A DNA stretch of 49,172 nt, taken from Rhizobium sp. Q54. Its GTDB lineage: Bacteria; Pseudomonadota; Alphaproteobacteria; UBA828. Shown one piece after another: positions 1 to 49,172 of this stretch. Numbering within the stretch: the stretch's first letter is position 1; each line of letters starts with the position of its first letter. Location of the stretch: assembly GCA_945892755.1 (NCBI GenBank), contig CAMDDO010000012.1, positions 1 through 49,172 on the forward strand. The letters are read 5' to 3'. The notes beneath the pieces are model-generated. The model saw only the letters and a list, made by a program, of their open reading frames with translations, ran no database searches and had not been told where the DNA came from. Both the position numbers and the translations under genes were made by a program.

Positions 1-2587
1 CGGATGAAAGCTCGTCGGCCACGTCGTCATTGGCATGGCGCTGGCCGGATTCGGCCGCGATCCCGTTCGGGTCGAGGATCATGATGACGCTGCCGTCGCC
101 GAGAATGGTATTGCCCGAGAACATCGTGATGTTCCTGAGGATCGGCGAAACCGGCTTGACCACGATTTCTTCGGTATCGAAGACGCGATCGACAATGATG
201 CCGAAATTGTATGCCCCAACCTGGGTGACCACGATGAAGGACTCGCTGGTCACGGTCGCATCGGCCGCCACCGCGACCTGCGTCTGGTCAAGATTGAGCA
301 CGTCGGCTCGGGTCGTGCCGACCACGGCCATGACCTTGGCGCTCAAATTGGCGGGGACACCCAGCTCATCGAGCGTCGATTTGAGATGCCGGGCGACCGC
401 ATCGAAATGCTTGGACTCAAGACCCTGATCGACCAGCCGCTCGTGCGCCGCCCGCATGTCGCTGCCGCGGTAGCGGTTCGGCCCGCCCAGCGCGGCCGTA
501 AAGAATGCGACTTGCTGCTTCTTGAGCCAATCGATCTTGGTATTCTCGAAGAACGGCTTGAGCATGTCGTCGGCGAGCACCTTGACGTAGAGCTTGTCGA
601 CCGCGGCCTTGACGGCCGCGCCGCCGCCGATCTGCTGATAGAGACTCTGCTCCGATGATTCGGCCATGGCGTTCTTGGGCTTGCCGCTCAGGCCAAGGGT
701 CTGGCCGAGCGAGGCAAGCGGCAGCAATCGGTTGCGCAAGCGCAACACCGGCGTGCCATTGATCACTTCGATCTTGTGCTCGGAGTCGGATTTGGTTCGG
801 ACCAGCTCGACCACGGAGATCTGCGGAATGGCGAATTTCTCGCCGCCTGCCTCGACGATCAGGGCTGAGACGATCGCCAGTGTCAGGGGAATCTTGATCG
901 TGAAAGTCGATCCCTTGCCAGCCGCGGTCGTCAGGTCGACGGTGCCGCCGATGCGCTCGATGTTGGTGCGCACCACGTCCATGCCGACGCCCCGGCCGGA
1001 CACCGCGGTGACCTGCTGCGCCGTCGAAAAGCCGGCGCGAAAAATGAACTGCAGAACTTGCTGGTCCGACATGTTCTCGGCTTCGGCTTCGCTCGCGAGC
1101 CCATTCTCGACCGCCTTGGCGCGCACGCGCTTGGTATCGATGCCGCGACCGTCGTCCGTAATCTGGATGATGATGTGGCCGCCCTCATGGAAGGCGTTGA
1201 GACGAATCTTGCCGGTCTCGGGCTTGCCGGCGGCCTTGCGCTGAGCCGGCGTCTCCAGGCCGTGATCGCCCGAATTGCGCACCATGTGGGTGAGCGGGTC
1301 CTTGATCAGCTCGAGCACCTGTCGATCGAGCTCGGTCTCCGCGCCGACCATCTCGAGGTCGATCTTTTTGTTGAGGTCATGCGCCAGCGAACGAACGATG
1401 CGCGGCAGTTTGGCCCACGCGTTGCCGATGGGCTGCATGCGCGTCTTCATCACGCCTTCCTGGAGGTCGCTCGTGATATGGCTGAGCCGCTGCAGCGGCG
1501 CCTTGAACTCGCTGTCCTCGTGCGAGCGCACCATCTGAAGCAGTTGATTGCGCGTCAACACCAACTCGCTCACCGTCGTCATCAGGTTTTCGAGCTGCTG
1601 CACGCTGACGCGGATCGACTGGTTCGCGATATTGGATTCGCCGCCTTTGTCGCCCGTGGCGTCGGTGGCGGCCTTGGGCGCGGTCTCGTCCGCCGCCGGA
1701 CTCGTCGGCGAAACACCCTCCGTCTCGGCGTCATCGTGACCTGTTGCGGTCGGCTCGAGCGCCTGGTCGGCGGCAACCGCGATTGCTTGCGCCTTGGTGC
1801 CGCCGATCGCTTCCAGAACCAGTTCGACCAGAGCCGGCGCGATATTGAGATCGCCGAGCGTGTTTTTCAGATGGTTCGTCAGCGGCGCCAACTGTGCCGC
1901 ACCGAGCTGGTCACCAACCAACAAGGGATGGCCGCCAGACGGCTCGGTGCTGGCCGGGTCTTGCGGACCGCCGAGAGCGATGGTCAGCGCGGCGCGCAGC
2001 TGCTGTTTCAACGTGCCAGCATCGCCACTGGCAAAATACGCGGAGATCGAAGCGTCTTTGAGGACCTTGGCAAAAAACAGTTCGACCGTCGCCTCGATCG
2101 CGATCGCGCCGCCGATCTGCTCGAACAGGCCGGAGACTTTGGCCGCAGGTATCGGAGCCGGGCTTGCCGGAGCCGGGCTCGCTGCTGCCGGGCTCGCTGC
2201 TGCCGCGACGCTTTCGCCCTTGGCGAGCGCGTTCAGTCGCGCGATCAGGTCGGTATCCTGACCGGCCGGTTCGGCCTCGGTCTTTTCGATGACCGCCAGA
2301 ATCTCTTTGATCTTGTCGATCGACACCAGAATCAGCGAGACCGCGTCCGAGGTAACCTGGAGCTGGCCGTCGCGGATCTTGCCGAGCACATTCTCCGCCG
2401 CGTGGGCTACCGATTCGAGGCGTGGCAGGCCGAGGAAGCCGCAGGTTCCCTTGACCGTGTGAACCAAGCGAAAAATACTTCCGATCAGCTTCGGATCGGG
2501 ATTTTGTTCGAGTTTGACCAGTTCCACGTCAAGCGTTGACAAGCTCTCGGCGCATTCGGTCAGAAATTCGCTCAGTAGATCGTCCAT
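1..2587 (-). CDS. cheA: CheA-type chemotaxis histidine kinase with two embedded truncated-haemoglobin domains (partial, C-terminus outside window)
   Basis: CheA autophosphorylates on its Hpt histidine and passes phosphate to CheY/CheB-type regulators, working with CheW and receptors. 862 codons are visible and the frame is still open at the window edge. Domains in order: P1/Hpt with phospho-acceptor His43 in LVHTVKG; an Ala/Pro linker; a group-I truncated globin at about 154-269 in the place normally held by P2; an acidic linker; P3 dimerisation from about 323; P4 kinase with N-box VRNSGDHG, DDGRGID and GVGMDVVR; and a CheW-like P5 from about 570. P5 is interrupted at 649-764 by a second truncated globin and then resumes with FGIIVDRVF and ILGDGSV. 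The ATG follows chpT on the same strand, so the two may be co-transcribed. Kinase identity is very secure. Haem binding and gas sensing are inferred from conserved residues. The residues after the usual P5 end (AAESGQRHANDD onwards) suggest a further C-terminal extension. Confidence 0.95.
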   Translation of the reverse strand, partial: MDDLLSEFLTECAESLSTLDVELVKLEQNPDPKLIGSIFRLVHTVKGTCGFLGLPRLESVAHAAENVLGKIRDGQLQVTSDAVSLILVSIDKIKEILAVIEKTEAEPAGQDTDLIARLNALAKGESVAAAASPAAASPAPASPAPIPAAKVSGLFEQIGGAIAIEATVELFFAKVLKDASISAYFASGDAGTLKQQLRAALTIALGGPQDPASTEPSGGHPLLVGDQLGAAQLAPLTNHLKNTLGDLNIAPALVELVLEAIGGTKAQAIAVAADQALEPTATGHDDAETEGVSPTSPAADETAPKAATDATGDKGGESNIANQSIRVSVQQLENLMTTVSELVLTRNQLLQMVRSHEDSEFKAPLQRLSHITSDLQEGVMKTRMQPIGNAWAKLPRIVRSLAHDLNKKIDLEMVGAETELDRQVLELIKDPLTHMVRNSGDHGLETPAQRKAAGKPETGKIRLNAFHEGGHIIIQITDDGRGIDTKRVRAKAVENGLASEAEAENMSDQQVLQFIFRAGFSTAQQVTAVSGRGVGMDVVRTNIERIGGTVDLTTAAGKGSTFTIKIPLTLAIVSALIVEAGGEKFAIPQISVVELVRTKSDSEHKIEVINGTPVLRLRNRLLPLASLGQTLGLSGKPKNAMAESSEQSLYQQIGGGAAVKAAVDKLYVKVLADDMLKPFFENTKIDWLKKQQVAFFTAALGGPNRYRGSDMRAAHERLVDQGLESKHFDAVARHLKSTLDELGVPANLSAKVMAVVGTTRADVLNLDQTQVAVAADATVTSESFIVVTQVGAYNFGIIVDRVFDTEEIVVKPVSPILRNITMFSGNTILGDGSVIMILDPNGIAAESGQRHANDDVADELSS
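296..643 (-). other. Globin-like domain 2 of CheA (residues ~649-764), canonical group-I truncated haemoglobin residues
   Basis: The segment starts LYQQIGGG and shows the full group-I trHb pattern: B10 Tyr667, PFF at 678-680 (CD1 Phe), LKKQQ with E11 Gln692, AALGGP, and proximal His715 in RAAHERL followed by HFDAVARHL. It sits inside the CheW-like P5 domain, between the strand ending LLPLASLGQTLGL and the strand FIVVTQVGAYNFG. The Tyr/Gln pair is the arrangement that stabilises bound oxygen in group-I trHbs, so haem and O2 binding are a reasonable inference. Confidence 0.88.
1781..2128 (-). other. Globin-like domain 1 of CheA (residues ~154-269), atypical distal pocket
   Basis: The segment starts LFEQIGG and runs about 116 residues, the usual size of a group-I truncated haemoglobin. 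It keeps the family's ALGGP turn and a His at residue 220. That His aligns without any gap to the proximal F8 His of globin domain 2 in the same protein. The B10 position is Phe172 instead of Tyr, and the E11 position is Leu197 instead of Gln, so the ligand pocket would be apolar. The codons for residues 172, 197 and 220 were checked on the minus strand. It is either a divergent haem sensor or a globin fold losing haem binding. Confidence 0.75.
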
Positions 2588-2738
2588 AGTATCCCCTCGT
2601 TGGCGCATGTCGCGGCGGGCCTAGCGCGGCCTGCCAGGCCGGCAAGCTCGAACACAAACCGGAAACAGACCTCCGGCCACGAGAGAATTGCTGGGGAGCG
2701 GTTAAATTGCCGTAAAGTAAACGCGCCGGTCAGACGAC

Positions 2739-2845
2739 CTGGTGATCCGATCCAGACGCTTGGGATCCAAGCGTCTGGTGAATCGGACCACCAGATCAAT
2801 GAGCTGGTGGTGCGATTCAGCTAACGGAAGGGCAGATCCGTTAGC
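2739..2845. repeat. Cluster of nested inverted repeats between chpT and cheA
   Basis: A perfect 12-bp inverted repeat (CCAGACGCTTGG at 2752-2763, its complement at 2767-2778, 3-nt loop) sits inside longer arms at 2739-2751 and 2782-2794. The outer right arm can instead pair with 2804-2817, with one mismatch. A separate 9-bp stem (GCTAACGGA at 2820-2828, complement at 2837-2845) lies just past the chpT stop. No T-run follows these stems on the minus strand, so classic intrinsic termination is unlikely. In a chpT-cheA transcript all of these fall in the cheA leader, so a role in attenuation or mRNA processing is possible. The rest of the gap (2588-2738) shows only a short GGCCTG/CAGGCC palindrome. 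Confidence 0.7.
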
Positions 2846-2865
2846 AGCGCAGCACTAGCGTTTGT

Positions 2866-3528
2866 TCAAGGCCGAGCGGCCTGGATTTCCAGTGTCGCCG
2901 GCTTGCCTGGCGGCAGCTCCACCGCCAAGCCGAGCGCGGCGGCGAGCCGCCCCGTGTAGTAGGAATAGGCGGTTCGGGGATCGAGGCCGGGCACCCCGGC
3001 CCCATCGGCCGAAGCACCGGCAATCAGGGCCTGTTGGGCCGCCGGCTCGAAGTTGAGCCGCTGGCCATTGGCGGTCACCACGATCGCGGGCGCCGCGAGG
3101 CTGCCCTTCAGGCGCACCGTCACGCCGCCGCCGCCAATCACCGAATGACCCGCTAGGTAGGCGAAGTTGAGCGCGAGCTTGAGCAGCGATGGCCCGGCTT
3201 CGCCGGCCTGGGGCGAGAGCGAGTCGTCCCAGCTGATCGTGACCTTGGTTTCCGCCAGGACCTTCTCGATCAGGCCGTGCGCCTCTTTCGAACCCAGGGT
3301 CTGGCCCCGCCCGATGGCCGCCCTGAAGAAGCTCAATCGGTTGATCGCCTTGGCCGCGCTCTCGACGATCATTGTGCGCGAGGTCGCGAGCATGTCGGGA
3401 TCGGCTTCGTCCTCCAAGCTTTCCGCGATCATATTGAGCGCGCTGAGTGGCCCCAACAGGTCGTGACAGAGCTTGGCACCCACCAGCGAGACCAGCCGAA
3501 TATCGTCGGATTGTGCGGCGGGTTTCAT
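2866..3528 (-). CDS. chpT: Histidine phosphotransferase ChpT
   Basis: In alphaproteobacteria ChpT relays phosphate from the hybrid kinase CckA to the response regulators CtrA and CpdR. The 220-residue protein has the expected size and the diagnostic N-terminal helix KLCHDLLGPLSAL, with His22 as phospho-acceptor. After the four-helix dimerisation region comes a degenerate HATPase-like half (about 90-215, with NFAYLAG and GVPGLDPRTAYSYYTGRLA) that lacks ATP-binding boxes, as is normal for ChpT. It lies upstream of cheA on the same strand with a 278-bp gap full of inverted repeats. Position next to a chemotaxis kinase suggests cell-cycle and motility control are genetically linked here, but that link is inferred. 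Confidence 0.9.
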   Translation of the reverse strand: MKPAAQSDDIRLVSLVGAKLCHDLLGPLSALNMIAESLEDEADPDMLATSRTMIVESAAKAINRLSFFRAAIGRGQTLGSKEAHGLIEKVLAETKVTISWDDSLSPQAGEAGPSLLKLALNFAYLAGHSVIGGGGVTVRLKGSLAAPAIVVTANGQRLNFEPAAQQALIAGASADGAGVPGLDPRTAYSYYTGRLAAALGLAVELPPGKPATLEIQAARP

Positions 3529-3710
3529 GCCAGCATCCTTAGAGCAATGAGGCCGCTACTTGCCGTTACTGCTATTATCAAGGCGATTCTCGCACTGCAA
3601 GCTTCAGACGGGCCGGAGCAGGCCGAAGCGGGCCATTTCAGCGTCGAACGTAGATCCGTCAACATCGGCTTCGTGGCTCACGCGCCAGCACAAAGGGAGG
3701 CCGCTGCACC

Positions 3711-3902
3711 ATGACACTTTCGCTTGCGCCTGGCGATTGGGTCCGCCTTCCAGAGGCGCCGGAATGGGGCGCGGGGCAGGTCCAGTCCGTGGTCGGTGAT
3801 CGTGTCACCGTCAATTTCGAGCATGCGGGGAAGCGTTTGGTCAACGCCGCGGTCGCAAATCTCGCCCGTAGTGCGGCACCGAGTGCGGAACAGAATCAAT
3901 GA
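3711..3902 (+). CDS. DUF3553 domain protein
   Basis: This 63-residue protein is almost entirely one small beta-rich domain with the pattern PGDWVRLPEAPEWGAGQVQS followed by VTVNFEHAGKRL, which matches the DUF3553 family. The fold resembles the small CarD/UvrD-tail-like barrels, but no function is established. It is transcribed away from chpT across a 182-bp gap (3529-3710) that must hold both promoters; no clear boxes were recognised there. The ATG is the only reasonable start. It stops 31 bp before the LysR gene on the same strand. Confidence 0.8.
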   Translation: MTLSLAPGDWVRLPEAPEWGAGQVQSVVGDRVTVNFEHAGKRLVNAAVANLARSAAPSAEQNQ

Positions 3903-3933
3903 GACGATCCCGCGCAAGGCAGAGTCCTCGATA

Positions 3934-4851
3934 ATGCTTCTCAAGCAGCTCTCTTACCTGATTGCCCTTGCGCGTGAGCGTCACTTCGGACGGGCGGCGG
4001 AGGCGTGCAAGGTCTCGCAACCGACGCTTTCGACCGCCATACGTGAGCTTGAATCCGAGCTCGGCGTGCCAATCGTCATGCGTGGTCGACGTTTCGAGAG
4101 ACTTACGCCCGAAGGCGAGCGCGTTCTGGCCTGGGCGGCGCGCATCCTTGCCGACCGCGATTCGCTGGTCCAGGATCTGAGCGACATGCGGGGCAGCCTG
4201 CACGGTCACCTTAGAATCAGCGTGGTGCCGACGGCCTTGCCGGTAATCGCACGACTGACCGCGCCGTTCAACGAACGGCATCCGCACGTTACCGTGACCG
4301 CGACGGTGGCGAGCTCAGTCAGCATCCAACGCGGCCTCGACAATTTCGAGCTCGATCTCGGCGTCACCTATCTCGACAACGAGCCCATTCGCCACGTTCG
4401 TTCGTTTCCGCTTTACCGTGAGCGCTATTGCCTGCTGGTTCCGCGGCGCGCGGCTGAAGCAAAGGAATTGCGCATTACCTGGCACGACGCCGCCAAGCAG
4501 GAGCTTTGTTTGCTCACGCCCGACATGCAGAACCGCCGCATCGTCGACGCGGCCTTTCGCGCCGCCGGCGCCGAACCCAATACCAGGGTCGAGACCAATT
4601 CAATCACGGGGCTGATCCTTCATGTTCAGGGCGGGCAATTGGCGAGCGTGGTGCCGCGGCACTTTCTGATGGCGCCCGGCCTGCCCGAGGGCGTCCGTGC
4701 GCTCGATCTTGTCGAACCGGAGCTCAGCCACCTGGTCGGTGTGGTGGTGGCCGATCGCGAACCATTGGCCCCGACCGCCAAGGCCATGCTCGGAATCGTC
4801 AAGGCGCTGTCCAAGCGCGATTTGTTCGCGCCCGACGATTCGGTGACATAG
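3934..4851 (+). CDS. LysR-family transcriptional regulator
   Basis: A 305-residue LysR regulator of normal length. Residues 1-60 form the winged HTH (LSYLIALARERHFGRAA, then VSQPTLSTAIRELESELG), followed by the linker helix and a periplasmic-binding-like effector domain with ISVVPTALPVIARLTAPF. I chose the ATG at 3934; the same frame is open further upstream, but the HTH begins directly after this ATG. The sequence recalls LysR regulators found beside formate dehydrogenase genes. Together with mobA immediately downstream (convergent), this hints at a molybdenum or formate connection, but no target operon is visible. The effector is unknown. Confidence 0.9.
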   Translation: MLLKQLSYLIALARERHFGRAAEACKVSQPTLSTAIRELESELGVPIVMRGRRFERLTPEGERVLAWAARILADRDSLVQDLSDMRGSLHGHLRISVVPTALPVIARLTAPFNERHPHVTVTATVASSVSIQRGLDNFELDLGVTYLDNEPIRHVRSFPLYRERYCLLVPRRAAEAKELRITWHDAAKQELCLLTPDMQNRRIVDAAFRAAGAEPNTRVETNSITGLILHVQGGQLASVVPRHFLMAPGLPEGVRALDLVEPELSHLVGVVVADREPLAPTAKAMLGIVKALSKRDLFAPDDSVT

Positions 4852-4916
4852 ATCCGCAGCACAATGCGCGGCCTGACACGGTTGATCACCCGTATTGGCG
4901 ATATCGCGGTCGCGAA

Positions 4917-5537
4917 TCATTCGCTGCCGGATTCGATCAGCCGCTGCGCCTCATCCAAATCCTCAGGGCTGTTCACGTTGAAGAACGGATCGACCGGGTC
5001 GGCCGTGAACTCGACGGTCGCCACCCGATAGCGCGCGGTCCAGGCGTCAACCTTGCGCACGCCCTCCTCGATGAGCGCGTGGCGCAGCGCGTCGGCCAGC
5101 GAGAGCGACCAAAGCGCCATGACCGGATGGGTTCGTCTATTCGATGCGGCGCAAGCAATCGGCGCGCCGTCGCGCTCAGCGGCGGCGCGGAGGCGTGCGA
5201 CTAGATCAAGCGGCACGAACGGCACATCGGTCGCGATGCTGACGAGCCAAATTGACGCCGGCACATTCGCCTTGGCCCAAAGCATTCCCGACAAGACCCC
5301 AGCAAGCGGCCCGGCCTGACCGTCCACGACGTCGGCTATGACTGGCAGGCCGAACGCCGAAAAGCGCGCCGGATCGCCATTGGCGTTCAGAACCACCGTC
5401 GCGACCTGCGGTCCGACGCGCTCGATGATACGGCTCAGCATGGGCCGCCCGGCGAGCGTCAGAAGACACTTGTCACCGCCACCCAAGCGCCGGGCTCGAC
5501 CGCCCGCCAGCAGCACGCCGACCGTCTCAGTCGGCAT
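4917..5537 (-). CDS. mobA: Molybdenum cofactor guanylyltransferase MobA
   Basis: MobA transfers GMP from GTP to Mo-molybdopterin, giving the guanine dinucleotide cofactor used by DMSO-reductase-family enzymes such as the one encoded at 13.6 kb. The N-terminal nucleotide-binding signature GVLLAGGRARRLGGGDK is intact, and the protein (206 aa) has family length. Further family features are the metal-binding region SIATDVPFVP and the C-terminal FFNVNSPEDLDEAQ. I chose the ATG at 5537 because the conserved fold begins a few residues later. It overlaps the 3' end of the upstream GIY-YIG gene by 11 bp, implying translational coupling. Confidence 0.92.
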   Translation of the reverse strand: MPTETVGVLLAGGRARRLGGGDKCLLTLAGRPMLSRIIERVGPQVATVVLNANGDPARFSAFGLPVIADVVDGQAGPLAGVLSGMLWAKANVPASIWLVSIATDVPFVPLDLVARLRAAAERDGAPIACAASNRRTHPVMALWSLSLADALRHALIEEGVRKVDAWTARYRVATVEFTADPVDPFFNVNSPEDLDEAQRLIESGSE

Positions 5538-6108
5538 CGGCAGTCTCGGACGGAACGAGCGCCATCGGCTCACGCCCGATCAAGCCTTCGATCAGCGCGC
5601 TGTCGAACGGATCGAGTAGAGCCAAATCGTTCTCGAAAACGACACGGTGGTCTAGTCCGGCGATCGGCGCGCCGATGCGGTTCTCGCACGTGGCACCACC
5701 CGATTTGAGCCGTTCGATCAGCGCCGCCTCGGCGAGCGACAAGAGGTCGGGCGTAAAATCGTCGTCGCAGGGCGCATAATGAAAGCGCGCGCGTTCTGCC
5801 TCGGCGCGCGCAAGCGCCAGGGTGTGCGAGAGACCGTTATAAGCGGCGAAGCGCGCCTCGCGTGTCGCGGTGAACCAGGCATCGCCCGCGGCATCGCGCA
5901 GTGGCTGCGCGAACGAAAGCAGCCGGGTCAAATGTTGCTCGACGCGTGACAGCAGATTCACGCTCTGCCCGGCATAGGCTATCACGCGCCCGCCCGCATA
6001 GTGTTTGAGCCTGAGATAGACCGCCGGCACCGCGAGCGCATCGAGCCCGTCCGCCTCGCTCGGGAACCGTCCGGCGCCGACCGGGCCATGCCAATGAAGT
6101 ACGATCAT
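5527..6108 (-). CDS. GIY-YIG nuclease-like protein
   Basis: A 193-residue protein with an apparent GIY-YIG core: VYLRLKH stands for the GIY strand, VIAYAGQS for the YIG strand, LLSRVEQH supplies the conserved Arg and His, and EAALIERL followed by ENRIG matches the metal-binding Glu and terminal Asn positions. A catalytic nuclease is therefore plausible, though the family assignment rests on motif reading only. About 15 residues precede the core (LHWHGPVGAGRF) and about 45 follow it. It overlaps mobA by 11 bp, so the two are probably co-expressed. A functional link between a nuclease and cofactor synthesis is not obvious. Confidence 0.65.
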   Translation of the reverse strand: MIVLHWHGPVGAGRFPSEADGLDALAVPAVYLRLKHYAGGRVIAYAGQSVNLLSRVEQHLTRLLSFAQPLRDAAGDAWFTATREARFAAYNGLSHTLALARAEAERARFHYAPCDDDFTPDLLSLAEAALIERLKSGGATCENRIGAPIAGLDHRVVFENDLALLDPFDSALIEGLIGREPMALVPSETADAD

Positions 6109-6124
6109 GGCGCGATGATATCAG

Positions 6125-6162
6125 AAATCCCTCCCTCCCCTATCGCAGGGAGGGAGGGATTT
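6125..6162. terminator. Strong hairpin terminator downstream of the orphan solute-binding protein
   Basis: A perfect 15-bp stem (AAATCCCTCCCTCCC and its complement) encloses an 8-nt loop. The stem ends in AAA/TTT, so either strand ends in a short T-run. It lies 16 bp past the stop of the minus-strand solute-binding protein and before the next minus-strand gene, as expected for an intrinsic terminator. Confidence 0.8.
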
Positions 6163-6177
6163 TCGAACGAGTGTCGA

Positions 6178-7791
6178 TCAGGCCTTGTCGATCAGGCTCG
6201 GCCAGCCTGACTTCGCCTTGTTGATCGCATCAACCATGCGATCCTCGCCCTTCTTCTTGATGAACTTCTGCCACTCCTTGGCGGCCTTCTGCATCGCTTC
6301 CTTGACCGTCGTCGTGCCGGCCATGGCGGCCGAGATGTTCTCGTCAAGGATGTTGTGCAGGCCAAAGGCGCCCGGAATGGCAAGCGTCGGCACCGAGCGT
6401 TTGATCGTCTCAGCGATCACCGGCACGTGGTAGGGCTTATAGGTTTCGAGCACCAGCGGGTCCTCGAAATTGGCGGTCTGGAACGGATCGAAGAAGCCGC
6501 CCGGGTTCGCGGTCAACCACGTGAAGACGCGCGTCGAGCCTGTCCATTGTAGGAACAAATAGGCCGCCTCCTTGAATTTGCTCTGGCTCGAGACACTGCC
6601 ATTGTTGCCGAGATAGAGCGTCGAGCGGCGTATCAGGTCATTGCCGAATTGATGACCGGGCGGCACGAACGAGTTCAGCTTGCCAACGATCGCGCTCGCG
6701 GGCTTGCCCTTGTCGTCCATTCGGTCATTGAATTTCGGCAGGTTGGTGAAGGTCGACATCATGATCGATTTGCCGCCGGCCATGGCGCCATAATATTCGG
6801 ACCAGCTCCAGGCGAGCCCATCCTTGGTCGACCATTTCAGGCTATCGACATGCTCCTGCGTCGCCTGGATGCCAAGCTCTGAATCGATCATCGGCTTGCC
6901 GGCATCGTCGAACAAATAGAAGTTCGGCGCCGCCTTGCTGACATAGCGGGCATACCAATTCGAGATGCCCCAGAACGGGCTCATCATATTGCCGTTGCCG
7001 TAGAAGCCCTTGCCGGTGAAGAACGCGGCAATCTCATCGAGCTCTTTCCAGGTTCGCGGATGGCCGAGCTGCCAGCCATATTTGTCGCCGAATTCCTTGA
7101 TGTTCTGGGCGTCTTCGAACAAATCCTTGCGATAGACCCAGGTCTGGAAGTCGCCGTCGAGCGACACCGTCATGACTTTGCCGGCGTATTTGTAGAGCAG
7201 GTCGTAGATTTCCGGCGTCGGCGTGCCGCGCTTCGCGTCGGCGAAGTCCGGCTGATATTTGGCGACGAAGTCGTCGAGCGGCTCGAGGCCGTTCGCCTCG
7301 GCCAGGTCACCCGTATTATTGTAGGCGTGGGTATAGACGTCGAACGCGCCCGACTGGGTGGTCACGTCCTGCAACACCTTCGTGAACTGCGTCTCCGGCG
7401 AGACGCCGGTGAAGACCAGCTCGATCCCCGTCTCGCGTTCCCAGACTTCCTTGATCGTCGGTGCGTTGGCGGGATAGGGGCGCGTATAGTGGCCGATCGC
7501 GCCATCGGTCATCAGGATCTGAAGCTTGTCGGGCGCCTTGCCTTCCGCCTTCAGCTTCTTGATGCCCTCGATCGCACGGCCTTCCGACAAATCGGCATTG
7601 TATTGATAGCGCTCGGCGCCGGGAAACCCGGTCGGACCGCCGGTCATCCCGGCCGCGTAATCCGCCGCAAAGGCGCCATTCGGTTTGCCGAAACGCAACC
7701 CGATGCCCGAAGCGGCCGTTAGCGCCGCCACCGCGGTGCCCGCCTTCAACACGCCGCGGCGGGATAGACCCTCACTCCTGATTTTGGTCAT
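6178..7791 (-). CDS. ABC transporter extracellular solute-binding protein (orphan)
   Basis: A 537-residue periplasmic binding protein of the large carbohydrate/polyol type. It has a Tat-type signal (SRRGVLKAG at about 10-18, hydrophobic stretch, cleavage after GAFA near 42). Later features are LQILMTDGAIGHYTRPY, FDVYTHAYNNTGDLAE and NPGGFFDPFQTANF. It shares layout and C-terminal pattern (a Lys-rich helix of the type KEAMQKAAKEWQKFIKKKG) with the binding protein of the ABC operon at 19.9 kb, so the two look like paralogues. No permease or ATPase is adjacent. It may feed the 15.7-19.7 kb transporter or one encoded elsewhere. The ligand is unknown. Confidence 0.88.
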   Translation of the reverse strand: MTKIRSEGLSRRGVLKAGTAVAALTAASGIGLRFGKPNGAFAADYAAGMTGGPTGFPGAERYQYNADLSEGRAIEGIKKLKAEGKAPDKLQILMTDGAIGHYTRPYPANAPTIKEVWERETGIELVFTGVSPETQFTKVLQDVTTQSGAFDVYTHAYNNTGDLAEANGLEPLDDFVAKYQPDFADAKRGTPTPEIYDLLYKYAGKVMTVSLDGDFQTWVYRKDLFEDAQNIKEFGDKYGWQLGHPRTWKELDEIAAFFTGKGFYGNGNMMSPFWGISNWYARYVSKAAPNFYLFDDAGKPMIDSELGIQATQEHVDSLKWSTKDGLAWSWSEYYGAMAGGKSIMMSTFTNLPKFNDRMDDKGKPASAIVGKLNSFVPPGHQFGNDLIRRSTLYLGNNGSVSSQSKFKEAAYLFLQWTGSTRVFTWLTANPGGFFDPFQTANFEDPLVLETYKPYHVPVIAETIKRSVPTLAIPGAFGLHNILDENISAAMAGTTTVKEAMQKAAKEWQKFIKKKGEDRMVDAINKAKSGWPSLIDKA

Positions 7792-7963
7792 GCTCTAAGC
7801 CTCCCATTGTCCCGACGCTGGACCGCCCCTTCGGAATCCCAGGCGGATCCATGCGTCGCTGGCCATTTGGCGGTCTTAGCCTAGCACGTCACGGCCGACG
7901 CAAAAGCCCGTACCTGATCTGGGGGCATCAAAAATGAGGGGAAACCCGGACGCCGGAAACCTA

Positions 7964-7969
7964 TATAAT
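7964..7969 (+). promoter_or_regulatory. Candidate -10 box upstream of moaA
   Basis: TATAAT matches the sigma-70 -10 consensus exactly, unusual in this GC-rich sequence, 40 bp before the chosen moaA start. No good -35 element lies 16-18 bp upstream (GAAACC at 17 bp). It argues against the alternative ATG at 7934, which would lie upstream of the promoter. The remainder of the 217-bp gap (7792-8008) shows nothing else I could assign. Confidence 0.35.
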
Positions 7970-8008
7970 CCGAGGGAGACAAAACCGCACGGATGCTTGG
8001 TCGAAGCC

Positions 8009-9001
<993 letters not shown>

Positions 9002-9097
9002 TCCCGCGCCAGGCCAGGGCCGTCTCGGCCCTATCGGAGGGCGCGCCGGCTCGGCTATAGTCGGTGCGCCGTTCGGCCGGGCCCTGTGCGACCTCCC

Positions 9098-9871
9098 ATG
9101 AAAAACCGCCGCAAGACGATCGCGATCGTCGCATCGAGCGCCTCCGAGGCGCAGAGCGCATTCAAGGCGCTCAAGCGACGCTACAAGACCGTCGCCGTCG
9201 AGAAGGCCGATGTCATCGTCGCTGTCGGCGGCGACGGTTTCATGCTCGAAACGCAGCACCGTTTCATCGATCTCGGCACGCCGATCTATGGGCTCAATCG
9301 CGGCTCGGTCGGCTTCTTGATGAACGAGTATCACCTGAGTGGGCTCTTCGAACGGGTGGCCAAGGCGCAGTTGACGCCGCTCCGCCCCTTGCGTATGACC
9401 GCAACCACCGCACTCGGTGAGGAGCACACGGCGATCGCGATCAACGAGGTCTCGTTGTTGCGCGAAACCCGTCAGGCCGCGAAGATCGAAATCAGCGTCG
9501 ATGGCGTTGTGCGGTTGCGCGAGCTGATCTGCGACGGCGTATTGGTCGCTACGCCTGCCGGCAGCTCGGCCTATAATCTTTCGGCTCATGGGCCGATCAT
9601 CCCGCTCGGCACCAACCTCCTGGCCTTGACGCCGATTGTCGCGTTCCGGCCGCGGCGTTGGCGGGGCGCGTTATTGCCGGCCAGCGCACGCGTGCGCTTT
9701 CGAATCATCGAGCCCGATAAAAGGGGCGTCAGCGCGGTCGCCGACTATACTGAAGTGCGCGACGTGACTCAGGTTGACGTCGCGGTTGATTCTTCGGTCG
9801 AGATCAATCTTCTGTTCGATCCCGAGCATAATCTCGAAGATCGCATTTTGAGCGAACAATTTGCCGTCTGA
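9098..9871 (+). CDS. nadK: NAD kinase
   Basis: NadK phosphorylates NAD to NADP in the cytoplasm. The GGDG signature ([10 protein letters not shown]), the [10 protein letters not shown] loop and the second conserved block [22 protein letters not shown] are intact. At 257 residues it matches the short alphaproteobacterial form. The ATG at 9098 is chosen because KKTIAIV-type strands (here [11 protein letters not shown]) begin the family. It overlaps the next gene by 11 bp. Confidence 0.95.
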
Positions 9872-10853
9872 TCGCGACCCCGGGGGTGCCGCGCCGGTTT
9901 ACGCTCGGCCCGATCTCGACGGCCTCGCCGGCCCGATCGATGGCCTGCCCTATGTCGTCGAACGAGAGAGCGGCAGGCCGGGGCCCCATGTCGTTCTGAG
10001 CGCGCTGGTCCATGGCAATGAATTGTGCGGCGCCCACGCCTTGTGCCGATTGATCGAGGCGGACCTGCGACCCGCGCGCGGGCACTTGAGCCTCGCGTTC
10101 GTCAATGTCGCGGCCTATCAGAGCTTCGATCCCGGCCAACCCTTTGCCTCACGCTATCTCGACGAGGACCTCAACCGGGTCTGGCGCGATGACGTACTTG
10201 ACCTGGCCATACGCTCGCGCGAACACGCGCGCGCCAAGGCGCTGCGCCCGCTGTTCGCACGAGCCGACGCGCTGCTCGACCTGCATTCGACCGCATCGGA
10301 ATCGCCGCCGATGATGCTTTGCGGCCGCACCGCGAAAGCCCGTCGGCTTGCCCGTGCTCTCGGCTTTCCCGCCGAGGTCGTCGCCGATGCGGGGCATGCG
10401 GCCGGCCCACGCCTGATCGAGTTCGGGGCTTTCGCCGACGACAACGCGGCGCCGGTCGCGCTCCTCGTCGAGTGCGGTCAACATTTCGACCCGGCGTCCC
10501 GCGATGTCGCCCTCGAGAGCGCGCTCCGCTTTCTGCGTGCGCTCGGCGTGCTCGATGCGTGGCCCGCCTGGGCCAAGCCGCCAAGTGCCGAATGCGCCCA
10601 GCGCCTGCTCGACGTCACGCACCCGATCACGATAGGAAGCGATCGGTTCGTCTTTGTCCGCCCGCTTCGCGCGCTCGAACGAATCAGCGCCGCCGGCACG
10701 CTGATCGCCTATGACGGGGACGTGCCGATCACAACACCCTATGACGACTGCGTCGCGGTGATGCCGAACCTTTCACCGAGACGCGGCGAGACCGCGGTGC
10801 GATTGGCGTGCAGCGTGCCGTTCGGGCACGATCGCGCACGAGAGTCCACCTGA
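9861..10853 (+). CDS. Succinylglutamate desuccinylase/aspartoacylase-family (M14) zinc deacylase
   Basis: A 330-residue member of the AstE/ASPA branch of the M14 zinc carboxypeptidases. The zinc site is readable: His and Glu in [10 protein letters not shown] and the third ligand His in [11 protein letters not shown] catalytic Glu is likely in [12 protein letters not shown]. The C-terminal part contains the small beta domain seen in this branch. The only usable start is a TTG that overlaps the nadK stop by 11 bp; no ATG or GTG occurs in frame before the catalytic domain. The substrate (an N-acyl amino acid or similar) cannot be told from sequence. It overlaps the next gene by one base (TGATG). 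Confidence 0.88.
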
Positions 10854-11956
10854 TGGCACGGCGCCGGCTTTTCGGTGTTCGGTTGCCGCGTTTGGAGCCG
10901 GCCCGATTGCGCGGCCTCACCCTCGCGCTCGTCATTGGCGCGATCGGCGGCGCCGCCTTTTTCATGGGCGAGTTGCCTTTGCCGTGGATGCTGGGCGCGA
11001 TGTCGCTCGCCACGATCGCCGCCCTGGCCGGCCTGCCGCTCGCCGTTCCCGTCCTTTTGCGCTCGGGAATGGTGTCGATCCTGGGCGTGCTGCTCGGCAG
11101 CCAGTTCACGCCCGCACTGTTCGAGAATCTGTCCCAATGGTATGTCGGCATCGCCGGCGTGGTGATTTCTACCGTGCTGATGACCAGCGTCTGTGTCGTT
11201 TATTTTCGTGTCGTCGGGCGCTTTGACCGGCCGACCGCCTATTTTTCGGCGATTCCCGGCGGTCTCAGCGAGATGATGATCCTGGGCGAAACCCAGGGCG
11301 GCGATGGGCGCACCATCTCGCTCGTGCACGGTGTGCGCATCCTGCTCGCGGTCTTCCTGATTGCTTTCTATTTTCGGCTCTTCGAAGGCTATAGCGCGAC
11401 ACAGGCACCGGTTGGCGGCGCGGCCGACATGCCGGCCTGGGAGATCCTGGCGCTGCTTGGCTGTGCGTTTGTCGGGCTCGCCCTTGGCAAGCGATTACGC
11501 TTGCCAGCTCCCCAAGTGGTCGGCCCGATGATCCTGAGCGGCGCGCTCCACCTTGGTGGCGTGCTTGAGCACCGCCCGCCGGCCGAGATCATCGCGCTCG
11601 CCCAAGTGGTGCTCGGCGCGGCGATCGGCGCGCGTTTTGCCGGCATGCCACTCAATCGCGTCTGGCGTACCATGCTGACCGCGGCCGGCGCGACGGCCAT
11701 CATGGTGGCGATCGCCGCTGGCGTCGCCTATGCCCTCGCGCCGCTGGCCGGCACCACTGGGGCGGTCCTCCTCCTCGCACTCGCGCCGGGCGGGCTCGCC
11801 GAGATGAGTCTGATCGCGCTTTCGTTTGGTTCGATCGCCGCCTTCGTCTCGACCCATCATGTCGTGCGCATCGTGATCGTGGTGATTCTCGCGCCGCTCT
11901 TCTTTCGACTGACCTATGGCCGGCTTCACAAACCGCTATATGACAAGCCGCGATAG
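10853..11956 (+). CDS. AbrB-family membrane protein (putative transporter)
   Basis: A 367-residue polytopic inner-membrane protein with about ten hydrophobic segments arranged as two homologous halves. Each half has the AbrB-duplication pattern, seen as FFMGELPLPWMLGAM near the N-terminus and LRLPAPQVVGPMILSG in the middle. Paired AIPGGLSEM and LAPGGLAEM loops also mark the two halves. The family includes proteins once labelled ammonia monooxygenase and others that affect regulation of an alternative oxidase, but no transport substrate is firmly known. The start ATG is coupled to the M14 gene stop. Its 3' end overlaps the convergent tetR gene by 31 bp. Confidence 0.88.
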   Translation: MARRRLFGVRLPRLEPARLRGLTLALVIGAIGGAAFFMGELPLPWMLGAMSLATIAALAGLPLAVPVLLRSGMVSILGVLLGSQFTPALFENLSQWYVGIAGVVISTVLMTSVCVVYFRVVGRFDRPTAYFSAIPGGLSEMMILGETQGGDGRTISLVHGVRILLAVFLIAFYFRLFEGYSATQAPVGGAADMPAWEILALLGCAFVGLALGKRLRLPAPQVVGPMILSGALHLGGVLEHRPPAEIIALAQVVLGAAIGARFAGMPLNRVWRTMLTAAGATAIMVAIAAGVAYALAPLAGTTGAVLLLALAPGGLAEMSLIALSFGSIAAFVSTHHVVRIVIVVILAPLFFRLTYGRLHKPLYDKPR

Positions 11957-12603
11957 AGCACGTCGGCGACCCGGTCGGTGAGCGCCTGAAGCTCGCTGTC
12001 GGTCGTGAGCTTCGGGCCCAGTTGATTGTCGACCATCAGCGTCGCCAAGCCATGCAGGGTCGACCAAGCGGCGATCGCCAGTTCGCGCGGCTCGACACCG
12101 CCAATCAAATCCGGCCTTTGGCAGCGCTTGATCAAGCCGGTCAACAGGGCGAGTGAGCGCTCCGAGCTTTCTTTCAGCTTGGGGTAGCGCGAGTGATCGG
12201 CGATCTCAGGCCCGAACATGACGCGGAAATGCGAAGGGTGAACCGCGGCGAACTTGACATAGGCGAACGTGACCGACCTGAAACCTGCCAGCGGCAATTC
12301 CTTGTTGACCTCGACCGCGGCCTCCATGGTGGCGGTCATGGCATGGAAGCCCTCCTCGGCGACCGACGCGAGCAAACCTTCCTTGCCCGGGAAATGCCGG
12401 TAGGGTGCCGCCGGAGACACCCCAGTCAGCCGCGCCACCGAGCGCAGCGAGACACCCTTCGGGCCTTCGCGCTCAACCAGCATCAACGCGGCGTCAAGCA
12501 GCGCGCGATGCAGATTGCCATGGTGGTAACTGCCTTGCTTGCGGGTCTTGCGCCGTCGCGCCTTCCGACGTGGCCGCGCGCCGGTCACAGAATCGTTGTC
12601 CAC
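11926..12603 (-). CDS. TetR/AcrR-family transcriptional regulator
   Basis: A 225-residue regulator. A basic tail (RRKARRRKTRK) precedes the HTH, which is recognised from HHGNLHRALLDAALMLVERE and VSPAAPYRHFPGKEGLLA. The C-terminal ligand domain contains HPSHFRVMFGPEIAD and AWSTLHGLATLM, typical of the WHG-type C-terminal domain. Regulators of this type usually repress a neighbouring gene and themselves; the convergent AbrB-like gene and the divergently transcribed mucR are the nearest candidates. A 14-bp palindrome lies 15 bp upstream of its start. Confidence 0.92.
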   Translation of the reverse strand: MDNDSVTGARPRRKARRRKTRKQGSYHHGNLHRALLDAALMLVEREGPKGVSLRSVARLTGVSPAAPYRHFPGKEGLLASVAEEGFHAMTATMEAAVEVNKELPLAGFRSVTFAYVKFAAVHPSHFRVMFGPEIADHSRYPKLKESSERSLALLTGLIKRCQRPDLIGGVEPRELAIAAWSTLHGLATLMVDNQLGPKLTTDSELQALTDRVADVLYRGLSYSGL

Positions 12604-12617
12604 ATCTACCCCCTTAT

Positions 12618-12631
12618 GTGACTCTAGTTAC
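12618..12631. promoter_or_regulatory. Possible TetR operator (palindrome)
   Basis: GTGACTCTAGTTAC is an imperfect palindrome (GTnACT--AGTnAC), 15 bp upstream of the tetR start. Position and symmetry suit an autoregulatory operator. No second copy was found to support it. Confidence 0.35.
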
Positions 12632-12960
12632 AACGATCCGCGCCAAGTTATGCAATCAATCTAATCGGTTCGCGGGCGATGTGCCAAGCGAGCGTCCCCA
12701 TGGGCCGGCACTTTAGCGTGTGGAAAGCCGCGCCCGGCGTGCCTGAGTCCTAGCCACCCAAGTTGTGACAATTGCGACCCCAGCGCTGCCACAGAAAACT
12801 TCGTAAACAGAGTCCACATTGGATGCAAAAGAAGCGAGACTAGGTGCTTGTCGTGGTCGGGTCGGGGTTTCCTGGCCCGCGTCAGGTTTGCGCGCTGGTA
12901 ACCCGGATCTGAGATCATCAGTCTCAATTTTTTCGAAACACCCCTCCTGCTGAGAGCACA
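12632..12960. other. Long gap upstream of mucR with a weak terminator-like element
   Basis: No convincing gene is present in these roughly 330 bp; the short open frames here lack recognisable domains. Near the end, TGAGA and TCTCA (12910-12914, 12922-12926) form a 5-bp stem followed by ATTTTTT at 12927-12933, a terminator-like signature on the + strand, 27 bp before mucR. It could end a small RNA or attenuate mucR. Confidence 0.4.
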
Positions 12961-13404
12961 ATGATCAATACCGATGGCCTACCCAATCATCACGAGATCG
13001 CCCGGATTACTGGCAAGATCATTTCGGCTTATGTGACGAACAATCGGATCGACCGGCTCCGAATCGGCGAGCTCATCGACTCGGTACGCCAGTCGCTCGC
13101 GGCGCTTGCCAGTGGTGACGACACCGGCGCAAGCGCGGAATCGCTCAAGCCGGCGGTACCGATCAAACGCTCGATCACGCCGGACTACCTGATCTGTTTG
13201 GAAGATGGCATGCGCCTCAAAATGCTTAAGCGCCATTTGCGGACACATTTTGACCTGACGCCGCAGCAATATCGGGCGAAGTGGGGCCTCGCGGCCGACT
13301 ATCCGATGGTTGCGCCAAACTACGCCGCGCGCCGCAGCGAACTCGCCCGCCAGATCGGGCTTGGCGCGAACGCGCCGCCGAAGGCGCGCAGAAAGATGGC
13401 ATGA
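12961..13404 (+). CDS. mucR: MucR/Ros-family zinc-finger transcriptional regulator
   Basis: MucR/Ros proteins are alphaproteobacterial DNA-binding and nucleoid-associated-type regulators of surface polysaccharide, motility and symbiosis or virulence genes. The 147-residue protein has the expected length, an N-terminal helical oligomerisation region (EIARITGKIISAYVTNN) and a C2H2-like finger with Cys79, Asp82, His92 and His96 (CLEDG, then LKRHLRTH). Asp in the second ligand position is a known variant in this family. The following TPQQYRAKWGL block is also diagnostic. The basic C-terminal tail (PPKARRKMA) is typical. Targets cannot be read from sequence. Confidence 0.93.
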   Translation: MINTDGLPNHHEIARITGKIISAYVTNNRIDRLRIGELIDSVRQSLAALASGDDTGASAESLKPAVPIKRSITPDYLICLEDGMRLKMLKRHLRTHFDLTPQQYRAKWGLAADYPMVAPNYAARRSELARQIGLGANAPPKARRKMA

Positions 13405-13570
13405 GCGGGCTCGCATCGGGGCTACCGCACCGGCTCTTGGTGTGGCGGCTCATGCGACCCGGAGGCGCCCGCCTTGTGCCCCCCCATGGTGACGCGCGGG
13501 CCTGCTCGCTCTAGGATGGCGGACGCTAGGCAGCGGCGCTAGCGTCGATATCGTGGAGCGGCCGGTCGTC

Positions 13571-15622
13571 ATGAGCGAGATCGTTTATTCCGCCTGTCCC
13601 CATGATTGCCCGAGCACCTGTGCGCTCGAGATCGAGCGGCTTGATGCGCGCCGTATCGGACGGGTGCGCGGCGCCAAGGATCAGACCTACACGGCGGGCG
13701 TAATCTGCGCCAAGGTCGCGCGCTATGCCGAGCGCGTGCACCATCCCGATCGCCTGGCGTACCCACTCAGGCGCATCGGCGCCAAGGGCAGCGGTCGGTT
13801 CGAGCGGATCAGCTGGGACGCGGCGCTCGATCTGCTGGCGGAAAAATTCATTGCCGCGACGCGACAACAAGGCAGCGAAAGCGTCTGGCCCTATTACTAC
13901 GCAGGCACGATGGGGCTGGTGCAGCGTGACGGCATCAACCGTTTGCGTCACGTCATGCGCTACGCCGGCCAGAAGAACACGATCTGCACGACGCTCGCCG
14001 ACGCCGGCTGGCTCGCCGGCGCCGGCCGCTTCGTCGGGCCCGACCCGCGCGAGATGGCCGAGTCGGACCTCATCGTCATGTGGGGCGGCAATCCGGCATC
14101 GACCCAGGTCAACGTCATGCACCATGTCAGCCGCGCGCGGAAAGAACGTGGCGCGCGCTTCGTGGTGATCGACCCTTACCGCACACGCACCGCCGCGGTG
14201 GCCGACACGCACCTAGCCTTGCGGCCGGGAACTGACGGCGCGCTCGCTTGCGCTGTCATGCATGTCTTGTTCCGCGACCGCTTCGCCGATCTCGACTACC
14301 TGACGCGCTATACCGATTTCCCGAGCGATCTGCGCCAGCATCTCAGCACCCGAGACCCGGCCTGGGCGGCGCGGATTACCGGCCTTCCCGAAGCCGAGAT
14401 CGTCGAGTTCGCCCAGCTCTATGGCCGCACGCCGCGCAGTTTCATTCGGCTCGGCTATGGCTTCACTCGCTCGCGCAATGGCGCCGCCAACATGCACGCG
14501 GCGATGTGCCTGGCCTCGGTCACCGGCGCCTGGCGGCATAAGGGCGGCGGCGCGTTTTACAGCAATCGCGACCTGTTTCACTGGGACAAGACGCTGATCG
14601 AAGGTCTCGACGCGCGCGACCCTAAGGTCCGCGTGCTCGATATGTCGCGCATCGGCCCCGTGTTGACCAACGACCCAAAAGACCTCGGCAGCGGTCCGCC
14701 AATCACCGCCATGCTGATCCAGAACTGCAACCCCGCCGTGGTGGCCCCGGAATCGAATCGCGTCCGCGCCGGATTTTTGCGCGACGACCTTTTTGCCTGT
14801 GTGCACGAGCAGTTCATGACCGATACGGCGCAGCTCGCCGATCTCGTGCTGCCGGCCACTACCTTTCTCGAGCACGACGACATCTATCAGGGCGGTGGGC
14901 ACCAACACATCGAGCTCGGCCCAAAGGTGATCGAACCCTATGCTGAGACCCGCTCGAACCACGATCTGCTATGCGGCCTGGCGGCGCGGCTTGGCGCCGA
15001 ACATCCGGGTTTCCGCATGAGCGCGATCGAACTCGTCGAGGATCTGTTGCGTCGTTCGGGCTGGCCGAATGTCGACTATTTCCGCCGGGAGCATTGGCTC
15101 GACTGCCAACCTGATTTCGAGACTTCGCACCACCTGAGAGGCTTTCCGACGCCGGACGGTAAGTTCCGTTTCGCGCCCGACTGGGCAAAGCTCGGCCCCG
15201 ATCACGCCCGGATGGCGCGCCTGCCCGATCACCTTGCGATCGTCGAGGAAAGCGATGCCGAACATCCATTCCGGATGATCGCGCCGCCGGCACATAATTT
15301 CCTGAATTCGAGCTTCACGGAAACCGAGACCAGCCGCCGCAGCGAGAAGCGACCAACCGCGCTCGTGCACCCCGACGATTGCGCCCGGCTCGGCATTGCC
15401 GAGGGCGCCGTGGTCCGCGTCGGCAACCGGCGCGGCGAGGTGCTGATCCACGCCAAACCGTTCGACGGCATGCAGCCGGGTATGGTCGTGGTTGAAGGCA
15501 TTTGGCCGAACCGCGATTTCGACCAAGGCGTCGGCATCAACGCACTGATTTCGGCCGAGGCCGCGCCGCCGATGGGTGGCGCCGCCTTCCATGACGCGGC
15601 GGTCTGGTTACGCCCCGCTTGA
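13571..15622 (+). CDS. Molybdopterin (bis-MGD) oxidoreductase, DMSO-reductase superfamily
   Basis: A 683-residue catalytic subunit with an N-terminal [4Fe-4S] motif (CPHDCPSTC plus a fourth Cys in VICAKV) and the molybdopterin domains in order. Recognisable blocks are GTMGLVQRDGINRLRHVM, MWGGNPASTQVN, IQNCNPAVVAPE, LPATTFLEHDD and the C-terminal cofactor-binding barrel from about 560. No Tat signal is present, so it probably acts in the cytoplasm. No iron-sulfur or membrane-anchor partner is adjacent. Close relatives are common in alphaproteobacteria and are annotated only generically, so the substrate is unknown. I prefer the ATG at 13571 to a GTG 18 bp upstream. It needs the MobA product made from 4.9-5.5 kb. 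The 166-bp gap before it shows nothing I can assign. Confidence 0.9.
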   Translation: MSEIVYSACPHDCPSTCALEIERLDARRIGRVRGAKDQTYTAGVICAKVARYAERVHHPDRLAYPLRRIGAKGSGRFERISWDAALDLLAEKFIAATRQQGSESVWPYYYAGTMGLVQRDGINRLRHVMRYAGQKNTICTTLADAGWLAGAGRFVGPDPREMAESDLIVMWGGNPASTQVNVMHHVSRARKERGARFVVIDPYRTRTAAVADTHLALRPGTDGALACAVMHVLFRDRFADLDYLTRYTDFPSDLRQHLSTRDPAWAARITGLPEAEIVEFAQLYGRTPRSFIRLGYGFTRSRNGAANMHAAMCLASVTGAWRHKGGGAFYSNRDLFHWDKTLIEGLDARDPKVRVLDMSRIGPVLTNDPKDLGSGPPITAMLIQNCNPAVVAPESNRVRAGFLRDDLFACVHEQFMTDTAQLADLVLPATTFLEHDDIYQGGGHQHIELGPKVIEPYAETRSNHDLLCGLAARLGAEHPGFRMSAIELVEDLLRRSGWPNVDYFRREHWLDCQPDFETSHHLRGFPTPDGKFRFAPDWAKLGPDHARMARLPDHLAIVEESDAEHPFRMIAPPAHNFLNSSFTETETSRRSEKRPTALVHPDDCARLGIAEGAVVRVGNRRGEVLIHAKPFDGMQPGMVVVEGIWPNRDFDQGVGINALISAEAAPPMGGAAFHDAAVWLRPA

Positions 15623-15625
15623 TTT

Positions 15626-15650
15626 GACGCCGGCGGACGAACCCGGCGTC
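15626..15650. terminator. Hairpin between convergent genes
   Basis: GACGCCGG and CCGGCGTC form an 8-bp GC-rich stem with a 9-nt loop, sitting between the stops of the convergent oxidoreductase and ABC ATPase genes. It is probably a bidirectional terminator, although no strong T-run follows. Confidence 0.55.
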
Positions 15651-15657
15651 GGCGGGC

Positions 15658-16752
15658 TCAGCCGCCGATGCGTCTGCCCGTGATGAGATCGAAGAACATC
15701 AACTTTTCGGCCACGATGCTGACCGAGACCGGTTGATTCTCCTCGAACTCGCGTTCGCCGGCGATTGTTGCGGTCAGGCTCGCGCCCTGCAAATCCACGC
15801 CAAGCGCGGTGTGCATGCCGAGCGGCTCGACATCGCTGACCCGGCCGAGGATGGCGCCTGAGGCGGCCTGCTTCTGCACCACGACGTTCTCGGGGCGGAT
15901 GCCGACTTCGACTTGGGTGACGCCGGAGGGTAGCCGGCTCTCCGCTTGGGCCGAGATCGGCACGTTCAAGGCGCCAAGCCGCACGATCGCCCGCCCCTCG
16001 GCACGGCCGAGCTCGCCGCGCACCAGATTGATCGGCGGATTGCCGACGAAGCGCGCGACATCGCGATCGGCCGGCGTATCATAGAGCGTTTGCGCCGGGG
16101 CAAGCTGGCGCGCCTTACCGTTCAGAATCACGCAAACCATGTCGCCCAGCGCGAGCGCCTCGGTGTAGTCCGGCGTCGCATAAAGGAACGTCTTGCCGAC
16201 CTCTTTTTGCAGGCGCTTCAGCTCGGTGCGCAACTCGATGCGCAACATGAAATCGAGACTGGAAAGCGGCTCGTCGAGCAGGAACATGCGCGGCTCGCGC
16301 ACCATGGCGCGGCCAAGCGCCACGCGCTGGCGCTCGCCACCGCTGAAGGTCGCCGGCAGGCGTCCCAGAATATGATCGATTCGAAGCACCGAGGAGATCG
16401 CCTTGACCTTTTGGTCGATCTCGGCCCTCGGCAATCCGGCGAGCCGCATCGGGAAGGCGATATTCTCGTAGCCCGTCCGGTTCGGATAGAGCGCCAAATT
16501 GTCAAAGATCATCGCGAGATCGCGCTGATTGGGCTGCCAACGCGTGACGTCATGGCCCTCGAGCCAGATCGAGCCCTGGCTGGGCGCCTCGAGGCCCGCG
16601 ACCAGCCTGAGCGTGGTCGTCTTGCCCGCGCCGGCCGGCCCGAGCAACACCAGGAGCGAACCGGGCCGCAATGCAAGATCGAGCCCGTCGACCGCAACGG
16701 TCTTGCCGTAGCTTTTCGAGACAGACCGTATTTCGAGCAGGTTCTCGCTCAC
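15658..16752 (-). CDS. ABC transporter ATP-binding protein A, degenerate Q- and H-loops
   Basis: A 364-residue MalK/UgpC-type importer ATPase with a C-terminal regulatory OB-like domain (from about 240). Walker A is GPAGAGKTT (Lys44), the signature is FSGGERQRVALGRA and Walker B is MFLLDEPLSSLD. Two catalytic positions are abnormal: the Q-loop reads IFDNLALYP with Asp84 instead of Gln, and the switch-His position is Pro194 (ATPDY where THDQ is usual). Both codons were checked. It starts with GTG overlapping the stop of ATPase B by 4 bp (GTGA). It is the last gene of the five-gene operon and probably forms a heterodimer with ATPase B. Its normal signature would complete the active site built by ATPase B. 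Confidence 0.93.
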   Translation of the reverse strand: MSENLLEIRSVSKSYGKTVAVDGLDLALRPGSLLVLLGPAGAGKTTTLRLVAGLEAPSQGSIWLEGHDVTRWQPNQRDLAMIFDNLALYPNRTGYENIAFPMRLAGLPRAEIDQKVKAISSVLRIDHILGRLPATFSGGERQRVALGRAMVREPRMFLLDEPLSSLDFMLRIELRTELKRLQKEVGKTFLYATPDYTEALALGDMVCVILNGKARQLAPAQTLYDTPADRDVARFVGNPPINLVRGELGRAEGRAIVRLGALNVPISAQAESRLPSGVTQVEVGIRPENVVVQKQAASGAILGRVSDVEPLGMHTALGVDLQGASLTATIAGEREFEENQPVSVSIVAEKLMFFDLITGRRIGG

Positions 16753-17852
16753 GACGCGGCTCCATTCATCAGGCGAACCCCGCTTTGCGTGTCGAACAGG
16801 GCGAGCAAATTGGCGTGCGGCAAGAGCGCGATCGAGCCGCTGCCTTTTGGCACGGCCGAGGTCGGCACCACGACCTTGAGCAGCGTATTGGCGAACTTGG
16901 CGGTGACCACGGCCTCCGGGCCTTGCGGCTCAATCGCGAAGAGCTCGGCCTCGAATGAACCCGGCGAACCGAGCGGCACGATATCGGCCGTCTCGGCGCG
17001 AATGCCGACGGTCACCGCCGCGCCATCGGAGACGCCCGCCAGCTCCTTCATCGACGGCAACGGGATCCGTGCACCGTCCTGCTCGATCAGGCGCTGGCCG
17101 CCAGCCGATTTCAGCGTGCCCTTGATGAAGTTCATCGGCGGATTGCCCAAGAAGCTGCCAACGAACGTCGAGCGCGGATAGTGATAGACGTTATACGACG
17201 TGTCGTACTGCTGCAGCACGCCCAGGTTCATCACAGCGATGCGGTGCGCGAGCGAAAGCGCCTCGATTTGGTCGTGCGTGACGTAGATGATGGTCTGCTT
17301 GGTCTCGAGCTGGATGCGGTGCAGCTCGCGCCGCATCTGGTGCCGCATTTCCGATTCGAGATTGGACAGCGGCTCGTCGAGTAAGAGGATTTGCGGGCTG
17401 GTCACCAGCGTGCGGCCGATCGCGACGCGCTGCATCTCGCTCGCCGATAGCTCGGCGGGCTTCCGATGCAGCTTGTCGGCGAGGCCGACGAAGCTCGCCA
17501 TCTTCTCGACCTGCTGATTGATCTCGCGCTGGCCGACCTTGCGGACCTTGAGGCCATATTCCATGTTGCCGCGCACCGTCATGTGCGTGAACACGGCGTA
17601 GTCCTGGAACACCAAGCCGACATTGCGCCGGCCGACCGGGATCTTCGAGACCGACTGACCGTCGATCAGGATGTCGCCGCTGGTCGGCGTCTCGAGACCG
17701 ACGATCATGTTGAGCGTGGTCGACTTGCCGCAGCCGGACGGGCCGAGCAGCGCCATCGTCTCGCCTTCTTCGACCTTCAACGACATGTCGTTGACGGCGA
17801 CGAGCGCACCATATTCCTTGCGGAGATTAACCAGTTCGAGCTTGATCGCCAT
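16749..17852 (-). CDS. ABC transporter ATP-binding protein B, degenerate signature motif
   Basis: A 367-residue MalK-type ATPase. Walker A GPSGCGKST, Q-loop LVFQDYAVF, Walker B ILLLDEPLSNLE and switch His in YVTHDQIEAL are intact. The ABC signature, however, is LSASEMQRVAIG instead of LSGGQ. The C-terminal regulatory domain (GIRAETADIVPLG) is present. The ATG at 17852 lies 8 bp after the permease stop, and the 3' end overlaps ATPase A. The defects are complementary to those of ATPase A: in a heterodimer one site would be canonical and the other doubly impaired. The gene pair recalls the glpS/glpT ATPases of rhizobial glycerol transporters. Confidence 0.94.
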   Translation of the reverse strand: MAIKLELVNLRKEYGALVAVNDMSLKVEEGETMALLGPSGCGKSTTLNMIVGLETPTSGDILIDGQSVSKIPVGRRNVGLVFQDYAVFTHMTVRGNMEYGLKVRKVGQREINQQVEKMASFVGLADKLHRKPAELSASEMQRVAIGRTLVTSPQILLLDEPLSNLESEMRHQMRRELHRIQLETKQTIIYVTHDQIEALSLAHRIAVMNLGVLQQYDTSYNVYHYPRSTFVGSFLGNPPMNFIKGTLKSAGGQRLIEQDGARIPLPSMKELAGVSDGAAVTVGIRAETADIVPLGSPGSFEAELFAIEPQGPEAVVTAKFANTLLKVVVPTSAVPKGSGSIALLPHANLLALFDTQSGVRLMNGAAS

Positions 17853-17860
17853 GATCGTGC

Positions 17861-18793
17861 CTAACGCTTGATCGCGCCGAGCGTGAGCCCGCGCACGAGA
17901 TGCTTCTGGATGAAGAAGCCAACAATGACCAGCGGCACGATCGAGACCGTGGCGAGCGCCGCTTGAACGCCGATCAGCAAGCCCTCGGTCGCCGAGAAGT
18001 ACTTGCTCAGCTGAACGGGAATGGTCGAGACCTTGGTATAGGCCAGGATCAACGCGAAGAGGAATTCGCTCCAGTTCAAGATGAAGATGAAGAGCGTGGT
18101 CGCGATGACGCCGCCCTTGATCAAGGGCAGCGTTATTCGAAGGTGCGCGCCCCAGCGCGACATGCCATCCATCATTGCGGCTTCTTCGATTTCCTTCGGC
18201 AGGTCGTCGATGAAGCTCTTCAGCATCCAGGTCGAGAACGGCACGGTGACCGCGCCATAGGCGAGGATCAGTCCCCAATAGGTATCGGTCGCGCCGACGT
18301 CGCTGAACATCACGACGAACGGTATCGCGATCGCAATGGGCGGAAACATTCGGCCCGATAATATGAAGAACGGCGTGGTATTGCCGCCGAATCGGTATCG
18401 CGCGATCGAGATGGCGGCCATCAACCCGACGATGATCGAGAGCGCGGTGCCGAACACCGACAGGATCACCGAGCCCCAAATCGCCTGCCAGGCCGATTTG
18501 TTGAGAATGTCGCCGACCGCGCCGCCGACGCCGGTCTGCTCGGCGACTTTCTGCTCACCGCCTTCGGTGTACTGGGTCAACCCGCCGCGCTTCTCGAGCA
18601 GCGCGCTCGGCCACAGCACGGTCAAATAGTTCTCGACTGTCGCATCGCCCGACACCCAAACCGGCGGCTGCCTGACCCATTCGTTCGACGGCTTGAACGA
18701 GGTCGAGATCATCCAGAGGACCGGGAACAGCGCAAAGATCAGCGCGAGAGTCAGCCCAATACCGTTGTACCAAGTAAATCTCTTCGGCGGCAT
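17861..18793 (-). CDS. ABC transporter permease, MalG-type
   Basis: A 310-residue inner-membrane permease with an N-terminal transmembrane helix (IGLTLALIFALFPVLWMIST) and five more after a large periplasmic insertion (about 35-105) that carries GGLTQYTEGGEQKVAEQ. The ATPase-coupling EAA loop is EEAAMMDGMSRWGAHLRITL. The chain ends LVRGLTLGAIKR, as is common in this family. Its ATG directly follows the stop of the first permease, so the two are translated as a pair. The ligand of the transporter cannot be read from the permease. Confidence 0.94.
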   Translation of the reverse strand: MPPKRFTWYNGIGLTLALIFALFPVLWMISTSFKPSNEWVRQPPVWVSGDATVENYLTVLWPSALLEKRGGLTQYTEGGEQKVAEQTGVGGAVGDILNKSAWQAIWGSVILSVFGTALSIIVGLMAAISIARYRFGGNTTPFFILSGRMFPPIAIAIPFVVMFSDVGATDTYWGLILAYGAVTVPFSTWMLKSFIDDLPKEIEEAAMMDGMSRWGAHLRITLPLIKGGVIATTLFIFILNWSEFLFALILAYTKVSTIPVQLSKYFSATEGLLIGVQAALATVSIVPLVIVGFFIQKHLVRGLTLGAIKR

Positions 18794-19744
18794 CTAACGC
18801 TTCTCCAGGAGCTGATACCGGATCGGCCGCAACATCACGTTGATCAGCACGACCGTGATGATGAGCACGATGAATCCGGCCGAGCCGGCATAGGCGAGTC
18901 GGAAATCCTCGAACGCCAGCTTGTAGAGATAGAGGCTGATCGTCTCGGTCGCGGTGCCCGGTCCGCCTCGCGTGAGGAGGTAGATCTCGTCGAACAGCTT
19001 GATCACCTCCATGCCGCGGATCACGAAGGCAATGATGATGATGCCTTTCATGCTCGGCATCACCACGCTCCAGAAGATCCGCCAATCGCTGGCGCCGAGC
19101 ACCGTCGCGGCGCGGATCGGGTTTTGCGGCACCGCGTTGAGGCCGGAGAGCAGGATCAGGAAGAACAGCGGCGTCCAGTGCCAGACTTCGGTAATCACCA
19201 CGGCGAAAAAGGCGAGGAAGCCGGTGTTGAGCCATTGCAGCTCGGGCTGAGAGCCGCCGATCCAGCCGATCACCTGGTTCACCGGGCCGGTATATTGCAG
19301 CAGCATGAACCAGGTGTAGCCGACCACGACCGGCATGATCATCATCGGCGTCAGGAGCGCGGTGAAGAACACGCGCTTTGCCGGAAACGCCTTGAGGAAG
19401 ATCGTCGCCAAGCCGAGCCCGATCAGGAACTCAAGCACCAGGCTGGTCACCGAGATCAAGGCCGTACGGCCGAGCGCTTCCAGGAAGCGCGGCTCCTCGG
19501 TGATCAGGACGCTATAGTTGATGCCCTGGTCGAGGTCTTCGGTGAAGACCGCGCCGACCGCCTCCCACAGGCCGATGCCCTGCACCGGCGACCATTCGCT
19601 GAAGCTGAGGATGAGCTCCAGCACGAACGGAAAGACCAAGAGCGCGGTCAGCAGAATCTGAATCGGCGTGATCAGCAGGCCGCCGATATACTTCTTGTCG
19701 TTGGGATTGAATCCGCGCGCCGCAACTCGGCCTTGAGATGACAT
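18794..19744 (-). CDS. ABC transporter permease, MalF/UgpA-type
   Basis: A 316-residue permease with six predicted membrane helices. The EAA-like coupling loop is RAATVLGASDWRIFWSVVMP, and GGPGTATETISLYLYKLAF is a well-known motif of the sugar/polyol permease family. I chose the ATG at 19744 (MSSQGRV); a start 81 bp further upstream would run into the intergenic hairpin region and add unconserved residues. A hairpin in the gap separates it from the binding-protein gene, which probably lowers its expression relative to that gene. Confidence 0.93.
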   Translation of the reverse strand: MSSQGRVAARGFNPNDKKYIGGLLITPIQILLTALLVFPFVLELILSFSEWSPVQGIGLWEAVGAVFTEDLDQGINYSVLITEEPRFLEALGRTALISVTSLVLEFLIGLGLATIFLKAFPAKRVFFTALLTPMMIMPVVVGYTWFMLLQYTGPVNQVIGWIGGSQPELQWLNTGFLAFFAVVITEVWHWTPLFFLILLSGLNAVPQNPIRAATVLGASDWRIFWSVVMPSMKGIIIIAFVIRGMEVIKLFDEIYLLTRGGPGTATETISLYLYKLAFEDFRLAYAGSAGFIVLIITVVLINVMLRPIRYQLLEKR

Positions 19745-19811
19745 TGCGCGGTTCCCGGTCGGATTATTTGTCACGATATTCTGAACCCAGTAGCGGTCTT
19801 GAAGTCGCAGA

Positions 19812-19851
19812 CGGCGTGTTCCCACCCCGCTATGGGGATGAAAACACGCCG
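19812..19851. terminator. Intra-operon hairpin between binding-protein and permease genes
   Basis: CGGCGTGTT (19812-19820) pairs with AACACGCCG (19843-19851), and CCCC with GGGG inside, leaving a small loop. It lies 51 bp after the binding-protein stop in the direction of transcription. Such hairpins commonly stabilise or partly terminate the upstream transcript, giving excess binding protein; that role is inferred. Confidence 0.7.
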
Positions 19852-19901
19852 CCGATTACAGCCTGAGAGACTCCGAAGAGCACCCAGTCGCTAAGTCGCG
19901 A

Positions 19902-21515
19902 CTAGACCTTCCAGCTGGCCACGCCGGCCGCCTTTTGCAGCGGCTCGGGATACTGCTTCGCCAAGCCAATCCAAGCTTCCTTCTGCTTGTCCTTGCCGCG
20001 GCGCTTGGTGATGCGGTCCATTTCCTTGGCCGTATCCTTCATCGCCTGCTCGGGCGTCTTCTGCTTGTTGTAGGCGGCCTGGAGGTTCTTATCGATCGCG
20101 TCGTGATACTCCGCCGCGCCGGGCATGATGATCTCAGGCACCGCCTGGGTCATTTCCTCGAACTGCACGCCGAGATAGTCACCCGGATAGCCCGCGAAGA
20201 ATTCCGGCGAAGGCTTCAGGAAGTGATTACGCCGCCACGGGTCGAAATAGCCGCCCTCGTTCGGGATCGAACGCATCGACATGGTCGGGCCGGTGAGCCA
20301 TTGCGCATAGAGGTAGGCGGCCTCCGGAATCTCCGAGCTCTTGTTGACCACGAAGTCCCAAGCGAACGGCATGATGACCGCGCGAAGGGTCTCGCCACCG
20401 ACCTTCGTGCCGGGAATGCCCGAGGGCGCGCTCTGGATCGGGAAGCCCTTGTCGTCGCGACCCGCGACGACCGACTTCGCGCCCTTGGCGTCCATGCTAT
20501 AGCGCCAGAGCGACGGCCAGCCGAACTCGCTGAACCCGCGGCCTTGCGCATAATACTGGGCGTAGTTTTCGGTGAAGCCGTAGGTGAACTGCTCGGTCGG
20601 CATGAACTCCTGCAGCGCCACCATCTCTTCGACCGTCTTGATGCTCTCGGGGCTCGCCGCCATCGACTTCATTTCGCCGTCGAAATAGAGCACGCCCTTC
20701 GACTGGAACCGCGTCATCCAGTGGAATTTGTTCCAGAACGGCGAGCGATACTCGAGCGCGCCATAGAAGTTATTCGCCTTGTCGTTCATCTCGGCGCTGA
20801 GCTTGTCGTAGTCGTCCCAGGTATCGACCATCAACCGGGGAGCGAACGGCGCCTTGCCCTTTTCCTTCATCTTGTCAATGCGATAGCTCAGGTGCCAGAC
20901 GTCGCCATCGCAATAGAGGCCGTAATACCTGCCCTTGTACTTCTGGCCGAATTCACGCACGGGAAATTCGAGCTGATTTTCGCCGTGGCTGTCTTCCGGA
21001 TCGTACTTCGCCACATAATCGGAGATGTCGAGCGCGGCGCCGGCCTCGGCCAGCTCGGGCAGGCTCAAGGGCGCCGGGATCATCAGGTCGTAGCGGCCGG
21101 TCTTGGCGACCGCTTCCTGCATCGCCTTTTGGTGGGTCTGAGTCACCGGGACCTCGATCAACTCGACATCGAAGCCGGTGAGCTCCTTCCACTCCTTCGT
21201 GAACGGCGACATGTTGCCGCCCGAGCCCGACGGATGCATGATCGAGATGGTTTTCTTTTTCGCGTTCGCGAACAGCGCCTTGGCGCCATTGATCGCGCGT
21301 TCTTCGGGCGTGCCGCCTTCGGCCGCCCAGGCCTTGCGCACGCCGAGCGGTGAGCCCTGCATCAAGTACTTGATCATGCCCGCGCTCAGGCCGATGCCCG
21401 CCATGCCCTTCATCAGGTCGCGGCGCGAAACCTTGTAGTTCTTTGTGTCGAGATGCATCGACCAAAGCCGATGCAGATCCTTGTAGATGCGTTGCTTCTT
21501 GTCGTCAAAAGACAT
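19902..21515 (-). CDS. ABC transporter solute-binding protein, Tat-exported
   Basis: A 537-residue binding protein, first gene of the five-gene importer operon. After a soluble lead of about 30 residues comes a twin-arginine signal (SRRDLMKGMAGIGLSAGMI) with likely cleavage after KAWA. Export in folded form is thus likely. The mature part has SGSGGNMSPFTKEWKELTGF, YDLMIPAPLSLPELAEAG and NEGGYFDPWRRNHF. I chose the ATG at 21515, preceded by a G-rich ribosome site (GAGGGGGG), over an ATG 81 bp upstream. Operon make-up (one large binding protein, two permeases, two ATPases) resembles rhizobial GlpVPQST glycerol importers, but the small glpU gene is absent and the signal type differs. A polyol or sugar ligand is a guess. 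Confidence 0.92.
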   Translation of the reverse strand: MSFDDKKQRIYKDLHRLWSMHLDTKNYKVSRRDLMKGMAGIGLSAGMIKYLMQGSPLGVRKAWAAEGGTPEERAINGAKALFANAKKKTISIMHPSGSGGNMSPFTKEWKELTGFDVELIEVPVTQTHQKAMQEAVAKTGRYDLMIPAPLSLPELAEAGAALDISDYVAKYDPEDSHGENQLEFPVREFGQKYKGRYYGLYCDGDVWHLSYRIDKMKEKGKAPFAPRLMVDTWDDYDKLSAEMNDKANNFYGALEYRSPFWNKFHWMTRFQSKGVLYFDGEMKSMAASPESIKTVEEMVALQEFMPTEQFTYGFTENYAQYYAQGRGFSEFGWPSLWRYSMDAKGAKSVVAGRDDKGFPIQSAPSGIPGTKVGGETLRAVIMPFAWDFVVNKSSEIPEAAYLYAQWLTGPTMSMRSIPNEGGYFDPWRRNHFLKPSPEFFAGYPGDYLGVQFEEMTQAVPEIIMPGAAEYHDAIDKNLQAAYNKQKTPEQAMKDTAKEMDRITKRRGKDKQKEAWIGLAKQYPEPLQKAAGVASWKV

Positions 21516-21747
21516 GCGAGACCCCCCTCTGAATATCCGCGTGACAGCCCATGTTGGACGCGCCACAAAACTTACACAACGGCGTAGCGACCGCAAGCCC
21601 CGGGGCCGCGTATGGCCAGGCCCTGATCGCGGTGCCCACTCCGAACGGCCGCGAAGCTACTCATGAATGTCGTGGATTGCAAACCTGATTCCGCGGCGCG
21701 GCGCGCGCTCTGCTATTCTGCCGCGCGCCCGCCGCTGGAGAGCCTAG

Positions 21748-22320
21748 ATGCGTTGGATCAAGGAGTATGCAATGCCCTCGCCGTCGCTCTGCGACGAGCT
21801 GATCAAGGGCTTCAAAAAGACGCGCCGGCTCGGCCTGACGCATCCGGGCCTCAGCGCCAAGGGCGTCGACAAATCCTGGAAGGACTCGGAAGACGCCAGC
21901 CTGACCTGCCTGCCCTATGACGTATACGCCAGCACGGTGCGGGCCTACCGCGAGCACGTCATGCACAGCCTCCAGAGCTATCTCAAGGAATTCCCGGTAC
22001 TGAGCGAGGCGGCCGGCCGACTCGGCTTTCTCGAGCCGCCGCAAATCCAATTCTACAAGCCAGGCGGCGGCTTTTATGGCGCCCATTTCGAGAACAGCGG
22101 CATGGATTTGAGCCATCGCGTGCTCGCTTTCCAGAGCTTTCTGAACGACATCGAGGAAGGCGGCGGCACCTATTTCCTGCATCAGGATCACACCGTGGCA
22201 CCCAAGAAGGGCAAGACCGTGATCTGGCCGGCCGGTTTCACTCACACCCATCGCGGCCAGGTCGCGCCCCGGGAGGAGAAATATGTCATCACCGGCTGGA
22301 TCAGCTTCATTGGCGGGTGA
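21748..22320 (+). CDS. 2OG-Fe(II) oxygenase, prolyl-4-hydroxylase-like
   Basis: A 190-residue non-haem iron dioxygenase. The double-stranded beta-helix is visible from QIQFYKPGGGFYGAHFE onward. Probable iron ligands are the His and Glu of AHFEN (an HxE form of the usual HxD) and the distal His in THTHRGQ. The 2-oxoglutarate-binding Lys lies in EKYVITGW. Family members often begin with a strand like RWIKEY followed by a helix (SPSLCDELIKGF), which supports the ATG at 21748; another ATG at 21772 has a good AAGGAG site and remains possible. The substrate is unknown. The 232-bp gap before it must contain promoters for both directions. Confidence 0.85.
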   Translation: MRWIKEYAMPSPSLCDELIKGFKKTRRLGLTHPGLSAKGVDKSWKDSEDASLTCLPYDVYASTVRAYREHVMHSLQSYLKEFPVLSEAAGRLGFLEPPQIQFYKPGGGFYGAHFENSGMDLSHRVLAFQSFLNDIEEGGGTYFLHQDHTVAPKKGKTVIWPAGFTHTHRGQVAPREEKYVITGWISFIGG

Positions 22321-22378
22321 GCGGGTTGGGGGCCCTCCAATGGGCGCCGTACACCGCAGGATCGCGTGACCTACCGAG

Positions 22379-22618
22379 TTACAGTCGCTTCTTGCTAAAG
22401 GCACGTCCGGAGGCTGACTTCAAGTACCGCTCGAATGCCAAGGCCCGTTTCTCGTCAGAAAACGCAACATACGTCTTCACGCGCCATGGCCCATATTTGG
22501 AGGTGTGCGTAACGTCGCCGGCATTGTGTTTCGCGAGTCGTGCTTTGAGATCGTCTGTTACACCAACGTAATAGCGATCCGCGGATACAAGGCTCTGGAG
22601 CATATAGACACATTTCAT
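22379..22618 (-). CDS. Small GIY-YIG nuclease-family protein (UPF0213-like)
   Basis: A 79-residue single-domain protein with the complete GIY-YIG pattern: CVYMLQSL, RYYVGVTDDLKARLAKHN, then the conserved Glu in ALAFERYLKSASGRAF. It is typical of the small UPF0213/YhbQ group, for which a nuclease role is suspected but unproven. It lies between a 2OG oxygenase (convergent) and tRNA-Leu, and its 5' side borders a perfect 19-bp inverted repeat. Such small genes move readily between genomes, but base use here is not clearly different from its neighbours. Confidence 0.85.
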   Translation of the reverse strand: MKCVYMLQSLVSADRYYVGVTDDLKARLAKHNAGDVTHTSKYGPWRVKTYVAFSDEKRALAFERYLKSASGRAFSKKRL

Positions 22619-22648
22619 TGGGCCCGTCTCCGCTGCGCTCCGACGCGG

Positions 22649-22723
22649 CAGCCTTCGCTCGCTTCGCCCTCAACTTCCAATCGTGGCTTGCCGAGCCGTA
22701 GCTTGCGAAGCGAGCGAAGGCTG
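22649..22723. repeat. Perfect 19-bp inverted repeat abutting the 3' end of tRNA-Leu
   Basis: CAGCCTTCGCTCGCTTCGC at 22649-22667 is exactly repeated in inverse orientation at 22705-22723, where it overlaps the encoded CCA end of the tRNA by two bases. The 37-bp spacer has no T-run. It may fold as a long hairpin in the tRNA trailer, or mark a palindromic repeat element. Confidence 0.75.
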
Positions 22724-22808
22724 GTGGCCCCTCCGGGACTCGAACCCGGACCTCCTTGCGAAGAACGGATTTTAAGTCCGTTGCGTCTACCGGTTCCGCC
22801 AAGGGGCC
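22722..22808 (-). tRNA. tRNA-Leu (anticodon UAA)
   Basis: On the minus strand the sequence begins GGCCCCTTGGCGGAACCGGT and ends with the T-arm GGTTCGAGTCC, the acceptor AGGGGCC, discriminator A and an encoded CCA. The anticodon loop is CTTAAAA between the stem strands ACGGA and TCCGT, giving anticodon TAA. A long variable arm makes it a class-II tRNA of 87 nt, as expected for leucine. The seven acceptor pairs are all complementary. Confidence 0.95.
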
Positions 22809-22856
22809 CCGTCGAACCTGGCCTTACGGCCTCGTGGTTCGATTTAGGTGCTTCGG

Positions 22857-23012
22857 CCCCCTCACCCTCCCATCGCTGACGCGATGGGCCCCTCCCTCTC
22901 CCTCGGAGGGGAGAGGGTAAAGGGGGTCGACGCGGCAAAATAGCCACCCCTCTCCCCTTGTGGGAGAGGGGGCTCCCCTCGGGCTCTCGCCGGAGGGGAG
23001 CGGGTGAGGGGT
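22857..23012. repeat. GC-rich palindromic repeat element, copies A1 and A2
   Basis: Two units face each other in the gap between tRNA-Leu and the CinA-like gene. A1 (22857-22917) starts CCCCCTCACCCTCCCATCGC and ends GGGGAGAGGG. A2 (22947-23012) starts CCCCTCTCCCCTTGTGGGAG and ends GGGTGAGGGG, so it reads roughly as the inverse complement of A1. Nearly identical stretches occur at 39.4-39.6 kb, and a diverged copy lies at 32.0 kb. These look like the short interspersed palindromes common between genes in alphaproteobacteria. Confidence 0.8.
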
Positions 23013-23033
23013 AACAGGCCTTCGTCACAGATT

Positions 23034-23795
23034 CTAGCCGCCCTCCTCCACCGGCTCGGCGCCGAGTGAGCGGATCAGGGCGGTGAGCTCGTCGGCGGCC
23101 CGCTCGAGCGCCGCTCCATCGGTCCCGCGCAGCACCAGCGTGGTACCAATTTTACCATCTCGAACAAACGGATAGGAGCCAATTTCGAGGCTCTCGAAGC
23201 GCCCCTGAAGCTCGCCCAAGCCCTTGGCGATCTCGCCCTCGGGCAAATAGGTCGCTATGGCGCGCGAGCGCACCGCCGGGCCGGTTCGAAGCGACGGCAC
23301 CGCAGCCTCGAACATGGCACGCATCACGGCCGGAATACCGGCCATGACATAGACGTTCTCGATCTTGAAGCCCGGCGCGCGGCTCAGCTTGTTCTCGAGC
23401 AAATCCGCGCCTTCGGGCGTGTGCGCCATGCGCAGCCGGGCGGCATTGAATTCGCGCCCGCTCTCGGCGTAATAGGCCGCCAGAATCCGATAGGCCTCGG
23501 GATGGATGACATGTTTGCGCCCGAAAGCCTTGGACACACATTCTGAGGTAATGTCGTCGTGGGTCGGCCCAATGCCGCCGGTGGTAAAGACATAGGTGTA
23601 GCGCGCACGCAGCGCATTCAGGGCCTCGACGATGGCCGCTTCCTCGTCGGTAACGATTCGCGTCTCCTTCAGCCGGATGCCGAGCACGGCGAGCTGGCGC
23701 GCGATGTGATTGAGGTTGGCGTCCTGGGTGCGGCCAGACAGAATCTCGTTGCCGATCAAGAGGACGGCGGCGGTCGGCGCGGCGGGCTCGGTCAT
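23034..23795 (-). CDS. CinA-like molybdopterin-binding-domain protein
   Basis: A 253-residue protein built mainly from the MoaB/MogA-like (MoCF-binding) domain: AAVLLIGNEILSGRTQDANLN at the start and FTTGGIGPTHDDITSE in the middle are the two classic motifs. It corresponds to the N-terminal part of CinA and lacks the C-terminal nicotinamide-mononucleotide deamidase domain. Such stand-alone proteins are often labelled competence/damage-inducible protein A; some members of the wider family act as ADP-ribose pyrophosphatases. A molybdopterin role is therefore not certain in spite of the domain name. It is divergent from the methionine aminopeptidase gene. Confidence 0.88.
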   Translation of the reverse strand: MTEPAAPTAAVLLIGNEILSGRTQDANLNHIARQLAVLGIRLKETRIVTDEEAAIVEALNALRARYTYVFTTGGIGPTHDDITSECVSKAFGRKHVIHPEAYRILAAYYAESGREFNAARLRMAHTPEGADLLENKLSRAPGFKIENVYVMAGIPAVMRAMFEAAVPSLRTGPAVRSRAIATYLPEGEIAKGLGELQGRFESLEIGSYPFVRDGKIGTTLVLRGTDGAALERAADELTALIRSLGAEPVEEGG

Positions 23796-23907
23796 GGCGG
23801 CGGTTCACCTGGTAATAAGGTTTGGCCGGGATCATATCCTAAGGCTAGGTTGAAGCGACCGCCGGTTGCATTAGTTTCAGTCCCACCGAGACGTTCGAGC
23901 AAAATGG

Positions 23908-24795
23908 ATGGTCATCATGCGGCGAGCCGCGCCGAAATCCGAGAACGCCAAATCCGACGCGCCGGCTGAACCAGCGCGCGCCGGAACCGGTGGTGGCGAG
24001 GTCGCGACCCTCGAGCGCAGCGTCAAGCGGCACGCGCCCGAAGCGTTCGAGGCCATGCGACGCGCCGGGCGCCTAGCCGCCGAAACGCTCGATTACATCA
24101 CGCCCCATGTCGTGCCCGGCATCGCCACGGGCGAACTCGATCGCCTGTGCCACGAATTCATCATCGGCCATGACGCGATCCCCGCCCCGCTCGGTTATCG
24201 CGGTTTTCCGAAATCAATCTGCACCTCGGTCAATCATGTCGTCTGCCACGGCATCCCGGGCGACAAGAAGCTGCAGAACGGCGATACCCTCAATATCGAC
24301 GTGACCGTCATCATCGATGGCTGGCATGGCGATACCAGCCGCATGTATGTCGTGGGCGACGCACCGGCCAAAGCGCGCCGGCTGATCGACATTACCTACG
24401 ACGCGATGATGCGCGGCATCGCCGTGGTCAAGCCCGGCGCCCGCACCGGCGATATCGGCCACGCCATTCAATCCTATGCCGAGGCGCAGCGTTGCTCGGT
24501 GGTGCGCGATTTTTGCGGTCATGGCATCGGCCGCGTCTTCCACGACACGCCGAACATTCTGCATTACGGCAAGCCCGGCACGGGCGTCGTGCTGGAAGAG
24601 GGCATGTTCTTCACGGTCGAGCCGATGATCAATCTCGGCACCTGGGAAGTGACGCTCTTGAAGGACGGCTGGACGGCGGTGACGCGCGACCGCTCGCTCT
24701 CCGCGCAGTTCGAGCACACCGTCGCGGTCACGCGCGACGGCTTTGAGATCTTCACGCTGTCGCCGGCGAACCACACGCGGCCGCCCTACACCTGA
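23908..24795 (+). CDS. map: Methionine aminopeptidase, type I
   Basis: MetAP removes the initiator methionine from nascent proteins. All five metal ligands are readable: Asp in LNIDVTVI, Asp in WHGDTSRM, His in FCGHGIGR, Glu in FTVEPMI and Glu in AQFEHTVAV. The substrate-contacting His lies in VVCHGIPGDK. About 45 residues rich in Ala, Pro and Glu precede the usual start of the enzyme (VKRHAPEAFEAMRRAG), making this 295-residue form longer than the common 250-270; a later start is not available as ATG. It is followed 10 bp later by radC on the same strand. Confidence 0.95.
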   Translation: MVIMRRAAPKSENAKSDAPAEPARAGTGGGEVATLERSVKRHAPEAFEAMRRAGRLAAETLDYITPHVVPGIATGELDRLCHEFIIGHDAIPAPLGYRGFPKSICTSVNHVVCHGIPGDKKLQNGDTLNIDVTVIIDGWHGDTSRMYVVGDAPAKARRLIDITYDAMMRGIAVVKPGARTGDIGHAIQSYAEAQRCSVVRDFCGHGIGRVFHDTPNILHYGKPGTGVVLEEGMFFTVEPMINLGTWEVTLLKDGWTAVTRDRSLSAQFEHTVAVTRDGFEIFTLSPANHTRPPYT

Positions 24796-24805
24796 CGCCA
24801 AACCG

Positions 24806-25504
24806 ATGACAGGCGCCCGTGGTCTAGCTGACGCGCCGCATTATGTCGGCCACCGCGATCGACTCAGGGAACGCTTCGACTCGGCCGGTGCCGACGCGCT
24901 CGCCGACTACGAGCTGCTCGAACTCTATCTTTGCCTCGTCATCCCGCGCCGCGACGTAAAGCCCATCGCCAAGAAACTGCTCGCGCGCTTTGGCACGCTC
25001 GGCGCCGTGCTCGCCGCGCCCGAGGAGCGCCTGCGCGAAATCGCCGGCATGGGCCCGCGGGCGGCGCAGGCGATCAAGCTCGCCAACGCGCTGAGGCTGC
25101 GCGGACTGAAGGAAGAGCTCGGCAAGCGCAGTGTGGTCGGTTCGTGGGAAGCGCTGCGCGATTATTGCCGCGCCCATCTCGTGCACGAAGCAAGCGAACA
25201 ACTGCGCGTGCTCTTCCTTGATATAAAGAACGGCCTGATCGCCGACGAAGTGCAGCAGCACGGCACGGTCAACCACGTCACGCTCTACCCGCGCGAGTTG
25301 CTGAAGCGCGCTCTCGAGCTCGGCGCCGCCGCGATCATCCTCGTGCACAACCACCCGAGCGGCGATGCGACGCCGTCCGACGCCGACATCGTGATGACCC
25401 GTGAGGTCGTCGAGGCCGGCAAGAAGCTCGGCATCGCCGTGCATGACCATTTGATCATCGGGCGCGATGGCGAGCGCTCGTTCCGTGCACTCGGCCTGCT
25501 CTGA
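24806..25504 (+). CDS. radC: RadC-family JAB-domain protein
   Basis: A 232-residue RadC-type protein. The N-terminal helix-hairpin-helix region (LREIAGMGPRAAQAIKLANA) precedes the MPN/JAB metalloprotease-like domain with the zinc signature LVHNHPSGDATPSDAD and the family's HDHLIIG. Although named for DNA repair, RadC function is not settled, and most bacterial members have no proven repair role. I use the ATG at 24806, 10 bp after the map stop, which places the protein just before the conserved HRDRLRERF block. A short CCCG-TTCG-CGGG stem-loop at 25512-25523 follows the gene. Confidence 0.93.
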   Translation: MTGARGLADAPHYVGHRDRLRERFDSAGADALADYELLELYLCLVIPRRDVKPIAKKLLARFGTLGAVLAAPEERLREIAGMGPRAAQAIKLANALRLRGLKEELGKRSVVGSWEALRDYCRAHLVHEASEQLRVLFLDIKNGLIADEVQQHGTVNHVTLYPRELLKRALELGAAAIILVHNHPSGDATPSDADIVMTREVVEAGKKLGIAVHDHLIIGRDGERSFRALGLL

Positions 25505-25794
25505 GCGGCGCGACCCGTTCGCGGGAGCCGACCCGGCACGCGGCGTGAATCTTTCATGAAGCCAAAAATCTAGCTGGCGTCGCTTCGAACCTTGCTTGTA
25601 GGATTCGCTCCAAGGTTTTGAGCCATTGGGGTCGACTCGAGTCCATGGGTCCTTCGTTCCGCGCCGGTCTGCCGCGAACGCCGCCTCGCTCGGTCCCTCC
25701 TCCGCACTCCGCACCATTGTCTCGAATTCGAACGCCCGCCGGCTCGGGCGGCATGGCTCTGCGTCCCCATCACAAAGACAAATCGGGAGGTATC

Positions 25795-26526
25795 ATGGGC
25801 AAGCGTTCCGCGCGTCAGACTGCCGAGGCCGTGGCCTCGGTCGAGGAACTGTTTCCAGTGTCCGGGCGCTTTGACGCGCTTGACGACGAGCGGCGCGAAC
25901 AGAGTTATGTGCGCCGCGTGCGTCCCAAGAGCGACGGGCAGCGCCGCTTGATGGAAGCGATCGATCGTCACGCGCTCGTGGTCGCGCTCGGCCCCGCCGG
26001 TACCGGCAAGACCTACCTCGCCATCACGAAGGCGGTCGAGGCGCTGGAAGCGGGCACGGTCGAGCGCATCGTGTTGACGCGACCGGCGGTCGGTGCGGGC
26101 GAGGAGCTTGGCTATTTGCCCGGCAATGTCGAAGACAAGCTCGCGCCCTATTTGCGTCCGCTTTACGACGCGCTGGCGGAGCGGCTCGGCGGCAAGCGGC
26201 TCAAGAAATTGCTCTTCGAAGGCGCAATCGAAATCGCGCCCGTCGCCTTCATGCGCGGACGCACGCTCAACAACGCCTTCGTGGTGATCGACGAAGCGCA
26301 GAACTGCACCTATATGCAAATCAAGATGCTGCTCACGCGCCTGGGTTGGCACTCGACCATGGTGGTGAACGGCGATCCCGACCAGAGCGATCTTTTGCTC
26401 GGCCTCTCCGGCCTGAGCGACATCGCCGAGCGGCTCAGCACACTCGAATCGATCGCGGTGGTGCGGCTAGGCGACGCCGACATCGTGCGCCACCCGCTGG
26501 TGGGCGAGATGCTCGGGGTGTTGTAG
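25795..26526 (+). CDS. PhoH-family ATPase
   Basis: A 243-residue P-loop protein of the PhoH family, a group with RNA helicase/nuclease-like relatives. Walker A is GPAGTGKTYL, followed by LTRPAVGAGEELGYLPG, Walker B VVIDEAQNCTYMQIKMLLTR and the sensor VVNGDPDQSD, all hallmark motifs. It has a short N-terminal lead in place of the PIN or KH domains of longer relatives. I chose the ATG at 25795 because it follows a clear GGGAGG ribosome site. The open frame continues 59 codons upstream, but that part has no family similarity. The 290-bp gap before it shows nothing else I can assign. This protein is distinct from the larger PhoH often found near ybeY. Confidence 0.92.
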   Translation: MGKRSARQTAEAVASVEELFPVSGRFDALDDERREQSYVRRVRPKSDGQRRLMEAIDRHALVVALGPAGTGKTYLAITKAVEALEAGTVERIVLTRPAVGAGEELGYLPGNVEDKLAPYLRPLYDALAERLGGKRLKKLLFEGAIEIAPVAFMRGRTLNNAFVVIDEAQNCTYMQIKMLLTRLGWHSTMVVNGDPDQSDLLLGLSGLSDIAERLSTLESIAVVRLGDADIVRHPLVGEMLGVL

Positions 26527-26599
26527 AGCGAACCTCTCCCGCCACTAGATCACGATTTGCTGTCTTGCTTGGCGCGACCGGGCGCTCCAGCATGCGGCC

Positions 26600-27187
26600 A
26601 TGGGACGGGGACGTGCGTTAGTCAGTGCAGCGTTAATGCTGGCGTCCGTCGCTGTGGCCGCGCCTTCGCGCGCGGAGCCGGATGAGACCGGCTTCTTCGG
26701 CATCGAATTTGGCACGCCCTTGGTCGAGGTGCTCGCGGCGCAGCCGACCGCGCGCGTTTGGCAGCAGACCAAGACCGAACTCGCCGGCTGTTATTTTCAA
26801 TATTCGATCCCGACCATCCTGGGCGATGCCGAGGCCGAGGCCTGGCTTTGCGAGGCGCGTGACCATCCTCGGAAAATCATCGTCGCGATCAGCGTCGAAG
26901 CCCGGTCGAGCAAGGCGAGCTATGAGCGGCTGGTCGAGGCGCTGACCGCGCGCTATGGGCTCGCCACGCTCTTTTGGGGTCAGTGCCTGAATTCCGAGGG
27001 CGCCCCCACCGAGCAATATTCCTGGTATCTGAAATCGAGCCTGGTGCGCCTGATCAATCGCGACACGCACGCGAGCTGGCTCGTGCTCCGCATCGAGCCG
27101 GCCGGCCCGATCCGCGATTTTGGCCCCGGCGCCTGCCTGGTGCCGCCGGTCAAGCTCCGCGAATTGGGCGATACGGAAACCGAATAG
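26600..27187 (+). CDS. Exported protein of unknown function
   Basis: A 195-residue protein with a Sec-type signal (SAALMLASVAVAAPSRA, likely cleaved before EPDETGFFG). The mature part contains GIEFGTPLVEVLA at its start, a pattern seen in small periplasmic proteins that compare an input with a fixed fold, and three cysteines (in AGCYFQ, WLCEAR and WGQCLN) plus a fourth in GACLVPP. Two disulfides are possible. I do not recognise the family. It stands alone between phoH and the hydantoinase operon, with a GC-rich 133-bp gap after it. Confidence 0.65.
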   Translation: MGRGRALVSAALMLASVAVAAPSRAEPDETGFFGIEFGTPLVEVLAAQPTARVWQQTKTELAGCYFQYSIPTILGDAEAEAWLCEARDHPRKIIVAISVEARSSKASYERLVEALTARYGLATLFWGQCLNSEGAPTEQYSWYLKSSLVRLINRDTHASWLVLRIEPAGPIRDFGPGACLVPPVKLRELGDTETE

Positions 27188-27320
27188 ACGACGCCCGGCC
27201 GACGCGACAGGGTCCCCCCTCGCCTTGACGCGGCGGGTGCCGAAATCCACACTGCGGCGAGCATGGTTTTCGTGGCGCTGCCGGCCGGTCTGGCGCGCCC
27301 GGTTCAAGGAATAGGCCCGC

Positions 27321-29399
27321 ATGAAACTGGTCGGCGTCGATGTCGGGGGCACCTTCACCGACCTCATCATCACGGACACCGCGACCCAGATGATCGCGAT
27401 CCACAAAGTGCCGACCACGCCCGATGATCCCTCGGTCGGCGTCACCGACGGCATCGTCGCATTGTGCAAACGGAATGGCATCGACCCCGGCTCGGTCGAT
27501 CACGTGTTCCACGGCACCACGATCGCGACCAACGCCGTGCTCGAACATAAGGGCTCGGTCGCCGGCATGATCACGACCGAAGGTTATCGCGACATCATCC
27601 ATATCGGGCGCCACCAGCGGCCCGAGAATTATTCGATCATGCAGGACATTCCCTGGCAGGCGCGTCCCTTGGTGCGTCGCCGCCACCGCCTGACCGTTTC
27701 AGAGCGCCTGACGCCGCCCAAGGGCGAGGTGCTGAAGGTGCTCGATGAAGAAGCCGTGCGCCGTGCCGCGCGCGACTTGAAGAAAGCCGGCGTGCAATCG
27801 ATCGCGGTGTGCTTCCTCTTTTCCTATATCGACCCGCGCCACGAAGAACGGGCGCGCGAATTGATCCTGGAGGAATTCCCCGAGGCCTTTGTCACCACCT
27901 CGGCCCAGGTCGCGCCTCAATTTCGCGAGTTCGAGCGCTTCACGACCGCCGCGATGAACGCCTTCATCGGACCCAAGGTGCGGACCTATGTGAACCGCTT
28001 CGAGGAACGTCTGGAAGGCGCCGGCATCAAAGCCGATCTCCATATCATGGCCTCGAATGGCGGCGTCGCGACCGCGGCCACGGTGGCCGAAGTGCCGGTG
28101 GTCACGCTGCTCTCAGGGCCGGCCGCCGGCGTGCTTGGCGGCGCCTGGGCGGCGGCCCTCTCCGACCGTCAACGCATCATCACCTTCGATGTCGGCGGCA
28201 CCAGCGCCGATATCGGCATCGTGATCGAGGGCCGCACCAGCGAGGCGACCGCGCGCGATACCTGGATCGGCGGCTATCCCGTGCTCGTGCCGATGATCGA
28301 TATTCACACCATCGGCGCGGGCGGCGGCTCGATCGCGCATGTCGATGCGGGCGGCGCGTTTCGCGTCGGCCCGATGAGCGCCGGCTCGCAGCCGGGCCCC
28401 GCCTGCTATGCGCGCGGCGGCACGCGGCCAACCGTGACCGATGCCAATCTCGTGCTCGGGCGTTTGGAGAAGGACAACTTTCTCGGCGGCGAAATGACGC
28501 TCGACGAAGCCGCGGCGCATCGCGTCATCACCGAACTCGCCAAACAAGTGAAGCTTGACAAGCTCGAGGCCGCCGAGGGCGTCATCACCATTTTGAATTC
28601 GAACATGGCCAACGCGATTCGCGCCAAGACCGTGCAAAAGGGTCTCGACCCGCGCGATTTCGCGCTCGTCGCATTTGGCGGTGCAGGGCCCTTGCATGGC
28701 GCCGAGGTCGCCGCGGCGCTCAATATTCCCGAGGTCGTGATCCCGCCGCATCCGGGCATCACATCGGCGGCCGGGCTCCTGACCACCGACATCAAATATG
28801 ATCAGATCAAGACCGAATTCGTGGTCAAGGGCTCGGTCGATCTTGGCAAGCTCTCGGCCGATTTCGTCCAACTCGAGGCGCTCCTGATCAAACAATTCGC
28901 CGCCGATGGCATCGAACGCGGCGGCGTGACGCTGCAAAGGTTCGGCGATCTCCGTTATGTCGGCCAAGGCTATGAGCTCAGGGTCTCCTTCCCTGCCGAT
29001 AAACTCGATGCGGCGGCGCTTGAGCGCGTGTGGAGCGCGTTTCACGATCAGCACAAACGTGAATATGGCCACTTCTTCGCCGAGAGCCCGATCGAGATCG
29101 TCAATATACGGGTCACCGGCATCGGCTTCATGCCGAAGATCGGCAAGCCCACGGTCAGTGACGGCCCTTCGGTCGAGGCGGCGCTGGTCAAGCGCGGCAA
29201 AAGCGCGTTTCGTGTGAACGGCGTATTAGGCACCTATGACACCGCCTATTATCGGCGCGAGCTTTTGCCGCTCGACGCGCCGGTCGCGGGCCCTGCGATC
29301 ATCCTGCAGCGCGACACCACGACCGTGGTGCCGCCAGGCTGGAGCGCGGTCGCCGATCACGGCGGTAATTTGATTTTGCGCGCGGCGCGGAAAGACTGA
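27321..29399 (+). CDS. hyuA: Hydantoinase/oxoprolinase family protein, subunit A
   Basis: HyuA-type subunits bind ATP and, with HyuB, hydrolyse hydantoins or 5-oxoproline-like lactams; acetone and acetophenone carboxylases use related subunits. The 692-residue protein has the actin-fold phosphate loops [14 protein letters not shown] at the start and [13 protein letters not shown] near 290, plus [18 protein letters not shown] and the block [14 protein letters not shown]. Length is normal. The next gene starts 3 bp after its stop, and a racemase gene completes the operon, which makes hydantoin or a related cyclic amide the most likely substrate. A carboxylase third subunit is not present. Confidence 0.93.
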
Positions 29400-29402
29400 C
29401 CC

Positions 29403-31193
29403 ATGGCCCAAGCAAAAACGGCAACCCACCTTGGTTCCAAGCCGATCGACCCGGTGACCGCGAGCGTGATCCAGGGCGCGCTCGAAAGCATCGCGGTCGA
29501 AATGGGCTACAAGCTGATGCGGATGTCCTATTCCAGCATCATCCGCGAGTCGGAAGATTTCGGCGCGGCATTGGTTGACGCCCAAGCGCGCCAATTGTGC
29601 GAATCGCGCCAATCGACGCCGCTGCAATCCGGCCCGATCCCGGGCTATGTCAAAGGCATGATCGGGCTCATGGCCGGGCGGGGCGAGACGCTCAATCCGG
29701 GCGACGTGATCATGCACAATTCGGCCTATCACGGCGCCTCGCATGGGCCCGATGTCGCATTCATCGTGCCGGCGTTTTTCAAGGGCCGGCTGGTTGGTTA
29801 TTCGGTGACGACCGCGCACCATCTTGATATCGGCGCGTCTTCGCCGGGCAGTTGCGGCATTGTCGATTCGCTCGATGCCTATGCCGAGGGCCTGCAATTC
29901 AAGGCGCTCAAGGTCTATGACAAGGGCGTGCTCAACGCGCCGCTCTGGCAGATGGTGCGCGATAATATCCGCGCCTCCGATCTCGTGGTCGGCGACATGG
30001 AGGCGCAAATCGCCGCCGCGCGCATCGGCGCCGAGCGCTTCCTCGAATTGATCGAACGCTATGGGCTCCACACTGTCGAGGCGGCGGGCGATGCGCTGAT
30101 GGATCATTCCGAACGGCTGATGCGTCAGGCGATCGAGGCTCTGCCCGATGGCAGCCATAGTGCGGTCGGCCATGTCGATGGTTTCGAGGACGATCCCGAG
30201 CGGCGCGACTTCAAAATCAAGGTCACGGTCACCATCAAAGGCAGCAATATGACGGTCGATCTGACCGGCACCGACAAGCAGATCGACGATCGCCCGCTCA
30301 ACATGCCGCTCGAAGGCACGGTCGATTGCGCGATCTGGCTCACCGTGCGTTCGATTCTGCTCGATTCCTTCGTGCACGGCCACATCCCGCAGAACAGCGG
30401 CCTGGTGCGCCCGATCACGATCATCGCGCCCAAGGGCACACTGGTGAATCCGACTTTCCCCGCCCCCACCATCGCGCGCTTCTGCCCCGGCAATATCGTC
30501 GCCGACACGCTGATGCGCGCGCTCGCGGACGCTGTGCCGCAGCAAGTGGCGGCCGGCGTCGGCAATTTGAAAGTCATCGCTTATAGCGGCATCCATGGCG
30601 GCGCGCATTGGGTCCACATGGATATTCACGAAGGCAGCTATGGCGGGCGCCATGGCAAGGACGGCATGGATACGGTCGACACGCTCTACGCCAATACGCG
30701 CAACAACCCGATCGAGGATATCGAATCGCATTTGCCGCTCCGCGTCATGCGCTATGAATTGCGCGACGGCAAAGCGGCGCCTGGCCAATGGCGTGGCGGC
30801 ATCGGCTCAACCCGCGAGGTCGAGCTTCTGGAAGACGGCAGCTTCTCGATCGAGGGCGATGGTCATTTGTTCGCACCCTGGGGCTTCAAGGGCGGCGCCG
30901 ATGGCCACACCTCAAAATTATTGTTTCGGCCAAAATCGGGCGGCGAAATGTCGCTGCCCTCGATGATGCCAAACAAACCGACCAAGGCGGGTGATCGCCT
31001 CGTCTTGGTCGGCACCTGCGGCGGCGGCTATGGCGATCCCTTTGAGCGCGACCCCGACGCGGTGCTCTCCGACGTGCTCGACGGCTTTGTCACCTTGGCG
31101 TCGACCAAGACCGATTATGGCGTCGTGATCACGCCCGAAAAGACCATCGATCGCGCGGCAACCGCCGTGCTTCGGCGCGCGCGCCGCGCCTGA
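29403..31193 (+). CDS. hyuB: Hydantoinase/oxoprolinase family protein, subunit B
   Basis: The partner subunit of HyuA, 596 residues, family length. Diagnostic blocks are DPVTASVIQGALESIAVEMG at the start, NPGDVIMHNSAYHGASHGPD, a DLTGTDKQIDDRPLN segment, GGAHWVHMDIHEGSYGGRHG, PGQWRGGIGSTREVEL and the C-terminal GTCGGGYGDPFERDP. It is tightly coupled to hyuA (3-bp gap) and followed 17 bp later by the racemase. It is a diverged paralogue of the lone hyuB-like gene at 44.3 kb. Confidence 0.93.
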   Translation: MAQAKTATHLGSKPIDPVTASVIQGALESIAVEMGYKLMRMSYSSIIRESEDFGAALVDAQARQLCESRQSTPLQSGPIPGYVKGMIGLMAGRGETLNPGDVIMHNSAYHGASHGPDVAFIVPAFFKGRLVGYSVTTAHHLDIGASSPGSCGIVDSLDAYAEGLQFKALKVYDKGVLNAPLWQMVRDNIRASDLVVGDMEAQIAAARIGAERFLELIERYGLHTVEAAGDALMDHSERLMRQAIEALPDGSHSAVGHVDGFEDDPERRDFKIKVTVTIKGSNMTVDLTGTDKQIDDRPLNMPLEGTVDCAIWLTVRSILLDSFVHGHIPQNSGLVRPITIIAPKGTLVNPTFPAPTIARFCPGNIVADTLMRALADAVPQQVAAGVGNLKVIAYSGIHGGAHWVHMDIHEGSYGGRHGKDGMDTVDTLYANTRNNPIEDIESHLPLRVMRYELRDGKAAPGQWRGGIGSTREVELLEDGSFSIEGDGHLFAPWGFKGGADGHTSKLLFRPKSGGEMSLPSMMPNKPTKAGDRLVLVGTCGGGYGDPFERDPDAVLSDVLDGFVTLASTKTDYGVVITPEKTIDRAATAVLRRARRA

Positions 31194-31210
31194 ACCCCTG
31201 GGAGGCCCCG

Positions 31211-31981
31211 ATGCGCATCAAGATCATCAACCCGAACACGACCCAGGCCATGACCGACACGATCGGCGAGTGCGCGCGCAAATTCGCGCGGCCCGGCACC
31301 GAGATCATCTCGGTCAGTCCGAGTTTCGGCCCGGCCTCGATCGAATCCTTCGTCGATGAGTTCGTCTCGGCCTGCGGCGTGCTCGACGAAATAAAGAAGG
31401 GCGAGGAAAGCGAAAACATCGACGCCTATATCATCGCCTGTTATGGCGACCCCGGCCTGCAGGCCGCGCGCGAGTTGACCGAGAAGCCGGTCATCGGCAT
31501 CGCCGAGGCGTCGCTCTATATGGCCTCGATGCTGGCGGCGCGCTTCTCGATCGTCACCATCATCCCGCGCGCGCGGACGTTGATGGAAGAGATGGTGCGC
31601 GGCTATGGCATGGAACATCGCATGGTCTCGATCCGCACCATGCCGCTCTACGTGCTCGACGTCGAGAAGGACCCCAAGGGCTCGTTCGAGAAGATCAGGG
31701 AGGGCGCGCGCCTCGCGGTGCAGGAGGACAACGCGGAAGCCATCTGCCTCGGCTGCGCGGGCTTCGCCGAATTCGCCCAGTCGATCGAGGACGAGCTAGG
31801 CGTGCCGGTGCTGGATGGTGTGGTGTGCGCCACCAAGCAGGCCGAGATCATGGTCGAGCTCGGCAAGAAGACCTCGAAGCGCATGACCTATCGCCCGCCC
31901 GAGCAGAAAACCTATACCGGCATGTTCGCGCATTTCTCGGGCACCAAGCCGGCCTCAAAGCGCAAGGAAGCGGCGGAATAA
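31211..31981 (+). CDS. Hydantoin racemase-like Asp/Glu racemase family protein
   Basis: A 256-residue member of the Asp/Glu/hydantoin racemase superfamily. It begins with the family's IKIINPNTTQAMTD strand-loop. The two catalytic cysteines are present, one in IIACYGDPGLQAA and one in ICLGCAGFAEF, so a two-base cofactor-free racemase is likely. Position directly after hyuAB supports a role in equilibrating the stereoisomers of the operon's cyclic substrate, so that all of it can be hydrolysed. The ribosome site GGGAGG precedes the ATG. The C-terminal tail is Lys-rich and probably disordered. Confidence 0.9.
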   Translation: MRIKIINPNTTQAMTDTIGECARKFARPGTEIISVSPSFGPASIESFVDEFVSACGVLDEIKKGEESENIDAYIIACYGDPGLQAARELTEKPVIGIAEASLYMASMLAARFSIVTIIPRARTLMEEMVRGYGMEHRMVSIRTMPLYVLDVEKDPKGSFEKIREGARLAVQEDNAEAICLGCAGFAEFAQSIEDELGVPVLDGVVCATKQAEIMVELGKKTSKRMTYRPPEQKTYTGMFAHFSGTKPASKRKEAAE

Positions 31982-32000
31982 CGTGGCGCCCGTCGCGTTG

Positions 32001-32049
32001 TCACCCTTCAGCCGCCGCTCCGCAGCGACCTCTCCCGCGCGGGGAGAGA
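32001..32049. repeat. Diverged copy of the palindromic repeat element (copy C)
   Basis: TCACCCTTCAGCCGCCGCTC followed by CGCAGCGACCTCTCCC and GGGGAGAG is the inverse-orientation counterpart of the copy at 39432-39479 (CCTCTCCCC, GGGAGAGGTCGCCG, GGCGGGTGAGGGG). It lies between the racemase and purB stop/start and ends 19 bp before the purB ATG, so it is part of the purB leader. Confidence 0.7.
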
Positions 32050-32068
32050 TGAGCGTCGTCGCGCTTCC

Positions 32069-33415
32069 ATGATCCCGCGCTATAGCCGCCCCGAAATGGC
32101 GGCGATTTGGCAGCCGGAGAACCGGTTTCGGATTTTGGCCGAGATCGAGGCGCATGCGCTCGAAGCCATGGTCGAGCTCAAGCTTGCGCCCAAATCGGCC
32201 TTGACCGCGCTCCGCCGCGCGCTGAAGGAGCACCCGAAGGAGATCACCGACACCGCCGCGATCGAGGCGATCGAGCGCGAGACGCGGCACGACGTGATCG
32301 CGTTCCTGACCAATCTTGGCAAATATGTCGGCCCCGAGGCGCGCTTCATCCATCAGGGGCTCACGTCGTCAGACGTGCTCGATACCGCGTTCGCCGTGCA
32401 GCTCGTGCAGGCGAGCGATCTCTTGATCGACGATATCGAGCGCGTGATGGCCGCGCTCAAGCGCCGCGCGATCGAACACAAGACAACGCTCTGCGTCGGT
32501 CGCAGCCATGGCATCCACGCCGAGCCGACCAGCTTCGGCCTCAAACTCGCCGGCCACTACGCCGAGTTCGCGCGCGATCTTGAGCGCCTTCAGACGGCTA
32601 AAAAGGAAATCGCCACCTGCGCGATCTCGGGCCCGGTCGGAACGTTTTCCTCGGTCGATCCGCGTGTCGAGGCGCATGTCGCCAAGAAACTCGGGCTTGC
32701 AATCGAACCGGTCTCGACCCAGGTCATCCCGCGCGACCGGCATGCCGCGTTCTTCGCCGCACTCGCCCTCGTCGCATCCGGCGTCGAGAGGCTGGCGACC
32801 GAGATCAGGCATTTGCAGCGGAGCGAGGTGCGCGAGGCCGAAGAGGCCTTCGCCAAGGGCCAAAAAGGCTCCTCCGCCATGCCGCACAAGCGCAATCCGG
32901 TGCTCTCCGAAAATCTCACCGGCCTCGCCCGCGTGGTGCGCGCCGCGCTCAACCCGGCGCTTGAGAACGTCACACTCTGGCATGAGCGCGATATCTCGCA
33001 TTCTTCGGTTGAGCGTGTTTTTGCCCCCGATGCCACCATCGCGCTCGATTTCGCGCTCGACCGCCTTGCCGGGCTGATCGAGGACCTGCTGATTTATCCC
33101 GAGGCGATGAAGCGTAACCTTGAGAGCCTGGGCGGCCTCGTGCATTCGCAGGCGGTGCTGCTCGCGCTGATCGAGGCCGGCCTATCGCGCGAAGCGGCCT
33201 ATGAAACCGTGCAACGCAATGCGATGGAGACCTGGAGGAACGGCGGCAGCTTCGCCGAGCGGCTGTGGGCCGATATGGGAGTGCGCGCCAAATTGAAGCG
33301 CGCGCGGCTCGACGCGACATTCGATGCCAAGCCCTATCTCGCCCATGTCGATCAGATCTTCGCGCGCGTGTTCGGCCCGGATCGGACGCACAAAAAAGGG
33401 AGCCACAAGAGATGA
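32069..33415 (+). CDS. purB: Adenylosuccinate lyase
   Basis: PurB cleaves SAICAR to AICAR and adenylosuccinate to AMP, releasing fumarate. The 448-residue protein starts IPRYSRPEMAAIW. It has HQGLTSSDVLDTAFA, the catalytic-His region CVGRSHGIHAEP, and the superfamily signature GSSAMPHKRNPVLSEN, all intact. The C-terminal domain ends ARVFG followed by a basic tail. Its stop overlaps the start of the SDR gene (ATGA), so the SDR is translationally coupled to a purine gene. The rest of the purine cluster continues at 37.6 kb on the same strand. Confidence 0.96.
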   Translation: MIPRYSRPEMAAIWQPENRFRILAEIEAHALEAMVELKLAPKSALTALRRALKEHPKEITDTAAIEAIERETRHDVIAFLTNLGKYVGPEARFIHQGLTSSDVLDTAFAVQLVQASDLLIDDIERVMAALKRRAIEHKTTLCVGRSHGIHAEPTSFGLKLAGHYAEFARDLERLQTAKKEIATCAISGPVGTFSSVDPRVEAHVAKKLGLAIEPVSTQVIPRDRHAAFFAALALVASGVERLATEIRHLQRSEVREAEEAFAKGQKGSSAMPHKRNPVLSENLTGLARVVRAALNPALENVTLWHERDISHSSVERVFAPDATIALDFALDRLAGLIEDLLIYPEAMKRNLESLGGLVHSQAVLLALIEAGLSREAAYETVQRNAMETWRNGGSFAERLWADMGVRAKLKRARLDATFDAKPYLAHVDQIFARVFGPDRTHKKGSHKR

Positions 33416-34170
33416 GCAAGCCGACCGTGATCATCACCGGCGCCGGGATCGGCATCGGCCATGCCGCCGCCCTCGCCTTCGGAAGCGCCGGCTATCATGT
33501 CGGCGTCACCGACGTGCTCGAGGCCGAGGGCAAAGCCACCGTCAAGGCGATCGAGGCCGCCGGCGGCTCGGCCGAATTTCACAAGGTTGATGTCACGAAT
33601 ACCGACAATGTGAATGCCGCGGTCGCCGCGTTCGAGAAAAAGAACGGCGCGATCGACGCCGCGATCGCCAATGCCGGCATCGCGCACAAGGTCAAGCTCG
33701 AGGACATGACCGATGCGAAGTGGGGCCACACACTCGATGTCGATTTGAACGGCGTGTTCCGGCTCTGCCGCGCGGTCGCGCCCGGCATGAAAAAGCGCAA
33801 AAAGGGTGCGATCGTCGCGACATCCTCGATCATGGGCGTCGGCTATGGCTGGCACGACCATGTGCAATACAACGCGGCGAAGACGGGCGTGGTTGGCCTC
33901 GTTCGCGGCCTCGCCTGCGACCTTGGCGCCGATCAGATACGCGTGAACGGCATCGCGCCCGGCTATATTCGCTCGGCGCAATCGCTTTCGACCGTGCATT
34001 CCCTCGGCCCGGCCGGCCTCGAAAAAGCGGCGGAATACATCCCCTTGGGGCGCATCGGCGAGCCCGACGACATCGCCGACGTGATGGTGTTCCTGTGCTC
34101 GCACGGCGCTCGCTATATCAGCGGGCAGACCATCATCGTCGATGGCGGGCTGATGGTTGGACGCTACTGA
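33412..34170 (+). CDS. Short-chain dehydrogenase/reductase
   Basis: A 252-residue classical SDR with the Rossmann motif TGAGIGIGHA, NAG in AIANAGIAHK, active-site Ser in VATSSIMG and YNAAK for the catalytic Tyr-Lys pair. The C-terminal GGLMVGRY is also family-like. An Asp at the end of strand beta-2 (GVTDVLEA) favours NAD over NADP. The chain length is typical. It is coupled to purB by a 4-bp overlap, but that arrangement gives no clue to its substrate; 3-oxoacyl-ACP-reductase-like or sugar/alcohol dehydrogenase roles are equally open. Confidence 0.9.
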   Translation: MSKPTVIITGAGIGIGHAAALAFGSAGYHVGVTDVLEAEGKATVKAIEAAGGSAEFHKVDVTNTDNVNAAVAAFEKKNGAIDAAIANAGIAHKVKLEDMTDAKWGHTLDVDLNGVFRLCRAVAPGMKKRKKGAIVATSSIMGVGYGWHDHVQYNAAKTGVVGLVRGLACDLGADQIRVNGIAPGYIRSAQSLSTVHSLGPAGLEKAAEYIPLGRIGEPDDIADVMVFLCSHGARYISGQTIIVDGGLMVGRY

Positions 34171-34403
34171 GCGAAGAAACACATGATCCCAGCCATGGTG
34201 ATCGCGATTCCCTTCGCCTATTTCGCGGCCACGCCCGGCCCTAGCGCCGACGATCTCGGGATTGGCGGCCCGTCGCAGAACCGGGCGCCCGCCAGAGCGG
34301 ACCGCATTCCCGCCGTCATGCACGGCGCGCTTCTCGTAGGTCTGCCGAGCGACTAGGATTCTCCGAGTCGTCCTGGCAGAGCCACCAATCGGGAATCCCC
34401 GCC
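34171..34403. other. Gap between SDR and DUF5678-like genes
   Basis: This 233-bp stretch has one open frame of 57 codons (34183-34356) whose first 16 residues are hydrophobic (MIPAMVIAIPFAYFAA) and the remainder Ala/Pro/Arg-rich. No ribosome site beyond GAAGAA is seen, and no family is recognised, so it is not called as a gene. No hairpin or clear promoter was found. Confidence 0.3.
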
Positions 34404-34676
34404 GTGAATGAGGCAGAAGCACGTCGCCTGGAGGTCGCGCGTAACTTTCAGGCCTTTCAATCGAAACTGCCGGAGCTATTGGAGGAGCGGCGCGGGCAGT
34501 TCGCCGTGATGCGTCATGGCACGATCGTGGATTATTTCGACACGATTGGAGAAGCCGTGCGCTTCGCGGCCAAGGCGTATGAGGACCAGATTTTTTCAAT
34601 TCAAGAAGTGACCGATAAGGCCATTGATCTTGGCTGGTTCTCCCATGCCACTGCCGCCGATCCAATACAACCGTGA
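34404..34676 (+). CDS. DUF5678-like small protein
   Basis: A 90-residue protein. The stretch NFQAFQSKLPELLEERRG followed by QFAVMRHGTIVDYFDT resembles the DUF5678 pattern, a short helix followed by a beta hairpin that reads like 'the protein is kept and its use logged'; the family has no known activity. The start is GTG, since no ATG lies near the N-terminus of the domain. Its 3' end overlaps the retropepsin-like gene by 32 bp in another frame. The tight overlap shows the two are made together. I infer that this protein is a partner or substrate of the peptidase-like one. Confidence 0.7.
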   Translation: MNEAEARRLEVARNFQAFQSKLPELLEERRGQFAVMRHGTIVDYFDTIGEAVRFAAKAYEDQIFSIQEVTDKAIDLGWFSHATAADPIQP

Positions 34677-35076
34677 CGTCGGCGCGATTCTGGCGGTTCG
34701 CGTCGATTGGCCGCGGTCCTGGCCGCACCGCCATGGCGCCGCGCCGCCGTCGCATACGATCCGCATGCTGATCGACACCGGCGCCACGGCGAGCGCGCTA
34801 TCGAAACGCACGGCGGGCAGATTGGGCTTGCCGCTGGTCGGACAGCGGACCCTGCAATCCGTCAATCATGTCGGGCCGGTCAATCTCTATTTGGCCGACT
34901 TGGCCGTCGTTGCGGCTGACCCGCCGCGCCGTTTTGAGGATTTTCGTCTAATCGAGCTCGAGCTGAATGATGAGCCGGTCGATGGCTTGATCGGCCTCGA
35001 CATCATTCAACATGGCGTGCTGCGAATGGACGGGCCACGAGAGCAATTCAGCCTCGTCTTCGCGCCGCCGCCTTAG
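34645..35076 (+). CDS. Retropepsin-like aspartic protease domain protein
   Basis: A 143-residue soluble protein with the retroviral-type aspartic protease signature MLIDTGATASALS (catalytic Asp in DTGA) followed by GLPLVGQRTLQSVNHVG and the second conserved block DGLIGLDIIQHG, where retropepsins have their hydrophobic-hydrophobic-Gly strand. Like viral enzymes it carries one Asp motif, so it would need to dimerise. No signal peptide is seen. I use the ATG at 34645, which overlaps the DUF5678-like gene by 32 bp. Proteolytic activity is plausible but unproven for this bacterial group. Confidence 0.82.
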   Translation: MPLPPIQYNRDVGAILAVRVDWPRSWPHRHGAAPPSHTIRMLIDTGATASALSKRTAGRLGLPLVGQRTLQSVNHVGPVNLYLADLAVVAADPPRRFEDFRLIELELNDEPVDGLIGLDIIQHGVLRMDGPREQFSLVFAPPP

Positions 35077-35088
35077 AGCGAAGGCCGC

Positions 35089-35688
35089 CTAGCGCATCGC
35101 GGCCTTGCCGAGCAAAGTTTCTCTGAAGCGATCTTTCAAATAGGCACCATCGCGCGGCGGCAGCACGCGGGGTGCCGCTTCGGCCTTGATCTTGAAGACG
35201 CCGAGCGCCGGCCCCGGTCCCGCGCGCAGCGCCAAGACGCCCGGCCCAAGACCGTGATCGTCGCGCGCACTTACGACGTTCGCAAAGCCACAGGCACGCG
35301 CAATGCCCGCGATATCGACGCCCGCGGCGGTCAATCCCCGCTGCATGCCGGTTTCGCCGTGGCGCTCATTGTCAAGCACGGCGATCGACAAATTGTCGGG
35401 CTTCCGCGCGCCGATGGTCGCCAAACTGCCGATCCCCATCATCATGTCGCCATCGCCGGTGATCACGAGCACACGGCGCGACGGCTGGGCGTGGGCAAGC
35501 CCGAAGCCGATCATGACGGCGCCGCCCATGGCGCCCCAAAGCGGAAAATCGAGCGGATTATCCTCGACCGCCGCGACGTCCCAGGCCGAAGAGCCGAGCC
35601 CTGCCACCACCAGCATCGTGCCGCGATCGTTCAGAAGCGCGGCGACCACCGCGCGCCGCTCCAGCGTGGTCTGAGGTTGCGTGCTCAT
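35089..35688 (-). CDS. TPP-dependent enzyme, C-terminal (TPP-binding) subunit
   Basis: A 199-residue subunit with the thiamine diphosphate motif GDGDMMMGIGSLATIG ending in LDNE, and the family's upstream FPLWGAMGGAVMIGFGLA. It corresponds to the beta subunit of two-subunit decarboxylases such as sulfopyruvate decarboxylase (ComE) or to the C-terminal half of phosphonopyruvate decarboxylase. It overlaps the alpha-subunit gene by 4 bp (ATGA). The true substrate, a 2-oxo acid, is not identified. No phosphonate or coenzyme-M genes are nearby to guide the choice. Confidence 0.85.
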   Translation of the reverse strand: MSTQPQTTLERRAVVAALLNDRGTMLVVAGLGSSAWDVAAVEDNPLDFPLWGAMGGAVMIGFGLAHAQPSRRVLVITGDGDMMMGIGSLATIGARKPDNLSIAVLDNERHGETGMQRGLTAAGVDIAGIARACGFANVVSARDDHGLGPGVLALRAGPGPALGVFKIKAEAAPRVLPPRDGAYLKDRFRETLLGKAAMR

Positions 35689-36218
35689 TTGCTCACCGCC
35701 GCAAAGGCCTTGGCGCCGATCACGCGCTGCGACACCAGTACCGCGACCGCCACTTGCGATTCGAAGGCGAGCTGGGCCGCCGCCGCCACCGTTTCGCCCA
35801 CCTCGGCGGCATCCCGTACCAAATAAACAATCACGCCGCCGGCCTCGAGTTGTGGCTGGCTCGACGTGCCCATCGGCACTTGCCAAGGGTTCACCTCGCC
35901 CCACTCGCCCCGCATGGTGACGATCGCGAGCAAGGGGAAGCGGCACGCCTTGACCAGTGAGAGCGACGCGATGACGTTGCCGACCCCGCTCGACTGCATG
36001 AGGAGCACACCGCGCTCGCCGCCGAGCCAGGCCCCGGCCAGCATCGGAATGCCCTCGGCCTCGTTCGAGAGCAGCACGTCGCGCATGGCGTTGTCGGCCT
36101 CGCAGAGCGCGATCAACTTGGTCAAGCCGGCATCCGGCACATAGGCGACCTGGCGCACGCCGGCCACGTTCAGGGCATGGTGAACCTCCGCCGGCCAGTC
36201 GACGATCGGCGTCGTCAT
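35685..36218 (-). CDS. TPP-dependent enzyme, N-terminal (PYR) subunit
   Basis: A 177-residue partner of the previous gene. It shows the PYR-domain pattern: VAYVPDAGLTKLI, the activating Glu in SNEAEGIPMLAGAWLGG, and MQSSGVGNVIASL, as in ComD and the N-terminal half of phosphonopyruvate decarboxylase. The active-site Glu is retained, so the pair should be a complete ThDP enzyme split in two chains. The genes point against the purine cluster in which they lie, so they form an independent transcription unit. Confidence 0.85.
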   Translation of the reverse strand: MTTPIVDWPAEVHHALNVAGVRQVAYVPDAGLTKLIALCEADNAMRDVLLSNEAEGIPMLAGAWLGGERGVLLMQSSGVGNVIASLSLVKACRFPLLAIVTMRGEWGEVNPWQVPMGTSSQPQLEAGGVIVYLVRDAAEVGETVAAAAQLAFESQVAVAVLVSQRVIGAKAFAAVSK

Positions 36219-36243
36219 GGCGCAGCGCTCACCGGTCGATTTC

Positions 36244-36564
36244 TTATTCAGCCATCAGTTGCTGGCGCGCGACATCCAAAAGGTGCGTCATTTCCTTGCG
36301 CACGCGATGCTCATCCATCGCAATGCCCTTGGCCTGAAGATCCTTCAGCACCTTTTCGAGTACGTCGGAATCGCCCGGACGGTCGAAATCGGAGGCGACC
36401 ACCTGTTTGGCATAGGCCTCGGCGTCGGCGCCCTTATGACCCAATTGCTCCGCCGCCCAAAGGCCGAGCAGCTTGTTGCGTCGGGCGTTGACCTTGAACT
36501 TGAGCTCCTCGTCACGCTTGTATCTCGCTTCTTCTTCGTTTTTGCGCTTGTCGAACGTGGTCAT
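36244..36564 (-). CDS. DUF1476 protein, F1-ATPase inhibitor zeta subunit
   Basis: A 106-residue alpha-helical charged protein. It starts TTFDKRKNEEEARYKRDEEL and contains RRNKLLGLWAAEQLG, the hallmark of DUF1476. In Paracoccus this protein (zeta) inhibits ATP hydrolysis by F1-ATPase through its N-terminal inhibitory helix, and the family is confined to alphaproteobacteria. Its place beside the purine genes recurs in many alphaproteobacterial genomes. It ends 25 bp before the TPP alpha-subunit start on the same strand, so these may be one operon. Confidence 0.93.
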   Translation of the reverse strand: MTTFDKRKNEEEARYKRDEELKFKVNARRNKLLGLWAAEQLGHKGADAEAYAKQVVASDFDRPGDSDVLEKVLKDLQAKGIAMDEHRVRKEMTHLLDVARQQLMAE

Positions 36565-36701
36565 GCCCTATGCTCCTGCTGCGTGCCAGCGCGACCGGCA
36601 ACCCGGCCCGAAGGTCGATCGTGTTTTCTTCTGCGCTGCGGCCATATATACGATTGCGACCGCCTCCGTTCAATCACGCCGAATCCCCCTAATCCACGCT
36701 C

Positions 36702-37451
36702 ATGTGCACCGTCGTCATCTTGCGCCGCCTGGAGCATGACTGGCCCGTCCTGATCGCCGCCAATCGCGACGAGATGCGCGATCGGCCCTGGCGCCCGCCC
36801 GGCCGGCATTGGCCCGACCGCCCCGATATCCTCGGCGGGTTGGATGAGCTCGCCGGCGGCTCCTGGCTCGGGCTCAACGAGCATGGCGTGGTCGCGGCGA
36901 TCCTCAACCGGGTCGGCTCGCTCGGCCCCGCCCCCGGCAAGCGCTCGCGCGGCGAGCTCGTGCTCGAGGCGCTCGACCATGCCGACGCGGCCGATGCCGC
37001 CGAGGCGCTGGTCGCGCTCAATGGCGACGCCTATCGCTCTTTTAACCTCCTGATCGCCGATTCGCGCGATGCGTTCTGGTTGAAACATGACGGCAATCGC
37101 GCGGTCGAGCTCAGGCCCTTGCCGCGCGGCTTTTCCATGTTGACCGCGCACGACACGAATTCGACCGAATCATCGCGGGTGCGCCACTATATGCCGCGCT
37201 TCGAGGCGGCCGCGGCGCCCGACCCGAACACGGGACAGTGGCGCGACTGGGAGGCGTTGCTCGCGAGCCGCGACTCGGCGCCGGGCCATGCGCCGTTCGG
37301 CGCCATGCGGATCGAGACCGATACCGGGTTCGGCTCGGTCAACGCCTCACTGATCGCGTTGCCGAGCTTTTCGGTCAAGACCCGCCGGCCGATCTGGCGC
37401 TTTGCCGACGGCCCGCCGGGCGAGCGGCCGTTCGCCGACATACCGCTCTAG
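36702..37451 (+). CDS. NRDE (TANGO2-like) family protein
   Basis: A 249-residue protein starting MCTVVILRR with the family motif AANRDEMRDRP. Further conserved segments are DILGGLDELAGGSWLGLNEHG, SRGELVLEALD and the Asn-rich strand FNLLIADSRDAFWLKHDG. Family members resemble Ntn hydrolases with the Cys2 as possible nucleophile. In eukaryotes TANGO2 affects haem and lipid handling, but no bacterial activity is established. It is the only plus-strand gene between the TPP/DUF1476 group and purC. Length fits the family. Confidence 0.88.
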   Translation: MCTVVILRRLEHDWPVLIAANRDEMRDRPWRPPGRHWPDRPDILGGLDELAGGSWLGLNEHGVVAAILNRVGSLGPAPGKRSRGELVLEALDHADAADAAEALVALNGDAYRSFNLLIADSRDAFWLKHDGNRAVELRPLPRGFSMLTAHDTNSTESSRVRHYMPRFEAAAAPDPNTGQWRDWEALLASRDSAPGHAPFGAMRIETDTGFGSVNASLIALPSFSVKTRRPIWRFADGPPGERPFADIPL

Positions 37452-37605
37452 GAGCGCGCCCGCGGCCGATCTGACAGTCCCATTGCGCGCTCGGTGGCGG
37501 CGTTGTATTGCCGCGCCGAACTGACTATGTTTGAAGCTCATTACGAATGCCGCGCTGGGCCGATTGGGCGCCCGGCCTTGGGCGTTCCCGTCATGGAGGA
37601 CCGCA

Positions 37606-38379
37606 ATGGCCCGCCGCCGTCAAGTCTATGAGGGCAAGGCGAAGGTGCTCTATGAGGGCCCCGAGCCTGGCACGCTCATTCAATACTTCAAGGACGACGC
37701 CACCGCCTTCAACAACCAGAAGAAGGCAACGATCGTCGGCAAGGGCGTGCTCAACAACCGGATCTCCGAGCACTTGATGACGCGGTTGAACGAGATCGGC
37801 GTGCCGACTCACTTCGTGCGCCGTCTCAACATGCGCGAACAGCTCATTCGCGAGGTTGAGATCATTCCGGTCGAGGTGGTGATCCGCAATGTCGCCGCCG
37901 GCTCGCTCTCGACCCGGCTCGGCATCGCCGAGGGCACCGTGTTGCCGCGCTCGATCGTCGAGTATTATTACAAGAACGACGCGCTTGGCGATCCGATGGT
38001 CTCGGAGGAGCACATCACCGCGTTCGGCTGGGCGACGCCGCAAGACCTCGACGACATCCTGGCGCTTTCGCTCCGCATCAATGATTTCCTGAGCGGTCTG
38101 TTCTATGGCATCGGGATCAGACTGGTCGACTTCAAGGTCGAGTTCGGGCGGCTGTGGAACGGCGATGACATGCGCATCGTTCTGGCCGACGAGATCAGCC
38201 CTGATAGCGCGCGCCTTTGGGACCTGACCACCAACGAAAAGATGGACAAGGACCGCTTTCGCCGCGACCTCGGCAACATCATCGAGGCCTATCAAGAAGT
38301 GGCGCGCCGGCTCGGCATTCTGCCCGAGGCCGGCGTGCACGAGCTCAGGCCGAACGAGCCAACCAAGGGCCGCGCCTAA
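37606..38379 (+). CDS. purC: Phosphoribosylaminoimidazole-succinocarboxamide synthase
   Basis: PurC joins CAIR and aspartate with ATP to give SAICAR, the substrate of PurB. The 257-residue protein has family length and motifs: [13 protein letters not shown] at the ATP lid, [31 protein letters not shown] and [15 protein letters not shown] chose the ATG at 37606 preceded by a strong GGAGGA ribosome site. It begins the purC-purS-purQ-purL run, in which consecutive steps around FGAR amidation and SAICAR formation are encoded together. The upstream 154-bp gap probably holds the promoter. Confidence 0.96.
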
Positions 38380-38390
38380 GGCACTCGACC

Positions 38391-38633
38391 GTGAAAGCCA
38401 AAGTCCACATCACGCTGAAGGCCGGCGTGCTTGACCCGCAGGGCAAGGCGATCGGCCGCGCACTCTCCTCGCTCGGCTTCGATGGCGTCGGCGAAGTACG
38501 CCAAGGCAAGGTGATCGAGCTCGAGCTGGCCGAGACAGATCGCGCCAAGGCCGAAGCGTCTCTGCGCGCGATGTGCGAGAAGCTGCTCGCCAATACCGTG
38601 ATCGAGAACTACGCAATCGAGCTGAGGCCATGA
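38391..38633 (+). CDS. purS: FGAM synthase subunit PurS
   Basis: PurS is the small third subunit that bridges PurQ and PurL in FGAM synthase. This 80-residue protein starts with GTG 11 bp after the purC stop. It carries the usual blocks: KVHITLKAGVLDPQGKAI, GFDGVGEVRQGKVIELEL and the end LLANTVIENYAIEL. Length and order match the family exactly. Confidence 0.95.
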   Translation: MKAKVHITLKAGVLDPQGKAIGRALSSLGFDGVGEVRQGKVIELELAETDRAKAEASLRAMCEKLLANTVIENYAIELRP

Positions 38634-38668
38634 CCCGGCGTGGTTTTGAGCTAAATTAGGCGCTCGTC

Positions 38669-39358
38669 ATGCAAGCCGCGATCATCGTCTTTCCCGGATC
38701 GAACTGCGACCGCGACATCATGGTCGCGCTCCAAGCCTCGATGGGCCGCAGCCCCCTCATGGTCTGGCATGGCGACAGCACGCTGCCCAAAGTAGACCTG
38801 ATCGTGCTGCCGGGCGGCTTTTCCTATGGCGATTATCTGCGCTCGGGCGCGATGGCTGCGCACTCCCATGTTGTGCGCGCGGTGGTTGCCGAAGCCAAGC
38901 GCGGCGTGCCGGTTTTGGCGATTTGCAATGGTTTCCAGATCGCGACCGAAGCGGGCCTCTTGCCCGGCGTCCTGATGCCGAATGCCTCGCTCAAGTTCGT
39001 CTGCAAGGACGTGTCTTTGCGTGTCGAGAACGCGGAGTCGCGCTTCACCCGCGCGTTCAAGAAGGGCCAGGTCGTGCACATGCCGATCGCGCATCGCGAC
39101 GGAAATTACTATGCCGATGACGCGACGCTCGACCGGCTCGAAGCCAAGGGCCAGATCGCGTTTCGCTATGTCACGCCGGATGGCAAGGTCACTGCGGACG
39201 CCAACCCGAATGGCGCCGCGCGCAATATCGCGGGCGTGTTCAATGAGAGCCGCTCGGTGCTCGGCCTGATGCCGCATCCAGAGCGGCTGGCCGATGCCAT
39301 GCTCGGCGGCACCGACGGCAAAGCCATGCTCGACGGCCTGATCCACGAGCTGGCGTAG
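38669..39358 (+). CDS. purQ: FGAM synthase glutaminase subunit PurQ
   Basis: PurQ is the class-I glutamine amidotransferase that supplies ammonia to PurL. The 229-residue protein begins [14 protein letters not shown]. The nucleophile Cys lies in [15 protein letters not shown], and the His/Glu pair is in [11 protein letters not shown]. The oxyanion strand [16 protein letters not shown] is intact. It is separated from purL by a 284-bp gap that holds two palindromic repeats, which may reduce coupling between these subunits. Confidence 0.96.
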
Positions 39359-39431
39359 AACCCGGGACCGTCCGTGGCGTTGTTTCCTAGCACATCCCGC
39401 CCCGCCCGCACGGCGATCGTGGCGCACATAA

Positions 39432-39583
39432 CCTCTCCCCTTGTGGGAGAGGTCGCCGCGAAGCGGCGGGTGAGGGGTACTTATAAAAGCTATCGTCGAT
39501 CTTTCGATGAATCCGCCGACGTTGCCCCCTCACCCTCCCATCGCTACGCGATGGGCCCCTCCCTCTCCCACGAGGGGAGAGGG
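39432..39583. repeat. GC-rich palindromic repeat element, copies B1 and B2
   Basis: B1 (39432-39479) starts CCTCTCCCCTTGTGGGAGAG and ends GGGTGAGGGG. B2 (39525-39583) starts CCCCCTCACCCTCCCATCGC, then TACGCGATGGG, and ends GGGGAGAGGG. The order of the two half-units is the reverse of that at 22.9-23.0 kb. They lie between purQ and purL and are separated by a less GC-rich 45-bp spacer. Within a pur transcript each could form a long hairpin. Confidence 0.8.
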
Positions 39584-39642
39584 CAAATTACGTGCTACGA
39601 GCAATGTATCTTTTGCGAACAGCCAGACGCCGATAGCACGCT

Positions 39643-41865
39643 ATGACCCAAGAACCCGAGATCACTTCCGAGATCATCGCCAGTCATGGCCTCAAGCCCG
39701 ACGAATATGAACGGGTGATCGAGGCGCTCGGTCGCACGCCAAACCTGACCGAGCTTGGCATTTTCTCGGTGATGTGGAGCGAGCACTGCTCCTACAAATC
39801 CTCGCGCGTCTGGCTAAAGACATTGCCGACCACGGCGCCCTGGGTGATCTGCGGCCCCGGCGAGAACGCCGGCATCATCGATATTGGCGATGGCCTCGCG
39901 GTCGTGTTCAAAATGGAAAGCCACAACCACCCCTCCTTCATCGAGCCCTATCAGGGCGCGGCGACCGGCGTTGGCGGAATTTTGCGCGATGTCTTCACCA
40001 TGGGCGCGCGCCCGATCGCGAATCTGAACGCGCTTCGCTTCGGCTCGCCCGATCATCCGAAGACGCGGCATCTGGTCGCGGGCGTGGTCGCTGGCATTGG
40101 CGGCTATGGCAATTGCATCGGCGTGCCGACGGTCGGCGGCGAATGCACCTTTCACCCGGCCTATAACGGCAACAATCTGGTCAACGCCATGACGGTCGGC
40201 CTGGTCGATGCCAAGCGCATCTTCTATTCGGCCGCCGGCAAACCGGGGCACCCAGTCGTCTATGTCGGCTCCAAGACCGGGCGCGATGGCATTCACGGCG
40301 CGACCATGGCGTCGGCCGAGTTCGACGAAAAATCGGAAGAGAAGCGACCGACCGTGCAGGTCGGCGATCCGTTCACCGAAAAGCTGTTGCTTGAGGCTTG
40401 TCTTGAGCTGATGGCGACCGATGCGATCGAAGCGATCCAGGACATGGGCGCGGCGGGGCTCACCTGCTCCTCGGTCGAGATGGCGGGCAAGGGCGGCACC
40501 GGCATCGAGCTCGATCTCGATCTCGTGCCGCAGCGCGAACGCGGCATGAGCGCCTACGAGATCATGCTCTCCGAAAGCCAAGAGCGCATGCTGATGGTGG
40601 TAAAGCCGGGGCGCGAGGAGATCGCGCGTCGCGTGTTCGAAAAATGGGAGCTCGATTTCGCGATCATCGGACGCGTGACCGAGACCGGACGGCTGGTGCT
40701 CCGCAAAGGCAATCAACTCGCGGCCGATCTGCCCATCACGCCTTTGGTCGACGACGCGCCGGTCTACCGCCGTCCCTATGTCGAGACCCCGCCGCGCGCG
40801 CCGATCAAGATCGAAAGCCTTGCCACTCATCCGCCGCTGCTCGACTCCTTGGTCAAGCTGATCGGCGGGCCGGACCTCTGCTCCAAGCGTTGGATCTGGG
40901 AGCAATATGACCACATGGTGATGGCCGATACGGTGCAGCGGCCCGGCGGCGACGCTGCGGTCGTGCGTGTCCACGGCACCAACAAGGCGCTCGCGATCAC
41001 CACCGATTGCACGCCGCGTTATTGCGCCGCCGACCCCAAGACGGGCGGCGCCCAAGCGGTCGTCGAGGCTTGGCGCAATCTGACCGCGGTCGGCGCCAAG
41101 CCGCTGGCCATCACGGACTGTCTCAATTTCGGCAATCCGGAGCGGCCCGAGGTGATGGGCCAATTCGCCGGCTGCATCCAGGGCATGAGCGAGGCCTGCC
41201 GCGCGCTCGACTTCCCGGTCGTCTCGGGCAATGTCTCGCTCTACAACGAAACCAGCGGCCAGGGCGTGCAACCAACGCCGGCGATCGGCGGGGTCGGCCT
41301 GATCGGCGATGTAACGCGCATGGCGACGCTTGGCTTCAAGGCCGAAGGCGAACCGATTCTCCTGATCGGCGAGACGCGCGGCCATCTTGGCGCCTCGCTG
41401 TACCTGCGCGACGTGTTGGGGCGCGAGGAAGGCCCGCCGCCGCCGATCGATCTCGCGGCCGAGCGGCGGATCGGCGATTTCGTCCGCACGCTGATTGAGC
41501 AAGGCCGCCTCACCGCCTGCCATGACGTGTCGGATGGCGGACTCCTCGTCGCGCTGGCCGAAATGGCGATCGGGGCCTCGCGTGCCGGCCGCCCGATCGG
41601 CGCGACGCTCGCCGCCCCGCCCGCCGGGCTCGCGCCCGCGGCCCATTGGTTCGGCGAAGACCAGGCGCGCTATGTCGTGACCGCGACCTCAAGCGAAGCC
41701 GCGCGGATCGAGGCGGAGGCGAAGGTCGCGGGCATTCCCGCAAACCGCGTGGGGCTTACAGGCGGGCCTGCGTTGACAGTCGAAGGGGCCGGTGCCATAT
41801 CCCTTAGCGAGCTTGAGCGGGCTCACGAGGCCTTTCTGCCCGCTTTAATGGCCGCGCCGGCTTGA
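39643..41865 (+). CDS. purL: FGAM synthase catalytic subunit PurL
   Basis: PurL converts FGAR, ATP and PurQ-derived ammonia to FGAM. The 740-residue protein is the small form that needs PurS and PurQ. Visible blocks are [73 protein letters not shown] and, in the second half, ISTLYNET-like [13 protein letters not shown] and [17 protein letters not shown]. All are intact. The ATG at 39643 is the first usable start and follows a region without a strong ribosome site. Confidence 0.96.
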
Positions 41866-41893
41866 GCCGCGCGGTTCTTCGGAGACTTTCCTT

Positions 41894-42133
41894 ATGCCGA
41901 TGGACGCGCGCGAGATCGAACGACTGATCCGCCAAGACCTGCCCGACGCCGATGTCGTGATCGAGGATTTGCGCGGTGACGGCGACCACTATGCCGCGCG
42001 GGTCGTCTCGGCCTCGTTCACCGGCAAGAGCCGCGTGCAGCGCCATCAATTGGTCTATAAGGCCCTCAAGGGCCGCATGGGCGGCGAGCTTCACGCGCTC
42101 GCGCTGAAAACCGTGACGCCCGACGAAATCTAA
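41894..42133 (+). CDS. BolA-family protein
   Basis: A 79-residue BolA/IbaG-type protein with the expected pattern: [39 protein letters not shown] and [20 protein letters not shown]. BolA proteins bind CGFS monothiol glutaredoxins through a shared [2Fe-2S] cluster, in which a conserved His of BolA (probably in [10 protein letters not shown]) takes part. The glutaredoxin gene follows 25 bp later, so this is a classic bolA-grxD pair placed after purL as in many alphaproteobacteria. Confidence 0.93.
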
Positions 42134-42158
42134 GCCCGCTTCCCCGGAGGAGCCTCGC

Positions 42159-42512
42159 ATGAATACCCAGACTGAAAACAACCCCGCGTTCCAGCGCATT
42201 CGCGGCGACGTCGAGAAGAACGACGTGGTGCTGTTCATGAAAGGCACGCCGGTCTTCCCGCAATGCGGCTTCTCGGCGGCGGTCGTACAGGTGCTGACGC
42301 AGCTCGGCGTCAAGTTCAAGGGCGTCAACGTGCTCGAGGACCCTGAGATCCGCGACGGCATAAAGAGGTTTTCGGACTGGCCGACCATTCCGCAGCTCTA
42401 CGTCAAGGGCGAGTTCGTCGGCGGCTGCGATATCGTGCGCGAGATGTATGAGACGGGCGAGCTGAACGAGCTGCTCACCACGCGCGGCGTCGCGGTGCAG
42501 CCGCAGGGCTGA
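42159..42512 (+). CDS. grxD: Monothiol glutaredoxin, Grx4/GrxD type
   Basis: A 117-residue CGFS glutaredoxin ([17 protein letters not shown]) with the glutathione-binding block [19 protein letters not shown]. It carries and transfers [2Fe-2S] clusters, alone or with BolA. A strong GGAGGAG ribosome site precedes the ATG. The stop is TGA at 42510-42512. The reading frame continues beyond it without interruption into the dioxygenase-like gene, giving an unusual in-frame arrangement that is treated as a separate finding. Confidence 0.95.
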
Positions 42513-42515
42513 GCC

Positions 42516-42920
42516 CTGACCGGCCTTCCGTCCGAGGGATCGGCGCCCAAGACCGTCCACGGCTATCACGCGCACATCTATTTCCGCGATGCGGCCGAGC
42601 GCGAGCGCGCGCTGAAACTGCGCGAGCGCCTGCAGCGCTTCCCGATCGCGTTCGGCCGCGTGTGGGATCAGGCCGTCGGGCCGCATCCCTTGCCGATGTA
42701 TCAGGTGGCCTTCGCGCCGGCGCAATTCGCCGAGCTCGTCCCCTATCTGATGCTAGCGCGTGAGGGGCTGACGATCCTGGTACACCCAGAGACCAGTGAT
42801 GACGTGGCGGATCATTCGAGCCACGCGCTTTGGCTTGGCGCCGTGCTCCCGCTCGATCTCGAGTTCCTGCGGAAATTCGCGCGCGGCGAGGCCGCTATCC
42901 CGGCTCACCCTTCGGGGTAG
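42516..42920 (+). CDS. DOPA 4,5-dioxygenase-like protein with no standard start codon
   Basis: The translated region contains the complete small DOPA-dioxygenase-like domain: HGYHAHIYF, RVWDQAVGPHPLPMYQVAF, LTILVHPETSDDVADHS and HALWLGAVLPLDL, with several conserved His expected to bind iron. From the grxD TGA to the domain start no in-frame ATG, GTG or TTG exists; the first common start codon is the GTG at 42660, well inside the domain. The feature is drawn from a CTG at 42516 as the least unlikely option, with a GGG-type site about 8 nt upstream. Alternatives are translation from another rare codon, stop-codon readthrough from grxD, a lost start (pseudogene) or a sequence error. Its 3' end overlaps the convergent gene by 16 bp. 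Confidence 0.7.
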   Translation: MTGLPSEGSAPKTVHGYHAHIYFRDAAERERALKLRERLQRFPIAFGRVWDQAVGPHPLPMYQVAFAPAQFAELVPYLMLAREGLTILVHPETSDDVADHSSHALWLGAVLPLDLEFLRKFARGEAAIPAHPSG

Positions 42921-44155
42921 ACGTCGAAGGCGATGCCGACCCTCTCCTCCTCGCCCTTGAACGGGATCGTGCCGTGGAAGAGGTAGGACGGGAAGAAGAC
43001 GGCCAAGCCGGGCTCGGGCCTCACCGCGCTGGTCGGCGGCTCGAAACCCACTGGCAGCTTGCAATCGGGTCGCCCGAACTCGATCCACCCCGCGCGGCCA
43101 TTGCCCTCCACCGATAGGCTGCAGGGCGTCGCCACATAATAGCAGCCACTGAGCCAGGCGCCCTCGTGGGTGTGGGTTGGATGCCAGCCGCCCTCGCGGA
43201 GGATCGAGGCGACGATCGTCAGCCGATAGCGCTTCGGTTTCCGGCTGAGGAAAGGATGCGAGGCATCATCGGGCAAGCTATCGCGCAAATGGTCGATCGC
43301 CTGACGCAACGCCCGCTCAAACAGCTGCATGGTGCGGTCGGGCCGGATCGCCATGTCGCCGGTCACCGAGCCACCGTAGGAGACGCGCTGGAATGGCTCC
43401 CAGACTAGCGTCGGGTGGGTTCTGACCGCGCTCTCGAGCGCCGCGTTGAACGCCCCAAGATCGGCGAATTGCGGCGGCACATTCAGGCGCGCGGTCCAGA
43501 CCACCGCATCGAGCTTCAGAAAACGCTCGAACTCACTCGGTTTATCGAGGATTTGCAAGGCCGTGCCGCGATAGGCCCAACCGTTCTGGCAATAGGGCTC
43601 GATTGCCAAACAGCCCTCGGCCGCGGCCAAGGCCTGCTCCGGCCGATCGAGAGAAATGAGTGTTGCGGCAAGGCGATAGCGGGGTTCTTTGATAAACGGA
43701 TCGAGCTTGATCGAGCGCCCAAGCGTTTCCGCCGCCTCGTCCAGCCGGCCGAGGCCGCGCAGGGCATCGCCCCTATTGGCCAAGGCATTCGCATAGTCCG
43801 GCATAAGCGCCAGCGCCCGGTCATAACATTCAAGGGCTTCGGCGTGCTTCTTGCCATCGAGATAGAGATTGCCGAGGTTTTGATGGGCCTCGGCATAGGC
43901 GGGCGCGAGCTCGGTCGCCCGTATCATGCGCGCCAGTGCCTCTTGGTAGCGCCCCTCCTGATAGGCGATCAGGCCGAGCAGATGTTCTGCGGTCGGCTCC
44001 TCGGGTTCGATCTCGAGGACCCGGCGATAGGCCTTCTCGGCCATGGCGAGCCGGCCGGCCCGATGATGCGCGAGCGCCCCTTCAAGGAGGGCCGCCGTGC
44101 CACCCATGCCTTGGCGTGCCTGTTTCGCTTCGCGCCGCCGCTCGCTCCGGCCCAT
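42905..44155 (-). CDS. TPR-repeat protein with C-terminal 2OG-Fe(II) oxygenase domain
   Basis: A 416-residue protein. Residues about 20-190 contain tandem TPR repeats (for example EPTAEHLLGLIAYQEGRYQE, AEAHQNLGNLYLDGKKHAEA and ANALANRGDALRGLGRLDEA). The C-terminal half is a putative 2OG-Fe(II) oxygenase: GWHPTHTHEGAWLSGCYYV supplies the first His cluster, FFPSYLFHGTIPF the distal His, and ERVGIAFDVYP the Arg that would hold 2-oxoglutarate. The TPR part probably presents a protein substrate. I chose the ATG at 44155, since upstream codons lie in the antisense of the divergent hyuB-like gene. Confidence 0.88.
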   Translation of the reverse strand: MGRSERRREAKQARQGMGGTAALLEGALAHHRAGRLAMAEKAYRRVLEIEPEEPTAEHLLGLIAYQEGRYQEALARMIRATELAPAYAEAHQNLGNLYLDGKKHAEALECYDRALALMPDYANALANRGDALRGLGRLDEAAETLGRSIKLDPFIKEPRYRLAATLISLDRPEQALAAAEGCLAIEPYCQNGWAYRGTALQILDKPSEFERFLKLDAVVWTARLNVPPQFADLGAFNAALESAVRTHPTLVWEPFQRVSYGGSVTGDMAIRPDRTMQLFERALRQAIDHLRDSLPDDASHPFLSRKPKRYRLTIVASILREGGWHPTHTHEGAWLSGCYYVATPCSLSVEGNGRAGWIEFGRPDCKLPVGFEPPTSAVRPEPGLAVFFPSYLFHGTIPFKGEEERVGIAFDVYPEG

Positions 44156-44276
44156 GATCTCACTCCGCCCTTCCAACAAAAGTGTACGACCGTCCGGTAG
44201 GTCGGCGGAAGGGCTGGTTGACATGGCTGGCCGTGCCGCCCACCGTTTCCCGTCGACCAAATCCAGGGAGATCGCC

Positions 44277-45968
44277 ATGGCGATGGACATCGTGACGATG
44301 AGCATCGTCAGCTCGGCGATGGTGGCGATCTGCCGCGAGATGGGCGTCAATGTCCAGAAGACGGCGTACTCGACCCTCTTCAGCGAGGCGCTCGACTTCA
44401 CCTGCGCGCTCGCCAGCCCCGAGGGCGAGATGCTGGCGGTCGCCGAATATTGCCCGGCGCAGATCGGCGGCGTGCCCCTCCTCGTCCGTTCGATGGTGCA
44501 GGAGATCGGCCGCAACCAGATCGAGGACGGCGATGTCATCGTCCACAACGACCCGTACCGCGGCGGCCTCCACACGCCCGAGCACACCATGTTCAAGCCG
44601 GTCTTCGTCGAGGGCGAGCTGATGGGCTTCGCGGTCACGGTCGGCCATCTGGTCGAGGTCGGCGGCATGGTGCCGGGCGGCTTTCCGGGCGAGGCCTCCG
44701 AGATCTTCCACGAGGGCTTCCGCGTGCCGCCGGTGAAGATCATTCGGCGCGGCGAGGATGTCGCGGCGGTCTGGAAGCTCCTGCTCGCGAACGTGCGCAC
44801 GCCACGCACCAATTATGGCGACCTCCGCGCGCTCATCTCCGGCGTCGACCTCGGCGCCAAGCGCCTGGCCGAGCTGATCGCCAAACACGGCCGCGCGCCG
44901 TTCAAGCAAATCGCGTCCGACCTGCTCGACTATTCCGAGGCGCGCATGCGGGCCGAGATCGCGGCCTTCCCCGACGGTTGTTATCGCTTCGAGGACGCGG
45001 TGGAGGACGACGGCATCGAGGACAAGGAATTCGCCATCAAGGTTGCCGTCCACGTCCAGGGCGAGGAAGTGGTGATCGACTTCACCGGCTCGGCCGCGCA
45101 GGCCAAGGGGCCGATCAACGCGACCTTGGGCGTCACCTGGTCGGCCTCCTACAACGCGATGCTGCATCTGACCGACGAGACGATCCCGCGCAATTCCGGC
45201 TGCTTCCGCCCGATCAAGGTGATCGCGCCGGCGGGCACGATCATGAACGTGGACTATCCGGGCGCGGAGGTCGGCGGCAATTCGGAGACCCACCCGATCA
45301 TCGTCTGCACCATCTTGGGCGCGATGGCGAAGACCGGCACGCAACGCATCATGGCGTCCGAAGGCACGACCAGCGGCTGCTTCGTGTTCGGCGGGCGCGA
45401 CCCGAGGCTCGGCACCGAGATCTGCGCCTTCGACCTCGCCTATCCCGGCTTCGGCGGACGGCCGTTCGCCGACGGCAATGACGCGACCTCCTCGATCAAC
45501 GCGAATTGCTGCAACACGCCGGTCGAGGTGTTCGAGACGCGCTATCCCTGGCTCATCGAGGCGCTGGCGCTGCGCCCCGATTCAGGCGGGCCCGGCAAAT
45601 TCCGTGGCGGGCTGTCGCTCAGCAAAACCATGCGCTGCCTGGATGACGTGACGGTCAGCCAGATGACCAACAAGCACAAGAAGGCGGCCTGGGGGCTGGA
45701 GGGCGGCAGGCCCGGCATGCTCGGCCAGACGCTCTACCGCGCGGCGAACGGCGCACACTGGCAGACGATCTCGGAGGCGTTCGGCAAGGTGAGCCCGAGC
45801 AAATATTCCAACGTGCGGGTCAAGCCCGGCGACCGCATGGTGATCGCCGCGCCCGGCGGCGGCGGCTATGGCGCGCCCGCGCTGCGCGACCCCGCGATGG
45901 TGACCGAGGATGTGCGCGAGGGGTATGTGACGGAGCGGGCGGCGAAGGAGGTGTATGGGGTGGGGTGA
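44277..45968 (+). CDS. Lone HyuB-type hydantoinase/oxoprolinase family protein
   Basis: A 563-residue HyuB-family protein starting MAMDIVTMSIVSSAMVAI. Family blocks are IEDGDVIVHNDPYRGGLHTP, DFTGSAAQAKGPINA, RNSGCFRPIKVIAP, GGPGKFRGGLSLSKTM and the Gly-rich C-terminus APGGGGYGAPALRDP. The ATG follows a GGGAG ribosome site. Unlike the copy at 29.4 kb it has no hyuA or racemase next to it: upstream is the divergent TPR-oxygenase gene and downstream the restriction-modification genes. Either its HyuA partner lies elsewhere or it has been stranded by insertion of the R-M unit. Its substrate is unknown. Confidence 0.9.
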   Translation: MAMDIVTMSIVSSAMVAICREMGVNVQKTAYSTLFSEALDFTCALASPEGEMLAVAEYCPAQIGGVPLLVRSMVQEIGRNQIEDGDVIVHNDPYRGGLHTPEHTMFKPVFVEGELMGFAVTVGHLVEVGGMVPGGFPGEASEIFHEGFRVPPVKIIRRGEDVAAVWKLLLANVRTPRTNYGDLRALISGVDLGAKRLAELIAKHGRAPFKQIASDLLDYSEARMRAEIAAFPDGCYRFEDAVEDDGIEDKEFAIKVAVHVQGEEVVIDFTGSAAQAKGPINATLGVTWSASYNAMLHLTDETIPRNSGCFRPIKVIAPAGTIMNVDYPGAEVGGNSETHPIIVCTILGAMAKTGTQRIMASEGTTSGCFVFGGRDPRLGTEICAFDLAYPGFGGRPFADGNDATSSINANCCNTPVEVFETRYPWLIEALALRPDSGGPGKFRGGLSLSKTMRCLDDVTVSQMTNKHKKAAWGLEGGRPGMLGQTLYRAANGAHWQTISEAFGKVSPSKYSNVRVKPGDRMVIAAPGGGGYGAPALRDPAMVTEDVREGYVTERAAKEVYGVG

Positions 45969-46053
45969 GCAGCCCTAAGTTAGGTTGACCACATCCCGAG
46001 TGTTAGGGTTGTGCCGCACCTCCGGACGGCGCTCCCCATTCGCAGGATAACTG

Positions 46054-47232
46054 ATGGAGAATCGCTTGTCCCATGGGGCGACGTTCTCATGCGAACATGA
46101 CAGACGAGATACAATGATTGATTTTGGGAGCACTGAAGGGCGCGTGCGGGCAAACGTCTCCGGTCGACCTATCAGGCCTGTACCCGATCGACCCAGAGGT
46201 TCAGTCGTCGATATTTTTTGTGGCGCTGGTGGGCTGACGCATGGTTTTCGATTGGAAGGCTATGCCGTGGCTGCTGGCATCGACGTCGACGAGGCATGCC
46301 GCTACGCGTTTGAACACAACAATGAGGCACCCTTTCTCAGAAAGGACGTCTCATATCTCAGTGCACAAGAGCTTTTGGATTTGTTCTACCAAGGCGAACC
46401 AAAGATTTTAGTCGGGTGCGCGCCTTGCCAGCCGTTCTCGACCTACAATCAGAAGAAAGCTGACCCGAAATGGCGACTGATTCGCCGGTTTGGGGAGCTC
46501 GTCTGCGATACCAAACCTGACATCATTTCGATGGAAAACGTTCCTCGCCTGATGGAATTCAGAGAAGGAAGAGTGTTTGGAGATTTTACGGCGCGATTGA
46601 AAGCAGCCGGTTACCATGTAGACCATCAGATAGTATTTCTGCCGAATTACGGACTTCCACAGCGTCGATCGCGCTTGGTACTCCTCGCATCGCGACACGG
46701 TTCCATTCGGCTTGAAAAACCCACGTTTGAGCCCAACAGCTATCGGACCGTCGAAGAAGCGATCGGTAACCTCCCGGTGCTGAGGGCAGGTGCGATCGAC
46801 CCCCGCGACCCTCTCCATCGTGCAAGCCGCATGTCTGAATTGAATCGCCGGCGGATACGAGCGTCGAAGCCCGGAGGCTCATGGAAGGATTGGAGCGAAG
46901 ATCTCGTGGCGAAATGCCACAGAGCGAAATCGGGTCGCAGCTATGAAGCGGTATACGGGCGAATGAAGGCAGATGAGCCGTCACCCACCATAACCACACA
47001 GTTCTTCGGTTTCGGTAACGGCCGGTTTGGACATCCGCATCAGCACCGTGCGCTCTCGCTAAGAGAGGGAGCCATCCTGCAATCGTTCCCGCGAGATTAC
47101 GCTTTTGTCGCACCGGGAGACGCGATTGAATTCAAGAAATTGGGCCGGATGATCGGCAATGCAGTTCCGGTGTTATTATCCCGCGCAATCGCCAGGACGA
47201 TTAGCGGCCACGTAAAGGAATATGGTCTATGA
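46054..47232 (+). CDS. DNA (cytosine-5-) methyltransferase of a restriction-modification pair
   Basis: C5-methyltransferases put a methyl group on cytosine in a recognition site and protect host DNA. All main motifs are in order: I (DIFCGAGGLTHGF), IV with catalytic Cys about 20 residues beyond the 105th codon from the second ATG (GCAPCQPFSTYNQ), VI (MENVPRLMEF), VIII (PQRRSRLVLLA) and X (IGNAVPVLLSRAIA). The target-recognition region lies between about 250 and 320. I used the ATG at 46054, which has AGGA 6 bp upstream; an ATG at 46114 would remove 20 unconserved residues. The stop overlaps the next gene by 4 bp (ATGA). Base use is less GC-rich than in the chromosome to the left. Confidence 0.94.
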   Translation: MENRLSHGATFSCEHDRRDTMIDFGSTEGRVRANVSGRPIRPVPDRPRGSVVDIFCGAGGLTHGFRLEGYAVAAGIDVDEACRYAFEHNNEAPFLRKDVSYLSAQELLDLFYQGEPKILVGCAPCQPFSTYNQKKADPKWRLIRRFGELVCDTKPDIISMENVPRLMEFREGRVFGDFTARLKAAGYHVDHQIVFLPNYGLPQRRSRLVLLASRHGSIRLEKPTFEPNSYRTVEEAIGNLPVLRAGAIDPRDPLHRASRMSELNRRRIRASKPGGSWKDWSEDLVAKCHRAKSGRSYEAVYGRMKADEPSPTITTQFFGFGNGRFGHPHQHRALSLREGAILQSFPRDYAFVAPGDAIEFKKLGRMIGNAVPVLLSRAIARTISGHVKEYGL

Positions 47233-49088
47233 GTCAAAGTTCTTTCTCTCTGACAATCAGTCTCAACGTCCTTGAGCATCTCGGGATCAATCTCTATAGC
47301 AACGTGCCGTCGGTGCTTTCGGAAATCGTCGCAAACGCGTGGGATGCTGACGCCGAAAAAGTGGAGGTCGATTGGGATAGAGCGAACGGGCGAATTATCA
47401 TCCAGGACGACGGAACGGGCATGACCGAGAATGAGCTAAACGAACGCTTCTTAAAGGTTGGATACCGTCGCAGGGATGAGCAGTCTGGTCTCACTGGCTT
47501 AAAGCGGCATCCCATGGGAAGAAAGGGCATCGGTAAACTCTCTCTATTCTCCATCGCGGGCACCGTCGATATTGAGACCCAAAAAAATGGGCAGAAGAGC
47601 GCCTTTCGGATGAGGCTCAAGGATATCCGCAGCGAAGTTCAAAAAGGAGGCGGCTCCGGCACTTATAGGCCAAGTGGTCTGCCGACAAACAAGATCGACT
47701 TCGAACATGGGACACGCATCACCCTTACGGACCTCCGCCATCGGCAGACGACCGCGACGAGCAAAGCCCTCAGAAAGCGAGTGGCTCGGCGCTTTTCGAT
47801 CCTGGGTGAGCAGTACGATTTCAAGGTTCTAATTGACCGCCAGGAGGTCACCCCGGCCGATCGAGATTACTACAGCAAGTTGCAATACCTATGGACGTAT
47901 GGCGACGAGCATGAGGTTGCAAAGCTGGCAACAAACGCAGAAAAAAGGGAACCCCGACCTGTGCCGGTTTATGACGACCAATTGCATATTGTCGGTTGGC
48001 TTGGCACTGTTAAGGAATCCAAGCAATTAAAGGATGAAGAAGGCGACAACTTAAATAGAATTGCGATTTTTGTACGTGGGAAGATGGCCCAAGAAGATAT
48101 CCTTTCGGATTTTGCCGAACGCGGCGTGTATGCCAGTTATCTCATCGGAGAATTGAAAGTGGACGGTTTCGACCTTTACGATGGGCCACAAACCGAACAC
48201 GACGAGGATGCAGCGACGAGCAGCAGGCAACGGCTTGTAGAGGACGACGAACGATACCAAAAATTGAAGGCCTTTGTCGCGGCCGAGTTGAAATACATCC
48301 AAGGAAAGTGGGCCGATTTTCGGGCGGAAGACGGGACAAAGAGGGCCTTGGAGATACCAGCGGTACGCGCTTGGATAGACGGTCTAAAGCCCGCGGTTCG
48401 AACAAAAGCTCAGAAATGGTTGGGTAAATTGAATAGAATAAATATGGATGATTTAGACGAACAAAAACAATTAATAAAACATGCGGTTCTGGGGTTCGAA
48501 TTTTATAGATTGAACGAAAATTTAGACGAACTTGACAATATTTCTGATGTAACTCTTATAACTGTACTTGAGATTTTTAGGGAATTAGACGGCCTTGAGG
48601 CTAATTTATATGGACAAATCGTACAACAACGGATGAAGGTTATTAGAACTCTTCAAGAAAAAGTCGACGAAAATGCACTGGAGAAGGCCATACAACAGTA
48701 CCTCTTCGACCATCTTTGGCTGCTTGACGCTTCGTGGGAGCGCGCCGAGGGAACGGAGGTTATGGAAAAAAGCGTCACTAAAATGTTCGAAGGGATAACG
48801 GCCAACCTGAGGCCAGAGGAACGCTCGGGTCGTCTCGACATAGGATACAGAAAAGCGGCTGGAGGACACGTCATCATAGAGCTAAAACGCCCAGAACGTG
48901 TCGTAAATCGATCTGAAATGCTTTCTCAATCTGAAAAATACCTATCCGGTATGTTGCGGTTGCTGGAAAAGCAGGGCAATGCTCACGAACCGATAGATAT
49001 CATTTTCGTTCTGGGTAAACCGCCAACTGAATGGGAAAACCCTGGAGGTAGGGATCGGGTCATTAGCCCGTCCTATTCACCACGGTAG
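47229..49088 (+). CDS. MutL-like GHKL ATPase with C-terminal nuclease motif, restriction-enzyme candidate
   Basis: A 619-residue protein. The N-terminal GHKL ATPase has Glu32 and Asn36 in SEIVANAWDADAE, DDGTGM near 60-66 and GRKGIGKLSLF near 97-107. The C-terminal part contains a PD-(D/E)xK-like core: Asp537 in SGRLDIGY and Glu551-x-Lys553 in HVIIELKRP. This architecture corresponds to the MutL-related restriction enzymes (BbrUII/HgiDII group) reported in R-M systems, and the ATGA overlap with a C5-methyltransferase fits. Relatives of HgiDII recognise GTCGAC; whether this one does is unknown. Positions 48420-48700 are strongly AT-rich and look foreign. A mobile origin is likely. Confidence 0.88.
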   Translation: MSQSSFSLTISLNVLEHLGINLYSNVPSVLSEIVANAWDADAEKVEVDWDRANGRIIIQDDGTGMTENELNERFLKVGYRRRDEQSGLTGLKRHPMGRKGIGKLSLFSIAGTVDIETQKNGQKSAFRMRLKDIRSEVQKGGGSGTYRPSGLPTNKIDFEHGTRITLTDLRHRQTTATSKALRKRVARRFSILGEQYDFKVLIDRQEVTPADRDYYSKLQYLWTYGDEHEVAKLATNAEKREPRPVPVYDDQLHIVGWLGTVKESKQLKDEEGDNLNRIAIFVRGKMAQEDILSDFAERGVYASYLIGELKVDGFDLYDGPQTEHDEDAATSSRQRLVEDDERYQKLKAFVAAELKYIQGKWADFRAEDGTKRALEIPAVRAWIDGLKPAVRTKAQKWLGKLNRINMDDLDEQKQLIKHAVLGFEFYRLNENLDELDNISDVTLITVLEIFRELDGLEANLYGQIVQQRMKVIRTLQEKVDENALEKAIQQYLFDHLWLLDASWERAEGTEVMEKSVTKMFEGITANLRPEERSGRLDIGYRKAAGGHVIIELKRPERVVNRSEMLSQSEKYLSGMLRLLEKQGNAHEPIDIIFVLGKPPTEWENPGGRDRVISPSYSPR

Positions 49089-49172
49089 GTGATTATCGCT
49101 TGGGAGCCGCGAGCGTTGCGACGAGGACGCGGCTGGCCGTGGCGCTGGCAGGAGCGCTTTGCGGGTCTGGAT
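49089..49172. other. GC-rich tail after the R-M unit
   Basis: Base composition returns to the high-GC level directly after the stop of the nuclease gene. No gene, repeat or attachment-like duplication was recognised in these 84 bases. Confidence 0.3.

Follow-up and report, generated by a model that had tools for sequence, protein, structure and literature searches.

The analysed window, a stretch of 49,172 nt, is one entire contig (C12) of a genome available as 117 contigs (3.27 Mb). A cheA gene is found on its minus strand, the 3' end of which is truncated by the contig end, so that the full protein is longer than the 862 aa visible. The second CheW domain and the receiver, the usual C-terminal domains, are unseen because the gene runs past the contig end. 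The following features were identified:

2..2587, minus: cheA, 862 aa visible, 3' end lost at the contig end
2258..2587, minus: P1 phosphotransfer domain (Hpt), aa 1-110 (Pfam PF01627, E 7.8e-16)
1772..2134, minus: globin A, at the P2 position, aa 152-272 (PF01152, 32.9 bits; residue columns; predicted fold)
878..1633, minus: P3 dimerisation and P4 kinase domains, aa 319-570 (Pfam; motif positions)
653..877, minus: first half of P5, aa 571-645 (split CheW Pfam match; alignment A1)
284..652, minus: globin B, inserted in P5, aa 646-768 (PF01152, 73.9 bits; residue columns; predicted fold matched to 1dly)
2..283, minus: second half of P5, aa 769-862 (PF01584 stretch 771-845)
2869..3528, minus: chpT-like histidine phosphotransferase (PF10090, E 2.4e-18), the upstream neighbour of cheA, as in relatives

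The assignment to the CheA family rests on Pfam matches to each of P1, P3, P4 and P5 (in the visible 862 aa: Hpt at 3-91, H-kinase_dim at 322-382, HATPase_c at 430-569 and two CheW stretches, next to two Bac_globin stretches) and on the catalytic motifs. The motif HTVKG (HTVKGTCG) starts at aa 43 of P1, placing there the histidine expected to be phosphorylated, and the N box HMVRNSGDHGLE and the glycine motifs DDGRGI and GRGVGMDVV of P4 are all intact, so the kinase motifs are preserved. The second half of P5 is up to ~85% identical to relatives without the insert. The preliminary description had called these four domains normal, which is right in that Pfam finds all of them, but P5 is interrupted by globin B. 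No other CheA was detected in the source assembly. The CheAs of relatives are ~900-1200 aa long and most go on to a second CheW domain and a receiver; for instance, both are present in the CheAs of G078, G003, G058, G286 and G134.

Both putative globins were confirmed as such. Scanned alone, against a Pfam cut-off of 21 bits for Bac_globin (PF01152), globin A scored 32.9 bits (E 8.3e-8) and globin B 73.9 bits (E 1.6e-20), and solved group-1 truncated haemoglobins align to both (best E 1e-10 and 1.8e-29, respectively). Structure models, predictions built from alignments A1 and A2, gave group-1 truncated haemoglobins of the 2/2 fold as the best PDB matches of both predicted globin regions in Foldseek: the C. 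eugametos haemoglobin 1dly for globin B (TM 0.95, rmsd 1.1 A) and the T. pyriformis haemoglobin 3aq5 for globin A (TM 0.84, rmsd 2.3 A). The globin helices were predicted with pLDDT values of 83-96 for the most part, and a globin A loop had a lower value; the pTM of the models was 0.53-0.54, and the placement of the domains relative to each other is unreliable. Neither segment thus lacked a globin profile match or a predicted 2-on-2 fold, and the protein is a CheA with two group-1 truncated haemoglobins within the kinase, as had been proposed from the sequence.

The position of globin B is that of an insertion and not of an appended domain, since a P5 half lies on either side of it (aa 571-645 and 771-845), and the structure model places it between strands that belong to the two halves. 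The same arrangement emerged in G078 (family f58) when the class was searched again, this time for the P5 region: its 80-kb contig encodes a complete CheA of 1,200 aa with a globin at each of these two positions, followed by the second CheW domain and the receiver. The P5 insertion is therefore not an assembly error; an assembly chimera was considered and rejected because G078 carries the insert independently and because the insert and its flanks agree in GC and GC3. Among the CheA loci fetched, a P5 globin was limited to the source genome (G000) and G078, which the CheA tree places apart. One shared origin for the two P5 globins was weakly rejected on the globin tree (AU p 0.038).

In alignment A1 the insertion point lies in a linker that varies in length and content among relatives, and non-globin inserts occur in this linker between the P5 sub-barrels elsewhere (G068, L033, L036 and L012), indicating that passengers are tolerated there. 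In the G068 CheA (L179:7436-10702) ~210 residues separate P4 from the second half of P5, with a long linker insert of at least ~140 residues in which no globin was detected on testing. In CheAs of the Desulfobacteraceae, a 50-residue insert splits the first of the CheW domains (Berry et al., PMC10782961), possibly at a comparable site.

The haem pockets of the two globins are not equivalent. Numbered by alignment to solved group-1 haemoglobins, globin B has Tyr667 at B10, Phe680 at CD1, Leu688 at E7, Gln691 at E10, Gln692 at E11 and His715 at F8; judged from these residues it keeps an HbN-like pocket with the full set of B10 Tyr, CD1 Phe, E11 Gln and F8 His. Globin A has Phe172 at B10, Leu193 at E7, Gln196 at E10, Leu197 at E11 and His220 at F8, i.e. 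it retains the proximal histidine with an apolar distal side (Phe/Leu), without the polar B10 Tyr and E11 Gln. The initial view of two truncated haemoglobins is hence correct in that both are real, but their pockets differ. We also considered a haem-dead reading of globin A, with the His of 'HFDAV' as the proximal ligand, and rejected it, as the numbering of the C. eugametos haemoglobin, GlbN and THB1 puts F8 at the His of 'MRxAH'.

The E7 Gln and E10 Lys typical of stand-alone GlbN-like relatives mostly give way to other residues in those CheA-borne globins whose pocket is intact. When the comparison is confined to globins that have both F8 His and B10 Tyr, E7 Gln was present in 2 of 13 CheA-borne versus 12 of 13 stand-alone or receptor-borne ones, and E10 Lys in 1 of 13 versus 12 of 13 (Fisher p 2e-4 and 3e-5, respectively, for rows that are not independent and with shared ancestry ignored). 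In THB1, THB2 and THB4 the sixth ligand of the haem is E10 Lys (PMC7082302), and its loss in the CheA globins is therefore consistent with an open gas site. A stand-alone group-1 GlbN-like truncated haemoglobin is also encoded in the source genome (C60). Two receptors with an N-terminal truncated globin came up in the searches, one with PAS and MCP domains (L182:2965-5829, G270) and one with a PAS domain (L181:2983-4032, G191); both keep E7 Gln and E10 Lys and belong to a known kind of globin-PAS receptor (PMC6194562).

A further finding was that a globin between P1 and P3, a site occupied by P2 or a disordered linker in other CheAs, is recurrent. In the family of the source genome, it is present in every CheA that reads across that stretch (G000, G002, G003, G007, G010 and G018); in G012 and G021 the contigs stop after P1 or the short stretch read shows no globin. 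An even sampling of alphaproteobacteria comprised 387 genomes; 177 of them gave a CheA match, and the P1-P3 globin was found in at least 21 of the genomes sampled, a count from searches that match whole segments and miss divergent cases. Pfam confirmed it in 11 families (f1, f39, f58, f81, f85, f89, f95, f97, f105, f114 and f173). This count excludes G147 and G301, where the globin is clear only by a profile trained on them and not by Pfam, and likewise G712, G627 and G649, recognised by their own profile only (a Pfam scan of G627 and G649 gave no globin match); G274 is also recognised only by its own profile, but its family is counted via G101. Pfam scans gave no globin in the CheAs of G036 and G052. 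On a CheA tree of the relatives from this search only, the P1-P3 globin needs at least seven changes, indicating a patchy distribution. The globin-bearing CheA is thus found in at least 11 families, and its double form recurs in G078. In G002, the contig seems to join cheA, inside the globin, to what read as further flagellar genes on the opposite strand (L020:2185-2370); this junction is probably an assembly chimera.

The P2-position globin is under purifying selection. Its dN/dS was 0.25 for G000/G002 (N-terminal part), 0.11 for G007/G018, 0.03 for G058/G248 and 0.03-0.39 in genus g44, estimates from close pairs with dS near saturation in several, and made for the P2-position globin only, the P5 globin having no close pair. 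A complete haem pocket is kept by globin B and by most P2-position globins in families f1, f105, f114, f85 and f58. The F8 His is displaced or lost in the CheA globins of G281, G345, G101, G274 and genus g44. In this genus (family f39; L004, L074, L076, L077 and L096) the EF region is also shortened, which makes its CheA globins candidate non-haem globins. The purifying selection in genus g44 implies that the domain is maintained even where haem binding looks lost, and the persistence of CheA globins without F8 His implies that the P2-position domain need not sense gas.

In G003, cheA is followed by cheW, cheY, cheB, cheR, a gene for a CtrA-type regulator and an open frame reading as fliI. Orthologues of cheB, cheR and fliI were not found in the source genome with a query that succeeds in G003, G286 and G078. 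An assembly gap is the simplest reason for the missing che operon, loss being the alternative; the gap is favoured since the contig stops inside cheA. With the remaining operon absent from the assembly, the signalling output is unseen. Orthologues of cheB and cheR were also not found in G002, G007 and G018, and the contigs of G007, G010 and G018, like that of the source genome, stop inside cheA. The source genome has at least one complete MCP gene and a fragment of a second; on contig C37 (L157:1-3242) a complete MCP with HAMP and PAS matches is preceded, at the contig start, by the end of a near-identical MCP. The suggestion that the kinase might respond to gas without a receptor is therefore unsupported: P5 is intact around the insert, MCP genes are present and relatives have a standard operon.

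The protein resembles several described systems in part. It shares the P1, P3, P4 and P5 core with the F5-class CheAs (R. centenum CheA1 and those of A. brasilense, C. crescentus and A. caulinodans), and its relatives at this locus have, like the described F5 CheAs, two CheW domains and a C-terminal receiver (PMC10782961); unlike the source CheA, the described F5 CheAs have no globin. The closest Azospirillum plasmid records cover only about half of the CheA query.

Globin-coupled sensors such as AfGcHK and HemAT carry a 3/3 sensor globin at the N-terminus. AfGcHK, a globin histidine kinase, and HemAT, a globin receptor, resemble our protein as globin fusions, and their activity is controlled by gas, but the globins described here are 2/2 truncated, internal, two per chain and carried by a CheA; indeed, the Protoglobin profile gave 14.5 bits on the CheA, under its cut-off of 25, and neither globin is N-terminal. 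With the group-1 truncated haemoglobins (HbN, GlbN, C. eugametos Hb and THB1) they share the fold and the Bac_globin profile, and globin B has B10 Tyr, E11 Gln and F8 His in common with them; they differ in being embedded in a kinase and, unlike the C60 haemoglobin, in having E7 Leu and no E10 Lys. Also related is the trHb-PAS-MCP receptor type (Corallococcus coralloides Cc_4972; seven such proteins were counted, PMC6194562), in which Bac_globin likewise occurs in a chemosensory protein, but on the receptor rather than on the kinase. The words 'globin' and 'heme' are absent from the text of a 2023 survey of the architectures of thousands of CheAs (PMC10782961). Searches of the openly accessible literature text turned up no CheA that carries a globin; the receptor globin (PMC6194562) comes nearest, in line with the initial remark that no characterised example is known.

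The domains and their positions, the predicted folds, the pocket residues, the recurrence and the selection on the P2-position globin are best read as gas sensing by the kinase. We put the probability at about one half (0.52) that this is an F5-like, flagellar-type CheA that gained two truncated haemoglobins as internal input domains and senses gas at the kinase. Globin B would be the likelier haem sensor of the two, going by its pocket. It would bind haem and a diatomic gas, most likely O2 and also NO or CO, and, given its location in the linker that joins the two P5 sub-barrels, to which CheW and receptors bind, its ligand state would shift the coupling of P5 to the array, altering autophosphorylation. 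Globin A is held between P1 and P3 by Ala/Pro linkers and would affect either P1 itself or the way P1 reaches P4 or CheY; it would serve as another sensor of different tuning or as a docking module. Oxygen or NO would in this way feed directly into chemotaxis at the kinase, on top of receptor input. A precedent is AfGcHK, the autophosphorylation of which is raised by O2 (PMC8697598). The stronger version, a new class of haem sensor in which CheA reads O2 or NO via two differently tuned globins, the first working on the phosphotransfer arm and the other within the domain that couples to the array, as a receptor-independent input to the array, is put forward only tentatively.

The main rival to gas sensing is a structural or docking role, in which globin A stands in for P2, either as a spacer or as a surface that binds CheY or P1, and haem is optional or lost, as it is in further globins that lack haem. 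The loss of F8 His in several lineages with selection continuing (as in G058/G248), the shortened EF region in genus g44 and the apolar distal pocket of globin A all suit such a role; we consider it rather unlikely, as a spacer has no need of the full haem pocket found in globin B and in most P2-position globins of the five families named above. Less probable still is that the globins are passengers with little effect on signalling, inserted in P1-P3 and P5 loops that accept inserts. Linkers do differ in length and content across relatives, and the long G068 gap shows no detected globin at the P5 site, but the same domain occupies the same two sites in the source genome and G078, the P2-position globin recurs in 11 families, there is purifying selection, and the E7/E10 change is specific to CheA globins. 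That the globins are NO dioxygenases that detoxify NO or O2 locally and shield the array, rather than sensors, seems very improbable: B10 Tyr and E11 Gln are common to globin B and HbN, which is known to act as an NO dioxygenase (PMC3493545), but the genome already has the C60 haemoglobin, and a kinase chain with only one or two such enzyme units would scavenge poorly.

If gas sensing at the kinase is true, it would matter in several respects. The survey cited above (PMC10782961) describes CheA as having no sensor domain and depending on receptors; this rule would change if a haem sensor were part of CheA itself, and oxygen or NO would gain a direct route into the array. Such a CheA would also be a natural probe of how P5 geometry affects kinase control, and the recurrence across families, in haem-competent and haem-lost versions, makes the question testable by comparison. 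Some bacteria may thus sense oxygen or nitric oxide by the kinase itself as well as by receptors.

Follow-up and report, generated by a model that had tools for sequence, protein, structure and literature searches.

A BbrUII/HgiDII-family methyltransferase-restriction-Vsr cassette in Rhizobium sp. Q54, apparently acquired horizontally, with a restriction gene very probably broken by an IS1380-family element

Among the described systems closest to the locus considered here, M.HgiDII is reported to be a 5mC methyltransferase for GTCGAC (PMC5867850). VcSduA is presented as an antiviral nuclease whose variants E27A and K557A lose protection, and the section cited names no methyltransferase partner for it (PMC12137116). 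The present locus is a broken member of an already known kind. The best explanation of it as a whole, to which we give a probability of roughly 0.85, is that an acquired cassette of methyltransferase (M), restriction enzyme (R) and Vsr had its R gene broken by an IS1380-family element, with methylation left behind. The window is the whole stretch of DNA that was analysed (49,172 nucleotides, contig C12 of a 117-contig assembly), and the features on it and on two further contigs, C11 and C58, are as follows.

46054..47232, plus strand: M, C5-cytosine DNA methyltransferase of 392 aa (PF00145, TIGR00675, motifs)
47229..47232, plus strand: 4-bp overlap, ATGA, of the M stop and the R start (sequence)
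47229-49088, plus strand: R open reading frame of 619 aa, starting within the M stop codon
47229..49066, plus strand: surviving native 5′ part of R, codons 1-612 and two bases of codon 613 (NF050001 profile 1-606/659)
47322..47537, plus strand: GHKL ATP-binding motifs of R, E32/N36/D39, D60-G62-G64 and G97RKGIGK103 (columns invariant, 64/64)
48837..48887, plus strand: PD-(D/E)xK core of R, D537 at 48837-48839, E551 at 48879-48881 and K553 at 48885-48887 (columns invariant, 64/64)
49063..49066, no strand: target-site duplication TTAG, left copy, the last four native bases of R
49067..49172, no strand: left end of the 1,623-bp IS1380-family element inserted in R (identity to the C58 copy)
C11:150-153: target-site duplication TTAG, right copy (sequence)
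C11:143-283: 3′ remainder of R (NF050001 profile 612-659)
C58:21152-22774: complete copy of the IS1380-family element, transposase on the minus strand

M scores 179.4 bits on PF00145 (cut-off 22) and 122.9 bits on TIGR00675 (cut-off 100.65), and together with the ATGA overlap this bears out the original prediction of a C5-methyltransferase that overlaps the next gene by 4 bp. Motifs I (53-61), IV with PCQ (121-129), VI with ENV (160-166), VIII with QRR (203-213), IX (332-346) and X (367-372) were seen, their positions and conservation being read from the window M together with 63 partner Ms, restricted to those of at least 300 bits; the target-recognition region is conserved in the partner Ms. 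Judged by these features, M is apparently intact, and its expression is presumed. An alternative in-frame ATG of M lies at 46114, and the true start codon is uncertain.

R scores 745.7 bits on NF050001, the NCBIfam model for the BbrUII/HgiDII restriction enzyme (cut-off 550), with the match ending at profile position 606 of 659, and 79.8 bits on PF13589 for the GHKL ATPase (cut-off 25). The score on the family model supports the predicted HgiDII/BbrUII grouping, and the ATPase score and the invariant columns confirm the predicted joining of a GHKL ATPase to a PD-(D/E)xK-like core at Asp537, Glu551 and Lys553 (D536/E550/K552 in the numbering of the relative L046). With the family cut-off passed, the ATPase and D-ExK motifs present and a C5 methyltransferase adjacent, R is by its sequence a BbrUII/HgiDII-family restriction enzyme, but a disrupted member that lacks the full length of the family, C-terminal tail included. 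A functional type II system needs both an intact M and an intact R, and here M appears intact but R is split. What had been called a restriction-modification unit therefore holds as an operon-like M-R pairing and not as a working unit.

The last seven codons and the stop of the R reading frame consist of insertion-sequence DNA, and the window's contig ends inside the element, which the earlier reading had missed together with the rest of R and the vsr gene on C11. Window positions 49064-49172 are 100% identical to C58:21149-21257, and the start of C11 matches the other end of the same C58 element, again at 100% identity; the ends of the element comprise the last 106 bp of the window and the first 149 bp of C11. 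The transposase reading frame of the C58 copy scores 409.4 bits on NF033539 (cut-off 180), and the inverted ends are CCCGTCCTAT and CCCGTCTTAT, so that the inserted element has the transposase, the terminal inverted repeats and the short target duplication of the IS1380 family. Because its left edge is CTAG, the C58 copy itself is unsuited to the TTAG flank pair. The element supplies all but two bases of the final codons of R, which read SPSYSPR, and the stop at 49086-49088; the reading frame now holds 612 native codons and 7 foreign ones, the first of these only partly foreign. Interruption of R at codon 613 by this element is very probable, the adjacency of C12 and C11 resting on the continuity of the gene from one to the other and on the TTAG found in both.

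The detached tail on C11 is identical at 35/48 positions to residues 612-659 of L046 and, likewise, at 35/48 to L085; L046, which lies on a viral contig, and L085 are the nearest intact relatives among the candidates recovered. The tail lost from R is 59 residues long and holds the strand and helix with which the nuclease fold ends, in the structure model of L046 a strand at 619-623 and a helix at 624-645. Tail residues Y624, L627 and Y635 are conserved, each at 61/64 in the alignment; the corresponding count for R620, 63/64, includes a chance-aligned, element-encoded Arg of the window protein, and R620 was not used as evidence. Searched with a tail model built from 62 of the 92 family R reading frames, 87 of the 92 carry the tail in frame. 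This is the full recount, the 62/64 found in the alignment being flattered by the omission of L157 and L164. The five without a tail are L113, which runs off its contig, and four that themselves look disrupted: L154, L157, L164 and the second copy in L143. Alignment A2 omits 18 of the 80 genome loci, namely L113, L127 with its incomplete start, L157 and L164 with their shortened R, and 14 more for reasons of size, and alignment A3 is without the window protein and without L154.

The vsr mismatch-repair endonuclease gene lies on C11 just past the R tail (134.5 bits on TIGR00632, cut-off 97.85), and because of this position the original locus is read as M-R-Vsr. The cassette was apparently acquired horizontally. 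Its GC content is 0.51 at 45969-49066 and 0.545 at C11:154-850, compared with 0.64 in the flanks, and the NF050001 cut-off is passed in 1 genome of 22 within the order and in 2 of 385 within the class, the host genome itself being counted in both. The same 22 genomes were scanned for an empty site by way of the flanking host genes, hydantoinase B on C12 and an alpha/beta hydrolase on C11; no stretch, in G012, G013, G015, G017 and G020 as inspected, carried both, and the boundaries of the island were for this reason taken from GC content.

At least 553 encoding stretches were recovered among at least 586 candidates for the R family, and the best 80 were kept as genome loci. Within these 80, a partner-type M ends no more than 150 bp from the start of the R match in 60, M adjoins R in 23 of the 25 nearest, and Vsr stands immediately downstream in 13 of the 80 and 10 of the 25 nearest. 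The other 20 loci have no partner-type M ending beside R, two of them (L098 and L147) having little upstream sequence; a Pfam spot-check of 20 proteins, a few of them from other loci, found DISARM-like proteins nearby and C5 methyltransferases lying farther off, and no single replacement partner for M among the proteins checked. These 20 loci would suit an ancestral R that was a stand-alone antiviral nuclease of Shedu type, triggered by a phage product, loosely linked to M and not a site-specific restriction enzyme, as would an architecture shared with VcSduA, whose E27A and K557A variants lose protection (PMC12137116). The nuclease domain points the same way: the best Foldseek match of this domain in the L046 model is Shedu (8ti9_B, E 9.7e-4), but at a TM-score of 0.37-0.38, and Pfam SduA_C/DUF4263 (PF14082) gives a match at E<=0.01 to the nuclease domain in 33 of 62 relatives, the best at 2e-7. 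On L046, PF14082 reaches 17.1, under its gathering score of 27, and on the window R it has no listed match at E<=1. By VIA-align, EndoMS (Z 8.0) and Shedu 8ti9_B (Z 7.4) differ by less than 1 and stand near many unrelated entries, which in the model supports a PD-(D/E)xK-like fold only, and a sequence search gave no solved relative of the domain at E<=10. We consider the stand-alone reading unlikely, given the M beside R in most of the best 80 loci and nearly all of the nearest, the conserved target-recognition region of the partner Ms, the naming of the family by NCBIfam as a restriction enzyme, and the report of M.HgiDII as a GTCGAC 5mC enzyme (PMC5867850).

With the type II cassette as the preferred reading of the ancestor, restriction by R has most likely been lost, because in the remaining reading frame the nuclease fold is without its final strand and helix, and M, perhaps with Vsr, would be left as a solitary remnant that methylates and repairs. 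Since the insertion falls downstream of the catalytic residues, residual activity is conceivable, and a shortened R of 612 native and 7 foreign residues might still fold and restrict, with the system working as a unit: its ATPase motifs and D537/E551/K553 are intact, the frame is open to its stop, and loss of the tail recurs in four other family R reading frames that do not run off a contig. This is improbable, as the lost 59 residues hold the near-invariant Y624, L627 and Y635, the strand and helix by which the sheet of the nuclease is closed in the model of L046, and part of the Shedu-aligned stretch (model 1-166, L046 residues 474-639), and nearly all family members keep the tail in frame. 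Very unlikely indeed is an insertion that is an assembly artefact or is confined to part of the population while most cells have an intact R, since, even in an assembly of 117 contigs with both junctions at contig ends, where mis-joins happen, both contigs enter the correct ends of one element by 106-149 bp and share the 4-bp TTAG, and a common uninterrupted form would be expected to break the contig at the target site and not within the element.

For a broken R beside an intact M, the methylation activity of M is probably alive, and GTCGAC is a plausible recognition site by analogy with HgiDII, to which the conserved target-recognition regions of the partner Ms lend only indirect support. Site counts did not single it out. 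In the window, GTCGAC occurs 24 times against 34.4 expected from a Markov model (rank 28 of 64 palindromes) and is not specially rare; it occurs 106 times against 161.9 expected in the 28 nearest genome loci (rank 7 of 64) and 176 times against 224.3 in the other 52 (rank 9), with CTCGAG lower in both sets. Against the Markov expectation there was thus no specific depletion in the window, the neighbouring host DNA or the relatives' loci, and prediction of the site by avoidance was rejected, GTCGAC being mildly low in the relatives' loci without standing out.

The ancestral cassette would have been a horizontally acquired type II restriction-modification system of M, R and the Vsr mismatch endonuclease, in which M would methylate a cytosine in its site, probably GTCGAC, and R, presumably a dimer, would bind ATP through its MORC-like GHKL module and close on DNA, allowing its Shedu-type PD-(D/E)xK domain to cut unmethylated sites. 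Vsr would repair the T:G mismatches that arise from deamination of methylated cytosine, and the IS1380-family element has very probably inserted at codon 613 of R. We tentatively propose, at somewhat less than even odds, that BbrUII/HgiDII enzymes are Shedu type I-D nucleases under cytosine methyltransferase control, in which DNA is trapped by a MORC-like clamp that is driven by ATP and licenses the nuclease, and in which methylation, with Vsr as a guard against mutation, and not a phage trigger sets self from non-self. If so, stand-alone Shedu immunity and classical type II restriction would share one architecture, of which the present locus would represent a natural R-minus, M-plus derivative. 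The analysis corrects the genome annotation to a solitary methyltransferase and a vsr gene in place of a working restriction system, and it draws attention to a widespread family in which a MORC-like ATPase and a Shedu-like nuclease are joined in one protein, usually beside a methyltransferase. Because of that adjacency, gating of DNA cleavage by a GHKL ATPase could be tested with a predictable cognate site, and L046 and L085 are suitable proteins for the question.

Comparison with known systems places the ATPase module of R, as modelled on L046, closest to MORC, a leaning that rests on structure models. The top Z-scores are with MORC3 and MORC2, the ATPase and transducer module (model 8-364) aligning with MORC3 5ix2_B at Z 22.9 and rmsd 4.1 over 298 residues; Hsc82 6xlg_A gives Z 20.3, and by Foldseek E-value TRAP1/Hsp90 chains come first and MORC2 at rank 8. 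The likeness to MORC lies in the ATPase and transducer fold, with identity of only 15%, and the matched MORC chains, being ATPase-CW or ATPase fragments, have no nuclease domain, unlike R. A GHKL-type N-terminal ATPase is common to R and MutL through weak model matches, neither of which reaches its cut-off (TIGR00585, 28.9 against 180 bits; NF000952, 29.1 against 840), so that of the MutL-like ATPase originally predicted the GHKL ATPase stands and the MutL label is imprecise. MutL as the closest relative was rejected: although MutL chains turn up when the ATPase domain is searched by sequence, those of HtpG/Hsp90 score higher. No MutL entry stands among the 50 structural matches listed for the L046 module, which leaves room for similarity, and the C-terminal domain of R resembles Shedu and restriction-enzyme nucleases, unlike that of MutL.

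Like VcSduA and the Shedu type I-D or paraMORC3 proteins (PMC12137116; PMC2292703), R has an N-terminal GHKL ATPase, a middle region and a fused C-terminal PD-(D/E)xK nuclease, and a phage homologue at 38% identity is annotated ParaMORC3. A match to the Shedu signature is seen in about half of the relatives, the window R giving none listed at E<=1. The likeness to VcSduA is one of architecture, and R overlaps a C5 methyltransferase gene, unlike VcSduA as described in the section cited. R shares with the HgiDII (GTCGAC) and BbrUII systems its score on their NF050001 model and a C5 methyltransferase partner; compared through that family model, it differs from them in being split by an IS1380-family element and in lacking about the last 50 profile positions.

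At the end of its contig (C12), the window carries two genes, M and R, whose reading frames overlap at ATGA:

46054-47232, M, C5-cytosine DNA methyltransferase, 392 aa
47229-49088, R, GHKL ATPase with nuclease residues, 619 aa

M is matched by PF00145 (179.4 bits) and TIGR00675 (122.9 bits, cut-off 100.65), and it carries the usual C5-methyltransferase motifs; the GHKL ATPase domain of R is recognized by PF13589 (79.8 bits). The overlapping methyltransferase and GHKL-ATPase genes of the original prediction are thus borne out, as is its nuclease core of Asp537, Glu551 and Lys553. In an alignment of 64 R proteins, composed of the window protein, that of the viral contig L046 and 62 of the 80 best genome loci, these residues (536, 550 and 552 in L046) and the ATP-binding residues are invariant (64/64). 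Membership in the HgiDII/BbrUII group, also proposed there, is upheld by the profile NF050001 ('BbrUII/HgiDII family restriction enzyme'), which matches R with 745.7 bits (cut-off 550). The ancestral R is a member of this family, and the present R is a disrupted member.

The NF050001 match ends at profile position 606 of 659. A search across the order, with the window's own genome included, placed profile positions 612-659 at the beginning of a different contig from that genome (C11:143-283). The window's final 109 bp (49064-49172) are identical to C58:21149-21257, and C11:1-149 is identical to C58:22626-22774, both being matches to one insertion sequence of the same genome:

C58:21152-22774, complete copy of an IS1380-family element, 1,623 bp

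This copy encodes a 455-aa IS1380-family transposase (NF033539, 409.4 bits, cut-off 180). TTAG lies on both sides of the element at R (window 49063-49066 and C11:150-153), unlike the C58 copy, which has CTAG at its left edge. The C11 tail begins exactly at the breakpoint of the window protein; starting with its first residue, it can be aligned to L046 612-659 (35/48 identical, a value equalled by locus L085). Used alone as a query, the tail hits 80 ORFs, of which 78 belong to the set of 92 family R ORFs (89 loci); the best hits, L046 and L085, are also the nearest relatives of the main part of R (73% each). Together, the tail on C11, the element ends on C12 and C11, the flanking TTAG and the agreement of the tail matches show, at the level of the assembled contigs, that R was split by insertion at codon 613. 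A diverged right end of an IS1380-type element (341 bp, 84% identical) lies at the start of a further contig (C115:3-343); it and the C58 copy each have CTAG at the visible edge, and the copy in R has TTAG.

The present R ORF consists of 612 native codons and 7 from the element, and the 59-residue tail is missing. Three residues of the tail in relatives, Y624, L627 and Y635, are each conserved in 61 of the 64 aligned sequences. A tail model built from 62 of the 92 family R ORFs finds the tail in frame in 87 of the 92. The other five are as follows:

L113, runs off its contig
L154, tail in another frame
L143, second copy, tail in another frame
L157, in-frame stop precedes the tail
L164, no tail found; a contig end follows after 125 bp, a situation similar to the window's

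Tail absence in L154, L157, L164 and the second copy of L143 reflects either repeated decay or assembly errors. In a structure model of the L046 protein (mean pLDDT 81.7, pTM 0.65), the D-ExK strands (534-542 and 545-552) are followed, within the tail, by a strand (619-623) and a helix (624-645). In the nuclease-domain model, the alignment to the Shedu chain 8ti9_B covers residues 1-166, corresponding to L046 474-639 (Z 7.4, rmsd 3.7, 137 aligned), and so extends into the tail; the lost segment is therefore part of the nuclease fold. DNA cutting by the window R has therefore probably been lost, with some residual activity possible.

A third gene lies beyond the tail:

C11:369-815, vsr, Vsr mismatch endonuclease (TIGR00632 134.5 bits, cut-off 97.85; PF03852 98.9 bits)

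It is followed by an alpha/beta hydrolase gene and an ORF that, judged by eye, encodes ribosomal protein S4. The R tail with vsr (GC 0.545) is, like the M-R part (0.51), poorer in GC than the flanks (0.64), from which we infer an M-R-Vsr island of ~4 kb without the element. The family cut-off was passed by 1 of 22 genomes of the order, only the window's own, and by 2 of 385 in the class sample, own genome counted, a sporadic distribution that fits horizontal transfer. Uninterrupted M-R pairs occur on the viral contig L046 and on plasmids, e.g. L047 and L048. Elsewhere in the window (6178-31193 and 39643-45968), 11 other ORFs scanned with Pfam resemble ordinary host metabolism, including ABC-type solute uptake, a MoaA-like radical SAM protein, a PurL-like protein, hydantoinase A/B genes (27321-31193) and a further hydantoinase B (44097-45968).

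At least 553 stretches of the species genomes scanned encode an R relative. Among the best 80, a related M ends within 150 bp of the start of the R match in 60 (23 of the 25 nearest), and vsr lies immediately downstream of R in 13 (10 of the 25 nearest). The pair on L046 (2808-5998), a contig from IMG/VR, is the nearest relative of the window's; an antirepressor gene (Rha/ANT domains) flanks it on one side and a long ORF, tail tape-measure-like by eye, on the other, phage-type surroundings that point to travel of the family as phage cargo. Escherichia phage PhiR44_1 (L054:3998-7046) has a 38%-identical homologue annotated ParaMORC3, faced by a Dcm gene on the other strand and neighboured by genes annotated GpP/GpQ/GpO/GpA. 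The uncultured Cenarchaeum chromosome OY282369.1 supplied seven of the best 80 loci (L115, L124, L129, L143, L150, L155, L159); at L124, three R copies lie within ~10 kb, the first and second separated by a transposase gene. These copies, near which no relative of the window M was found, are possibly solitary Shedu-like nucleases. R also occurs near DISARM-like genes at L107 (MZB and PLD-like domains), L148 (PLD-like domain) and L050 (annotated DrmC), where the two may share a methyltransferase. On plasmid records H38, H44 and H47, the gene overlapping or abutting that of a methyltransferase ~50% identical to M is annotated as a MAE_28990/MAE_18760-family HEPN-like nuclease, and the M lineage may thus pair with a different partner as well.

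GTCGAC, the candidate site of the original prediction, is reported as the target of the 5mC enzyme M.HgiDII (PMC5867850) and occurs 24 times in the window, 3 of these within M and R. Across 64 Ms, the window's and 63 partners of ≥300 bits, mean column conservation of the target-recognition region (0.67) is on a par with that of the catalytic region (0.61), an indirect hint at one common target site.

In the nuclease-domain model (mean pLDDT 84.5), Bacillus cereus Shedu 8ti9_B was the sole Foldseek match at E<=0.001 (E 9.7e-4, TM-score 0.37-0.38) and tied by Z-score with the mismatch nuclease EndoMS (Z 8.0). Pfam SduA_C is detected in the nuclease domains of 33 of the 62 relatives (best E 2e-7); L046 scores below the gathering threshold, and there is no match to the window protein. 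Shedu together with HgiDII or BbrUII was not found in the open-licence PMC papers searched, and publication elsewhere is possible; modestly new here are this BbrUII/HgiDII member, its inactivation and the link of the family nuclease domain to Shedu. The N-terminal module of L046 scores highest by Z with the ATPases of MORC3 (5ix2_B, Z 22.9, rmsd 4.1, 298 residues) and MORC2, followed by Hsp90-type chains (6xlg_A, Z 20.3); ranked by Foldseek E-value, the list is headed by TRAP1 and Hsp90 chains, with MORC2 in eighth place. Iyer and colleagues (PMC2292703) describe paraMORC3 proteins as GHKL-S5 ATPases with a C-terminal restriction-endonuclease-fold domain, within and outside restriction-modification operons, and defence by Vibrio cholerae VcSduA, of the same architecture, is reported to require the ATPase residue E27 and the nuclease residue K557 (PMC12137116). 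By analogy with this architecture, we propose that in an intact R, ATP would close a dimeric clamp around DNA, and that closure would license cutting at unmethylated sites.
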